Position numbers and translations under genes: made by a program. From Nitzschia sp. pyKryTriq1 (lineage: Eukaryota; Bacillariophyta; Bacillariophyceae; Bacillariales; Bacillariaceae): a DNA stretch of 64,000 nucleotides. Position 1 is the first letter of the stretch. Each line of letters begins with the position of its first letter. The notes under the pieces were generated by a model. The model was not told the origin of the DNA, did no database searches, and was given only the letters and a program-made list of their open reading frames with translations. The stretch lies in NCBI GenBank assembly GCA_956465555.1, contig OY101125.1, positions 1,366,501-1,430,500 on the forward strand. The letters run 5' to 3'. Below are positions 1 through 64,000 of the stretch, piece after piece.

Positions 1-352
1 CAGCATTTCCATAATAGAGCGTTTCGAACTCTTCGATTTCGGCGGTACTGGTGAGGTAGTAGACAGTCACCGAGATCGACGCGGCGGCTGCTACGAGAAG
101 CAAAACCACCAGAATACGGAGACGAAAGACCTGCTTGGTCTCCTTTTTGGCAAGACCATTCTTGATCGCCGCAAAGTCATCTGTGCTGCCGGATCGACCG
201 GTGCCAGTGAAACTGCTGCTATCCGTGCCAGATTCGTGGCTGCCCGAGTCTTCGTTGCTGGATCTCTCACCATCATCGTCGCTGTTGACTTCAACATTAG
301 AAAATTCTAACGTTTGCTCCAGCTTCTGTACGGCGTCCTTACGGAGAGACAT
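1..352 (-). CDS. Receptor guanylate cyclase/PDE copy A, 5' end only (runs off the left edge)
   Basis: The ATG is at 352-350 on the minus strand and the frame stays open for 117 codons to the window edge, so only the N-terminus is visible. The protein starts MSLRKDAVQKLEQTLE, has a Ser/Asp/Gly-rich cytoplasmic tail, then a hydrophobic TM helix at about residues 79-99, then the first residues of the outside domain. It is nearly identical to the start of copy B at 7180, and the roughly 90 bases upstream of the ATG are also conserved between the two. That indicates a recent duplication that included the promoter-proximal region. Cyclase and phosphodiesterase domains are inferred from copy B and would lie to the left of this window. 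No break is seen in the visible part. Confidence 0.85.
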   Translation of the reverse strand, partial: MSLRKDAVQKLEQTLEFSNVEVNSDDDGERSSNEDSGSHESGTDSSSFTGTGRSGSTDDFAAIKNGLAKKETKQVFRLRILVVLLLVAAAASISVTVYYLTSTAEIEEFETLYYGNA

Positions 353-1160
353 GGTGGTTGTAACAGTATATCTTCGTCGTCGTTTACGACCAAGCTTTGT
401 ATGTTTGGCTCTCGATCGTGTGAAAGAAGTGAGAAGCACGTTTTACACTGCCGACTCGTCGCGATCTTGTGAAAGAAGTCAAGGGAGAAGAAGCACGTAC
501 TACCGCGGCTTAATTCTTTCAGAAGATAATTTAAGTGAGAAGCACCACTACAGTGGCAGTACTTTTTCTCTCTTTTGTGAATAAGCATCGCACATCGTCG
601 TCGTTGAAGATTCTTTGAATCTTCATGATTCTCATCATGATGATGTTGGATGCCGCCGGCCGACTAATCCCCCCCCCATCCAAATTTTGGCGAACCATTG
701 TCCCATCAAGTTTTATTTAGGAACCAAAGAAAGGTTCTCTCGAAAGAAAAGTTCTGATTGTTTCAAAGACATATGCCTGATGTTTCTTTTGTCTGCCTCG
801 CGGTGCTTGGCCGCAAGATGTGCCGTAGAGCATGTACCACGGTACAAATTCTACCTACGACGGAACAGAAGGAATCATACGACTAAACTACTCTCTTACC
901 ATTTACGCTCTTACTACTATCATTATCAACATCATCACCAAATGCTGACGTCCGTTCAGTTGTCCTCTCGTCTCTTCTTCAATGAGACAAATAATGCATC
1001 CGAAGGGAGATCCTTTGCGAGGGCCTCGCTCCTGCGAATCTCCCTTTGATTGTGCTTGTCGTCTTGATACAGGACACAACGCTTCCTCTTGCCCTTTTGA
1101 AGTATTCGCTCCTTCTCCCCCGCAATGTCGGGACAACTTTCTTGAAGCTCCGTCTTCGAC
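353..1160. other. Intergenic; 5' flank of copy A
   Basis: The first 90 or so bases match the 5' flank of copy B (7181-7270), including a CGTCGTCGTTTACGA stretch just upstream of the ATG. The rest holds no convincing gene. A minus-strand open frame at 956-1249 (97 codons, Lys/Glu-rich) has no recognisable domain and I do not call it. Confidence 0.5.
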
Positions 1161-1895
1161 TTGGCAACCTCTTTTTTTGCTACAGAGTGCACGGATGAAA
1201 ATCTTGCATCAAGTTTTGTTTGCGTCTGGTGGTTCTCTTTGCCAAACAATGACTCTTCGAGGTCGCCAATAGTAGGAATAAACTATCGTGCATTCCAATT
1301 TCATCGTACGCTACGGTATTTTCTATCCGAAAGGAAGATCAAAGATTTGAGTGACAATTGGCGCACAAGTAAAACATTTGAGCCATTTCGATCCAAGCTT
1401 GATGGACTTACCTCAGACGAACGCGCTACAAAAGAGAAACTGCCGAGCCAATTCTTTTCCGGTGTCCGGTCACAACTAGAGAAGCATCGATCTCGATATG
1501 TTTGCACACAACGATTGTTGCGCGCAGCATTTGGCGAGCACGAGACATCTGTCTTCGTCGCAAAGCTACTGTTGAATCAAAATATTGACACGGCCTCTGG
1601 AATGGCTCATTCTACTATTCACAATACGTCGGTGGACCTAAAGAAATGGGCGGAGTGGTTAGTTGACAAGACGAAGGATACGATCGACGATATCATTCTG
1701 TCAGCTTTCCAATACGAGTATTACATATGTAAAGCTCGTTGTATTACTTATGTAAGGCTCAGGGAATCACCCAAGCCAGTCTGTCAGCCTTCCAATACGA
1801 GTATTTCATATGTAATCATATGTAAGACTCGTATAACTTCTCTAGCCAGTCTGTCACCATTCCTATACGAGTATTACATATGTAAGACTCAATGA
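1161..1895 (+). pseudogene. Orphan open frame, possible exon or gene relic
   Basis: A 244-codon open frame with no ATG in its first two thirds, so it is not a simple gene. Residues from about 40 to 180 look protein-like, with mixed charge, few low-complexity runs and phrases such as RSQLEKHRSRYVCTQRLLRAAF and VDLKKWAEWLVDKTKDTIDD. I do not recognise the family. The last 60 codons run into the minisatellite that begins near 1697 and are therefore probably not coding. It could be one exon of a spliced gene whose other exons have been lost, or chance. No neighbour supports either choice. Confidence 0.25.
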
Positions 1896-2190
1896 ATCAC
1901 CCAAGCCAGTCTGTCACCATTCCGATACAAGTATTACATATGTAAGACTCGCAGAATTTCTCAACGCAGTCTGTCAGCCTTCCGATACGAGTATTACATA
2001 TGTAAGGCTCGCAGAATCACCCAAGCCAGTCTGTCAACATTCGTTGTATTACTTATGCAAGGCTCGCGGAATCACCCAAGCCAGTCTGTCAGCCTGCCGA
2101 TACGAGTATTACATATGTAGTGCTCAGAATACCATACGAGTATTACATATGTAAAGCTCACTGAATCACCCAAGCCAGTCTTTCAGCCTG
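1697..2190. repeat. Minisatellite of about 62-base units, each carrying an ATTACATATGTAA palindrome
   Basis: Seven to eight diverged units can be read. A typical unit contains CCAAGCCAGTCTGTCAGCCT, then TCCGATACGAGTATTACATATGTAAGRCTCGCAGAATCA. The 12-base core TTACATATGTAA is a perfect palindrome and is the best kept part. Isolated cores or half-cores recur outside the array at about 2222, 2263, 2551 and 2592. There are no unique spacers of constant length, so this is not a CRISPR array. Confidence 0.85.
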
Positions 2191-3157
2191 GCTGGATCAA
2201 GGTACAAGGATAGTACCTGACATAATATGTAATATTCGCGTGCGTATAAGCATGGAAGCTTACATGTGTAGGTTGCAATTGTTCAAGCTATTAAACTAGA
2301 GAACTCTGCTGGATGGACATTGATGTTGTGAGTTCAAGGAACTTAGATAAAGCAGACATAAAAGATGAACTTTGAGTCAGAACTGAATATAGGAATACTA
2401 CCACTACTAGACATAGGCATGCTGATGCACAGAAAAGGGGAGGGGGGGCACTGTTGGGGGCACCATGGAGACATGCTCGCAGGATACACATACCGGTACG
2501 GTATTGGGTCTTGCAAGGAAAATAATGAGTCTTGTAGTATTTAAGTGAATCTTACATTTGTAGGCTTCGCCTTATTCTGTGTGTCGTTACGAATCTTACA
2601 TATGTAATATTCGTACTGTTGTCACATGGGAATGACCCGACTTCGAGATTTTTCGGGTCTTGAGCAGAGATCCTGGGTCTTGTAACAGAGTTGCTTGTTG
2701 CAAGAGCCTGCAACAGCCTGCAACGTCCTGCAATCTTCTTTCTGGTACTGTTTCTACACACATATTTAGGACTAGACATGCTACGTCTACTACTGTCACA
2801 CCTACGGAGACCTGCCAGACTACAGTCGTGTTAGTCAAAGGGCAGGAACAGTACGAGGTATTTCAACAGATTCGGAGCCTCGCGCGCGTCGACACAAAAA
2901 ACGAAAAAAGGGTGACATGTCGGGGTATTTCACCCATCCCAGTTTGAAGTGATGCCAAAATCCAAATTCGGCAACGAAAGTCTTGCCTCTTCACCACTCT
3001 GCTTGAGTCGTCTTCTCTGCTCTACTCTACTCTTAGATAGTAAAGACAGAAACATGTTGTTCCTGAAGACTGGAAGTATTCCTATAGTACGAATAGTCTA
3101 TATCGTAACGAAGTGGAGAATACCGGTATATCTATGACATGTTATAGAAAGGAAATG
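2191..3157. other. Intergenic, 3' side of copy B
   Basis: No gene is supported. The stretch has scattered TTACATATGTAA-like words (near 2592), a small imperfect repeat of TGCAACAGCC/TGCAACGTCC at 2700-2735, and short open frames without domains. Confidence 0.5.
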
Positions 3158-6100
3158 TTATGGGCTCGAGCCACTGCTGGGCGAACCTGCAGTCTCAACA
3201 GTGGCGCCAGAGGCTCTAGAATGGGCCGTTGTCTCTGCTGCTGATGGGTACAGTTGTTCCACCTCTTCGATCATGCCCTTCAACATCTCCTCGCCTCGCT
3301 CTTCCCATTCAGCACGATTCTTCAAGGCATAGCCCAAGTACTCGTCAGAACTGACACCGAACACACCGCACTCCTTTAGCTTTTTTGACAGAGGGATAAT
3401 GTAGTTATCAAAAAAGCCAAGTTCCCCCTGGTACCAGAATCCACTTGGATCGGCACCCATTCTTCCAGCTTTGTACGCTTGGTACATTTCCTTGAACAAC
3501 TTGCGGTTCCACTTCTGGTACACATGCCAGTGCTGCATCGTATGTGAAACGTCAGACGCTTGAATGATATGTTCCATGACAATAGTTGCTCGCAGGTTGT
3601 TGACATGATCAGTTGCCAGGCTCTCGTCCCCGTGGAAGGCCTGATTCCAGCGATCCTTTCGAAGCTGCCCAAGTTCTTTGTCGAAGATATCCGTGGCAAG
3701 TACCACATTCACAATTAGTTGACGGAATCTCAACATTTCAGCCCTGGTGCCGAAGATATACTTGCGGAGCTTGTCGAACTGTTTGGACATGAGCATATCC
3801 CAAGCCACATCCAAAGAGTTTTGCTCTGCGACACTCTTGTTTTGATACATCTCCCCCATACCGGGCTCTTCCTTTACGAGTTGCACATTGGAAACGCCTT
3901 GATGGTCTGCATCGTGAATCAATGCAGAAAAGACAATGGCAAACACAGCCATTGGGTCGGAAGTGAGCCCGTGGCTAAAGTTGTGGATGTCTGCTGCGAC
4001 TTCACTCCTTCCTTTTTTCATCATCATATCGGTAGGAGTATTAGCAAGGTCGGGTGTTACGATTCTACTCAAGAGCTTGTTTACACTCATTGTCACATGG
4101 CAAGCGTGCTGAAACAGAAAGTTAAAACAATCATGAATGTGAGTCTCGTCGTCATGGCATTTACACCTCCATTTTCAGCATGTCCCCTTACCTCAAAATT
4201 GTGAAAGGGATTATCACGGTACGAGTCGGCAATCAGGCTAACATACTCCCGGAGCAGGTCTGAAATGTCGCTTGGAACATTCACCAGCTGGGAGTCTAAT
4301 GCTGCATCGGCGACTCTGGCATCGAACTTCGGCATGGTGATGGCTTCTCGCACTTCGTCGAGAGGCATCGAGCCCTCAGGGGCATCATAGCGAAGATCTT
4401 CGTTGACCATGGAAGTTCTCTTGTAGCACCGCTCGTGGACAATCACAACCTTCTTGATGTGCTCCATCAGAATTTCTGACACCCAATCAACCAATCGACT
4501 CTTCTTCATATCGGAACGTCGTGAAGCCTCTGGATCATTCTTCAGCATCTCTGAATTTGCATGAAGATCCTCCCCAGAACCAACACTACTAGCATTGAGA
4601 TAAGCACTTCCGACGCCGACGGTGAGCCAGTAGGTATTCATAGCCCCCTTACCCTTGGCAAGCACTTGGTCCTCGCGCCTTGTCAACCAAGCCTCCTTTC
4701 CACCGCTCCTTAAAAGTTCAGCAGTTGACTCGGACACTTGAATGCGCCCCCTGATCCCCGTGCTCTCCATACGGGCGGCAGTATTGACAGTATCACCGAA
4801 GAGTTGGAAACGGGCGCGATCTCCCTTCAAGACGCCAGCCGTAACACTCCCAGAGTGCATCCCAAATCTCATAGAGAGTTCCCCTGTGTCGGGTCCAAGC
4901 GACACTTCTAGATCCTTCAGGACTTCGCCAAGACGCTGTCATGGCGAGAGAGAGGAGAGAGAGAGAACAATAGATGAGACCATAGATGTCGAAAGGCACG
5001 ATGTATTTCGTAATCATGCCAGAACTTTGGTCATCGTACCATCAAACAATCCCACGCAAATTTCGCCATAATGGACGCGTGGTGGCTTTGTGGCTCGGGG
5101 AGACCTGTCACAGCCACATACGAGTCACCGATCGTTTCGACCTTGAAGACACGCCGACGCTTGGCAATGATGTCAAAATTCTGATAGATTTTCTGAAGCA
5201 GAAGGAACACTTGCGCTGGTTCCCTGGTCGAACTCCAGGCCGTGAATCCGGCAATATCCGAAAAGCACACGGTGCAATTGGGGAAGAGATCTGCAATGGG
5301 CTGGGCGTCGTCATTCTCATGAGCACCGGCATTCAAGAACGATTTCAGTCGATTTTTGGGTGCCACCATAGCATCTCCCTTTCTCTTGTCGTTCTCTACC
5401 GCCAACAGACGATCACGAACTTGTTTCGGCTGTATTTCGATAGGCACGCCGGTGACAAAGAAAAAAGTTAGAACTTCTGGCAGGGCTTCACAAAATGATC
5501 TGCAAAGATAAACAAGCACTTACAAATAGAGAAGAAACGATCGCGGTCGATTGTGTAGCCTTTGCAAGAATAAGGCGCTGGCGGCGCTCGACAAGGTAAT
5601 CGTAGAAGAAAAACATGCCAATGGTGAAAGCAAAAACGGCGGCGACCGACAGACTGATGATGAGAGGATCTTTCGAGACATGGCTGTCTTTTTCTTGCTG
5701 GGTTGGGTACACATGGAAAGTGTAGGGGCATCCTTTTTGGTTGAGATGGACACCACCAATCGTTCCATCGTCGATGATATCCGATCTAAATCTACCGGTG
5801 ACTTCGTAACTGGAGAGCGACCTATCGTGCAAATCCCCAAACCCTACCGCGTAAGCCTCGTCTCCTTCTAGGTAGTAGGTGAAATTTCCATCGCACACAT
5901 TGTCCACAACGACATTGACACCGTTGTTCGATGAGGGAAGAATCTTCCTCAAGTGCGAACGCCAACTGATCGTAGATTGCAATATGGCGACAACCTGCTG
6001 ATCGTTCGCATCGAGCTTGTCAAAGATGGGCATCATCAAATTGGAGATCGGGTCACCCGGGTATTCCACTTGCTCGCCTTCTTTGATACTGAGGATCGTG

Positions 6101-7180
6101 GCAAAAAAAGAAGTAGTGGGATCGGGATGCGAGACAGATCCGGGTGGCGCTGTCACAAACCGACTCAAGACAGCAGCCTTGCTTTCAATACAGTCTCTTG
6201 CGGTTTGGGATACTCGCGGATCCTCCAAAATATTTTCGTTCACCAAACTCCTGGTTAGAACAGGAGAGCTTTGCCATCGTGGCAAGAAAGGCCCGTCGAC
6301 AAGCGACAGAGAGGGTCTTCCCGACACATCAAACGTATGGAGAGGATCCACCTTTGAATATGTGAGCCAGCCCTTTTCGTCCTGTTCCTTGTTAGTGAGA
6401 TCACCCAGGCCCTGCTTTCGCTGATATTCCAATCCTTCCTCGCTGATCGAAACAAGAAAAAGAAGAGTTCAATGGTAAGCTGACATAATATTCATTATTC
6501 CTCTCACGTTCATGACCATGTTCAAGTTCTTACATCCAGTAGTTGAATTCGTCAGAGCCGACATATCTCTCCCACTTTGAGAGATCATGAACCGCAACGA
6601 TCGGATTGATACTGACATAAATCGCTCCAGACTGGGTTCTCGCGTTGCCTGCTCGTTCTTGAAAATTCGTCATGGTGAAACGAGGCCATGCGGAATCTGC
6701 CTCCTCGTCTTGATTTTCCAAGGCAGCAAGACGCAGTTGTTCTTGAGTATCGGCCGTCGCTGCGACGGCGAGAGCACTGACGGCGGTCATCTCCACCATG
6801 ACTTCCTGCAGCGCGTCTATGATCTTCTCGGCATTTCCGTAGTAGAGCGTTTCGAACTCTTCGATTTCGGCGGTACTGGTGAGGTAGTAGACAGTCACCG
6901 AGATCGACGTGGCGGCTGCTACGAGAAGCAAAACCACCAGAACACGGAGACGAAAGACCTGCTTGGTCTCCTGTTTGGCGAGACCACTCTTGATCGACGC
7001 GAATTCATCCGTGCTGCCGGAACGACCGGTACCACTTCCACTGCCGGTGTCCGTGCCAGATTCGTAGCTGCTGCTCTGCTCGTTGCTGGATCTCTCACCA
7101 TCATCGTCGCTGTTGACTTCAATGTTAGAGTCCTCTAACGTTTGCTCCAGCTTCTGTACGGCGTCCTTACGGAGGGACAT
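3158..7180 (-). CDS. Receptor guanylate cyclase fused to class I phosphodiesterase, copy B
   Basis: Five exons on the minus strand: 7180-6534, 6442-5524, 5429-5040, 4935-4192, 4108-3158, giving 1216 residues. All four introns are GT-AG and 83-104 bases long. Order: acidic Ser-rich cytoplasmic tail; TM1 about 79-99; a large outside sensor region (CHASE-like in position, not proven); TM2 about 476-499; linker PKQVRDRLL; cyclase with metal Asp 580 in FSDIAGFT, Asp 624 in ETIGDSY and the FGDTVNTAARMESTG motif; then a phosphodiesterase with HNFEHA (897-902, split by intron 4) and HDADHQG (965-971). Glu 620 is the GTP-type specificity residue, but Gln 696 stands where guanylate cyclases have Cys. 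Glu 1129 stands where phosphodiesterases have an invariant Gln. Such a receptor would make and degrade cyclic nucleotide at the plasma membrane. Read-through of intron 4 would end the protein before the phosphodiesterase. Confidence 0.93.
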
Positions 7181-8030
7181 GGTGGTTGCAACGGTATACC
7201 TTCGTCGTCGTTTACGATCAAGCCTTGTATGTTTGGCTCTCGATCTTTCGATCTTGCGAAAGAAGTGAGAAGCACGTGTGTTAGACTAATACCGCGGTAC
7301 AGAACTTTTTCTCTCGTTATTTTAGTGGAAGCATTCGGGCGTCGCGTCGTCGACGAGTGCTGGTGCGGTACCGGTATGCGGCTCGTGCCTATGATATGCG
7401 CTAATTCGATGATATTATGATGAACATTGAAACCGAATGAAAAGTCTTCATGATTGATGACTCTGATGACCACGCACGCGCGCGTCTTCGTGGTGCTTCT
7501 CATTTACTCGTACATAATAATAATTTAAACGACCATTTAGCAGCACACGTGCGTGCGTGGCAGTATTAATACTGACTTCTTCTCTATCCAAGATTCTCAC
7601 GAAATATATATTATTATTATCACACCCCGTTTTATTTCAGAACCATAAGAGAGATTCTCCAAAGGAAAAATGTCTCTTCAAGCTGGAAGTTTATGCCTGG
7701 GTCATAGATCGTGAGAAGCGTGAGAAGCGTAGGTCATCGGCGGATTCCGGTACGACGCACACTTTGCTTAGAGATGGAGGAGGTTCTACTAGCTATGGAG
7801 GAATACTGGGTACTGGTGCTACTTACCTACCTGTACAAGTACCCCGTAATGCGACTGGTACTACTACAGCGCAAGTACCGGCACAATTAGCGCGTTGTAC
7901 GGTACCGTATGCCGCATGCAATAGAGGTGAGTGAAGCAGATAAGATCGCACAATAATATGCTGTTTCTTCTGTAGAATCCTCACAAAGAATAAGCAACCA
8001 ACCCATAATACTTTTTGATTTCGAGTGGTC
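7181..8030. other. Intergenic between copy B and the PstS-like gene (divergent promoters)
   Basis: Copy B starts leftward and the PstS-like gene rightward, so both 5' regions lie in this 850-base interval. The 90 bases next to copy B match those next to copy A. A 125-codon plus frame at 7557-7934 has no domain and is not called. Confidence 0.6.
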
Positions 8031-9917
8031 ATGATGCTGTCGTTTCGCCTTCACCACCACCTCCTCCTCCCGACGCTCTACTTGCTCGGCCTGAACCATG
8101 TGGGTGTTGTTCAGGGCCAGCAGCAGTCGGGTGATGTCTCATTTCATGGAAGCGGATCATCGGTGGGGTCTCGTTGCTTCTGGCACGTACTGGAAACTTT
8201 GCGTGGCCAGACCAAGATTTCGACCAGGGGTACCTACCGATCGACTGGTTCCGGTGCCGGAGTCACGGAGTTCCTCGGGAATATCACGCATCCTTTCAAT
8301 GATTTCGCCTCGGCCGACTACCCTCTTCACAAAGAGCAGTATGACCAGCTAGCAGCTGCAGGTCAGGGCGTTGTTCACCTTCCGGTAGTCATGGGAGCCG
8401 TCGGCGTCTTTCATGCCGTTCCGCTACAGAATATGGATGCTGCCATGAATTTGAATCTGACAAGCTGCCTTGTGGCTCGTATCTTCAATGGAGAAATCGA
8501 AGACTGGTAAGTATAATATAATGCTGAATACTCTTGGCTGCTAGAGTAGCGAAGTCAGCCTTCAAAAAGAATGAAACCTATCGGTCAAGTCGTCTGACCC
8601 GCCTTCTTTTGTCTTTCTCAAAGGACACACCCTGATATTCTTGCCGTCAATCCTAACTTTGAGCTTCCCGTCCAGCTGGACTTTTATGGAAACGAGAAGG
8701 CCGAGCAGAACCTCCCTATCAAGGTTGCCCATCGGTCCTCTGGAAGTGGTACTACTAACACCTTCACCACTTATCTCCATAAGGCATGCCCTGAGCACTG
8801 GAGTAGCGATGTTGTCGGTGACACTATTGCATGGCCGATGGAAGGAAGTGATAGGCTCATCCCTGCCTCTGGAACTTCCGGAATGATCGAAATTATTGAA
8901 ACCGAGTCTGGCGCCATTGGCTATTCTGATGCAGGGGCTGCGCTGGATAAAGAACTTGACGAAGTTGCTCTCAAAGTGGAGAAATCCAACCTGAAAGACG
9001 ACTTCTTTTTAACATCTAAGAACGCATTGAGCAAAGATGGAATCGCCGCTGCCTTGGATGCCGAAGGAACAAACATCCCAGAGTCTGGTGATGTCGACTG
9101 GAGTGGAGTGGATACCATCAACCAAGTCGAGGTAAGTTTGTCATCTGCCTCTCCTCAATTTTCGTGGATGCGAAATCGCCCATTCAATATTTTTGCGTCT
9201 CGTCTCGTTTGTTGTATGTAGGGGTATATCTATGCTTGGCCCATGTCAGCACTGACTTATGCCATTATCAGGAAGGACCTACCCAGCTTCATTCCCGACC
9301 CCCGGGCACAATCGTTGCTGGTGGCATTTTTGAGATCCTTGTACGATCCCAACTACGTTACAAAATGCGAGGAAGACTTCCTGTTCCTTCCAGTGAAGAA
9401 TAGGTTGCGAGACGTTGCCCTACAAAGTATCGATTTGCTGGAAATGAGTCCAGACGCTCCTGAGTGGATCCAAGAAACGACTGTCTTGGAGAATGGTGCG
9501 GGCCAGGGCGATTACGTCATCTCCACCAGACGCAGTGTATCCTCCTTGGTCGAACAAGATCTTCTTGCAGAGAAAGTCAGTCACGCAGAAACGACCTTGG
9601 AACAAACAGTCGCATTGTTGGATGTGATCCAGGCCGATTCGGCACTGATGGCACTCAAACTGGAACAAGCCGCAATGGGGATTGACTACGAAAACGATGA
9701 GTCCTTCCAACAGCTGGTGAATCGCGCTGACGCAGGTTTCATCATGGCGATCGTCGCCCTCTCGATTTGTTTCTTTTTGAGTATCATGGTGATTTGCTGG
9801 CAGGAAGGCAGACTCCGAGAATTGGAATCTCGGGCACAATTGTATCAAGTGGCGGAACAGCCAGCAAAGAAGAAGAAGTCCCGGCGCCAGGACACGGCCC
9901 CCCTTACTGCCGACTAA
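8031..9917 (+). CDS. PstS-like phosphate-binding protein anchored by one C-terminal membrane helix
   Basis: Three exons, 8031-8506, 8624-9131 and 9222-9917, give 559 residues; introns are GTAAG...AAAG and GTAAG...GTAG. The N-terminus has a signal peptide (hydrophobic run up to about residue 28). The body matches periplasmic phosphate-binding proteins: a GSGSSVGSRCFW-type first loop, the EDW plus NPNFELP region, the RSSGSGTTNTFTTYL anion-binding loop, PASGTSG, and the ESGAIGYSD strand. After this come a Glu/Leu-rich helical stretch and a single TM helix near residues 501-521, then a short Lys/Arg tail. Unlike bacterial PstS it is therefore membrane-tethered, with the binding domain outside the cell or in a lumen. 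No output domain is present. It lies between two receptor cyclases; a shared role in nutrient sensing is inference only. It could equally serve in phosphate uptake. Confidence 0.88.
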
Positions 9918-10891
9918 GTAGTCAATGGTCGCCTGGTGGGCAAAAATATCTTCGGGGGCTTGGATTGAGGGGCGTTTGTTTGCTCGATTCTATACGTAGT
10001 ACTCTTTGTAGCTAAAGATTTGACGATTCGAGAGAAGTTTGTTATTAGAGCTGCTACTCGACGAGCTACTCTGCTATACTCTTACACTCTATTAGTCCGT
10101 ATTCGTAGTACCCTGCCACTATCTTTCAAAGAGATATTAGCAAGAACTAGTAGAGTAGACGATGCTATCTCTGCTTGCGTCATATTGGAGTCGAGTGTGC
10201 GATTAGGGCACTGGTAGTCGCTGCTAGTGTAGAGTGTGGTACCATAAAATAGACCATTTTGCCATTGGAGCGCGATTGTGGGCCCACTGCCCACACGCGC
10301 GTAGTTGCGCAGCCTTTAGGGGAAAATTTGGGAGTGAAGGGGCGACTGACTATTAGACAATAGAGTGTACTTTAGCAGTCCTCTTGTTGGGGGAGGTTCG
10401 CCTAAGTAAAATATTGTTTTAGTGCATAGAACCGATCCACATTCTCGAGTACTACTCTACTAGAGTAGACGATGCTATCTCTCTGCTTCCGTCGTACCGA
10501 CCATACCGCCGGTACTGTATTGGAGTCGAAGTGTGTGATTAGGGTTCGTAGAAGAGAGAAATAGACCTTGCTTCTTGTAATATCTTCTGAGAAAAAGCGA
10601 GGAAGTTTTGCCTTCTGTCTTTGTAGAGTGTTCTCTGGGGTTCTCTTCTGGTACTTTATTTTGGCAGGAGGCAGGGAGCATTGCGAATACGCTTAGAGAC
10701 TCCGCGCTTAGGGCCTGATCGTTCAATTAGAAGACGCATCTACGTGGCAAGAGGAGAATCTGGGTCGTCACGTTGGTGAATCAGCGAACTTTCCGACCTT
10801 GAGATCTGAAACTTCCTACCGGTAACATAAAAAGCACAAATCGAACGGAAATTCGCGTTTGCACCTTTGTGTTTTCGTCTAGGAATTTACG
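9918..10891. other. Intergenic before copy C, with a diverged direct repeat
   Basis: No gene is supported. A phrase beginning AGTAGAGTAGACGATGCTATCTCT and continuing through TATTGGAGTCGA and GTGTGCGATTAGGG occurs at about 10150-10208 and again, expanded, at about 10455-10548. The rest is TAC/TAG-rich. Copy C starts at 10892. Confidence 0.6.
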
Positions 10892-13800
10892 ATGAACAAC
10901 TTGAGCATCTTGTCCAAGGAAGTCTTGGCGCAAGAACACGAGGGAGATGGGTTGCCAAAAGGTGTGGACGTGGACGAGGATGATGACTATGATGCGAACA
11001 AAAGCTCGTCCGGACAGCCGGATGGAAGCAGTACAAACAACGACAGCACCACCGATGCACACTCTAGTCGCACTGGCGCTACCGATGATGAGATGCAGAA
11101 CATTAAGGCAGCGTTGACCCAGAAAGAGTCGACTCAAGTATTCCGACTTCGAGTTATCGTGATCTTGATCCTCATCGCGGCGGCTACGTCCATTTCAGTA
11201 TCTGTCTACTACATCATGCGGACTGGGCAGCTCGAACAGTTCGAAACAGAGTTCTATGCTACTGCAGACAAGATCATAGACCGTCTCCAAGACGTCATGA
11301 TTGAGATCTCGGCCGTCAGTGGTCTCGCAGTTGTTGCCACCGCTGATGCAGAGGAAAATGGACGGAAATGGCCCTTTGTAGCTCTGAATGCTTTCCAGCA
11401 AAAGGCGAACAACGCTCGGCTTCTTTCAGGGACGATTTATCTCAGTATCAACCCCATTGTTCAAGCAGAGAATCTGACGCAATGGGAGGATTTTGTCTTG
11501 GGAGATGCCAGTTCCTGGATGTGAGTATTCTGTCGTGTGTTGACGCTATTGTTGTTGACTCTCCTCCTTGAAGCAAAACCAATGTTCTCTCACTCGCTGA
11601 TCGTTCGCCGTTCACAGTGCAAGGGGAATGGCAAGCCAAGAAAGTCTCGGTTTGAATGGGTTCGTTGATCCAGAACAGGTCAAAAGGAGTTGGCTCACTG
11701 ATTCAGTTGTAGATCCGATCCACACATTCGATGATGCGGGCGTGCCTCGCCTGTCGAATTCGAGCGGGCCGTTTTTGCCTCGATGGAAGACCTCTCCAGT
11801 CCTCCAAACCAGTATGGTGAATGAGAATCTTTACGAGAAGCATGCTGTTTCAGACATCCTGAAATATTGTGTGGATAGTGAATCGGCGGTTCTTGGAGGG
11901 TTCCATCTTGCCCCTCCTGGCAACATATCGTCTCCCAATCCAACGACAGCCTTCTTCGCCACGCTTCGAAGCATGTGGGAGGGTACACAAGTCGAGCATC
12001 TTGGTGATCCAATGTCGCACCTTGCAATTCCCATCTTTGACAGGCTGGATGGAAACAACCGAGAGGTTGTCGGAGTCCTTAAGGCCACGATCCATTGGCG
12101 TTGGTACTTGCGCAACATACTGCCTGAAACTGATTATGGCATCACCGTTGTTGTTGAAAATGAATGCGATGGTAGCTTTACATACCAACTAGATGGACCG
12201 GAGGCACGTGTGATTGGAGTTGGTGACAGGCACGACACCAAATTCAGCAAGTACCGCGTGGATGGACGATTCCTTGTTGATACTCTTGAAGACGGTACCA
12301 ACGATGGCATTCCTTTAAACCAAAACTCTTGCCCATACCATTTCCATGTATACCCCGCCCAGGAGGACTACGACCATTATGTCACAAACGAACCTATTGT
12401 TATCACTCTTTCCGTTGCGGCCGTTTTCCTGTTCACGATCGCGATGTTTTTATGCTATGATCGACTTGTGGAACGACGCCAACGAGTGGTTTTGGCCAGA
12501 GCAACCCAATCGACTGCCATCGTGTCTTCTCTCTTTGTAAGTACCCGGCTGGTCCTCATCCTTTTCGTTGGCTATGTATCTCACACTAAGTTTTTGATGT
12601 CCCTTGCTATGTTACCCCAAACAAGTCCGTGATCGACTTCTCAAGTTGGATACGGAAAAGAAATATTTGCGCAGGGGCGATACAATGCTTGCTGGAAATC
12701 GCAAGCTGAAATCGTTCCTGGATGGGGGGAGCGAACAAGCCGTTATCGGAGACGAGCAGCCAATTGCGGATTTCTTTCCCAATTGCACAGTTTTGTTCTG
12801 CGACATCGCCGGATTTACGGCCTGGAGTTCCATGCGTGAGCCTGCCCAAGTCTTCATCCTGCTTCAAACGGTGTACCAGAGTTTTGATTTGATTGCGAAG
12901 CGTCGCCGAGTCTTCAAGGTCGAAACGATCGGCGATTCTTATCTTGCTGTGACTGGTCTCCCCGAGCCACAAAGCAATCACGCCACCATCATGGCGAAAT
13001 TTGCATGGGATTGTTTGATGGTAAGATTGACAAAGTTCTGAATTAATGTCGGATAATATCTCATCTCGCTCATCGCTCGTCTCTCTTACTTGTCACTACA
13101 GCGTCTTGCCGATCTCCTGAAGGATCTAGAAGTGTCGCTTGGGCCCGACACAGGGGAACTTTCAATGCGATTTGGGATACACTCGGGTAGTGTCACGGCA
13201 GGAGTCTTGAAGGGGGATCGTGCGCGATTTCAATTGTTCGGAGATACTGTTAATACCGCGGCCAGAATGGAAAGCACGGGTATCAAGGGTCGCATTCAAG
13301 TTTCCGAGTCCACGGCTCAGATTTTGAAACAGGCAGGCAAGAGTTCATGGCTGACAAAGCGTGCCGATACGGTCAGCGCCAAGGGAAAGGGAGTACTGAA
13401 TACCTACTGGTTAGCCTTGAAAGGCCACAGCCCCAGCGTCGGTACCGGTGCCTCCAGCGAAGACGACGTGGCCGGCTCATTCCTCTCGAAAACTCCAAAG
13501 AAGAGTTATCAACGACAGTCCGCTGGAGAACGGGCAGCTGCACTCAAAGAGGCGCGTCTCGTCGGTTGGGTCACTGAAATACTTTCGGAGCACATCAAGA
13601 AGGTTGTCATTGTGCACCAGCGCTGCAATATAGTACAAGCACAAGAGAGTGCATCCAACGACAACTTGCATTTTGCTCTTCCTGACGGCCAGATTTGTCT
13701 CGACGAAGTGCAAGAGGTAATCTGCATGCCGAAATTTAACCGCAACGTGGCAGAAGCTGCTTTCGACTGGCACCTCGTCGAGATTCCAAGGGAAATCACG

Positions 13801-14894
13801 CAAATGCTTCATGAATTTGTAACTCTCATTGCTCGCTCTTACCGAGCCAATCCTTTCCACAATTTTGAGGTAATTACAAGGTGGACGACATGGGTTGCAA
13901 CAGACCGTCGCCGGACTCTACTAATAAGGCCATACCAAACTAATCATCGCCTCTTCCTCTTCCTGTTCCTCTTTGTTTTCAGCATGCTTGCCACGTGACA
14001 ATGAGCGTGAGCAAGCTTTTGAAGCGCATTGTGACGCCGGATCTGGCGTCGAATGGTAGTCCGACCTCGTCAGACATCAAGGCATTGAATGAGATGGCCG
14101 CCAAAATCCATGACTTCACAAATGGACTCACGTCCGATCCACTGGCGCCTTTTGCGATCGTATTTTCGGCTTTGATTCATGATGTTGACCACCAAGGCGT
14201 ATCGAATTCCCAGCTCGTCAAGGAAGAGCCCGAAATGGGGAAACTATACCAGAACAAGAGTGTCGCCGAGCAGAACTCCTTAGATGTGGCTTGGGATCTC
14301 CTCATGTCGGATCAATTCACTGATCTTCGCAAGTACATCTTCGGGACCCGGGCTGAACTGTTGAGATTCCGTCAATTGATTGTCAATATGGTTCTCGCCA
14401 CGGATATCTTCGACAAAGAACTTGGCCAGCTTCGAAAGGATCGCTGGCAACGAGCCTTCCATGGGGATGGCAGCTTGCCGAACGCTCTAGTCAGCGACTT
14501 GCGTGCCACCATTGTGATGGAGCACATAATCCAAGCGTCAGATGTTTCCCACACGATGCAGCACTGGCATGTGTACCAGAAGTGGAATGGCAAGCTTTTC
14601 GCAGAGATGTATCAGGCTTTCAAAGACAATCGCTTGGGTTCCAACCCGATAGAGTTCTGGTACCAGGGAGAACTCGGCTTCTTTGACAATTATATCATTC
14701 CATTGGCGAAGAAGCTCAAGGATTGCGGAGTCTTTGGAGTGAGCTCGGATGAATACTTGGGTTACGCCTTGAGGAACCGAGCCGAGTGGGAGGAACGGGG
14801 AAAGGGCATCGTGAAGACGATGCTTGAGCACATCGATGCGTCGGAGCGGACCACCGCCACCCTTGAAGAATCTGATGAATCTGATGGGAAATAA
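10892..14894 (+). CDS. Receptor guanylate cyclase fused to class I phosphodiesterase, copy C
   Basis: Five exons at the same positions as copy B: 10892-11520, 11618-12536, 12616-13020, 13102-13869, 13983-14894, giving 1210 residues. Domains follow the same order: acidic tail, TM1, outside sensor, TM2 (about LSVAAVFLFTIAMFLCYD), PKQVRDRLL linker, cyclase (FCDIAGFT, ETIGDSY, FGDTVNTAARMEST) and phosphodiesterase (HNFEHA, HDVDHQG, YQGELGFFD). The N-terminal tail has diverged from A and B, while the catalytic domains are close. The 3' end of intron 2 is odd: homology to copy B places the junction after GTTAC, not AG. A canonical AG in the same phase lies 30 bases later (12645) but would delete PKQVRDRLLK. 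The first exon and all other junctions are canonical. It points away from A and B, with the PstS-like gene just upstream in the same direction. Confidence 0.92.
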
Positions 14895-15176
14895 ATGAGA
14901 CTATCCCGAGTATTAGACGTTCGATTGAAGGGGGGAGGGGAAGGAATTCAAGAAAAGTGCACCGCCCGGAATAGTCTTGGCCCCCCAAGTGGTCGTGTGA
15001 GTCCACAATATCGTGACGGACGTGTCGTGTCTTGAGTTTTGTGTCTATCTACGGCGGGAATATGATCACTCTCATGTGCAGTAGTCTAGTAGAGTAGTAG
15101 GAAGAAACACTAGCAGTTGTTGGCTACATAGAGCAGCATACGTGTACGGGAGTCCGGCGTATTTTCCTAGGTAGTT

Positions 15177-16439
15177 TTAATAGGCCGCTTGCTCCAGGTT
15201 GCCTTTCCGCCATTCCTCGAAGTCTTCGCCATTGTCTTCCTCTTTGATGCTATCCAAAAAGAAATCATTGTGCGGAACTTCGGCCATCCACCAGTCCGGC
15301 AACAACGCGCATCCCCAAGGAAGGGGCCCAGTGAACAAATTCATTTCCTTGCGTCGCTTCTCCCTTTCCAAAGCAATGGCCTCCTTTCTTTTTCTTTCTT
15401 CTTCAAGTCTCGCTAGTCGCTGAGCTTCCTTTGCCGCCTCTGCTGAGGCTTTTTGCTCAGCAAGCTCTCCGGCCGCCGCCTCTCTTTGCTCACGAGCCAA
15501 AGCCGCAAGAGCCAGCCGTTCCTCTTCGGTCTGCTGTTGTTTTCTCTTTTCGGTAGCCAAAGCATCAGCATCACTGTCTAGCTCCTGAAGCCGACGCGCT
15601 TCGGCTTCCGCCGTTTGGGCCAGTCGTTCCTTTTCAGCTTCTTCCTCCTTTTTCTTTGCGGCCGCCCTTGCGGCAGCTTCGATTTCCAATCGTTCCAGCC
15701 GCCGCGCTTCGTCAATTTGTTGTTGACTCAATCCTGCGATCATGTCTTCCACCATGCGACACACTCGCACCCGAGTGATAGCTGATCTCATTGCCGCTTG
15801 AATTTTAATAGCAGCTTTTGTCTTGTGTTCCAATTTCGCTCTCTCCGCGGCCAATAGTTTGTCTTTTTTGGCTCGAGCCTCTGCTTGCTCTCTTTTCCTC
15901 GCCGCCACAGCCTTGGCAAAATGCATCCTTACAATCGATTGCATGGCTGTAGCTGCCATAGCCTTGGCCTTTTTGGTCCGTCCGAAACCGTATTTGCTCT
16001 CGGCCCTTTTTCGTCGTTCCTCCGCTTCCCGCTGACGATCCATCTCTTCTTGGCGTTCCAGTTCTCGTCGTTTCCGCAGGGCTGGATTGGTGCGCCCAGT
16101 ATTGGTAAGTCCGTGATCTTCACTTTCGAGGCTGCGGTTGTGGCCTCCCGCAAACACTTTGATTCGATCTGAGACAGCACCTTTGGGGACATAGCTGAGA
16201 TTCCAATTTTGTTTGATGTGACGCAATTGATAGGGGGCATCTTTGTACGAGTCAAGTTTCTCCTCCTCGGAAGTTGTGTCGACTTGCTTCATGGCGTCCG
16301 GGGTCGCAGGCTTTTTCCATGATCTTGTTGGAGTACCAGCATCCTTTTGAGTTCCCGCGCTAACACTACCCGGCCCCGCTTCCTTTGGTTTTGCAGCCGG
16401 GGCCGATGGCGGGCGATACGGAGTAGCAGGAATTCGCAT
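15177..16439 (-). CDS. IQ-motif, long coiled-coil protein
   Basis: A single exon of 420 residues with an ATG at 16439. Residues 1-70 are Pro/Ala/Lys-rich and disordered. Two helical IQ-like segments follow, around ATAMQSIVRMHF...KREQ and KAAIKIQAAMRS...RVRVCR, the type bound by calmodulin or EF-hand light chains. Residues from about 110 to 370 are dominated by Glu, Lys, Arg and Ala with heptad character, so a long helix or coiled coil is expected. The C-terminal 50 residues are different: they hold Trp pairs (PLPWGCALLPDWW) and an acidic patch and may be a small folded or binding module. A cytoskeletal scaffold is a reasonable guess. I do not recognise a named orthologue. The 282 bases before it (14895-15176) hold the 3' flanks of copy C and of this gene. 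Confidence 0.8.
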   Translation of the reverse strand: MRIPATPYRPPSAPAAKPKEAGPGSVSAGTQKDAGTPTRSWKKPATPDAMKQVDTTSEEEKLDSYKDAPYQLRHIKQNWNLSYVPKGAVSDRIKVFAGGHNRSLESEDHGLTNTGRTNPALRKRRELERQEEMDRQREAEERRKRAESKYGFGRTKKAKAMAATAMQSIVRMHFAKAVAARKREQAEARAKKDKLLAAERAKLEHKTKAAIKIQAAMRSAITRVRVCRMVEDMIAGLSQQQIDEARRLERLEIEAAARAAAKKKEEEAEKERLAQTAEAEARRLQELDSDADALATEKRKQQQTEEERLALAALAREQREAAAGELAEQKASAEAAKEAQRLARLEEERKRKEAIALEREKRRKEMNLFTGPLPWGCALLPDWWMAEVPHNDFFLDSIKEEDNGEDFEEWRKGNLEQAAY

Positions 16440-18371
16440 CTTCTTGCTTTCGTGGTCTGATGGATGGATATATGGACGGCCGCTTCTCTATTGTTCTTGT
16501 TTATTGAAACGATCAGTCAAGGAGGAGCATCTGACGACCCCGGCTGGCAACGATACCCGTAAACGTTGGGATGGATAATAAAGAAGAAAGGACCAAGATG
16601 TCGCAAGGAAGAAGGAGGGGGAGGAGTCATTATTCCATCATCATCTTGCTCGAAAAACAAGAAATTTTGGCAGGCAAAAGCAAGGATGCCGGTTCTTTTT
16701 ATGACTGGCTTATGGGGCTTATATGTAATTTTTTCTTGGATTTATGGTATTTAGAGAGTTCATCCATTTCCCGCGTAATTTTGCTTAAATATTTGTGTCA
16801 CAGGCACGCGCGCACGGCAGCCCTTCTCGCTCTGCGCTGAACGGATTCTTGAACCCAAATTCGTCCAGCTAGCAGCTACTCGTAGCGCAGGCCGGCGAAG
16901 ACGTGGTTTGACCCCGCGCATCTTTTCACAACAACATCATCGCGCGTATGCGCGCGCTGGATGGATCTGATGACGACGACGACGATGACGATGATGATGA
17001 TAATTCTTCAGCTCCCTCTCGCTCAGAGAGATACAGGTCGACAGTACTTGTATGGCCGGCCAGAAGGTGAATCAAACTACGAACTCTAGTAGTACTAGAG
17101 ACCAGTGCAATAGGGCCCAACACAGTAGATAACTGTAGTATGGTGAATGCTAGTACTGGTAGTGTTAGCAGTAGTGCTACATAATGTAGTAGCACTGAAA
17201 GGACACACTACTACTACTACTAGTGCTGCTGCTGCTGCTTGCTCTCGACCGTCAAGGTAGTAACTAAATTAGACAGTGCACTTTTTCGCTGCTTTCCGAT
17301 ATACTACTAGTACTTAGTTAGTATAGTAGTGAGGTTGTTCTCCTCTGTAGTACTACCGTACTACTACTACGAAGTATGAATTGAAACAATAGTGTACTAG
17401 TACTCCTACTACGAAAGAAGCGAGAGGGTTGTAGAATTTCGTGTGCACTAATACTCTGCATTAATAGCGCCAAACGATGAGAGAGTTCTGGTGCCTTCAA
17501 CAGAATAATCAGCGCTTCTCGATGATTCTTTTTCAAAGTTCTCTCGAGAACGCAGCAAGAAAGGAGCGTGGTAATTGGTGATGGATAGTGGTTCGAGGAG
17601 CAGGAGTCACAAGCAAGCTCTTCCCCATTTTCCCACTGTTGCTCTTGTGTCCAACAGTAGTACTGACCGAAGAAGGAGTTGTTACCGGTACATTACATCG
17701 AGCGAGACTGCCAGAGCAAGACTAAAATAATGTAGTGTAATAGCGCATCAACTTTTTTCCGAGATGACCGCCTCGCATCGGGCGGGATAGACAATACTAG
17801 CTAGTAGAGAGAAGAAGAATCATCGCCATTTCATGCAACCACCACATATGCATGTAAATCAAAAGGCGCAGTCGTCGTCTGCCGCCGGCCGCAACATACC
17901 CTTCTGATCTGAAGATGTTATGTATGGTATTGAGGTTCAAGTCTTGCTCGGTCACGTAGCGGCGGTGGTGACTCCCGGAGGAAACATTTACATAAGGCCA
18001 CGCGCGCACGGGGAAGCCAGCAGACGTTGAAGACCGCTGTTTAGTTAATTAGCTCCATTCGTGCTGGTTGTCAACCAGGCTAGAGAATATTTGCTTCAAG
18101 TTGAACAGGGATATGGGCACGTGGCAAGAAAGGAAGCGGGCAAGAAAAAAGAAGATGCTGCTTCTTGGGAGGAGAATAAGAACACGAAAGAATCAACCAC
18201 AGAACGCATGCATCACTTGGCTCTGCAATATTAACCATCACCAAATCCGCACAAGTCAGACAATCATCTTGGACGAAGAGGTCGGCATCATCTCCACTAC
18301 AGGTAGAATAAGAACAAAAGAAGGAACCAGTAGAAGAATATAATCACCGAGTCGTACTTCTCGATCGGCAG
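16440..18371. other. Long AT/TAC-repeat-rich intergenic region
   Basis: Nearly 2 kb between divergent genes (IQ protein leftward, HSF rightward). It holds a GAC/GAT triplet run at about 16970-17003, dense TAC/GTA self-complementary triplets at 17085-17420, and short open frames with no domain. The frame at 18068-18343 is most likely 5' untranslated sequence of the HSF gene. No RNA gene was recognised. Confidence 0.6.
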
Positions 18372-19889
18372 ATGCGTCCTCCCACACCGACTGACGATGA
18401 TAGCATCACCACATCGCCCTCACCACCCTCACATTCCTTGGTGCCTGATATCATAAAATTGTCACCAGGCTCTCCAAGAAGCGCCAAGGTAATAGAAGAG
18501 GAAGTCACATTTGCGAGAATGGCCAAAAGAGGGGCTGACAAGAGGAAAGAGCGCTACGAGATTCCAAACGAAGTTCCTTTTCCGCTTCGTGTTCACATTA
18601 TGCTTCAACAAACAGAGAGTTTTGACCAAACTCACATTGTTTCATGGATGCCATCTGGAAGGGCGTTCAGAGTGCACGACAAAGACGCTTTTTCGAAAGA
18701 AGTCTTGCCGGACTATTTCAGATCGAGCAACTTCCGCTCGTTTCAACGAAATTTATCGGTGTATCAATTCTCTCGAATGTGGACCGGTCCTGAAAAGGGG
18801 GCTTACTTCCACGAAAAATTTGTCAGGCACGATCGAAAGCTTTGTACTCAGATGAGACGAAATTTGTCTAGTGCTCCGACGAGTCCGAACGAGCCACCAA
18901 GAATACCGCAAGATAGCGACGAGGGGGGCTCATATTCAGGCGATTATCGAAAGCAGGAGGCAAAGACGAAAACAAGAGCTTGCGTGTTGGCTCCTGGTGC
19001 TGGTGGTGGCAAACAGGATGATCGAAAGCAACAACAACAAATACTCTCAGATCATCAACGAGGCATGACATTGCAACCTCAACAAGAAGTGGGGTCAACA
19101 CCAACCTTTCCAACATCAAATGCCGACGCTCTGTCCCAGATGCCCTCATTCTTCGCCGCGCCGGTAGCATCAGGACGGGGGAGTACTGCTGGCGCTCCTG
19201 GTGGAGGTGCTGCGATGTATTTTGCAAACAACAACCCTGGAATCTCGCCAGTTTTTGCAGGAGGGGGTCAATATGATCAGAAACATCATTTCTTCTCGTC
19301 TTCGTTGGAGGAGGGACGAGGCCGGACTGGTGGCGGCAATCATCATCAACAAACATCAACGATGCTTGTGGAGCAGCAGCAACAGCAGCAGCAACGGTGG
19401 CAGCCGCAGACGACAACGACTATGTGGGGTACGGATGGTGCAATGCCTCTATTGAGTCCTGGGCAAACCCAGGAGCCCTACGACGAAGATGATCCATTCC
19501 TGCTGGACAGACTATGGCTGCAGACTCTCAATGCAGGAATGCCATCCAAGAATCCGTTAGTGGCGGTGAGACCTATTTCGTTTGGTAGTGGAGGAGGAGG
19601 CACCATCAGTCCTACTAATAGCACTTATAATGATGCTTTTGGAGCGATGGGGGCTACAGCAACGAATATGCTGATGGATGGGATCTTCCAGCACAACAAC
19701 AACCTTGTCGTCAGTGGAGGATCAGGTAGCAGAACATCCTCGGCAAATACTACTACCGACGATAGTGTGAACAACGATGGTGGTGGTGCAGCTGGTGCTG
19801 GTGGGTTCTGTGCCGAGGACGATGGAACAAGAAGCTACAGCAACAAAAACGAAGAAAATTCAATCTGCCATCGTCCATGGTGGGACTAG
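18372..19889 (+). CDS. HSF: Heat-shock-factor-type transcription factor
   Basis: A single exon of 505 residues. Residues about 69-163 form a winged-helix HSF DNA-binding domain: FPLRVHIMLQQTE at the first helix, IVSWMPSGRAFRVHD, then the recognition helix region SNFRSFQRNLSVYQFSRM and the basic end KFVRHDRKLCTQMRR. The standard FVRQLNMYGF signature reads FQRNLSVYQF here, a variant I associate with diatom HSFs. The rest is low complexity with Gln, Asn, Gly and Ser runs (QQQQQQQ near residue 340) and no clear heptad trimerisation region. It is expected to act in the nucleus. Which genes it controls cannot be told from the sequence. Confidence 0.92.
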   Translation: MRPPTPTDDDSITTSPSPPSHSLVPDIIKLSPGSPRSAKVIEEEVTFARMAKRGADKRKERYEIPNEVPFPLRVHIMLQQTESFDQTHIVSWMPSGRAFRVHDKDAFSKEVLPDYFRSSNFRSFQRNLSVYQFSRMWTGPEKGAYFHEKFVRHDRKLCTQMRRNLSSAPTSPNEPPRIPQDSDEGGSYSGDYRKQEAKTKTRACVLAPGAGGGKQDDRKQQQQILSDHQRGMTLQPQQEVGSTPTFPTSNADALSQMPSFFAAPVASGRGSTAGAPGGGAAMYFANNNPGISPVFAGGGQYDQKHHFFSSSLEEGRGRTGGGNHHQQTSTMLVEQQQQQQQRWQPQTTTTMWGTDGAMPLLSPGQTQEPYDEDDPFLLDRLWLQTLNAGMPSKNPLVAVRPISFGSGGGGTISPTNSTYNDAFGAMGATATNMLMDGIFQHNNNLVVSGGSGSRTSSANTTTDDSVNNDGGGAAGAGGFCAEDDGTRSYSNKNEENSICHRPWWD

Positions 19890-20467
19890 AGTAGAGAGAG
19901 AGAGAAGAAAAGCCGAAAGCAGCACAGCAGCACAGCTAAAGACCCAGTAAATATTATAGAAAAAATCGAGTGGTTACTACTACTACTAGTAGTGCTACCG
20001 CAGAGGAGAACGGCAAGCTCTCTACTCTAGTACTAGTAGTAGTAGTAGTAGAATTACGCCTGGCCTCTTCTCCGTAGCTGCTCCTACTACTAGAGTGCAT
20101 CCCTACTAGTAGTAGCTAGAGTAGTAGGATTGCCACAAACTGGTAGTTTCCGATTGGTTCCCAGTCCTCGTATGAAAGAAATAGCTCTCTCTGTTCCAAG
20201 TAGGGTCCCCGCCTATATTTTGCTGGTCGGGCCGAGCAGAGCTCGTATGTACCGGTGAAATAGCTAGTGTACTATAGCTCTACAGTACATCAGGTATCTC
20301 CTTCCTATCGCAAATAGTATTCTCTTTCCAAACGGAGTACAGTAGTCCGCTACCAGCATAGTACCGGTAGTAGACTACCTCCCCGAGCAAAACTGGATAG
20401 TGTAGAAATATGAATAGCTTTTGATAAATCAATGTTAAAATGTGTGAATAATCCATCTGCCATTTTA
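19890..20467. other. Intergenic between convergent genes, TAC/TAG rich
   Basis: 3' flanks of HSF and of the DUF4116 gene. It holds self-complementary ACTACTAGTAGT tracts at 19976-20120 and several CCGGTA words. No gene seen. Confidence 0.6.
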
Positions 20468-23020
20468 TTACAATTGCAAATCCATAATCAAATCGGGATC
20501 CAACATTTGAGCTTCCTCAAAAAAGGCTCGGTCGGAGACACCACTCGACTCGTCGTCTTCGTCGTCATTGTCATCCTCATCGACGTCTCGGCCGGCGGCC
20601 GCTCGCAGTGCCGCAAACGCCTGGAATCTCTCGACTCGTTCTGCTGGTGGCTCGGCCGCTAGTGCTATCGCCGGTTCTGGTTCACGACGCGGATGAAAAG
20701 GAGGATTTCGTTGTAGCATCCTAGCTGCAAGTTGCTCATCTCGGTGGGCGGCCATGCGTTCAAAAGCCATGCGTTGACGGACCCGATGGCGTTGGCGGCG
20801 TGCCACGGCACCGGGTGGAACAAAAGCATCCCGTTGTTGGGGGTGGTGTGGAGGATGAAGGAGTGGCTCTATATTGTTCCTGCCGCCCCCAAACCAAAAG
20901 GCATGATGAGGGTCCGGGTGGTCTTGTTCAACAATGATTCGACCCTCGACATCCTCGGGGAGACGGAAGTCCCGAGCTGCAGCAGTGGGTGCATTGGATC
21001 GTGCTCGGCAAGAGCTTGCGGAAGCAGAATTATTAGGCATCGCCAGATTGGCTTGGGCTCGGCGTAACATAGCCAGAGGCTGGCCGAGGGGAACTCCCAA
21101 ATATTCAGCAATGAGTCGCTTAAAGGCTTGTGAAGTCTCGACACCACGATCGAGCATGGGGAGCTGGCTTCGGCGTTGTGGAGGTAGATGTGGCCTGGCA
21201 ATAGCAATACCGCCAAGCACTTCCTGACAAAACGTTTTGTGAAGTTGTAGCTTTTCTCGAATTTGTGTTTGTAAGCGAGGAATATCAATACTGCCACCCA
21301 AGGAGCTAGCGACTGACATGGTGTGACTATTATTGCCTCCCATGTTGTTGTTGTGATTGGCCACCGCCATAACTTGAATGTCAAATTCTTGGCGCAAGGG
21401 AAGTGGGGCAAATCGCAAAATACGACCATCCATGGCGAGAGCTCTGAGTAAGAATTCTCGATTTCGCAGCAAGGCATCGCCGACCTTGTAAGTTTCGGAC
21501 CAATTGTATTTTGCTACCGCTAGAGGCAGTTCAAGATCTTCTTCGGTGTACGGCGGTTGCACCACCAAAAGGGGTTCAAAGGCTTCGAGAACGCGGCCTC
21601 CTCGTTGGAGCCAGGCCAAACATAGCTCTCGACTGCCTGCCCAAATATCGTCGGGAATGTGACCGGGTAAATACCGCAGATTCCTTGTCACTGACTTCTG
21701 GACTGCCCGAATCGGAATCTCTGGATTTTGCCGAATGATAGTGGAAGAAATCGTCTTCAGCGTATTCCACGCGCTCGTGGGCGTGATACTGACCAAAATG
21801 AGCTGAGGAGAGACTTGGAGACGGGGAGAGGCAATGGACAAGAGATTGGAATCTCTCTCAATAGCGACTTTCATGATTTCGATGTCATCGATGAATGGTT
21901 CCGAAGTAGGCAGACCCAGAAGTTCCGATAGAGAATCGACATTACCTCGTTGACAAAGGCTCAAGACGACATGGCGTTCCGATTTCAACGAAGGGCAATG
22001 CCCCAGTGCTTTGGAATGAATTTCGGGTGTCGAGTCTTCGGAAGTGATCGCTTGTCTCGCTAAACAAGTTTTCGCTTGCATGGAAGGCAACAATTGTAAA
22101 TATAACAAGGCATTGATTTGTAGGGCGCGCTGCAAAAAATTGAGATCGCCTCCAAAAGGATCTGGGACGTCTCGCAAGCACAAGCCATGCTTGAGCGCCT
22201 GTAACAGAAGCTCCGGATCTTGTTGGAGCTCGGGAGTAGCCAGTTTCCACATGGGCCCGCCTCCGGCCTTGGCGAGTACTACGTCTCGCATAAAGGCCTT
22301 GTTGCTGGTGAGCGCATCGCGGGTGGGTCCCGGAGGACAATATTCCAGAGCCCGGCCGTGCGATTGGCAAGCCTGCTGGACAATATGGGGATCTTCTTGC
22401 AGCCGCAAAGATGCATACTGTAGTTCGAGTCCGCCTAGAGATATCGCAGCTTGCACGACTTCGGGATCGTTGCAGAGGTCCTCCGTGCACTCTTGCAAGG
22501 AGCGAGGTATCCGCTGGCAGTATGCCATCATGACTTCCTTATCAGAGGTGAGACATCCCGGCACAAACAAGTGTCGTTCCTCGTACAAGATCTCAAAATC
22601 AGAACGTTGGCAAAAGGCCAAAACGACCTCTCTATCGAACCGCAGCCACTGCGGAAACGCCCGTTCAAAGTTGCTTTTGGGGGGCAGCGTTGGAGATTTC
22701 GTTAACGCTCGCAGAATAAATTCCCTATCCGTCTGCCAATTAGAAGGCAGCGACGTCCAGTGTTGCTTGGCGTCCTTACCAACTCGTTCAAGAGCTTGGA
22801 ACCGAACGTAACTGGATCCTTCTTCTTGCGGTTGCTGGGGAGCAGACGAATAAGCCGCCGGCTTTTGTGCATCAGAGGCACAAGAACCAGAAGGTTCGGA
22901 TGAGTCCACTGCAGCAGGAGCAGCTTCCAAGGGACGTGGAGCTGATTCTTCCATGTCGCTGTGGTCTCGAAGTTGGTTTCTACGAAAGTATCTCGGCAGC
23001 CGAGTGGATCGTCGCATCAT
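20468..23020 (-). CDS. DUF4116-repeat protein
   Basis: A single exon of 850 residues; the first ATG (a tandem ATG ATG) is at 23020. The open frame continues 22 codons further upstream but only from a TTG. Residues about 95-560 carry repeated units of about 45-50 residues with the pattern of a DxEVVxxAxxxxGxxLxxAxxxLxxD helix pair, for example NDPEVVQAAISLGGLELQYA and QDPELLLQALKHG. This is the DUF4116 type, common in protists and large DNA viruses and thought to be helical and protein-binding. The C-terminal third is Pro/Arg/Ala-rich and ends with an acidic stretch DEDDNDDEDDESS. Function unknown. Confidence 0.8.
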   Translation of the reverse strand: MMRRSTRLPRYFRRNQLRDHSDMEESAPRPLEAAPAAVDSSEPSGSCASDAQKPAAYSSAPQQPQEEGSSYVRFQALERVGKDAKQHWTSLPSNWQTDREFILRALTKSPTLPPKSNFERAFPQWLRFDREVVLAFCQRSDFEILYEERHLFVPGCLTSDKEVMMAYCQRIPRSLQECTEDLCNDPEVVQAAISLGGLELQYASLRLQEDPHIVQQACQSHGRALEYCPPGPTRDALTSNKAFMRDVVLAKAGGGPMWKLATPELQQDPELLLQALKHGLCLRDVPDPFGGDLNFLQRALQINALLYLQLLPSMQAKTCLARQAITSEDSTPEIHSKALGHCPSLKSERHVVLSLCQRGNVDSLSELLGLPTSEPFIDDIEIMKVAIERDSNLLSIASPRLQVSPQLILVSITPTSAWNTLKTISSTIIRQNPEIPIRAVQKSVTRNLRYLPGHIPDDIWAGSRELCLAWLQRGGRVLEAFEPLLVVQPPYTEEDLELPLAVAKYNWSETYKVGDALLRNREFLLRALAMDGRILRFAPLPLRQEFDIQVMAVANHNNNMGGNNSHTMSVASSLGGSIDIPRLQTQIREKLQLHKTFCQEVLGGIAIARPHLPPQRRSQLPMLDRGVETSQAFKRLIAEYLGVPLGQPLAMLRRAQANLAMPNNSASASSCRARSNAPTAAARDFRLPEDVEGRIIVEQDHPDPHHAFWFGGGRNNIEPLLHPPHHPQQRDAFVPPGAVARRQRHRVRQRMAFERMAAHRDEQLAARMLQRNPPFHPRREPEPAIALAAEPPAERVERFQAFAALRAAAGRDVDEDDNDDEDDESSGVSDRAFFEEAQMLDPDLIMDLQL

Positions 23021-23775
23021 TGAATTGTTGTTTTTAAAAGAAAGCAACAACAAACACAAGAAAAGCAAAACGCAACGGAGACACAAAATCTCGTCGCCGG
23101 GACAATGGTGGTGTTTTTTATTGGACCCGCCGTGACGCTTCTTCTCGTGTTCGTTTTGGGGATCGTTGCGTTGCTACGGTACGAGTACCGCCGGCTCAAG
23201 AAGTATGTAGACTACAGTACGAGAACAACTCTACTCTAAATGTTGCGGGTCAAACGGGTCAAATAAATATGGAATGATCCGTTGCAACGTCACGTTCGCC
23301 TGGTCTCACTACGAATGATTGATTATGTGATGATGATGATGATTCGATTCGTGGAGAGCCGACGCGGTGTTCGCCTTCGTTACGAAGGACGGACGCTAAA
23401 ATGAATGGTGGACAGACGGACGAGACCGGAACAAAGAACCAGATGCATGACGGGTGCCAGTACAGACGCGAAACAATCAGTCCGACATGCATGCCCGCAA
23501 TGGCAGATCCACAATCCAAATTGTAAGAGGTAGACTTCTTCCAGATGGGGTACAATATCTCTCTCTGTTCTCGTATTTGACTTCTTCGCTAATCTCTAGA
23601 GAGAGTAGAGTAACGCGTCTATTCCTATACGGTAGTGTGGCTGAATCATATCACCCTATTCTGTCGTTCTTTTAAAAGTGGTTTGCACCAACCGTGGTAT
23701 TATCATTCGAGGAGTGGACGAGTAGTAGCCGCCGCCGCCAACAAAAAATCAACGACAGGCACCGCGTACTAAAAC
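23021..23775. other. Intergenic between two minus-strand genes
   Basis: 5' flank of the DUF4116 gene and 3' flank of the CRAL-TRIO/DUF6824 gene. A short GAT triplet run lies at about 23328-23345. No gene seen. Confidence 0.5.
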
Positions 23776-26013
23776 CTATTCCCGTTGGCCCTCAGTAGCA
23801 GCACCACCATGATCGTTCCTGCGAGTGTAAGCCCTTTCGTCGATTGGCGTCGGAAGTGGCAGTTCGAGCTGATTTTGACCCCATACCAATCCTTGCGTAT
23901 TGAAACTGGCGCCCGGACCATTCAAACTTCTTGAAGTAGTACTGGTAGGAGATCCGAACAACATACCAAAGCAGGTAGGCGTGCAAGACGAAGAATCATC
24001 AATATCCTCCTTCTGATGACCCACCTTAAATCGTTTCTTTGTTCGGTCGCCAACAGCTTGCTGGTCTACTATTTCTCCAATGATACTTCTGGTGCCGACT
24101 ACGACCCGAGAATCGTCGAGTGTTTCTTGAGGATCTGGTATCGGTGCATTCGAAGAAGAAGACGAAGTCCCTGGAATATCAGAAGTGGATGGACTACTCC
24201 TAATGCCAGAGGAATTGTTCTTGGCACCGACCAAAGAAGACGAAGTGGTGGAAGTCGTACTGAAGGCTGTTGATGCCCTCCTGGCACTCCGTTGAGAGAT
24301 GAAAGCTTTTCCTGTCTTTATGCGAGCTTCTTGATCGCTCGCCACAACCCACCAGAAGCCTGCTGCTGCTGCTGCTGCTGCTTGGTCGTTATTGCTATTC
24401 TTCTTATTGTTGTTGTGGTTGTTGTTGTTGCTGCTGTCAGCCATGCTGGCATCTCGCTTCAAAAAGCGCCCCCCTTGTTCATTTTGAAGAAAGCGAACTA
24501 CACCCATGGTGATTTCGGCTTTTTGTCCGGGGGAAGTGGCCTTCGCATAGGCTTCCGCCATGGCCTCGACTGCCGCACGAAAGGCTTGATTGCCCGGATG
24601 TTTCATCAATATTTTCCCAGTTCCCAACAGCACATCTTGGTTGGTAGGCAAGTCGATCTTGTCCTTCAAAAACAGAAATGAGCTGACATGGCCTTCTTCC
24701 AGTTGGTCATTGTTGCCGCTGCTCTCATCACCCTTTAAGGTATCTTGGGTGTTGGACTGGACACGCGCCAAGTACTCATCCTTGTAGCGTCGCTTTTGAA
24801 TCCACCGGCCAAAATCCTTGGTCTTGACAACCCCCGAAGAGGACACTGGGATCGCATCTACTGGAATTCCATACGTCATTAGCTTGTATGAGACTTCTGT
24901 ATTGCTCCCGCGATGTAATTGGATTCCATACCGCATGTCCTTGGGACTCATGGCCATCATGAATCGGCCCAAAAACAGTTTCATTGTCGAATGATTGTCA
25001 TCAATGCACAAATGGGTGGAACTATAAGGCCGCATTGGTAGCCATTTCAAACTCGCAATCGTTTCTTGACGTAGCTCACTGTCGAAGTCGGGGTCTAGAT
25101 TCAATTTGTGATGCATCCACCAAACAATGGCCACGATTCCCCTCTTTTGAGTTTCTTCGTCGTCTTCGATCGCGGACATGATCATGTACCAAAAGCACTT
25201 GTACTGTACTTCGTAGGAGTAACAATTATCAAGCAAGCAAACAAGCAAGAAAGCAAGCAAGCAACGAGTGAAGAAGCAGAGGTGGTGTCAGACGAAGACG
25301 AAGTGAAAAATAAAAGTCAATACTACGTTGTCCCCCTCTACTATAGAAGCGATATGAAGCACACGTACATAGGAGAAGAGATCCGTGTAAAGTTTTGGTC
25401 CACATAGACTGGTATCCACCACCACCAGCCGTCCCGATCGATCTCGTCGTTGCAGTACTTGGAAGGCACCCGCTTTCAAGGCAGCGAGTTCCTTCTCGGA
25501 CAAATCCGTCAGTCGTAAAGCGCGAGTCAATGTAGGCCGCCCAAAAAAATGCACCTTCTTCTCGCAACATAACAGCATGCGGGTGGCTGCCTTGGTAGCG
25601 TCAAATCGTTCGGCGCGCAAGAACTGGAGTTGAAATCGAGCGCTCGTGACATAGATGCGTCCCACGGGGTCCAAGATAGCTTCTTGATACATGCACTGCT
25701 GCTCCTTGGGTATGTCAGCAATAGCGCTTTGTAACTCTTGTAACTTGAGTTGAAGAAAGGCAGGTGTCTCTTCTTGAATCGGGGCGACTCCATGAATCTC
25801 TTCGTAGGTCCGTTCGCGCTCTTCAAACGATAATCGATTCATTGCCCTCGCCTGGGCTCGATCAAAGTCCTTGGGAGTGGCGTTGGGGTCCTGGAGGATC
25901 GCCTCGAGGGAGACTTGATCGATGAGGGTACTTGTACTTTCAGTAGACCCAATGGCACGATGTACCCATTCTTGCATTTGATTCTTGGAGACGTCTGCTT
26001 CGTCCTCGTACAT
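23776..26013 (-). CDS. CRAL-TRIO-like lipid-binding region fused to DUF6824
   Basis: Two exons, 26013-25369 and 25203-23776, joined in phase 0 by an intron GTACGT...TACAG, giving 690 residues. The ATG is at 26013. Residues about 110-360 resemble the Sec14/CRAL-TRIO arrangement: a helical lead-in (FLRAERFDATKAATRML), a GAFQVLQRRDRSGRLVVVD strand region, then helices ending in IQKRRYKDEYL. Residues about 403-520 are a DUF6824 domain, with QDVLLGTG, KHPGNQAFR, GGRFLKRD and FWWVVASDQEAR. Asn and Ala runs interrupt it between FLKRD and FWWV. The tail is Ser/Thr-rich. DUF6824 is seen almost only in diatoms and relatives, often as a stand-alone domain. The lipid-transfer part is inferred from pattern, so I am less sure of it than of DUF6824. 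Confidence 0.8.
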
Positions 26014-26924
26014 CACACTTTTGTAGCTGGTCTCGTTCGAAGACTATGATTTATTTCTTAAAATTGAGCTGTCTGTACGAAGTATTGTAACACCGATCTG
26101 CTGATGACTGTCTGTTTCCTCCAATATTGGCCTGCATATTATAATTCGCATAATGTGATGAGAGATCCGTATGTGGCGTGTGTGGTGCGATGAATGGATG
26201 CGATGCGCGATGAGCGATGAGCGACGAGCGACGATGAGAAGATGTTGTGATGATCCCCTTCCTCGTGCCTGGTACCGGTGGTGTATTGCGCGATGGCAAT
26301 ATGATGATGATGGTGCTCATAATGCTCGAATGTTCCCTGTCTATGTATATGATGGGGTCGTGCTTCTTATGCGATCGTGCATACGAATATGCGATATGCT
26401 GTGCTCTCCAATCTTGCAATCTTTTGCTCCCATCATTCTTTTATCATCCGACAAGCAATTTTCGTTCTCAATTTTTTTTTTTTTAAAGAGTTTATGATGA
26501 TAATATGTATTTATGATGCTGTATCCCATCCGCGCGTGTTTTTGATTTACTCTGCCGTTACTGTACATTTTGGTAACGCAGCATAGCGCGCTTTTGCTGG
26601 CGAGCCGACGACAGACAGACAAACTTGGATTGGATCCAGTTAGTCAAATGGGTCATTAATGACTACTCTGACTTCCTCTCATATGACTGCGAACTCTGCG
26701 GTGATGCGAGCACGTAGAGTAAAATAATACGCGTCGTGCATTTTTCGCAAGATCGCATGGCGCATCGAAGTATTTTAGATCTCAGATGTTTCTTTTTGTT
26801 GCGGCATTTATTATGGCATTCGGACCGAAGCGCATCTCGCATTTTGTCTCTTTTATCCGTTTCCTACTCCTACTACTAGCTAGAGTCGACTACTACTAGA
26901 GTACTAGCAACGCTACATACCTCA
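26014..26924. other. Intergenic with GAT/GAG triplet run
   Basis: Divergent promoter region between the CRAL-TRIO/DUF6824 gene (left) and the secreted protein gene (right). It holds a GATGCGCGATGAGCGATGAGCGACGAG run near 26195-26240 and a poly-T at 26468-26484. No gene seen. Confidence 0.5.
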
Positions 26925-27930
26925 ATGTCAATTAATTCATTGGTCTCCTTCTTTGTGCGGGTGTTTCTCTTGCCGCTGTTCTTATGTGGCGTTTGGTCAC
27001 CAGGAGCACCATCGTCAGGAGTGCTCCAGATGCTGCTGATGGTGCAAGCTCAGGAAGTTACGGAAGCTCCAGCAGCAGCAGCAGCAGGCCCCAACGAATG
27101 TGACCAAATAGATCCTGGCGATATTTACTTTACATACTTGAGAGCTCTCGAGCCAGATGAAGTCGTTTTGTTTGCCTTTGAAGATATTCCGGGGGATATG
27201 AAGTTGTATTTGACGGACAATGCTTGGACGGGCAGAGGATTTCAAGCGGACGAAGGGACCTTGGAGGTGAGTCGTCGTCGTTCATTCATTCATTCATTCA
27301 TTCATTCAGGGTGAATAATCATGCCCGTGCTGATGCTTCGACTGGAACGGGGGGCGTTTTCAATGTGGCGCTGAGAGGTATATATATATTCTGTGAACTT
27401 TGTTCTCATGTTTTCTCCGCTCGTTGCGTTATTGTCATACATATTATTACTACTAGTTGACGACACCGGCTGAAGGAATCCCACAAGGAAGCAATTTCGG
27501 ATACGGGCCCAACCCAAATTATGGTCGGGATTGGCTCCCCGTTGAGGGGGCGTTTGCCTTGAATCCACAAGGAGAACAGCTCTTTTTATATTGTGTTGGG
27601 GCAACGGACATTGTCCCCTTGGCCGCCATTAGCTACAATGGACCGTGGCAAGAAGCTGGGTTGCCGTCATATGGATTGAATGAATCGGCCTTGCCGGACC
27701 GATTGGAGACCAACGGCACCATTACTCTGGAGCATTGTGATCAATGGGAGTACAGTGGAACACGATCCGCGAATGTGGACGTTTTGAAACAGTCAATGCA
27801 AAATGTCAACAATTGGAAAGGCGAGGGATGTACCGGTACTGGAGGATCTGGCGCTGCAACTCCATCGCGAGTTTTGATGATTGTGGTTTCCATGACTGTT
27901 GGACTGTTGGGCTCGATTTGGATCTATTAA
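26925..27930 (+). CDS. Secreted, C-terminally anchored protein of bacterial-type extracellular family
   Basis: Two exons, 26925-27266 and 27457-27930, joined in phase 0 (GAG, GTGAGT...ACTAG, TTG), giving 271 residues. The N-terminus has a signal peptide (hydrophobic to about residue 42). The mature start PGDIYFTYLRAL, then VVLFAFEDIPGDMKLYLTDNAWTG, resembles a domain found in many secreted bacterial proteins in which GDIAFTG and FTDNGW are the hallmarks. A short hydrophobic C-terminus (VLMIVVSMTVGLLGSIWIY) ends the protein with no tail, as expected for a membrane or GPI-type anchor. The intron carries seven ATTC repeats. Role unknown; a cell-surface function is likely. The 3' end is only 71 bases from the convergent gene at 28002. 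Confidence 0.82.
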
Positions 27931-28001
27931 AATAGTTTCTATATGAGAATGTGGTATAGCTAGTTATAACAACATGTAGGTTACTTCTTGTGAACTTGTA
28001 A

Positions 28002-28278
28002 CTACGAGTGTCTGTCGGCGGCTTCATTCATTCGGGCGTCGATTAACACGTTGACATCAATTCCGAGAAGTTGCGCATGCTTTTTCAACACTTTCATTTC
28101 TGATTTGCTGATAGGAGTAATAGCAAGATCTTTCTTCGGTTTTCCATCAAGGCCATCGAAATCGGGGAGAGAATCAATCGCCTCATCTGAGACTTGGTCC
28201 AAGGCAAAACTAAAGGGAAGGAGAGGCTGATCCTTTGTCTTCTCTTGTTCTGGCTCTTGTTCTAGTTGTTGCTGGTGA

Positions 28279-28309
<31 letters not shown>

Positions 28310-30912
28310 CTTGCTCTTGTTCTGGCTCTTGTTCTGGCTCGTGTTCTGGCTCTTGTTCTGGTTCTGGCCCTGGTTCTGGCTGTTGTTCTGGCCCTGGTTC
28401 TGGCTGTTGTTCTGGCTCGTGCTCAGCATTTGCTCGACACGACGCGGAGCTATTCGCAAATGATGAGCTCTTGAGCCCGTTGATTGATTCCCCGTCAATT
28501 GGTTCCGAAACTGCCGACTCATGGTCCTCTGGTTCTTCCTGAGTGGCTGGTAATGAGTCATCGCGCGACTCCATACCTATGCTTTCAACAAATCGCGACA
28601 CGGATTTACCGATAGATCCAAAGAACAATCTCAACACCGATGGATTGCACTGCAACTCAGAGCCGTCATTGCTAGAAACGGAGCTTTGATCATTTACAGA
28701 CGAGCTTTCCGATCCCGACCGTTCCAAAGTGGCTGATGTTAGAGGGACCTTTGATGGTGACAACGAAACTATCTTCTTCGATTCTTCCAGGGCACTCGAT
28801 TCCAAAACCACCGCACGAGTAGTGGCTGGTGTTGGTGAAGGAGTCGTCGCACGAGTGGTTAAAGTATTCGGGTGTGCTCGAGAATCCGGTCCCGCCGATA
28901 TGGGTTGACTGATCCAGTTTCGCAGGGGAACCCAATCTTGCTTTGGGAACCAGTCCCGAGACTCATTGCTCTCCGTCTCTACTATTTTTGGCTCAACAGA
29001 AGTAGCCTTAGATCGCGGAGCTGTCGTCGCTGAGCGTTTCTTGGGCGCTGCGTTTTCACTGTATTCGGATTCGACCGTATCATCCTCAGAAAAATCGGTC
29101 GAGTCGTAACTCAAGTCAAGACTCGTGTCTTCGTCATCAACAGCGGAATCGGTCCAGGGTAATGAGCTACTTGGAATAGGAGCACCACTGCGGGTGTTCA
29201 TTTCTGCTTTTCGTGTTGACTGCATTTTCGAATATGCGTTCCTTGGAAGATTCTCTGTTCGATACTTCGATAACTCAATCATCCTAGTCATCGCCTTCTT
29301 CTTTTGCTTAGCGCTTGACAAATTTGACCTTAGGATTCCAATCAAGTGAAGTCTCTCTACTTCGATACGTTCGAGTGGCTTGTTCATACGATTGCCACCG
29401 TAGTTCTCCGAAGGTTCAGCTTTGCCAGCAGCCATGTCAATTACAGGAGCTACCACAAAATCCATTGTATGTGCAAGAGCTTCTGCCATATCCAGGCTCC
29501 ACCCGGAATCAGCGATGGAATCACTTTCGTTAGTTGGGATTTTTGCCTCCGCTTCTCGAACAATTTTTCTGGTTTTTGTGTTTTGGGCTGCTGCGTTTTC
29601 TTCAGCGATTTCGGCCTCAGCTTGTTGGACCAAGACAGCGATGGAATCGGCATTCTTGGCAGAAACAGCCTTACCTGGTTTGGTCGCCAAGTCAGAGACT
29701 CTTGCCAGGACTGGTTGGGCGGTGTCGTCATCGGATTCTGTTTCCAATTGGGTATTCTGTTTCTTAGATGGGGACGGAGTCATCTCTTTTTTCGCACTGA
29801 GTTGTTCGAGAGCCATATTTTGCTTGCATGAGAAAGGAAGGAGGTCACAAGAAACTCAAAGATTGATATGGTGTATTTGAATTTACCTTTGGGAGTGTGG
29901 AAGAATGAAGTCTGGGTTCTCCTCATAGACCGAAACACGTTCATCTTCGGTTTGCCTCGTTTTCATGAAGAGGCCGCGTAAGAATTTCTTGTTTGCTTTC
30001 TTGTCTTTCAACTCTTTCGACGGGGCTTCCTTGGTAGCCTCCTTGCGTGTATTGCATTTTGAGGATGAAAAGCCACGGAATAGTTTGGATGCATTGCTTC
30101 GCTTCTCATCTCCAATAAACTCAGATAAATTCTCATCAAGTTTTGACTCGTCGATCACTGGAAAGGATACATCGGACAGATTTCTGTTGGAGTATGAAAC
30201 GTGTTAGATACTGGGTTTTTCTTTCCAGGGATAAGTACGTCTTCTCATGATCTTACCCTTTTGAACTCTCGTCGTCCGCGACTTTCCTTGGTTTTTCGTC
30301 GTGGCGTGCTTGTTTCATTCCTTCGTCCGTTTCGGAGACCGAATCATTATTGGCTTTTGTTCGCCGCCCGAAAATATTTTTTGTCTTTGTCTTTGCCACA
30401 AGTTGCACGGTGGCGTTTTTATTTTTCTCTTCAGTTGGACCTTCCTCTATATTTTCTTTTGGTGGAGTCTTCTTGTTTCTGCGCTTCTTCACTATGATGC
30501 GTGTGCATGGAATTCCCTCTGGGCTCACCATAGCCAGTGCCTCGACGCCTTCTTCGTCACATAAGAAGCTTTCATACCCTGCCATCGGAAGATCCCGCTT
30601 CTCGGATGTTGCATTTCTTCTTGTATTTTCGGTTGGTGCATGAGAGCTGATGATACGCGTGCCAGTTATTCCCTCTGGGCTCACGATAACCTGTGCCTCA
30701 ACCCCTCCTTCGTCGTTCGGTGCATCCCGTTCGTCCGCGTATCCCTCGTTTCTTCTTGTCTTTTCGTTGGACGATGAAGGACCTCTTTTATCCTTTGCTG
30801 GTGCGTCATTTCGATCTCGAACATTATTTTTTGCAACGAGGGCAGCAGGCTTGCCGCCACCGCCGAGTTTGATCGTCCCACCACGCCCATTGGCTTTGCC
30901 GATGGTCTTCAT
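28002..30912 (-). CDS. Low-complexity protein P1, VSPEGI-repeat family
   Basis: My model has three exons, 30912-30257, 30183-29887 and 29796-28002, with matched phases 2/2, giving 915 residues; the ATG at 30912 has ACC before it. Exon 1 holds two units of a repeat with core EGVEA...VSPEGI..TRII, separated by APTENTRRNATSEKRDLPMAG. The same units occur in P2 at 33.2-33.7 kb. Exon 3 is Ser/Glu-rich, has a run of EPEQ-type repeats and poly-Gln at about 28245-28430, and ends in a helix-like MKVLKKHAQLLGIDVNVLIDARMNE. No known domain is seen. The acceptor of exon 3 (CTCAG) is chosen by phase; 29816-28002 could instead be a separate gene with its own ATG. Basic and acidic blocks suggest an intrinsically disordered, perhaps nuclear, protein; this is inference. 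Confidence 0.62.
28245..28430. repeat. Coding 12-base minisatellite (EPEQ repeats) and CAG/CTG run
   Basis: On the plus strand the tract reads as repeats of GTTCTGGCTCTT and variants, with a TTGCTG run at about 28283-28312. In P1 it encodes Glu-Gln/Pro-Glu repeats next to poly-Gln. Length variation between alleles is expected. Confidence 0.75.
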
Positions 30913-31994
30913 GGTGCTGAATCGAGAAAGCTGGTCCGATAGAATTATGTTATAGAAACCTACACACCAATATGAGAGAGAGAGGATGTGAAGAGCAGTT
31001 TTATCTGGAGTATATACTTTAGTACGACCACTGATACATCATGATCTTTCGCCAGAATAGGGAGAAACCAATAATCAACAAATAGTAAAGGCGATAAAAG
31101 GTGGAGGAAGCAATGAAGTAGATACCGCCATGCGTTGGGAAGTGTTCTTCGGCCGCCAGAAGCCTTAAATAATATATATTATTTAGAAAGAAGTGAACGT
31201 TGGGAGCGTCTGCCCGCCTGCTTCTCGAGATTACATAGAGGTTCACTCATCGCTCATCAAAAATTCTGGGTACGAGAGTACTTATTGGTTGTGGTGTACC
31301 ACCAGTACCACCGTGTTACACAAGTACATACCGGTAGACCACTACTAGTACTAGAGGTACTAACTGTAATGAAGCACGTGCAAAAAAGAAGGAATTTCGA
31401 CCGGTCCGACTAAATTTTGCCTAGGATTTGACTACGTTGACTAAAATCATATCTTATCACGCAACCTTATTGTGCGCTCTTGTCCATTACTTTTGGTTCC
31501 CATAGACTACCGGTAACTACCGGTATTACTGTATGTACAGTGCCGGTACGAAGATGGTGCGCTTCTTTGTTCATTCAGATAGTACTCCTGCCCTTCACCG
31601 GCGGGCTGCTTACTCTCTAGCCCAAAGAAAAAACTATACATAGCAACAAGACACATACATGGGCATTCGTTATAAACATATAAATAACAGTAGGATGAGT
31701 ATTTGTTCCATCATTCTTCCTCAGCAGGGTACTTCTGCCATTGTTCAACGGCGGGCTGCTTACTCTAGCCCAAAGAAAAAACTATACATAGCAACAAGAC
31801 ACATAAACTTGCATTCGTTATAAACATATAAATAACAGTAGAATGAGTATTTGTTCCATCATTCTTCCTCAGCAGGGGGCTTTCTTCATTCTATAGTTTG
31901 TTCCATTGTTCGGTTATCTCCTCATGAGCAGGAAGACGCTGTCAGTCCTATGTCGATCTATTCTTCACGACGATCTGGGCTTTGAGGACTACGC
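30913..31994. other. Intergenic between P1 and P2
   Basis: The P1-proximal part (31040-31250) shares words with the region upstream of P2 (33760-33950), such as GATCTTTCGCCA, CCATGCGTT and GTGARCGTTGGGA, so promoter regions were duplicated with the genes. The P2-proximal part holds the direct repeat listed at 31595-31880. No gene seen. Confidence 0.6.
31595..31880. repeat. Tandem direct repeat, two copies of about 148 bases
   Basis: Both copies begin at GGCGGGCTGCTTACTCT, pass through AGCCCAAAGAAAAAACTATA and CAACAAGACACATA, and end with TTCCATCATTCTTCCTCAGC. They are nearly identical, so the duplication is recent. The array lies just 3' of P2. A diverged relative lies 3' of P3 at about 34410-34500. 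Confidence 0.85.
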
Positions 31995-33707
31995 TCACAG
32001 ATGTCCCAGATATCGTGGCACAATCACAATGTGGCAGCCTCCATATTCCGAGAGGAAATTAATTCCTTCGTCCACAATTCCGTCCCCACATCGCAAGAGC
32101 CCAGCAATGTGGGCGCCCTCGTAAACGTCGGGATACGCAGAGTCATACGACTCTGAGGGAGCCACCAACAAACTCCTCCCGTAGCCCTGCCAGTACGAAT
32201 CGTCAAAGGAATCTCGAGTTTCATCGTCCTCATGCTCTTCCTCCAGTCGCACAGGCTTTCCTCGGCGGCGGTGTGCATTAGGAGGTTCGGGGTATTCGCG
32301 CTCTTCGTGATAATCTTTTCCTCCGACATGTCTTGCCTCGAATTTCTCGTACTTCTGGAGCATTTCTTTTGTTGGCATATCCTCGTCTTCACCATCGATC
32401 ATATCGTACTTGACCGATGCTCGGGCTCTTCCGAGATTTCGAGAATGCGCGGACCCAGTGGACCCAGAGCTACTATGGTGAGCAGTCGGTCGACGACGAC
32501 GGCGGGGGGAGCTGGAGCGTGCCGAATGCGTTGAACTCGTCGTTTTTGCACGACGCGGAGCGGGACAAGTTGGGTACAAATTTTCTGCTTCCCCGTCGAT
32601 TGTCTCGAACTTGTCCGATCCTGGGTCAGTTCCAACAATATTTCGAGAATGCGTGGACCCACCACCAGTGAACCCAGTGCTACTATGAGCAGTTGGTCGA
32701 CGACGGCGGGGGGAGCTGGAGCGAGCCGAATACGTTGAACTCGTCGTTTTTGCACGACGCGGAGCGGGACAAGTTGGGTACAAATTTTCTGCTTCACCGT
32801 CGATTATCTCGAACTTATCCAATCCTCGGGCACTTCTAATATTTCGAGAATGCGTGGGCCGCCCAGTGCTACTAGTACTGTGAGAAGTCGGGTACAAAAT
32901 TTCTGCTTCGCCGTCGACTATCTCGAACTTGTCCGATCCTTGGGCACTTCCAATATTTCGAGAATGCGTGGACCCGGTGCTACTATGAACAGTCGGTCGG
33001 GGGGAGCCGGAGCGTGCCGAATGCGTTGGACTCGTTGCACGAACACTCTGTGCGGGAGGAGGAGAGTACGCGCGGGATAGTCTTTCACTCTCCTTGTTGT
33101 TGACTTGCATGAGAAGGAGTCAAGAACTGGAAGATGAGACTAATTTTCAAACAGCAGTCATGATTCGATCACTCTTCCGGGAAATCTTACCTATCCTCCC
33201 CAGCACCATGTTCGGACTCACGCACTTCGGGGACCGAATCATCTTTGGCTTTTGTTCTCTGCCGCCCAAAGAAAACTGTTGACCTTCTCTTTTTAATGTT
33301 TTGTTCGGCGGTGTTTCGATGTTGCTCTTTTGCGTTTGTGGCGTCTTCTTGGATGTACCTTTCTTCATTATGAGACGCGTGCATGGAATTCCCTCTGGGC
33401 TCACCATAGCCTGTGCCTCGACGCCTTCTTCGTCACATTCTTCACACCCTGCCATCGGAAGATCCCGCTTCTCGGATGTTGCATTTCTTCTTGTATTTTC
33501 GGTTGGTGCAAGAGAGCTGATGATACGCGTGCCCAGTATTCCCTCTGGGCTCACAATAGCTTGTGCCTCGACGCCTCCTTCGTCATTCGGTGCAGGACCT
33601 CTTGTTTTATCTCTTCTACCGAGGGCAGCAGGCTTGGTGCCGCTGAGTTTGCTCATCGTGGCAAGAGATTCACCACACCCATTCTCGGCGTTGCCGATGG
33701 TCTTCAT
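31995..33707 (-). CDS. Low-complexity protein P2, VSPEGI plus KFEIxDGE repeats and YGGCHIVIVP end
   Basis: Two exons, 33707-33191 and 33103-31995, joined in phase 1 by GTAAGA...GCAAG, giving 541 residues. The ATG at 33707 aligns with that of P1. Exon 1 holds two VSPEGI units like those of P1. Exon 2 holds four to five copies of a unit with HSRNI...SDKFEIVDGEAE followed by LYPTCPAPRRAK and a Ser/Arg stretch. Then come KFEARHVGGKDYHEEREYP, an acidic region with VAPSES, and the conserved end CGDGIVDEGINFLSEYGGCHIVIVP. The end is shared with P3. The two exons thus join the P1-type and P3-type halves in one gene. No known domain was recognised. The Ser/Arg content resembles RNA-linked proteins only loosely. 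Confidence 0.7.
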
Positions 33708-34592
33708 GGTGCCGAGGACTAGCAAGATAGTCCTATGGATGGAACTTTGGTAAACTTCCTGATAAGTGGGAGAGAAGATCTTTCGCCATAACAGATTGAT
33801 GGGTATGTACTACTGGTACATGCAATGAAGACTATACCTGTACAGCCATGCGTTAGAACGCATCCCTGGAAAACAATGTGAGCGTTGGGACGGAGAGGTC
33901 ACACCGAGCGAGTAGCAGGCTGGCAGGCTCCCCCACTGTTTATTGGTTCCCTGCCTGCCTGCTCGATGATGTTGCTGCACATGTGCCTGCCGATTCATGT
34001 GTATCGGCGCCATCGCGCATGACTACGTGCGTTGAGGCAAGGTTGAGGCCTATATGTTTCGGTGCGCGCCAAAAATAATGCGATGGCGTACTTTCAGCGT
34101 ATCAGATACCGGTATTACGTACTCGTAGAGTGCTACTACTACTAGTAGACTACCGGTAGTACTGCAATAGTAGTAGAAGAAAGAAAATTTTCGTAGCAAC
34201 ACGGACTTTCATTCGTTTGAAACATTCGGAACGACAAGCGTTGGTACCACTGCACTTCGTTCTTCTACTGTACGTCGCCATGCAAGATTACCATCGACTT
34301 TGAAGCTAGACTACTAGTACTACGAGATTTCGACACGAACTTAGCGGGGGAGGCAATATTAGTCAAAGTAGCAATAGTATGAAAATATAGTATGCTTTTG
34401 GCCTTCTGGGGCGGCCTGCTGAGTCCTCGAGACGAAAGTAAAGAAACTATTCGTAGTAGCAGATGGTGCAGAGACTTTCATTCATTAGAAACATTTTAAT
34501 CTAGGATTGTTAGTAAGGGTATTCGTTGCATGTTTCAGGAGGGAACCCTCTTTCTAAAATTGGGCAGTAGTACGAGACCCGTTTCTCGGTTG
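33708..34592. other. Intergenic between P2 and P3
   Basis: It holds the P2 5' flank (similar to the P1 5' flank), a TAC/TAG run near 34130-34165, and two phrases GGACTTTCATTCGTTTGAAACATT (about 34200) and AGACTTTCATTCATTAGAAACATT (about 34470). These resemble each other and the repeat 3' of P2. No gene seen. Confidence 0.55.
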
Positions 34593-35828
34593 TTATCCCA
34601 TGAAGTAGTCAGTCCAGTGGTGATCATCTGATTTGCGCGACGATCTGGAGGACTTTGAACGTCGCTTCTTGCTGGGAGTCTTGTCTCGTCGACTCCGCTC
34701 ACGGACGTTCCAGGATTCTTTATCGTCGTCGCCTTCACCATCATCATAGCTGGGCACGATCACAATATGGCAGCCTCCATAGTCGGACATGCAGTTGAAT
34801 CCTTCTTTTACCATTTCGTCGCCACATTGCATGAGCTCACCGTCGGCGTCGTCGTCGTAGTCGAGGTACCCAGAGTCATTCGACTCCGAGGGCGCCACCA
34901 CACTCTTCCTGTGCTGGCTCTTCCGCCTATCCGTCTTCTTTCCCTTTTGGTTTCGTCGTTTTTTCTCGTCCTCAATATATGATTCGTCAAAGGCTTCCCG
35001 AGTTTCATCGTCCCCGATCTCAAGTAGCACAGGCTTTCCTCGGCGGCGGCGGCGTGCATCAGGTGCGGGGTATTCGCGCTCTTCGCGATAATCTTTTCCT
35101 CCGACGAGTTTTGCCTCGAACTTCTCGAATTTCTTGAACCTTTCGATCAACCTTTTCTCGTCTTCACCGTCGACGATTTCGAATTTTTCCGATGCTCGAG
35201 CTCTTCCAATAGTTCGAGAATGCGTGGATCCAGTGGTAGAACCAGTCGATCGACGATGCCGGGAGCCAGAGCGTGCCGAATGTGCCGGACTCGTTGCTCG
35301 AGCGGTGGACTTTGATTCTCCTCGTCGCTGACTTGCACGAGAATGAGTCGGGCTGATAGCCCCGGCACGGCGACGATGAGACGAATGTTCTTTCACCTGT
35401 GGCACTGCCCGAGGACTCGTTGCACGCGGCGGCACTGCCCGAGGACTCGTTGCACGCGGCGGCCGTCGGTTTGCTGCAACGACGCGCTTTGTGTTGTTGG
35501 CTGGTGTCGCCTTGACGACGTTGGGAGATGCAACATACACCATCTTCTTGTTTCCACCACGGATTTTGGAGTCCATGACCAGGTCCTCGTCGAAACTTTG
35601 CGAGGCGGACCATTCTACAGCTTGCTGGGACTTGGTGCTGGCAGCGTTTCTGCTGACACCACGGCCGTTGGGAGATGGAACGTACACCACCTTCTTGTTT
35701 CCACGGACTTTGTTGGAGTCCATGACCATCAGGTCCTCTTCGAAACTTTGCGAGGCGGACCATTCTACAGCTTGCTCGGACTTGGTGGCAGCGTTTCTGC
35801 TGACACCACGGCCGCGTCCGAATACCAT
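34593..35828 (-). CDS. Low-complexity protein P3, YGGCHIVIVP family
   Basis: A single exon of 411 residues; the ATG at 35828 has CACC before it. Residues 1-100 hold two copies of a 48-residue unit (GRGVSRNAA...AVEWSASQSF..DL...NKKxVYVxSPN). A short Pro/Arg repeat RATSPRAVP follows, then one HSRTIGRARASEKFEIVDGEDE unit, then KFEAKLVGGKDYREEREYP, VAPSES and the C-terminal module CGDEMVKEGFNCMSDYGGCHIVIVP. After it comes a very basic Ser/Arg/Lys tail. Compared with P2 it lacks the VSPEGI exon and has a different N-terminus. No known domain. The repeated units look like recent in-gene duplications, so the protein is evolving fast. Confidence 0.75.
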   Translation of the reverse strand: MVFGRGRGVSRNAATKSEQAVEWSASQSFEEDLMVMDSNKVRGNKKVVYVPSPNGRGVSRNAASTKSQQAVEWSASQSFDEDLVMDSKIRGGNKKMVYVASPNVVKATPANNTKRVVAANRRPPRATSPRAVPPRATSPRAVPQVKEHSSHRRRAGAISPTHSRASQRRGESKSTARATSPAHSARSGSRHRRSTGSTTGSTHSRTIGRARASEKFEIVDGEDEKRLIERFKKFEKFEAKLVGGKDYREEREYPAPDARRRRRGKPVLLEIGDDETREAFDESYIEDEKKRRNQKGKKTDRRKSQHRKSVVAPSESNDSGYLDYDDDADGELMQCGDEMVKEGFNCMSDYGGCHIVIVPSYDDGEGDDDKESWNVRERSRRDKTPSKKRRSKSSRSSRKSDDHHWTDYFMG

Positions 35829-36855
35829 GGTGACTTTCTTTGACTTCGTCCAAAGGAACAGCAGAGCTAATATGTTATATGGTGTTGCAGATTTTCGTAT
35901 GGATGCGTCCGAGCAGGGGGAAATTGGGAAGCACCAGACGATGAAGATGAAAATGCCTTCGGACTTCGGAACCCATTATTTCCGAAACAGAAATCTTTGC
36001 TTGCCTCGCTCGTACCGCGGTGCGGTAAATAACGGTTGCGACATACCTTTTCCGTTGAGGGAGTTCGTTTAACGGCTAGAATGATATGCCTTGCACTTTT
36101 TGCTTAGATGGGGTTGTCGCTGAATGGACGTGCCTAACCATTGTTTTATGATATTTGCGGCCGTTGAGATCGCATCCCTATCGCTCATTCTTTTATTGAT
36201 GATTATGATGATTCGATTCGCCGAAGACAAACGACCAGTACGAATACGATACCATTACTATGAGAGTACTCGGAGTACGAAGTAGCGGAGAAGAATATCA
36301 TCTCTATAAACAAAATTATTTTTAGTAATTGCCTCTTTTCGTTTTCCATTTCTTTTACGCGTCCCTTAAAAAGAACATTTAAAGGAATTCTCGCACTTGC
36401 TTAGCAGCCAAGCAAGATGCAGCGTGCTTCGGCACCAAATAAATTTTACTTAGTACATACCAAATTGGCTGGCGGGCGCATTCCCTAGCTAGTCATTCAC
36501 TAGTGGTAATCGCAATGACACCAATGTGACACCCGCGACGATGATGCGAGATGCGAGCAGATGGGAGATGATGCAGCATGGGATGCACCGCTCTCCTCTT
36601 CCGCATTTTCCAATGCGCGGAGGGGGAAGCTACTGTATTCGTCAACAAAATACTCCACCATCACACTTCCGTATACCTGGTATACCTCAATCAATTCGAC
36701 AGGCTCGTTTATTATACTACAGTACGTTCTTAGAGCCTTGCTGCAAAAGGAATTTGGGCAACAGGCAGCTCCTGTGGAAGCAAAGCAGGGCAAAGCAAAG
36801 CAAAATTAAGCAAAGCAAAGCACGCAGCACAGCAAATATGCAATATTCGTAAAGG
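35829..36855. other. Intergenic between P3 and the DUF2786 gene
   Basis: Divergent promoter region. It holds an AGCAAAGCAAAGC run at 36780-36830 immediately before the DUF2786 gene. A 108-codon frame at 36526-36852 has no domain and is not called. Confidence 0.5.
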
Positions 36856-39312
36856 ATGAAGATACGCGTTACGGTGAGATACGAGTCTCCCAACGCAGTC
36901 GGCAAAATTGTTCGATTTGAGAATGACAATGAATCATCATCGTACCTCAATTTTCCTTCGCTATTGAGAAAGATTGCCTCCAAATTGGGATTTTTGGAGG
37001 ACGATTTCAAGTCAAAGGATCATCATGATGTTCATCATGATGATGACGATGATTGGATGACCAGTCATTATTCCCTCTTGCTCGGTGGAGGCAAGCAGGT
37101 TGTCGTTGAAGATACCAGCGAAATTGAACACGGGGACGATCTCATTTTGGTAAAGAAAAAGATTCCCGGAAATAATAATGCAAATAATGCAGCATCATCA
37201 GCTCCGACAACAACAACAACAACCGTTCGCTCGTCGAATAATCATCATCATCATCATGTTCATCATCATAGTCGTTTTCATCCTGGTGATGTTGTTATGG
37301 TGTCGTCGGATGATGCTGCCCCCGCCTTGTTGGAGGTCAAGAGCGAAGCCTGCGATGCTGTTGATGATGTCGCTTCGTCTCACAACATGCCACCAGCACC
37401 AGCCAATCATTCTTCAGCAACAGGGACGAGTTATTATTGTGGTGTGGGGGTGATGAAGCTGGAAGATAATACTAATACTCAGCATACTCATTCAAGTGGT
37501 GTCACTACTTGTATTCGAGACTCTGCCATTGTCGCCGATGCACCACCAGACAATATCGCATCTTGTTCTTCATCTACTGCTGCTGCTGCTGCTGCCGCTG
37601 GTGCTCGTCCTGTAGTAAGCCAGGAACCTTCGGCCCATGATGATGATGATGATGATGATGATAATGATGATTGTGAAGTGGAAGATGTGACAGCAAAACA
37701 ACAACAACAACAACAACAGCAAAAGTCCAAAAGTACGAATAACAGTAGTCAAAATCCAGAAATCATAGAAATAAGCTCAGACGACGGGAACGACGACGAC
37801 GACGACGACGAATCGATAGCGGATGGATCGGATGCCTGGGAGGAAGAGGAGGACGACGACGATGGAAGAGAAAAGTCGTCGTCGGAAGAAGAAGAAGTAG
37901 TAGTAGAAGACGAAGAAGAAAGTGAGTATTCTGATTCTGATATAAAAGAGGACTCGGATGAAGAACTGCCCGAAGAACCGAAACGAAAGAGTAACAAGAA
38001 TACTACTCCTGCAGAATCGCCACTCGAGGTAATCATGAAGGACAAGGATATTCCGGCAGCACCGGGGAAAGGTTCAGAGCAAAAGACGGAGGAGACGGAA
38101 AATCACGGATTGGAGGAGGTATCGACTCTTGTAGATGGAGCTGGTCGGAAGAAGGCTGATCGAGTGGTCAAGGATCGCATCATCAAGTTACTGAATACGG
38201 GTTTCCATGACCAGTCGAACGAAAACGAGGCCAAGAACGCGATGAAACTGGCTCAACGACTCATGAAGAAACACAATTTATCGCAAGCCCTGCTCTTGAA
38301 GGAACGGAATGAAAAGAATATGAAGGACCAAACTGTTGGTGGTGCAGACGACGAAATTCTGAAAGGCGGTTTGGTTCGAGTCAATATTTTCAATCGAAAA
38401 ACTCAAAAGCCAGCTCTCTTAGCCCGATGGATAAACAACCTCATGCATCCAGTGGCGACAAACTTTGACGTCAAATGTTACTACTCGGCACAGCGTGGTA
38501 TCAAATGTTCCGTTACTTTTTATGGGATATATACGAATGCACAGTTGGCTGGATATGCTTTTAAAGTCTCAGCGGAACGAATCGCTCAAATGGCAGCTGA
38601 ATACCAGCCCGACAAGAAACAAAGATGGGGCAGCATCAGCACAAAGAGTTCTCGTCTTAGTTATGCTCTGGGAATAGTGCAGGGGATCTCGAAGGAAGTG
38701 GATAGCAACATCAGACGAGCTGAAGAAGAGCGCTTGCAAAAACTAGCAAAGGCTCGTCTTGCCCAGTCCAAAGGTGAAGCCTATGCTGAAAGTGATGACG
38801 AGGGCGATCAAAAAATGGATGTAGACGATGATCATGATAACGACGGGCCAGGATTTGCTTCTGCCAATTCCAACGAGAAGGCTCCTTCAGGACCTGGTAG
38901 GGCGAAGAATGGTGACAAAGAACTCGATCCCACTGAGGACAGCGATACGATCTTCGATAAAGGAACTGCTGACGATGGAAAGGAGTCAAAACCTATGAGT
39001 ACATCAACTACGAGTACTGGCGCTACTAGTAAGAAGCCAAGCACAGTGTCCGGAGAGGCACTCGATCGTCGGATTGAGGAGCTCCAAAATGAAGAGCAAG
39101 CCGCCATCGTTTTGGTTAATCATAGCGAAAAGGTTGCCGAGAAGGTACTCAAGGACCGGAACATTAAGCTGAGCGCGGGGCGCAAGCGAAAGGCCATTGA
39201 TTTTGACCGTGCGTCCTACGATCAAGGCATCGAAGATGCAAAAGAAATTGACATCAATCAGCGCGCTATTCGTGACGAGGTGAAAGTCAAAAAGGAAAAG
39301 AAAGCATCGTAA
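36856..39312 (+). CDS. DUF2786 protein with ubiquitin-like N-terminus and acidic middle
   Basis: A single exon of 818 residues. Residues 1-105 look like a small beta-grasp or PB1-like module (MKIRVTVRYES, SLLRKIASKLGF, EDTSEIEHGDDLILVKKK), broken by a His/Asp insert. Residues 110-410 are low complexity with His, Asp, Glu and Gln runs. From about residue 432 comes the conserved part: DRIIKLLNTGFHD..NENEAKNAMKLAQRLMKKHNL is the DUF2786 signature. It is followed by a region of the DUF7168 kind (VRVNIFNR, WINNLMHPVATNFDVKCYY, YGIYTNAQLAGYAF, SYALGIVQGI). The C-terminus is basic with coiled-coil stretches (FDRASYDQGIEDAKEI). The DUF2786 function is not known. The acidic, Ser-rich middle suggests a nuclear protein; that is inference. 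Confidence 0.78.
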   Translation: MKIRVTVRYESPNAVGKIVRFENDNESSSYLNFPSLLRKIASKLGFLEDDFKSKDHHDVHHDDDDDWMTSHYSLLLGGGKQVVVEDTSEIEHGDDLILVKKKIPGNNNANNAASSAPTTTTTTVRSSNNHHHHHVHHHSRFHPGDVVMVSSDDAAPALLEVKSEACDAVDDVASSHNMPPAPANHSSATGTSYYCGVGVMKLEDNTNTQHTHSSGVTTCIRDSAIVADAPPDNIASCSSSTAAAAAAAGARPVVSQEPSAHDDDDDDDDNDDCEVEDVTAKQQQQQQQQKSKSTNNSSQNPEIIEISSDDGNDDDDDDESIADGSDAWEEEEDDDDGREKSSSEEEEVVVEDEEESEYSDSDIKEDSDEELPEEPKRKSNKNTTPAESPLEVIMKDKDIPAAPGKGSEQKTEETENHGLEEVSTLVDGAGRKKADRVVKDRIIKLLNTGFHDQSNENEAKNAMKLAQRLMKKHNLSQALLLKERNEKNMKDQTVGGADDEILKGGLVRVNIFNRKTQKPALLARWINNLMHPVATNFDVKCYYSAQRGIKCSVTFYGIYTNAQLAGYAFKVSAERIAQMAAEYQPDKKQRWGSISTKSSRLSYALGIVQGISKEVDSNIRRAEEERLQKLAKARLAQSKGEAYAESDDEGDQKMDVDDDHDNDGPGFASANSNEKAPSGPGRAKNGDKELDPTEDSDTIFDKGTADDGKESKPMSTSTTSTGATSKKPSTVSGEALDRRIEELQNEEQAAIVLVNHSEKVAEKVLKDRNIKLSAGRKRKAIDFDRASYDQGIEDAKEIDINQRAIRDEVKVKKEKKAS

Positions 39313-40177
39313 GGGGTTTCTGCGTACCGAGATCGAACAGCAATAAGATTTTGTGTAATCACTATCTAAATTAGATTTCGTGTGGTGGCTCTGGTCTACG
39401 TACTAGTACTACACTAATGCATTATGCGAGGCTATATGTGACTTCAACGGACTAGTAGTAGTGTGTCTCTACTAGCTAGCTAGTACTGCTAGCTTGCACC
39501 TGATACCCAGATCGTTGCATCTCGCGTCTACTACTCCTACTACTACTACTACTAGTACTATATCGTAAAGCAGCGAAAAAGTGCACTGTCTAATTTAGTT
39601 GCTACCTTGACGGTTGAGAGAAATTAATCTACTAGCAGTACTAAGCACGGCCACCGAAGTTGCGCTCCCGTCTATTTGCGCTACTACGTTTTCCCCCTCC
39701 GCCGCCATAATTGTGCAAATAACTAAAATAACTATCACTTTCGCATCACTGCACGGCTAATACTATTAATATGGATACGTTTCGAAAGCCGCTACATTTT
39801 CAGAACAGCGATATTTTGTACCAGAATATGCTGTAGACTTCTACACAACGGTCGACTGAAAGGATCAGATCCAAAATCCAACCATGTCACGACTGGACGA
39901 CTGACACGCGGGCGGGTCCGCCTTTTATTGTTTCTTGAGAACAGCAGGCATCGCGTGTCGCGACGGGAAGGTCGCGAAGGATCTTCATTCGTGGAAAAAG
40001 CAGCTTCGCTGCCTTCCAAAAGATGAGCAAAGGGAATAATCTACTGTAGTACTAGCTACTAGTACCAGCATAGTGGTACTCTCTCGCACTGACACGAGCT
40101 ATACTCGTACCCCTTCTCTTTCACATAATTTACAAATAGTATATCATTTGTAATCGCAACACCTTACGAATATAACC
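39313..40177. other. Intergenic, TAC/TAG rich
   Basis: It holds a long ACTACTACTACTACTAGTACTA stretch at about 39535-39560 and similar tracts at 39400-39500. No gene seen. Confidence 0.55.
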
Positions 40178-41170
40178 ATGACTTCTATTGTTTCCAAACC
40201 AGCAACTACCAGCACTACTACTACACCTTCGGCACCGGCGGTGCTTCGTCGCCAGCGATCGTCCGAAGAGGATCGTATCGCCTTGATTTCCAACTTGCCT
40301 GCTGGCGCAACCGAGTTGACCTTGCGCCACTTCTTGCATGGAACCATGGCCCTCAAGGGCTTGAAGGTGGGAACCGAACCACCCATTGCCAAGGTACGAT
40401 TTCTTACGGAATCGGATGAGGAACTTCTTGTCGCCTCCTCCACCTTCAGCACATCGACCACCGCCACCAATGATGATACGACAAAGACGGCACTGGTCGA
40501 ATTTGAAACCAGTGAAGACTGTCAAATTGCCATTAAGATGTTGACAAATAATGGAGAAGCTGTGGATGAGGAGGATCTACCAGCCTATCACGGCCACCGT
40601 CTCGGCATTGAAAAGTTGACGGGAACCTATCATGTGGACCATGCCGATCGGAATCAATCCCTCCGACATTCCGTCAACAAGCGCAATGGACTTGCCAAAT
40701 ACGGAACCGATTACTCCAAAGTGGATAAAAGCCATTTGCAGCAAGAAGTGAATCGATTGGAGGAGTCACTCTCATTGGAGCGTGTCGCCTTAACCCAAAC
40801 ACGTGATGAATTGTTGAATGAACAACAGCGTCAAGTCACCAATGACGAAATGCTCGTCTCCACGACACTTGCAGTATTGAATCGGACCAACGAATCATTG
40901 GCTCTAGAACAAGCGAAACGTGCCAGCTTGGAAGAGAAAATCGCTCGTTTGGAAAACCTCTTGGTAGAAGCAGAGAAAGAAATCCAACGTCTCTCTCTGG
41001 ATCCGATGCGAAAGGCACAATCCGAACTCCAAACTGTTTCTCCTCCCCTGACAGAAGACGATAACAATACTCCACAATCACCATCACCATTACCAGTCGA
41101 AAAGGCTCTGTCGGATCGATTTGAAACGTTGCCTTTGTCCACCAAGAGTATTAGTGAGCCAGGCCAGTAA
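40178..41170 (+). CDS. RRM-like domain plus coiled coil protein
   Basis: A single exon of 330 residues. Residues about 33-150 have the shape of an RNA-recognition motif: IALISNLPAGATELTLRHFL (first strand and helix), PIAKVRFL, and TKTALVEFETSEDCQIAIKML (third strand and second helix). A Ser/Thr-rich insert lies between strands 2 and 3. The aromatic residues that usually contact RNA are not obvious: strand 1 has LISNL and strand 3 has ALVEF. Residues 195-275 form a Leu/Glu-rich coiled coil (LEESLSLERVALTQTRDEL, LEEKIARLENLL). The tail is Ser/Pro-rich. It could be an RNA-binding or protein-binding adaptor. No orthologue is recognised. Confidence 0.72.
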   Translation: MTSIVSKPATTSTTTTPSAPAVLRRQRSSEEDRIALISNLPAGATELTLRHFLHGTMALKGLKVGTEPPIAKVRFLTESDEELLVASSTFSTSTTATNDDTTKTALVEFETSEDCQIAIKMLTNNGEAVDEEDLPAYHGHRLGIEKLTGTYHVDHADRNQSLRHSVNKRNGLAKYGTDYSKVDKSHLQQEVNRLEESLSLERVALTQTRDELLNEQQRQVTNDEMLVSTTLAVLNRTNESLALEQAKRASLEEKIARLENLLVEAEKEIQRLSLDPMRKAQSELQTVSPPLTEDDNNTPQSPSPLPVEKALSDRFETLPLSTKSISEPGQ

Positions 41171-41348
41171 ATGCACTGTGCCTGCTTGCAGCAGTTCGAT
41201 CGGACAACACGCCATGATCACACTACAAACTTTACATAAACGATAGTAGATGCGCTATCAATCAGGCAGGATTTACGCACTGTAGCGGTTTCATCATCAT
41301 CTCCTCGTTCTCAGCTTGTGATACGTTTTCGTTTCTCTTCCTTCATAT

Positions 41349-41735
41349 ATGAATCATCAAAGGATTCCCGAGTTTCTCAGCGGCAGTGCGTATACATCAG
41401 GTGCGGGGTATTCGCGCTCGTGGCGATTGTCTCTTCATGCGACGAGTTTAGCCTCGAACATCTCGTATTCCTTGAACCTTTCGATTAACCTGTCCTCGTC
41501 TTCACCGTCGTTGCCTATCTCGAACTTCTCGTATTTCATCTTCATCCTCGACTATCTCGAACTTCTCCGATGCTCGAGCTCTTCCAATAGTTCGAGAATG
41601 CATCGAGCCAGCAGTGGCAGGAGGAGCAGTCGATCGACGATGCCGGGAGTCGGAATATGCGCCGAATGTGTTTGACGACGACTGCGACTCCTCAATGGAC
41701 TTGGATGATTCTCCTTCCGGCGGGCCAAATTTCAT
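41349..41735 (-). pseudogene. Relic of the P2/P3 family (P4)
   Basis: On the minus strand an open frame of 77 codons (41735-41502) contains SMHSRTIGRARASEKFEIVEDEDE, almost identical to P3. Downstream on the same strand, 41500-41349 still reads as the DRLIERFKEYE..FEAKLV and REYPAPD segments of P3 but with stops and frame changes. The conserved YGGCHIVIVP end is missing. This is a truncated, decayed copy about 6 kb from P3, and it marks the family as locally duplicating. Confidence 0.72.
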
Positions 41736-42108
41736 GCCATCGACACATTGGACTCACTCGATCGACTGCATTTTGGCGCGAGATAGGACGCGAGGAAAGG
41801 AAAAAAGATCGACTCGACCACCTTGCGGGGAAGACGGCCGGCAACCGCGCGGTACGACGAGTACGTCGTACGTACCACCCCGTACCGCGGTACGTACCAG
41901 TTCGTACCTGCCTGCGCGGTACACGTACCGCCTCGCAACGCACTCAACACACAGGCTCCCTGCTTTTTGCTGGACCTCCTCTCTCTATATTACACGCGAG
42001 TAACATATGTTGTGGTGCGTGCTTCTGGATATTGTTATTGTCATTGATTGCGTGATAGCAGTCTCTCTCTCTCTCTCTGCTCGCAATACAGTACAGTAGC
42101 AGCCCATC
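41736..42108. other. Intergenic before the dynactin-like gene
   Basis: It has GTACCGCGGTACGTACC-type short inverted words at 41860-41930 and a TC run at 42061-42079 just upstream of the next ATG, a common core-promoter position. No gene seen. Confidence 0.5.
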
Positions 42109-42477
42109 ATGATTAGCGCATCAGCCCCTATTAGTGCTTCCGATCGTGCCATGGAGGCCCGATTAGCGGCGCTGGAGACCAAACTCGGCCTCCGCAGCAG
42201 CAGCAGCAGCACTATCAGTGCTGCTAGTAACAGCGCGGAAAATAACATGGAAACACGCTTATCGACCTTGCAACGCACCATGGAAGAACAGACCACGCCC
42301 GAGTTTCGATCGGTAATGAAGGAATCCTGGCAACTGCTCGATGACTTGGACCCTGGTGCCGGACTCACTCATCAGCAACAACCGCTCTTGTACAAACGTC
42401 AAGAAGTCTTGGCCAGTGCCGATACGTTGCAACGCGATTTGAACGAATTGTCCCACATTTGGCATCTTCTCTTGACG

Positions 42478-42508
<31 letters not shown>

Positions 42509-42753
42509 ACAACGGTACCACAATCTCTCAAGATGCCGTCACTCAAGCTCCTATTTTGACACAAATTCGCATTTCGGACGAGGATCAACGGCGTTTGGAT
42601 GCCTTGCGAGTGACGCTGGAAGATTTGAATGGGAGGACAAGGGTAATGACGCTGCGATTGAATCAATTATTGGAAGCACATTATGCCGTTCTATCCGCGG
42701 CATCGGAAAAGTGCATCTTGGCGGATGAAGTATTGTCGAGTCGGGGAAAATAG
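42109..42753 (+). CDS. Coiled-coil protein, possibly dynactin p24 (DCTN3)-like
   Basis: A single exon of 214 residues. It opens with MEARLAALETKLG, a short heptad, then a Ser run. A central segment FRSVMKESWQLLDDLDPG...LYKRQEVLASADTLQRDLNEL follows, then a second Ser/Asn insert and a C-terminal helix pair (DEDQRRLDALRVTLEDLNGRT, LNQLLEAHYAVLSAASEKCILADE). The opening LAALE heptad, the central LDP followed by helices, and the size match the p24 subunit of the dynactin shoulder, which links dynein to cargo. Similarity is weak, and a generic coiled-coil protein is the alternative. A profile search would settle it. Confidence 0.55.
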
Positions 42754-43668
42754 TTAGTAGACTATTCGTATTGGAAAAGCAACAACAAGTCCAAGGACGA
42801 AGGAAGGAGAGTTTTTGTGCGTCGTGGGAACCATTCCCACGCCTATCTATTGATAAGTATACGTAGAAGAACACTCGCTAGTTTAGGAGTGCAACTGAAT
42901 CATCTGACCACCACGCTTCTACTGTTGGAATCCTTTGCTAGATTCCTCGAATCTGAAGTATTCGTATCATCAGAGTGGCTCTAGTATTGAATCCTTCATG
43001 TAGCTCGAGCTGTACGTACCACTCAAGCCAATGATCTGATCCGAGACGTCAGAACGCGCACGGTATCGCTCGCAAGGGTGTCACTCCAACGACGAGCCAC
43101 TCGAGCCTCCAAACTTCGGCTGCGAATGATGTTGTATTGTCGTACTCACATCATATAGTAGGACCGCGGAGCGAGACACAAGACTCTCTCATACATCATA
43201 CAAGTACTATACTAGCACTTATTGTATTGTTTTTGAAGGGCTACATTTACTTTAGTAGAAGGAAACAAGAAGAAGTTTGTCGTACTACTACTACTACCAT
43301 TTCTGGTGTTTCTATTGGTTTTGCTACTGTACGAAGATTATTGTTGGGTCAAAGGAGTCGTCGTTGTAGACGGACAGACAGGACAATCATCCTCCGGGTT
43401 CCTGGTTCCGGGTGCCTTATTTTTCTTGTGGAAACAGTACGTACGCGCGGGGCACTTAAAAAGATATTGATATCCTCGCAGTCATTCTGGTCATCGCGAG
43501 CTATGTACCGGTAGTTGGGACGAGTTGGGACCGAACGCATTTTCATCCTTCCATTATTATCATACATGCTATGGTACATCAGTACGGTACAATCGATTCC
43601 GATACGAGTAATAACATCATTCCTTCCTTCCTTCTCCTCTATCTCATCTCCAACAGGCAACAGCAATA
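42754..43668. other. Intergenic, no gene seen
   Basis: 5' flank of the PDZ gene and 3' flank of the dynactin-like gene. A 125-codon frame at 43137-43514 has no domain. Scattered CCGGTA words and a TACTACTACTAC run at 43283-43296. Confidence 0.5.
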
Positions 43669-44097
43669 ATGGCATCCGAAGCCGACAAGATCAGAGTCAG
43701 TGTGATGGACCCACTTCCGGGTCATCTCTTTGTGGAATTTTCAAAAGACGGTGCCGATGGATCGTCCACCAAGGAAAAGGCCGATGGTACGTTCCCCGAA
43801 AACGCCGCGATGAGGTTTATTCTTTTGTGCGTTTTTCTGTCTCATGGACAAGTTGTTCGTCTGTTTATTCTTTCAGCTGGCTTGGACGTGGGGCGCAAAA
43901 AAGGTCACGACTCGAGCCGCATTTACCTTACGCGTGTCGAGCCTCCAGCGTCCTCCAAACTCACCGTGGGAGATCGCTTGATTGCCTTGAATGGCAAGTC
44001 GGTGGAAAGCTTCAATGGGGATCTGAATGCGATTCGTCAGGAATTCAAGTCAAACAACGTGGTACAGCTAGTCGTCGATCCCACCATGCTGAAATGA
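43669..44097 (+). CDS. Small PDZ-domain protein with a probable in-frame intron
   Basis: The whole 43669-44097 stretch is open (142 codons), but 43787-43876 has a GTACGT donor, a TTCTTTCAG acceptor and a length of 90 bases, so it is very likely an intron that happens to keep frame and lack stops. Spliced, the protein has 112 residues. The intron would encode a hydrophobic insert (MRFILLCVFLSHG) in the N-terminal part. The C-terminal 60 residues form most of a PDZ domain: IYLTRVEPPASSKLTVGDRLIALNGKSV, then the NAIRQEFKSNNVVQLVV helix and last strand. The carboxylate-binding loop of PDZ domains would correspond to the GLDVGRK region created by splicing, which supports splicing. Expected to bind C-terminal tails of partners; partners unknown. 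Confidence 0.75.
   Translation: MASEADKIRVSVMDPLPGHLFVEFSKDGADGSSTKEKADGTFPENAAMRFILLCVFLSHGQVVRLFILSAGLDVGRKKGHDSSRIYLTRVEPPASSKLTVGDRLIALNGKSVESFNGDLNAIRQEFKSNNVVQLVVDPTMLK
43787..43876 (+). other. Probable 90-base, frame-preserving intron in the PDZ gene
   Basis: It begins GTACGT and ends TTCTTTCAG; phase 1 on both sides (GAT G | CT GGC). The length is a multiple of three and it holds no in-frame stop, so retention would add 30 residues. Confidence 0.65.
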
Positions 44098-44403
44098 AGA
44101 AGTGAAGAACGTAGTATGAGCTTGATGTCTCACAATATAGTCTACTTTCTCCCCTCGGTGATCTGTGATTAATGTTGTTTTGGACCTCGTCGCATGAATG
44201 CGGAATTATGGGACTTTCGTATCTCTCGCCCTAAATGAATAACGTTTATTTTTTAAAAGACTGATGATTTTAAAATCCAATTAGGCTCGTGCACACGCCT
44301 CCCTAAACTTGTTTCCGTTGTTTCTGGCAACAAAACGACAAAGAATGAAAAAGATCTACAATTATTACAATCATTACAATAGTCCATACTCCTACAGTAC
44401 TAA
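44098..44403. other. Intergenic between convergent genes
   Basis: AT-rich 3' flanks of the PDZ gene and of the acyl-CoA synthetase gene. No gene seen. Confidence 0.5.
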
Positions 44404-47029
44404 CTAATTCGGCAATTCATCGCCATATCGCTCCATCACGGAAGCTCGTTTCACCTTGTAGCTCTGCGTCAGCTGTCCGTTCACCATGGCAAAGGGCTCC
44501 ATGGTGACGTACACGGCTCCAACTTGCTCCCAGGCTCGGAAATCGGTAGTGGCGGCCTTGATACTAGACATGAGAGCGCCTTGGAGTTCCTTGTTCTTTC
44601 GCAAGTCTTCCGATGTCTTCAGTAAAACGGCGGAATTGGTCTTGCAATCTTCGTCGGTGCACTTGGGATCGTTCACGGCTTCGTTGGCTTTTTGGAGTTT
44701 GGTCCCTTCCGCTTGAGTGACATAACCCGCCTTGACCAATTCCGAAGGGCTCAAAACGACAATGGCGACAAGTCGTCGACCATCTTGTCCTGTCAGCATG
44801 ACTTGCTCAATCAGATCCGAGGCTCCCAGCACGGCATCTTCAATCGGCTGTGGCTCGATGTTTTCGCCATTCGACAAGACAATCGTATCCTTGACCCGAC
44901 CTGTCAGAATCAAATCCCCCGTGGCTGGATTGATACGGCCCAAATCTCCCGTGTCAAACCATCCATATTGATCCACGGCCTTGGCAGTAGCTTCTGGATT
45001 CTTGTAGTAACCCTTCATGACTTGAGGCCCTCGCCCAATAACCACACCAATTTCTCCAATCGGCAGGGATTTTCGATCCGACGCCGCCGTAGCCTTGCTC
45101 TCTGGATCGACCACTCGGACTTCTGTATCCATACAGGGCATGCCACAACATCCGGCCGTGACCAAGTTGGCATCAGCTCGTCGGTACGCCAAAAGAGGAC
45201 TGCATTCGGTCAGTCCGTAGCCGACCAAAATTTGAAAGCCGGCCGCTTCGTAAAAGGTTTCCAAGGAACCCGCCAAGGCAGATCCTCCCGAAATGATTGT
45301 TTTGAGGTTGCCACCGAATCCATCTTGGACCTTTTTCCAAACCAGTTTGTCTCCTACCGCATTCAGTGGTGCCAATGCGGCCAACCTGGCCTTGCTGGCC
45401 AGACGTTGCAGTCCATTCGACGATTCGTCCGCGACAACCAGGCCCTTGGCAATTTTGGTTTGGACTGCACGAGCGGTTCCCGTCTTGGTAAACAGACTCG
45501 ACAAGGCCTTGACCACCGCACTTCCGGACGAGAATTTGTCTTGGACCCCCGCCGCAATCTTTTCTAGAACCCGAGGGACTAAAACGAGCCATTCGGGTTT
45601 GTGCTTGGCCATATCATTCTTGAACGTTCGAATATTCGAATATACTACTTTGCACGACCGTGTCAACATCCACAGCTCAAAGGTTCGTTCCGTAATATGC
45701 CACACCGGCAACAAGGAGACCATGGTTTCGCCTGGCAAAGGTTCCGTCTCTTCGTAGGGACGGGTGGTTGATAACCGGTGAGAAATTTGATGCAAGAGAT
45801 TGCCGTGAGTCAACATGACACCCTTGGGTTGTCCAGTGGTTCCCGAAGTATACACAATGGTGGATAGATCATCTTGTGTCAAGACGGGAAGTTGAGAGGC
45901 CGAAATCATACCCGTCTTTTCCAAGAGATCTCCAAAGACTTGAATACTGATATCCAATTCCTTGGATAGCTCCTCAATTTCTTCCAGCGATGTCTTTTCT
46001 TTATTCAACAAGATAATATTCCTGACCGGTCCATGGGTAGGATTAGCCAATCCCAATTTCTTCAATCCCTTGCTATCGGCATCCTTCTTGAGTTTTTTCA
46101 ACAATTTGGGTCCCTGCAACACCGCAATGCCTGCCGAATCCGAATGTTCGTAAATATAACGAAGCTCTTCTAGAGGTGCATCCGCACCTCGTACCGCCGA
46201 GGCGCCCCCGGCCAATTGGATGCCATGATCCGCCATGAGCCACCGGGCCGAGTTTTCTCCCAACACGGCGACATTGGTCCCCTTTGTGACGCCGAATCCT
46301 TGAAAAATCGCCGCACTCGTTCGGACAATCTCTTCCATTTCCGAAAACGTCACTTGGATCTTGTCATCGCACAAGTGATCATCAATCAATGCCACTTGAT
46401 CGGGATTGATTTGTGCCATTTCTATCCAGAGTTGAGGACAATAACTGAGACGTTCCCTCAACGAATGCAATTTGTTAATCATGGGATTGGTCGTCGAATG
46501 ATCCAGCGAACTGAGGGGTAGGGTCTTGTCCTCCAATAAATTGCCATTTCGATCCTTGCGGCGATGTCGTCCCGGAAACGGAGGATGCGGCTCATCTCCA
46601 AACAAAATGCCTTCTTCTTCTGCCGTCAAATCTCCTAGTTTGGACTATAATACAAAAAGCCAGTACCGATCAATCGATCGATCAATCAATCAATCATGCA
46701 AAAGTGGTATGGAAGGAGGAGGAGGAGGAGGAGGAGGATTGATGAGCTGCTAATAAATCACGTTTCTTGACCACATGGTGGATATCCTATCCTATCCTAT
46801 CATATCATATCAAATCATCATTATTTGCCATAATTACGTATGACAAACAAGAACGACGATGCCTTACCTTTTCAATACTGTCTTTCGTCGCCACCGAACG
46901 AGAGACGATTGACTTTAGGAAATTCTTGGGACCTGCCAAGCCAAAGGCATCGACCGACGAGGAGGCACTCCAGGAGGCCACCAGCAAGATCGGTACTAGA
47001 ATGGATGTGTGGGGAGATAGGACCTTCAT
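44404..47029 (-). CDS. ACSL: Long-chain acyl-CoA synthetase with plastid-type leader
   Basis: Two exons, 47029-46868 and 46644-44404, joined in phase 0 by a 223-base intron (GTAAGG...ATAG), giving 800 residues. It activates long-chain fatty acids to acyl-CoA using ATP. Adenylation-family motifs are all present: YTSGTTGQPKG (AMP binding), PVWHITERTFELWM, GYGLTECSP, GWFDTGDLGRI and LTGRVKDTIVLSNGENIEP. The first exon encodes a signal peptide with SSSVDA before FGLAG; a Phe just after the predicted cleavage point is the diatom plastid-import pattern. Delivery to the plastid or its envelope is therefore plausible, though an ER-linked location is possible. The intron carries TCAA, GGA and ATCCT/ATCAT microsatellites. 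No key residue appears lost. Confidence 0.93.
46660..46820. repeat. Microsatellites inside the acyl-CoA synthetase intron
   Basis: Three simple repeats in a row: ATCGATCGATCAATCAATCAAT (46672-46695), GGAGGAGGAGGAGGAGGA (46711-46738) and CCTATCCTATCCTATCATATCATATC (46785-46812). Confidence 0.8.
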
Positions 47030-47899
47030 TTTTTCCCGATTCGATAATGGAAAAAAAGATTCTTCGACAATAAACTAGTCGTGCCTACTTCGCTTGGAAA
47101 TAATGATTCGAGGCTGCTTCGTACTACTACGGTAGTAGTTCTGATGACTCAAGAAGGGCCGCGCCAAAGTCAGCACGTACGAGAAGAATGTAACGCCCAA
47201 AGGCAGATAGACCTGCTAGCTACTGTACAGTTGACAACAGTCGATTGCAACAAGGCAGTCGACGACCAGTCAAGCACTACTTGTACGAGTAGTCGTTGAT
47301 TGACAACTATGTACATGTAATATGTACCGGTAGAACTAATATCAGGGAGATGATGATGATGTACAGTATCACAATCAAGTCAAGGTGCCGTCATCGTATC
47401 TTCCATACCGGTAATATCATCCGCGCTATCTTCCGAAACGTCACTCTTCAACATCGCGGGCGGGGGGCGGCGGGCGGCGGTCGGTGCGATGAGAATTCAA
47501 CTGACTGCATGACTGACGCATGCCCAAACTGATAAGGAGTTGACCCCTTTGACCTTTTCTTTGGCCGACGTCATTATTTCACCAGTCGTGGACAATTTCC
47601 CAATACTGGACTGGACTGACTTTCGTGACTGAAGGAAAGAACAGGACCAGGACAGACGCCTTGCTTGGCGGGAAAACGATAGAACGCGATGAGATCGGCC
47701 GGCCACCACCACTCACTATATTACTCACTTTCGAACTTTATCGTCTTGCTTTACAAGATCCATGCATCATCACACCGACCATGACGAACAAAGAAACGGC
47801 AGCAAAAAGGAACGTTCATATGCATAGTATTATTGATCGTCCACTATACGAGTACAGCTACTGTAATTCGTACCTAAAAAGTAAGAAGTAGTACCAGCA
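47030..47899. other. Intergenic between divergent genes
   Basis: Shared 5' region of the acyl-CoA synthetase (left) and TMEM70-like (right) genes. It has a G-rich GGGCGGGGGGCGGCGGGCGGCGG stretch at 47459-47481. No gene seen. Confidence 0.5.
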
Positions 47900-48916
47900 A
47901 TGATCATGTCGTCGTCCAGGAAGGTGCTCTGCTTGTCTCCTCGATCATCGAAGGTGCTGGTGGTGAAAACATTGTGCCGTCGCATCGGAACTTTGCCACC
48001 GTCATCAGCAGGCAAACGATCATCGCATCAGGCAAGATCCCTAATAGTGAATCCTCATCTACCGGCCCAGTCCGCAGCCCTGGGCACACTAGAAGGAACT
48101 TCTTCTAGATCTTCAAAAGCCCTCCAAACACCTCTCTCCTTGCGTCACTATTGTTCCACTGCCAGACGATCACTCTCTTCTTCGGATCCTACTGCTAGCA
48201 GTATGAATACCAACAAGAAGGATGGTCACGATGACGATGATGGTGATGAGAAGTCCCCGCCCACGCCCAACAAGCCCGAAAAGGTGTTGTTATACAAGGC
48301 ACCCATGGGCGATTTGGTGACACGCCTCAAACGCATCAGTATTACATCGTGTCTGGTCAGTATCATTGGATTGCCCGCGCTGATATATTTGAAAAATGGA
48401 ACGTGGCCAGACATGAAACAAATTGGAATGGGAGGCTTTGCCTTTGTCAGTGCAACGGGCTCCACCTTGGCGCTCCATTTTGTTTTTGGACCCTATGTAC
48501 TCGAATTGTGCGAAATACCCATTCGAAAATGGCATACGGCAAAAGATGGTGGTGGTGGTGAAGAAGAAGAAGAAGAAGAACAAACAACCAAGAAAGAACA
48601 AGAACGTGCGGCACAAGAATATCTCTACCAAGCCACGACAAGATCCATTTTGGGATGGAAACGTGAAATTGTGTTTGATCCACTCACCGATGTGACCAAA
48701 TATGCGGGAGCCAGACCGTTTGCCAATTTTATCGCCAAAAAGGAATTTGTCCTGTATTGTCATCCGGAACTTTTGGACGCCGACACCCGTCAAAAGCTTT
48801 TGAATCCTAAACAAGAAGAAGGAGTAGGAGGAGGTGAAAGTGAAGAGGACGCGGAAGCGAAAAAGAAAAAAGAACAAATTCGACGACCCGTCGACGAAGA
48901 AGATGGATTCCTCTAG
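47900..48916 (+). CDS. TMEM70: TMEM70-family mitochondrial inner-membrane protein
   Basis: A single exon of 338 residues. The N-terminal 100 residues are rich in Arg and Ser with almost no acidic residues (RKVLCLSPRSSKVLVVKTLCRR), a mitochondrial presequence pattern. After an acidic linker comes the family core: VLLYKAPMGDLVTRLKRISITSCLVS, a first membrane helix ending near LIYLKNG, a second helix (IGMGGFAFVSATGSTLALHFVFGPYV), then a Glu-rich low-complexity insert, and the conserved YLYQATTRSILGWKREIVF. In animals TMEM70 helps assemble ATP synthase and complex I; the same job here is by family analogy. The C-terminus is Glu/Lys-rich and probably disordered. Confidence 0.8.
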   Translation: MIMSSSRKVLCLSPRSSKVLVVKTLCRRIGTLPPSSAGKRSSHQARSLIVNPHLPAQSAALGTLEGTSSRSSKALQTPLSLRHYCSTARRSLSSSDPTASSMNTNKKDGHDDDDGDEKSPPTPNKPEKVLLYKAPMGDLVTRLKRISITSCLVSIIGLPALIYLKNGTWPDMKQIGMGGFAFVSATGSTLALHFVFGPYVLELCEIPIRKWHTAKDGGGGEEEEEEEQTTKKEQERAAQEYLYQATTRSILGWKREIVFDPLTDVTKYAGARPFANFIAKKEFVLYCHPELLDADTRQKLLNPKQEEGVGGGESEEDAEAKKKKEQIRRPVDEEDGFL

Positions 48917-49016
48917 TAGCTCTACTCTCTAGTAGTATAGTATACTAAGGATGCCCTGTTACTACAGTAATAGCCATTGCAGAAATGATCGTCGCCATGC
49001 ACGAGTAGTAGCAGTC

Positions 49017-49973
49017 CTACTCGACAATACCACTATTGTTGAGCTTGGCTAGAATTTCCTGGAGTTGTTTGACTCGTGGTGTATTCTGTGGAAAGGAGTG
49101 ATTTCCAATCTTCAGAATCGGAATGATACCACGGGTCGTGCTGGACACATACACTTCGTCCGCCTGCAAGACATCTTTCAGAGTATAGATCCCTCGTTCC
49201 ACCGACATTCCTAGTTTCTCTTCCGCCAATTGTCGCACCAAATCCTGGGTGATCGAGGGCAACAGACCTAACGTGTCCGTATCCGGGAGATAGAGAATGT
49301 CTTGTCGGATCCATGAAATAGCAAAATTCGGTCCATCCAACACGTGACAATCTTCTAATTCCGGGGACAGAGAATTCGGTAATCGCAGACTGCTCAATAA
49401 CAATGCATCCGAAAAACCTTGCGCCTTTGCTTTTTGTGTCGAAACCACATTGGGACCATAGCTCGTCCATTTGATCGGCGTCTCCCAGCCAGGAGCCCCC
49501 GCGCAATGCCAGGGCGCCAAAATGGGGCACAACGTAAACGATTCCGGCCAACGGGGCAGCGCGGACCAGGAAATAATAACGCTGGGCAAGACATGATCGT
49601 GCAGTCCTTCCCCACCCCCTTTGGTCGCAATCAATCGCAAACATCCCGGGGCTCCCTCTCCAGTATTAAAGGGCGAGGAAATCGCGGCAGTCGCTGCCTG
49701 TTGGAGCCATTCCACCAGAGTCTCGGGAGATGGTAAGGGACAACCTACCGCCGAGGCACTCGTGTGGAGGCGTTTCAGGTGCAATTCCAAGCCTCGAATT
49801 TCGCCAGAAGGAAGCAATCGCATCACCTCAAAGACCCCATCTCCTCGATGAAAACTCGTGTCCCAAATCGAGATGGAAGTTTTGCTGCTGCTGGAATTAT
49901 CTTCCAAAAAGGGAGTTCCATTGATGGAGACAAATTGAAAATTCGTGCTTGTCGTCGTCATCATCGTCGTCAT
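49017..49973 (-). CDS. Class IV (fold type IV) PLP aminotransferase / aminodeoxychorismate lyase-like
   Basis: A single exon of 318 residues. Motifs in order: ISIWDTSFHRGDGVFEVMRL, LHLKRLHTSA, IKWTSYGPNV (the Lys that should hold pyridoxal phosphate is the K of IKW), AQGFSDALLLSS, CHVLDGPNFAISWI, LLPSITQDLVRQLAEE, and ADEVYVSSTTRGIIPI. This is the pattern of branched-chain aminotransferases, D-amino acid aminotransferases and 4-amino-4-deoxychorismate lyases. The length fits the lyase/D-aminotransferase branch better than the longer branched-chain enzymes. No targeting peptide is obvious. The exact substrate cannot be told from motifs. It ends 101 bases from the convergent TMEM70-like gene. 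Confidence 0.85.
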   Translation of the reverse strand: MTTMMTTTSTNFQFVSINGTPFLEDNSSSSKTSISIWDTSFHRGDGVFEVMRLLPSGEIRGLELHLKRLHTSASAVGCPLPSPETLVEWLQQAATAAISSPFNTGEGAPGCLRLIATKGGGEGLHDHVLPSVIISWSALPRWPESFTLCPILAPWHCAGAPGWETPIKWTSYGPNVVSTQKAKAQGFSDALLLSSLRLPNSLSPELEDCHVLDGPNFAISWIRQDILYLPDTDTLGLLPSITQDLVRQLAEEKLGMSVERGIYTLKDVLQADEVYVSSTTRGIIPILKIGNHSFPQNTPRVKQLQEILAKLNNSGIVE

Positions 49974-50893
49974 TGCAACGTTGATTGTGTTTGTGTGTGT
50001 GCGCCGATAGCTCTCTGTACAAGAGTAGAGTAGTAGAGAGGAGGAGTCTACCTTTGAGTCTACTCTACTAGCTAGAGTACGAGTACGCGAAGTATCTATT
50101 TTGCGGGGTGCGAGAAGACGGAGAAGCAGCGCAGCATATCTTTGAATCCCGAACTGAAACGTGGAACACGTTGCCCACGCGGGATTTCCTCAAGGTTCCG
50201 GTGGCGGGTTCGCACAGCGCTATCGAACAAAAGTACTGGTGGTACTGTATTATTATATTCCATCACCCGTAGCGTTTTGAGGGCAGTACGAGTAGCAAAG
50301 GGAAGTACCGCGCTACAAGTACCGTTTGGAGGGAAATAGTAGCAGGGAAGTACCAGGTACCGCGCTACAAGTTTACCTGGTATCTTTGAAGTCACGACGT
50401 GCACTACTACCGTATTCCATCACCCGTAGCGTTTGGAGGGAAGTACAAGTACCAGCAGGCGGAGAAGGCCAGCATCCCTGGAAGTTCTGTATTGGATCAT
50501 CATCGAAAGGACAGCCAGCAGGTAATACTGTACGATAAAAGCGAAAATACACGGCGAACTGCGATCCTATTATCATGGCCTACTGTATTCTCTTTCTTCG
50601 CTGTGTTCCTGTGCATCAAAAGTTCTACTCTAGTAGTAGGACGACAGGCAGGTGGGACTACAGTACAGGTACTTGTAGTACTCAGATGTATTATCGAACT
50701 ACCACTACTAGTAGTAGTAGAAGTAAATTCTTCCTGAATGCTACAGTAGCTGGATGCTCGCAGGCTGACCAATTGTCAATATAGATGTGCTCTCCCAGAG
50801 AGGATATCTCTACTAGTAGAGAAGGCGACGTATGTACTCTACAAGGCTGCAGTGCTTCAAAAATAATATAAGTCTATTGTAGTATTGCATAGT
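49974..50893. other. Intergenic with diverged direct repeats
   Basis: TATTCCATCACCCGTAGCGTTT occurs at about 50257 and 50412, and ACCGCGCTACAAGT at about 50307 and 50361, giving a patchwork duplication between 50240 and 50450. TAC/TAG runs occur at 50620-50720. No gene seen. Confidence 0.6.
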
Positions 50894-51727
50894 CTATAGG
50901 ATCCGCTGCAGGCGTTCGATTGATCGGATAAGCGACTGCGTTTGTGGATAAGCATCCATCAATTCTTGTTCATCCGATAATAGTATTTCTTTTGCTTTTT
51001 GATAGGACTCCAAGGCTTGGTCGGATTCGTTCAAGCGTTCATAGCATAAGCCCATATCATGAAATGTCGTTGCCAGTTCGAGCGAAGAAGTCGTGGCCAG
51101 TTCGAGCAGAGAAGAAGACGAGGAAGATGATGCGCCGTTCTTTCCGTTCGGCGGATCACGATTCTCCTCGTTCTGCCCGTGGCTTAGCGACGAAAAGGAG
51201 GACTGCAAGAGGCGCAAGGCGTTTTCGTGGCACCGAATCGCTTCTCTTGGGTTTCGTTGTGTGTGTAGCCTTACAAGACCTAGTGAATTCCATGCCTCCG
51301 TTATTCTTTCTTGGTCCCCCTGCATCATGCTGTTATCTAGCTCCTCGAGTGCCTTTGCTAGTAACGGATTCTTTGTTTCTTGTAGTTCTGCGTGGATATC
51401 AACATGGTCTGCCATGCAGCAGGCAAGGAGCATATCGGCAGCCCTGGTCATGATGCGTGCGGTCGCTTCTAATGAATCGCTCTTGTAGGTAATGTAATTC
51501 TGATCATCGTCTTCTTGTGCATTGGGTTCAAAAGAGTTTTTGCTCGAACAAGAGACTTGGTGGTCTGTGATGGTGAAATCCGTAATGGAGGAATTTGGTG
51601 AACGCCTTCTTCGAGGACTAGGAGTAGAAGGACTGACTTTGCATGATGCTCCGGCGCTTTCTTCCCTCATCTTCAGTAAAGTATTTCGCACTTGGATGAT
51701 TTCTTGTTTCAAGTTAGGCGTATTCAT
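50894..51727 (-). CDS. TPR-repeat protein (minus-strand member of a divergent pair)
   Basis: The single-exon frame runs 51778-50894. I take the second ATG at 51727 (277 residues) because the first 17 residues look like leader sequence; the ATG at 51778 gives 294. The N-terminal half is disordered (SPSTPSPRRRRSP). The C-terminal half has tetratricopeptide helices: AWNSLGLVRLHTQRNPREAIRCHENALRLL and ATTFHDMGLCYERLNESDQALESYQKAKEIL, the standard W/L/G/Y..A..A pattern, split by a Ser/Asn-rich insert. TPR arrays bind other proteins. No enzyme domain is present. It faces the related TPR gene at 52608 across an 880-base gap. Confidence 0.78.
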   Translation of the reverse strand: MNTPNLKQEIIQVRNTLLKMREESAGASCKVSPSTPSPRRRRSPNSSITDFTITDHQVSCSSKNSFEPNAQEDDDQNYITYKSDSLEATARIMTRAADMLLACCMADHVDIHAELQETKNPLLAKALEELDNSMMQGDQERITEAWNSLGLVRLHTQRNPREAIRCHENALRLLQSSFSSLSHGQNEENRDPPNGKNGASSSSSSSLLELATTSSLELATTFHDMGLCYERLNESDQALESYQKAKEILLSDEQELMDAYPQTQSLIRSIERLQRIL

Positions 51728-52607
51728 GATGTTTTTTGTGTGTGATACCGGTATGCAATAGTAATGAAGCGCTCCCATGTTTGCATCGCATACCCGGTAA
51801 GACCTTCATCATGCACGGTCTGTCCAAACGGTTCGACCAAACTTCTGGCAGAAGAAGGAGTTTGATAGTTATTGCGAACCAGGGGAAGGCTGGTTGGTAC
51901 TTCAATGTGCTTCGGATATGCCTTTTCAAGAAAATTGAAGTTACCTGAAGTGAAGTTCAAGGAAGAAAATCTACTTCAATGTATTTATTTATTGTGAATG
52001 CCTGACCAGATGCCCACAATAATAATGATACACCACGCACGCACCAAGAGTTCTGGTCAACACATTCTACAGTACCTGGTCGGTAGGCAGAGCCAATCAG
52101 GGCAATTTTGTAGCTCCTTGCGAGAACAGTTCCTACTTCGATTCAAGAAAACGATAAGTGAATTGAGAGGAAAATCAAGTTTTTGTCAGCTTTCATACCG
52201 CTACTGTACTTCTATGTTGTTCTGTAGGTTTGAAAAGACGCCAAGCCAGAGTTCGGGTTCAACATTCAAGAGGCGATTCGCGCTCCTTGCTTCTTGGACA
52301 CGTTGTATTACTTAATGTTGAACATTTTACCAAAGAACGGTTCTTCTCTTCTCTATTATTCAGGTAGAACATGACAAGCAGTACCACCTACCTGTGGAGT
52401 GTCTGTGTGCGACGACGACGCGAGAGTAAGTAGAAAATCAAGTTTTTGTCATACCCGAAGCCGTGCTGGATTCACGCGTACGCATACGAGAGATCGGGAA
52501 TGCGGAGCTCAAATGCATCACAATTCACAATACCGACCAACTCCAAAATACAACACTTTCAATTTTTCTTTAGCCCATCACTTGTTACGACTGACGACCT
52601 ATACACC
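51728..52607. other. Divergent promoter region between two TPR genes
   Basis: It holds a short duplicated phrase AAATCAAGTTTTTGTCA at about 52172 and 52437. The open frame of the right-hand gene continues upstream to 52446, but the first well-placed ATG is at 52608. No other gene seen. Confidence 0.5.
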
Positions 52608-53501
52608 ATGGACCCTACGGCTCTCGCGTCTGCAATTTTCGGCAATAACAGAGGAGTTGAAATGATCCGCCGAGGCTGCTATGGTGATGCTATCAAAGAA
52701 TGCACACAGTCTTTGGAAGTACTGCGGCCACTTTTATCGAGAATCAGCCTCGGCGCCGAAATTTCGTTACCGTCCGGAAACAATCAAGATCATCATAGCC
52801 ATATTGAACCATCGGTAGCAGAGGGACGACGACCGAGCCATCACTCTGACGATGAGTCTTCTTCGCCGGCAGCAGCACACAAACAAGCAGAAGTAGAACA
52901 TCAAGAAGAACAACACGATGATTCAATGTCCTGTGATCATGCCTGCCAAGAAAAGCCAATGACGTCTCCGACCTCTCTTTGCTGGGAAAGTAGGATTGGG
53001 GACGATATAGCTTCCAAGACTGGTAACGAAGAACCCGAAAATATCTCGGCGTGTGCATCGTTTCTTTATCGCGATCCCATCGAGATTCCGATCCGTGCCA
53101 TCGCGAAGCAAAATCAGCTTTTTTCTCCAGCACTGATGCTGAAGTTGTCGATCGCGGTCCTATTCAATCTGGCGCTTTCCTTCCATATGAGCGCCGTTCA
53201 TAATCGAAGCTGGAACCAACTCGAGCGGGCCAAATTACTGTACGAGCACGTCTTTTGTTTGCACTTGAAAGATGACTGTGGCGGTACCATATTGTATTCT
53301 ATGGCCTTGCTGAATAACTTGGGTCTGATCTACAAGATGTCGGATCAACACGATAAATCGAAAGCATGCTTCCAAAACCTGCTTTCGGCCATGATGGTTC
53401 TTTTGGAATCCGAAGAAGCCCAAAATGTCAAGCAATGGAGCGGTCTTTGGTCCAACGTTATGCCTTTGATAGCCCACAACAATGTTGCAGGTGCTGCCTA
53501 G
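52608..53501 (+). CDS. TPR-like protein (plus-strand member of a divergent pair)
   Basis: A single exon. The frame is open from 52446, but the ATG at 52608 sits in CACCATGG and starts MDPTALASAIFG, so I use it (297 residues). The first helix pair AIFGNNRGVEMIRRGCYGDAIKECTQSLEVL is TPR-like. A disordered His/Ser/Glu linker follows. The C-terminal part (LFNLALSFHMSAV, QLERAKLLYEHVF, YSMALLNNLGLIYKMSDQHDKSKACFQNLL) completes a TPR-type superhelix. The layout is the same as its divergent neighbour, though with a different order of linker and repeats. Proteins of this build are numerous in diatoms and uncharacterised. Confidence 0.75.
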   Translation: MDPTALASAIFGNNRGVEMIRRGCYGDAIKECTQSLEVLRPLLSRISLGAEISLPSGNNQDHHSHIEPSVAEGRRPSHHSDDESSSPAAAHKQAEVEHQEEQHDDSMSCDHACQEKPMTSPTSLCWESRIGDDIASKTGNEEPENISACASFLYRDPIEIPIRAIAKQNQLFSPALMLKLSIAVLFNLALSFHMSAVHNRSWNQLERAKLLYEHVFCLHLKDDCGGTILYSMALLNNLGLIYKMSDQHDKSKACFQNLLSAMMVLLESEEAQNVKQWSGLWSNVMPLIAHNNVAGAA

Positions 53502-53849
53502 CTAGAGTCACGCCAGTAAGACGTACTGTATACGAAATAGGCTACTGTATTATTTGCGAATAATGTTATCTTCTCGACTAAATCTAGTCACTCTTTCTTT
53601 GCTCAATGTAATACCGGCAGACAGGTGCTAGCATTCTACTTTTTTCTCTAGAGTAGCCCCTTTATTGCATAATATATTGATCCTTCATCTATTATGTGCC
53701 GGGTTTTTCATTTGACGATGATTCGTTCGGGGCCTCCGTCATGGTGTCTCAGAATTAGAATAATCTTCCTTGGACCATATTCGCCTCCTAGCAAAGTTTG
53801 CGATGGTAGAATATTAGCTCTTTTCGTTAATGAATACACTACTTCTTCA
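53502..53849. other. Intergenic between convergent genes
   Basis: 3' flanks of the TPR gene and of bL17. No gene seen. Confidence 0.5.
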
Positions 53850-54371
53850 CTACGATTGATTCTTTATTTCCGCTTCAATTTCTTTCTTTTCCTCTTCATC
53901 TACCAGTTCATCCACTGTCGGAATGCCCAGCTCTCGGAGAGCTTGTTCTAGTCCGTACATCTCAATCGCCTCTTGCAGCTTCTTGGGCGGACGCGCCGCC
54001 CTAACTTCCCCAGGACGATCCACATATTCAATGAGCGCCATGGGAGCATTGTCTCCTGCTCGATTCTTTGCCAGTTTGAGCACCCGCGTGTAGCCTCCTT
54101 CCCGCAGTTGATAGCGCGGCCCCAACACATCAAACAGCTTGGTCAAATTCCATGGGCCTCTCACTACTGCCCCCGCTTGTCTTCGACTGTGCAAATCCTG
54201 ACCTTTCGCAAGGGTGATCATTTGATCCGCCACATGCCGCAGTTCCTTGGCCTTGGGGACTGTGGTGACGATCCGCTCGTGCTGAATCAAGGAAGACACC
54301 ATGTTGCGGAGCATGCTCCATTTGTGCGCCGAAGTGCGGCCGAGTTTGCGAAAGGCGATTCGTTTCTTCAT
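53850..54371 (-). CDS. MRPL17: Organellar ribosomal protein bL17
   Basis: A single exon of 173 residues; the ATG is at 54371. The bacterial L17 signature is clear: [49 protein letters not shown], then the [27 protein letters not shown] core. The last 40 residues are an acidic Glu/Lys extension beyond the bacterial length. Because it is nuclear-encoded and of bacterial type it should work in the large subunit of the mitochondrial (less likely plastid) ribosome. No presequence precedes the L17 core. However, an upstream frame (54565-54368) starting MALMRARLRRSLRLAYRD ends in the ATGA that begins bL17. Confidence 0.93.
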
Positions 54372-54985
54372 TCTATATTCTCAGAAGACACGAGTAGTAT
54401 ACTGCAGTGCGTTTGATCAGAGAGAGGAGTGGTATTAGTGGTATTAGCGGTATGCAGAGTAATATATGGTATAGAGTGAATGTTGGTATTCGATGATCCC
54501 ATATGTGCTCCGTCGCGATAGGCGAGACGCAGCGAACGCCGCAGCCGCGCACGCATCAGCGCCATTGTCGCGATGAGTTTTTTGTTTGCGTGCGGATTAG
54601 CGTTTCTTGGCTTCTAATAGGATATGAGCCTTCAATTTGACCATTTCGAATAAAGGATTGGTTTGCATTCTCGCTGCTACAGTACGGTAGGTAGATACTT
54701 GTAGTCTGCTCTTATTGGAATGGATGGTCGGGATGGTTATTTCAGTAGTAGACTACGAGTACGGATTGGAGCAAACAGTAGAGGAGAGACGACTCTAGAG
54801 TTTGTGCCGCTACTATGAGTACTCATATTTTATCCTGTTGAAAATCGCAGGGTTGTTGTTTAAATTTAGTCCCACACATGACACGTCGTGAAGAGGGCTC
54901 TTTTATTGATAAAGATACCAGAGAAGAGATTATCTGGAAGAAATTGTGGAATTTCATCGTGTTCCTAGTTCTCTAGAGTAATGAT
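54372..54985. other. 5' flank of bL17, with an Arg-rich upstream open frame
   Basis: The minus-strand upstream frame 54565-54368 has 65 codons, begins with a presequence-like Arg/Leu/Ala segment, and overlaps the bL17 start by four bases (ATGA). The rest holds no gene. Confidence 0.5.
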
Positions 54986-56542
54986 CTACTCATTATTGCG
55001 ACTGTCCTCAATATTGAGCCTCTCGAGAGACATTCTATGTGGTAGACACGAGCGGCTGTCTCCCCAGATGGGTTCATTATTCCCGGATTGTTCCTTGGTC
55101 TGTTCCAAAATGTCGCCATCCGGTAGGAGAGAGTGTTCGGATTCGAGCCAGCCCCCACCACGTAGTGGAACAAACTTCAGGACGGTATGCATGGGGATTT
55201 CGATATTCATGCATTCATGAATAGGCGTGGCACGAAAGTAGGAAACCAGGACTTGAAGAATGCTCACATGACTGACTACTACGGCCAGACCTAGTTGCTG
55301 TTCCATGTCAATAATGATGGAAGTCAAGCGGTCAATGAGGTCGGCGTAGCTTTCTCCACCCGGAAACCTGGAAGTACAAGTAGTATTGGCAAAAATACGT
55401 GCATAGAAAGGGTTAGCTGTCCGAAGTATTGGCTAATACGGTGTATGCTTCCACCAATCTTGGTTCCACACAAATGATAATATGCACGTACCTTGTATGA
55501 AACGGTTCTTGCTTGAGTTGTTCATACCACTCGGGATGTTGCTCACGTATGGATGTCAGATCCATCCCCGAAAAATCTCCCATATCCAATGGATTTAAAT
55601 TGGACACATCTTTAATGAGAAATTGATGCTTCTTCCATGTCGCCGTATCAATCGCCCGTGGCATGGTACTACTCATGACCAAACACGGAAAAGGCAACGC
55701 GGCACCAGCAGGAGCCACACTGCTGCCGCTGCTGCTGGCAGAAGAATCGACCGAGGAAGTGATGTTTAATGGATGATCCTCTTCCTCGTGAAGGCCAGAA
55801 ATACTGGTACCTTGAACATGTTTAATCTTTCGCTTCATAAATTCAATTCCTTCTTGCTCTACAAAATCACAGAGTGCGTCTCGAAATCGCATCCCTCGCT
55901 CCCCCAAACGGTCACCTCGCCTTCGTCGGGTACGGTTATCCACTACAGTGGCACCGAATTTCTCCACCAGTTTCATTGACTTTCCATCGCCTTGCTGCTG
56001 CTGCTGCTGCTGTTGTTGTTGCTGCTGTAGTTCCTCCATGTAGTTTTGCATAGCCTCCGTTTCCCCTGCACGACAGAGAAAAATAGGTCGACTTCCAGTG
56101 TTCCAAGCCATAATGGCAGGCAAGACGACTTTGGCGAGGCGTCCATAAATATGATTGACCATCAGTCGACTGGACAAATTGAAAATCTTGATAAAAGACT
56201 GATGAGGATCGTCCATGGGTTCATACCGAGATTCGTACTTGGTAATGCGAGACTGCAAGTCGGCAAGAGCTTCTTGAGGATCCATATCATCAAAGTCGGG
56301 GCAGGACGAGATTTTGACTCGTAGATTATCCCTAAGAAGCTCTTGATCGTCACAAATGCTTTCTAGAAAAAGAACTCCCGTTGTTCTGCCGGTAGCTTTA
56401 TCCGCCAGATCGCATTCCTCTAAAATCCATTGCCTCCTTTGGCGAGTGGAGTTGGTAGCATCAAAAATAGCAATGCGATGGAATTGTCGCTGCGCACTGT
56501 ACGAAATGTGAGCATCTGGAAAAGCTCTGCCACTGCTAGTAT

Positions 56543-56574
<32 letters not shown>

Positions 56575-57029
56575 TTGTTGTCGTCTTCCAACCATTCCAA
56601 GGTATCCGCCAGCGCCAGTTTCGCCGCCTCTTGTCGCAGTCTCGCAGCTTCTTGATTCGAGTCGTCAAAAAAGTCTGCATTTTGAGTCATCTGCTCGGGC
56701 TGAGTTTTATCTCGGCGATACTTTCCAACGTTGAAAATCCGACATTGATTGCCCCTCCACGTCAAGTAATTGACCAACTTTCGAGCAATAAACGACTTTC
56801 CTCGAGCAGGGAGACCCACCAAAACAATCAAGAGACGCTCCGTCATGACACCCCCATTTTTATGATTGGCACCATAGTTGTTCGTTGTCAAGGTTCGTCG
56901 CTTCTCGAGGCGTTTCATCATGGCGGGGGTTTCCACCGCCAGCTCGACAGAGCCCTTTTCATAGTAGGCGGGGGCTGCTGCTGCTGCTGCTGTTGATGGC
57001 GAAGGAGGAAGATTGGACCGTGTTGACAT
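54986..57029 (-). CDS. PFKFB: 6-phosphofructo-2-kinase / fructose-2,6-bisphosphatase-type enzyme with an altered phosphatase site
   Basis: Two exons, 57029-55492 and 55367-54986, joined in phase 2 by GTACGT...CCAG, giving 639 residues. The ATG at 57029 is in GCCACCATGT; the frame above it has only a TTG. The kinase part has the Walker A GLPARGKS (72-79), YLTWRGNQCRIFNVGKYRR and FDATNSTRQRR. It makes fructose-2,6-bisphosphate, a regulator of glycolysis against gluconeogenesis. The phosphatase part keeps SSTMPRAIDTA, GGESYADLIDRL and VVSHVSILQVLVSYF. The RHGE motif, whose His carries the phospho-enzyme, reads RAGE here (Ala 321). Phosphatase activity is therefore predicted lost. A poly-Gln run follows the altered motif, and a Ser run interrupts the kinase part. 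Confidence 0.93.
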
Positions 57030-57776
57030 GGTGGCCACAAATCGATGTAAAATATTTGCCAATACGAGTTGTAAGAAACTACTCTCTACTGCTTCTTGTG
57101 AATTCTTTCGTTGCTTGTTTCTTGTACCTTTCTTCCCAAAGGTGTTTTGGATCTAGTCTACTCGTAGAAAATATTCAACACATATAAAATGTACATCGAC
57201 GCCGTCAGCATCCAGCATCATGGTTGTCATCAGTATTCAATAGTAGTTGTCATCACCGTACAAGTCCCCGCCTACTGTGAACGAAGAATACAGTACGCGG
57301 TATGATATGTAGCAGAAAATAGAAGGATGCTACGACGACGTCAGCTTTTTCATGCGAGACGTGGATAAAAGTTGGAAATCGATCTCGTGATTGAAAAGTT
57401 TCGATCCAATCATCAATCACGCATCCGGCCAGAGCAGCTGCGCTGCGCGCTATCGAAGTTAGACCGTCTGTCCTTCGCTAGTTCCGGTGTAATTTCCCTG
57501 GGTTCGCCTTTTCTAACCATCTGCCGGAGTTTAGTACCAGAAAATCAAATTCAAATATGCCCGGGTTCGCATTCAACACAGGACGAACGCGTGGGGATGA
57601 GATTTGAAGATCAATCGCATCAACCATCAAAACGCGATGACGAACCGATGAAAGAATCTTTTTGCTCTCTCGCTCTGCGATCTCACAAAAAATCACATCA
57701 TTTCACCCATCACACACTTCCTTGGGCACTACTACTAGTACTAGGTCTACTCCTTTCAAGAATCACTAATCTCAAT
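57030..57776. other. Divergent promoter region between PFKFB and sulfite oxidase
   Basis: 747 bases shared by two genes pointing apart. The sulfite oxidase frame is open upstream to 57372, but the ATG at 57777 begins a clear mitochondrial presequence. No other gene seen. Confidence 0.55.
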
Positions 57777-60495
57777 ATGTTCACTGCTCGTAATGCCGCG
57801 AGACGGCTGGCCCGTCCTTCCATGATGTTGCGAATGACCGCCACTCGATCTCTCGCCAGCGACGCTCAATCCAAGGCGTCGTCGTCGTCGTCGTCTTCGT
57901 CTTTTGCAGATCAACAACAACAATTACTGACTGCGATTGGTGCCTTTATGGGTCTCGTAGTTGGTGGCGCCGGAATCGCCTTGATGGAGCCGGCGGCACC
58001 TAAGAAAAAACAACAATTGTCCGCCAGCACAAGTGGTGGTGGCGGCGTGTCTACCTTTCAACGACCCGCGATTCCCCTGGAAGATCCGAATACTCCACCG
58101 CCGCGTCCCGAGTTGCCGACCATTGCTCTAGAAGATGTGGCGGAGCATTGCGACGAATCCAGTTTATGGTACACGTAAGTAGTAGTCCAGTGAAGTCGTG
58201 ACCATCATGGTTGCGTTGGCTGCTATCATGACAGGCAGCATAATCTTCTACAGTATTACTCTAACAGCAATGTTTCTTCTTTCTCAGCTTTCGTGGCGCC
58301 GTCTATGATTTGACCTTTTTCATTAACGGTCATCCAGGAGGAACACCAGTAAGTTACTACTCGAGTCGAATCGAATTGTAGATGTCGCCCTGTGGCATTC
58401 TCTCAATTTTCATATTTCTTCTTCTACTACTAGCGCCTTTTGATGGCGGCGGGTCAAGATTTGGAACCCTACTGGGAAGTTTATCGCCAACATTTTCGCG
58501 GACATGTCATTGACTGGATGGAGAAGTATCGAATCGGTAATTTGTCGGAAGAAGATACCATCAAAGCACGAACCAGCTTTCAACATGGCGATATGTACGA
58601 AGACGATCCCTACCGCGATCCTGATCTTCTTCCCTGCACCAAAAAGCCCTTCTGTGGGGAACCCCGCATTGAACTACTCACCAACGACTACTATACACCC
58701 AACGAACTCTTTTATGTTCGCAACCACTTGGCGGTTCCTGAAATCGATCCGAAAGAATACGTCTTGATTGTCAAAGGAAAGGGCTTGGATAAAAAGAAAT
58801 ATAAGTTTACACTGGAGGACCTCAAGACCAAATTCAAGAAATACGAAGTCACCACGACTCTGCAATGTGCGGGAAATCGTCGGGAAGACTTGCATGATGG
58901 CAATCACAAGATTTACATTGCTCCTCATTGGGTGCGTGTGTGCGTTCGTGTGTTTGGTTGTTGGTGATACTCGATACTCGGGTGGTAGCTACTACTTCAC
59001 GCACTGCATCCATGAAGAGATGGTTTCTCACAACCCGGCCTCTTCTCTGATCATTATTGTTTGCTTTATTATTAGGTGGTAGGGGCCATGTCTTGTGCCA
59101 AATGGGGTGGGGTCCGCATTCGTGATGTCCTCGAACACTGTGGACTTGATGTGAATGGATTGGCCAATGGCGAATGGAATCCCAAGGATATTAACCACCT
59201 TCAATTTGAAGGATATGATATTGATGAAACTGGCTTGTGCTATGGTGGCAGTATTCCCATTGATAAGGCGGTCGATCCATTGGGCGACGCCATTTTCGCG
59301 TTTGAGTACGTTCATTAAATCCTCTCTGCTTCATTCATCTTGTTTGAACGTGTTTCGCCTTGCTTACTACATCTCTCTGTTCTCTTTCCACAGAATGAAT
59401 GGCGATCCCTTGCCAAGAGATCATGGATACCCCGTCCGAGCTATTGCGCCTGGACATGCTGGAGCTCGTCAATGCAAATGGCTTCACAAGGTCATTGTCA
59501 GTGATCAGGAATCGCAAAAGAGCTGGCAACAAAAGTCATGTACGTTCATCTTTTTACTGAGTTTTCGTCTGTTCCTTGTCATTCATCCATCCATCCATCC
59601 ATCTCATATCCCGTCGTTGTTTCCATCATCATTCTAATTCTACTTCTACCTTTCTCCTGTTCTCTATTGCAGACCGCGGCTTTGCTCCAAATATCAACTT
59701 TGAAGAAGACTTGTCGCACTGGCCTCCTCCGCGCTTGGACCAAGCGCCCATTGTCCAAGAGATGCCCGTCCAAAGTTTTGTCTGTAATCCATCTCAGAAT
59801 GCAATCATGGGAGGAAAGAATGCTTCCGACATTACGTTGAAGGGTGTCGCCTGGAGTGGTGGAGGACGCAAAATTGAACGTGTGGACGTCTCGATTGATG
59901 GAGGCAATACTTGGGTGGCTGCGGAACTGTACAAGGTATGTTACTCTACAAACACCGTATGCTAAATCATTACTTTTGTTGCTGCGTGCTTGAATTGATT
60001 CGATTGTACTCACGCACCGTTTCGCCACTACTTCACTTGTACTTGTCCTCACGACTCCTCTACTACTACTTTTAGCCTATCGAGCAAAGAAGAAACCGCC
60101 ACTGGGCATGGACACAATTCAGTATGACCATTCCATTGCCACAAGACATTCAAGATCGTTTGAAGAGAGGAGAGCGTGTCGAGTTGGATATTGTTTCAAA
60201 GGCCATGAACTCGGATTTCAATGTCCAACCTGAACGAATGGAACCCTATTGGAATGCTCGAGGTGTCTGCATCAACCACTGGTATCATGTCAAGACCACC
60301 CTGGACCCCAACAAGGATAAATCGTACATTCGACACGATCCCGCCCCTCAACAATTTGGAAACACTCCCACCGGAGGTGCGTTCCCCAAGGCATGGGGGG
60401 AACATGGATGGACGAGCGATCCTGACCATGACGATGGTGCCAACTTCAAAATCAAGAAGGGAGGCGATACGTACCACTTGGAGCAAGAAGCTTAA
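57777..60495 (+). CDS. SUOX: Sulfite oxidase (cytochrome b5 plus molybdenum-cofactor domains)
   Basis: Seven exons: 57777-58174, 58288-58348, 58434-58931, 59076-59305, 59394-59539, 59673-59935, 60076-60495, giving 671 residues. All introns are GT-AG with consistent phases. It oxidises sulfite to sulfate. The presequence is Arg/Ala/Ser-rich (FTARNAARRLARPS), pointing to mitochondria. A hydrophobic segment at about 60-78 (AIGAFMGLVVGGAGIALM) may be a membrane anchor or a sorting signal. The b5 domain has heme ligands His 148 (HPGG) and His 173 (YRQHF). The cofactor domain has Cys 298 in TLQCAGNRRED and APHWVVGAMSCAKWGGVR. The C-terminal dimerisation domain has NARGVCINHWYHV. The presence of b5 makes this the animal-type enzyme that passes electrons to cytochrome c. 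It differs from plant sulfite oxidase, which lacks b5. Confidence 0.95.
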
Positions 60496-60962
60496 CTAAT
60501 GTTGACAAACTGTAGCACTTTTAGCCATCTCATAGAAACATGAATGTTCCATCACCTGTTCTCTTGCCATTTTGATAGGATAGTAGACTGGACTACTCTA
60601 GCGTAGAGACTAGAGAGAGAATGTACATTGATGATGATTCGTTGGATTGGAACGCACTCACCGTGAATGAATCAATCCCGCGGATGGGTATATGAGGCGT
60701 GAGCCACGAATGAGGAGGAGAGTCAGTCGTCATAGTCAAGAAGGAAAAGCGTATCTTTGTCCCCTATATATTACTCTTTTCTGGCAGCGATGAAGATCAC
60801 ATCATATCTTTTGCCACAGCATCGAATTGTCTACAAGTACATGACACCGAAAACAATAAGCGTCTCATTGGCTGCGTTGTTACATTTCAAAAGATTGTTA
60901 CGAGTAATACTTAGTACGTGTAATATCCTCCACTTCTACAGCACGAGAGGGCGAAGATCGCA
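60496..60962. other. Intergenic between SUOX and the NRK-like gene
   Basis: 3' flank of SUOX and 5' flank of the next gene, same direction. No gene seen. Confidence 0.5.
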
Positions 60963-61820
60963 ATGTCATCCGATCCGAACCAGACTTCCGCGGATGGGCA
61001 TTATCGTCGGAAATCTTCCAATAACTGCTTTGTTGTCGGCATCACAGGTCCTTCTGGATCTGGAAAGTCAACGCTTTCCGGAAATCTGGTGAACGTTTTG
61101 AATAAAGGAACACACGACAATAACGTTGTTCAAGCGTACTTTTTTCCAGAGGATCCACGATACTTTCTGGCGCCCAAGGCCGTTTCGTATCGAGATCAAG
61201 ACCCCGACTCGGAAACTCCCGAATTTATACATTGGGATGACTATTACAACGATCTAAAAAAGAGTATTTGTTTAGTAGACGCTTCGATGAAACAAAACAA
61301 AGGAAACGGCGACCCATCGACTTCATCATTGTCCACGACCGAGGAAAGAACGGTGGTTTGGATTATTGACCACTTTATGTTGCTGCACGATCCTCGGGTC
61401 GTCAACTGCCTAGACGCATTTATCTTTTTGGATCCATGTTTGCCAGATAAAAGTCTCGAAGAAGCGCGTCATCATGATCCATTTATTACTACGTGTAATG
61501 TTACTTCAGCACCTCCTGCTGCAACTATTCCTTCACTCGACGATGCGTCCATTCTGACAGGCCGGGACACTTGTCGCGAACGCCGTGTCCAACGAGATCC
61601 CCACCGGCCACAGAGTGAAAAACAGTTGTTGCGTCAATATTATAATACTGCGGTATGGCCTGCCTATCTGCGATATACCCATGGCCCTGCCGAACGATAT
61701 CTTGCCGAACATCCAGACCGTTCCCTGCGAGTCGATTGCTTGAGAGCGTCTCAGGAGCAAATCTTGGCTCTGGCATTTGCCTTTGTCCAAAGACGCCTGC
61801 ATCAACATGAGAGCACTTGA
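60963..61820 (+). CDS. NMRK: Nicotinamide riboside kinase-like P-loop protein
   Basis: A single exon of 285 residues. The P-loop GPSGSGKS is at 29-36. The fold follows the nicotinamide riboside kinase/uridine kinase family: FFPEDPRYF, then FIHWDDYYNDLKKSI (matching the YDVLEALNMEKM helix), VWIIDHFMLLHDPRVV (the IIEGFLLF strand), CRERRVQRD, and the diagnostic VWPAYLRYT, which matches VWPMYLKYR of human NRK1. The usual QDDFFK motif, whose first Asp is the likely catalytic base, reads QAYFFP (Ala 58, Tyr 59). A larger insert sits before the VWP motif. The family phosphorylates nicotinamide riboside to NMN in the NAD salvage pathway. With the Asp missing, the protein may be inactive or use another residue. 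Confidence 0.78.
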   Translation: MSSDPNQTSADGHYRRKSSNNCFVVGITGPSGSGKSTLSGNLVNVLNKGTHDNNVVQAYFFPEDPRYFLAPKAVSYRDQDPDSETPEFIHWDDYYNDLKKSICLVDASMKQNKGNGDPSTSSLSTTEERTVVWIIDHFMLLHDPRVVNCLDAFIFLDPCLPDKSLEEARHHDPFITTCNVTSAPPAATIPSLDDASILTGRDTCRERRVQRDPHRPQSEKQLLRQYYNTAVWPAYLRYTHGPAERYLAEHPDRSLRVDCLRASQEQILALAFAFVQRRLHQHEST

Positions 61821-61877
61821 CAGTACATCGATCCATCATGAGTACAAGAAGGAGATCGTTTTTCTCGACTTTCGCGT

Positions 61878-62745
61878 CTACTTCTGATTCAAATAGTGGA
61901 CCACGGCTTCATTGACCTGTTGCGACGACGTTAGAATTCGGAAAGTTCGGAGATACTTGATTTGTTCATCGCGACGGGGCATCTCCCACTGTGCCTTCAC
62001 CATATTAACAATTCGGGGAGCTTCTTTAGGTTGAATGCTTTCATGTGAAGGCCTTTGCTGGCATCTTTGGATACAAATGGGGAGAGGTACAGAGAGAACC
62101 AAACAGTCGACGGGATACTGATGTTCGGCCGCCAGGTCATACCAAACCTGCCGTTGTGAGAAATCAAAATTACATCGATCCACAATTACACAGAGTCCAC
62201 TCGTCATGGCCTGCTTGGCACTTGCCACGCATCGCTTTCGGGTTTTCATTTCATCTTGATTGACACGAGCAAACTGGAGTGAACACGAGATTGTGACGTA
62301 GAGAAACGAGGGAAAATGAGCCCGATAAAAAGGTGAAACCAAAAAGTTATACTGCTGATTTTCTTACCTTGTACGGCATGGCCTCAACTAGCGTTCGAGC
62401 GAACGTAGACTTTCCAGATCCCGGTAAACCCGCTAGAACTAGTAAAAACGGCCGAAATTGACTATTCTGAGAGTCCTGTGGAATAGGCTCCAAAATAAGA
62501 GGCTTTCCAACCCATTGATCGTTTTGGAGAGGCAGTCTCTTCTTCACTCCAGCGGCACCTCCTCCCTTCTTAGGGACAATCGCCCATCCATCGAAGTCAC
62601 TTTCTCCCCCCGTGGTTGTTGCTGTTCGTCTGGCGGCATCATCACCACTTAATAGTGTCATTCTTACTCTCTCTCCTGAAGAGACAAGAAAGCTTCCCGT
62701 CGGAGCAATAAGACAGCAGAATACAAATGACAACACAATATGCAT
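61878..62745 (-). CDS. AAA_33-type P-loop kinase (polynucleotide kinase / aprataxin-N like) with hydrophobic leader
   Basis: Two exons, 62745-62368 and 62273-61878, joined in phase 0 by a 94-base intron (GTAAGA...TCCAG), giving 257 residues. The N-terminus MHIVLSFVFCCLIAPTGSFLVSS is a signal-peptide-like leader; a Phe at the expected cleavage point hints at plastid import. The kinase part has Walker A LAGLPGSGKST, then FARVNQDEMKTRKRC, VIVDRCNFDFSQRQVW, LVLSVPLPICIQRCQQR (lid arginines) and a short C-terminal helix. NQD and DRCN are typical of T4-type polynucleotide kinases and of the kinase-like part fused to aprataxin in plants. A DNA or RNA end-healing role is possible, but small-molecule kinases also share this fold. 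It converges on the NRK-like gene with a 57-base gap. Confidence 0.8.
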
Positions 62746-63230
62746 GACGATGATCGATCTCCAGCAAAGTCTGGGGATCTGCTTTCATGGAGATCGAACA
62801 AGAACAATGAACTGGTGTGAGGTGATGTGCGTTTTCCACGAGGAGAGTTTATGGAGTTCCAGCCGGAAGCATCACAGTCTCGACGCCTTCGAATTCCGAG
62901 TCGTGGATAATTTCCCCTCTGGGATGACGCGTCACGCATCTGACGCGTGGAACGAACGCGCGACTCCGCGACTGAAATCGTGACGAAACTACAGTCGACT
63001 ACTTCACTCATACCACTACACCAGCCAGGGTACTATGATCCTCAAAGAGCTAATGTTAAGTGAAAGTGAAGAGAAGAAAGATCGTTCATAGATCCATATC
63101 TCTATCATAGTCTAGAGTATTCGAAAGCTGTGGCGACATCGAATCAAAAATAATCATGGTGGCCATGAATCGCCATGATGAGCCATGATGACCTCAAGCA
63201 GGGAGGAGGAAGAAGAAACCACAACAACCA
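62746..63230. other. Intergenic, no gene seen
   Basis: 5' flank of the P-loop kinase gene and 3' flank of the last gene. It has CATGGTGGCCATGAATCGCCATGATGAGCCATGATG near 63155-63190, a run of CATGRTG words. No gene seen. Confidence 0.5.
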
Positions 63231-64000
63231 TCAAGGCAAAGAGGCCTCGTCCAACGCCGGAGCCATATCCTGTGGTACAGTTTCTCTAGGATTCTTTTTC
63301 GGTCCTTTAAAACCCTGGCCATCAATAGTTGGTCCTAGGAGTGTAGGCGCCGCGGTTGATAATGGCCTTCTTGTGGTGGTGGTCGTGGTGGGCGACAAAG
63401 TACTAGGTGCCGGGGGTCGTGTCGGCGAAACTGTCGGAGCCACGATCGCCGGACGGTCTGCGATACCGACAAAGTCACCAGCTTCGTCCAATATAGTAGT
63501 AGCCGGTGTAGGCGAAGGTACGATGTTGCTGTTGTTGGACCCGAGCTCCAAAGACGAGGTAGTGGCGCCGGCATCTCCTTGTTTGATCATCATCGAAGAC
63601 GAAGCATCACCATCATGTGCAAAGAGTGCCACTGCTACTCCGATCAAAGCTGCAATGGATAGAAGCGCACAGGTAAGTCGTAGACAAAGCATTTTGGGAC
63701 TTTTTGTGCTTGACAGTGACGGAGTGGCAAAGCCGATCGGCTGTTGAATTGTAGTGGCGCCGTGCTGCTCTTTCTTGAATCTGGTGGACGTCCTTCTTCT
63801 TGATGATGTGTTGTTCTTCTCAGAACCACTCGACCTGGCACCATCATCGGATGAACCAATAGGTATTTCAATCGTGGAATTGTTAGCTCCGTATCCTACT
63901 GGCGGTGGCGGTAGAAAGGTCTCTGGTGCGCATTCTGGTGGTGCCATCATGATGCTGGGAGATGAAGAAGAATCATCTCCTTGTTGTTCTTCTTCTTGTT
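63231..64000 (-). CDS. Thr/Pro-rich single-pass membrane protein, 5' end beyond the window
   Basis: A minus-strand frame that is open to the window edge. The first ATG inside the window is at 63950 (239 residues), but the frame continues above it as Gln/Glu/Ser-rich codons to 64000, so the true start may lie outside. A basic, Ser-rich cytoplasmic segment (SSRRRTSTRFKKE) precedes one TM helix (LRLTCALLSIAALIGVAVALF, about residues 91-111 from that ATG). After it comes a long Ser/Thr/Pro-rich outside part (PAPSTLSPTTTTTTRRP). This is a type II layout with a likely O-glycosylated stalk, common for diatom surface proteins. No domain recognised. Confidence 0.65.
   Translation of the reverse strand, partial: QEEEQQGDDSSSSPSIMMAPPECAPETFLPPPPVGYGANNSTIEIPIGSSDDGARSSGSEKNNTSSRRRTSTRFKKEQHGATTIQQPIGFATPSLSSTKSPKMLCLRLTCALLSIAALIGVAVALFAHDGDASSSMMIKQGDAGATTSSLELGSNNSNIVPSPTPATTILDEAGDFVGIADRPAIVAPTVSPTRPPAPSTLSPTTTTTTRRPLSTAAPTLLGPTIDGQGFKGPKKNPRETVPQDMAPALDEASLP

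Follow-up and report, generated by a model that had tools for sequence, protein, structure and literature searches.

A predicted chimeric gene and its junction intron at a probable tandem duplication in a diatom genome

Fusions of the 5' end of one gene to the 3' end of a second, brought about by tandem duplication, have been described in Drosophila by Rogers and colleagues, who, in the parts of their paper drawn on here, report 76 chimeric genes from tandem duplication among 15 lines (PMC5460883). Ma and colleagues, in the portion of their work considered here, describe an intron that arose where a segment had been duplicated in tandem and that consists in part of exonic sequence (PMC4974935). 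By title, a chimeric gene with intronization or with a new splice site was absent among the matches listed in our literature searches, and the same holds for such a locus in the diatom literature, again by title among the matches listed. A study of exon shuffling and intronization in Schistosoma (PMC3434034) has reportedly been made, to go by its title. Below we set beside these descriptions a diatom locus at which one predicted gene, P2, is made up of parts found in its two neighbours.

Gene order, modules and the origin of P2

Three neighbouring genes, P3, P2 and P1, were modelled on the minus strand of the window (the whole stretch of 64,000 nucleotides analysed here, part of contig C11), all three models being predictions made from sequence only. 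Four modules were distinguished, with A for the N-terminal part of P3, B for the remainder of P3, C for exon 1 of P1, and D for exons 2 and 3 of P1. Along the direction of transcription the modules follow one another as AB (P3), CB (P2) and CD (P1), with P2 lying between P3 and P1 on the same strand as both, and drawing its 5' part from one neighbour (P1) and its 3' part from the other (P3). The gene models are as follows.

35828-34593, minus strand: P3, single exon, 411 aa; module A at about aa 1-165, module B at about aa 166-411
33191..33707, minus strand: P2 exon 1, module C with two VSPEGI units, homologous to P1 exon 1
33104..33190, minus strand: predicted junction intron of P2, 87 nt, GTAAGA...CATGCAAG
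31995..33103, minus strand: P2 exon 2, a copy of module B with YGGCHIVIVP near its end
30257..30912, minus strand: P1 exon 1, module C with two VSPEGI units
29887..30183, minus strand: P1 exon 2, start of module D, placed on the basis of splice frame only
28002..29796, minus strand: P1 exon 3, module D with a predicted-helical region, an E/Q-rich tract and a conserved C-terminus

P1 is thereby modelled as a three-exon gene of 915 codons, which corrects an earlier reading. Its introns measure 73 and 90 nt, and the introns of P1 and P2 start with GTAAGA or GTAAAT. For P1 intron 2 the acceptor CATGCAAG was rejected because it breaks the frame, and CAACTCAG was taken instead. Exon 3 of P1 also contains a repeat tract rich in E, Q and P (28242-28436). 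The N-terminal part of P3 holds a 49-codon repeat in two tandem copies (35519-35814) that lie 147 nt apart, are 88% identical and have a low synonymous divergence (dS 0.05 over 30 codons). Genes with domains of unknown function were found in the neighbourhood, at 20471-23173 (DUF4116), 23779-25287 (DUF6824) and 36853-39309 (DUF2786 and DUF7168), and both a tRNA scan and an Rfam scan of the window returned 0 hits. In the genome as a whole the light-harvesting family has 72 matches; one light-harvesting protein has fucoxanthin chlorophyll a/c-binding proteins as its nearest PDB relatives (best E 1.2e-105), a second matched, at E up to 1e-30, LHCI chains of a single entry only, and the host is accordingly taken to be a diatom.

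The motifs VSPEGI, KFEIxDGE and YGGCHIVIVP, on which a first-pass annotation had based its description of the cluster, are present on the minus strand in the genes listed above. Exon 1 of P1 and exon 1 of P2 each contain two GVEAxxxVSPEGIxxTRxI units, and P2 and P3 have in common KFEIxDGE-type units, the segment VGGKDYxEEREYP and YGGCHIVIVP, with more HSRxI/KFEIxDGE units in P2 exon 2 than in P3. The proposal that P2 bridges two modules is borne out, as C is common to P2 and P1 and B to P2 and P3. In protein searches of the own genome (40.65 Mb, 20 contigs) both relationships are above chance, at E 7.3e-42 for P3 against P2 and E 4.3e-41 for P2 exon 1 against P1. All seven matches of the P3 query (P3 itself, P2 and a relic treated below) and all three of the P2 exon 1 query (itself and P1) are on C11, and a 58-residue piece containing the C-terminal motif, hereafter the ending, matched twice, in P3 and in P2. 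A degenerate DNA pattern for VSPEGI, written with TCN serine codons only, had one match on contig C9 and one control match, and was put down to chance.

A single duplication of the segment [B - spacer - C] predicts common 3' flanks for P3 and P2 and common 5' flanks for P2 and P1, and for no other pair. Flanks of 400 nt were compared with 500 dinucleotide shuffles for each pair; the P1 3' flank in this test takes in the P1 stop codon and the P2 3' flank the last base of the P2 stop. The matching stretches are given here.

34393..34561, minus strand: P3 3' flank, homologous to the P2 3' flank (0/500 shuffles)
31736..31898, minus strand: P2 3' flank, homologous to the P3 3' flank (0/500 shuffles)
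33708..33828, minus strand: P2 5' flank, weakly similar to the P1 5' flank (4/500 shuffles)
30913..31034, minus strand: P1 5' flank, weakly similar to the P2 5' flank (4/500 shuffles)

The score of the 3' flanks of P3 and P2 (z 16.4) was not reached by any of the 500 shuffles. The 5' flanks of P2 and P1 match weakly, with 4 of 500 shuffles reaching the score (z 3.7) and 2 of 300 when 250 nt were taken. The control pairs look random, both for the 5' flanks (P3/P2, 171/500; P3/P1, 292/500) and for the 3' flanks (P2/P1, 254/500; P3/P1, 331/500), and the weak 5' match of P2 and P1 is distinct from both of its controls. Agreement between non-coding flanks is confined to the interior of the proposed duplicated unit, the 5' match being the weak one, and the whole spacers match as well (0/300 shuffles). 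The 3' flank of P2 also holds a 148-nt tandem duplication (31582-31882), whose copies are 91% or 94% identical in two analyses.

P2 is very probably a chimeric gene that originated in one tandem duplication which ignored gene boundaries. The ancestral order along transcription would have been P3 (A-B) followed by P1 (C-D), and the segment duplicated head to tail would have extended from within the P3 coding sequence, across the P3-P1 spacer and into the start of P1 intron 1. This one event, in which the 3' part of P3, the spacer and P1 exon 1 were copied in tandem, would have turned AB-CD into AB-CB-CD. At the new junction P1 exon 1, along with the sequence upstream of it, its start codon and its 5' splice site, would have come to lie in front of the 3' half of P3 and the P3 3' flank. 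The module order, the flank matches, and the intron/coding homology and phases described in the next section are counted as observations.

A paralogue of P1 elsewhere in the genome bears on which modules belonged together. With P1 exon 3 as query, four matches were obtained in the own genome, namely itself, two on contig C6 (53% identity over 233 residues and 59% over 46) and a weak one on contig C4 (E 0.87). The paralogue (C6 2497000-2506000) was read as two exons, a P1-like exon 1 before a D-like exon. Its exon 1 scores 67 against P1 exon 1, where the shuffle maximum is 66 (0/1000), and 5 and 12 of 1000 shuffles reach its scores against P1 exons 1+2 and P2 exon 1, respectively; no VSPEGI unit was found in this exon. 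Since a P1-like exon 1 precedes a D-like exon in the C6 paralogue, C belongs with D. The predicted-helical region of P1 is also kept there (TMDF...KAEPSENYGG...), possibly as a member of an unnamed family, and a single-sequence model of P1 places four longer predicted helices at 29142-29534 (mean pLDDT 60.1).

The junction of P2 and its predicted intron

The predicted junction intron of P2 is probably built in part from former coding sequence. Its 3' 45 nt (33148-33104) match P3 coding sequence, with none of 500 shuffles reaching the score and none of 300 when the adjoining exon is included, and the counterpart in P3 is the following stretch.

35332..35390, minus strand: part of the P3 coding sequence with homology to the 3' half of P2's intron, holding the acceptor-like CTCGTGCAAG

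At the aligned site CTCGTGCAAG in P3 stands against CTCATGCAAG in P2. If P3 has the older form at the junction, as we infer, the AG pre-existed in coding sequence; it would then have become a 3' splice site, and the former piece of exon would have become intron. The direction from exon to intron is taken because C is tied to D in the C6 paralogue.

The donor of P2 would derive from P1 intron 1, of which only seven identical bases are left (GTAAGAT). Beyond these, the P2 intron does not resemble P1 intron 1 above chance, either as a whole (209/300 shuffles) or with the exon end (205/300), and its 5' 42 nt match neither the P1 intron (221/500) nor P3 coding sequence (389/500). Given that only GTAAGAT is common to the P1 intron and nothing in this part to P3 coding sequence, the breakpoint can be located no more closely than the interval from about 33183 to 33149.

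The P1 donor is in phase 2 and the P3 acceptor-like site leaves phase 2, a match expected by chance in one case out of three, and P1 exon 1 joined to the sequence after the P3 acceptor-like AG reads through 465 codons with no internal stop. With these matching phases the fusion could have been in frame at birth. The P2 donor today is in phase 1, so the frames near the junction appear to have been shifted later, on both sides. P2 is presumably spliced and translated. We tentatively suggest, as a plausible reading that is nevertheless somewhat on the doubtful side, that one junction gave rise to a new gene and a new spliceosomal intron at once, in frame at birth, with the donor supplied by P1 and the acceptor half by P3 coding sequence, and that the protein was then kept by selection, a new promoter now standing in front of YGGCHIVIVP, a short, hydrophobic and lineage-specific binding motif.

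Selection on P2, conserved blocks and alternative readings

Over whole alignments the two shared modules have similar synonymous divergences: C, with 155 codons, has dS 0.47, and B, with 136 codons, has 0.41. In ungapped blocks, which were picked by the analyst and where the picking of well-aligned blocks can lower dS, it is 0.20 for C (0.10-0.36; 84 codons) and 0.38 for B (0.22-0.58; 113 codons), values that are unequal with intervals that overlap. A later gene conversion of C is possible.

One alternative accepts the same duplication origin and departs from the reading above in doubting that P2 functions as a gene. In this view the duplication set P1 exon 1 next to a piece of B, so that P2 exon 2 would be dead or decaying sequence; read on its own, exon 1 does stop shortly past the donor. 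Several measurements agree with it: for the whole B tail dN/dS is 0.77 and the pN/pS interval (0.58-1.30) includes 1, that is, neutrality; the B tail shows no clear preference for gaps in multiples of three (5 of its 11 internal gaps at DNA level, compared with 4 of 7 in the flank); and another B copy has already become a relic. Single block sets give pN/pS intervals that take in 1 as well (B blocks 1-3, 0.36-1.39; B blocks 4+5, 0.25-1.09; C block 2 alone, 0.10-1.57). However, pN/pS falls below 1 for the pooled ungapped blocks of B (dN/dS 0.52, pN/pS 0.35-0.98) and for the ending (dN/dS 0.27, pN/pS 0.16-0.81), and the donor, acceptor and phase of P2 fit one another. Also, the 368 codons of P2 exon 2 are open, while at 0.19 substitutions per site a neutral simulation that ignores indels kept them so in only 1 of its 1500 runs; this test loses force when less divergence is assumed (43/1500 at 0.10 and 229/1500 at 0.05). 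We regard the dead fragment as unlikely. For C, the pooled ungapped blocks give dN/dS 0.33 with a 95% interval for pN/pS of 0.14-0.78. Selection on P2 is likely, though modest, and on the modules it looks weak to moderate.

The relic mentioned above had been claimed in the first-pass annotation, and it was found again.

41332..41706, minus strand: partial relic of the P3 B module, frame broken

It spans part of B, with stops and frame changes, and is closer to P3 (0/500 shuffles, z 73) than to P2 (0/500, z 35). Module A was not detected at the relic, and neither was the YGGCHIVIVP ending in the 400 nt beyond it (90/500 shuffles). Its 400-nt flanks do not match P3 (90 and 498 of 500 shuffles), nor does its 5' flank of 400 nt match P2 (196/500). 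The relic looks like a separate, truncated copy of P3.

A second alternative, that of the first-pass annotation, treats the cluster as a single family, expanded locally, whose docking motif is strongly selected, in keeping with the dN/dS of the ending and with YGGCHIVIVP being identical in P2 and P3. The first 165 residues of P3 are nevertheless dissimilar to P1 and to P2 exon 1 (334 and 166 of 1000 shuffles reach the score, respectively), and because of this we prefer to see in the cluster a pair of unrelated genes and their chimera, which makes a single family improbable. The ending is also no better kept in the protein than other B blocks (pN 0.166, compared with 0.163 for the KFE/VGGKDY/DDETR blocks). 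It belongs to a set of conserved blocks, and it does not close the P3 protein, where 52 residues come after YGGCHIVIVP, compared with six in P2. Its description as highly kept within disordered surroundings was an overstatement, the other blocks being equally kept and the P3 model being of low confidence. In that AlphaFold2 model, built from two sequences with P2 as the only relative, mean pLDDT is 39.8 and 340 of the 411 residues fall below 50, which from two sequences does not prove disorder. Helices are placed at 222-235 and 274-295, and residues 351-360, which hold the ending, have a mean pLDDT of 49 and no confident fold. The ending may have a docking role.

The least probable alternative takes the C-B gene as ancestral, with P1 and P3 derived by separate gains of D and A, and although P2 does hold both shared modules, this reading calls for two or more independent events, C6 carries a C-D-like order, and the flank pattern is the one that a single duplication would produce.

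In keeping with the earlier statement that no family with this ending is known, Pfam has no match to the motifs or the ending and, at E up to 1, yields 0 families for P3, both exons of P2 and exons 1 and 2 of P1 (5 of 6 stretches). For P1 exon 3 a TFIIA match of 18 bits, below the cut-off of 36.2, was rejected as an effect of composition, the stretch including the E/Q-rich tract. Two PDB matches of P3, to ALB1 (E 0.032) and LPP2 (E 1.8), were likewise rejected, both lying over low-complexity sequence, and a PDB search with P1 exon 3 had 0 matches. No relative of P3 was found in a phage collection. In a collection of genome contigs the P3 and ending queries gave 43 and 119 pattern stretches, none of which was confirmed, and the same is true of the 2, 4, 9 and 17 stretches in viral contigs for P3, the ending, a P1 region and the VSPEGI units. 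Given that these collections consist of phages, viruses and prokaryotes, absence from them says little on other diatoms. YGGCHIVIVP was not found in the literature searched. It can be speculated, with considerable doubt, that P2 and P3 are disordered, low-complexity, Ser/Arg-rich intracellular scaffolds or adaptors that bind partners via short blocks (KFEIxDGE, VGGKDYxEEREYP and YGGCHIVIVP). P2 would set such P3-type blocks behind P1-like upstream sequence and VSPEGI units.

Comparison with known systems

Read as a chimera, P2 offers a readable case from a protist lineage of how a single mutation could yield a new gene together with a new intron, and both parent genes, P3 and P1, still adjoin it as controls. 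If spliced RNA exists, the locus would allow a compact test of in-frame exon shuffling by way of a switch from coding sequence to intron.

P2 and P3 resemble SR-type proteins in their Ser/Arg-rich low-complexity stretches and differ from them in that P3, P2 exon 2 and P2 exon 1 have no RNA-recognition motif (0 Pfam families at E up to 1).

With the chimeric genes of Rogers and colleagues, as far as the parts of the paper used here describe them, P2 would have in common an origin by duplication, in which the 5' end of one gene is fused to the 3' end of its neighbour (PMC5460883). Those chimeras come from a population sample with RNA-seq, whereas P2 is older-looking (dS 0.2-0.5), belongs to a diatom and is known from sequence alone. 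In the main text of that paper the word 'splice' occurs 0 times and 'intron' once. The intron described by Ma and colleagues, in the portion of the paper considered, arose from a segment within one gene and took its donor from exon (PMC4974935), whereas in P2 two genes are joined, the acceptor would come from exon, and splicing is predicted. The two would be alike in having previously exonic sequence in the junction intron and splice signals that are partly inherited. The P2 case would combine a chimera by duplication with the gain of an intron at the junction, each part of which was already known.
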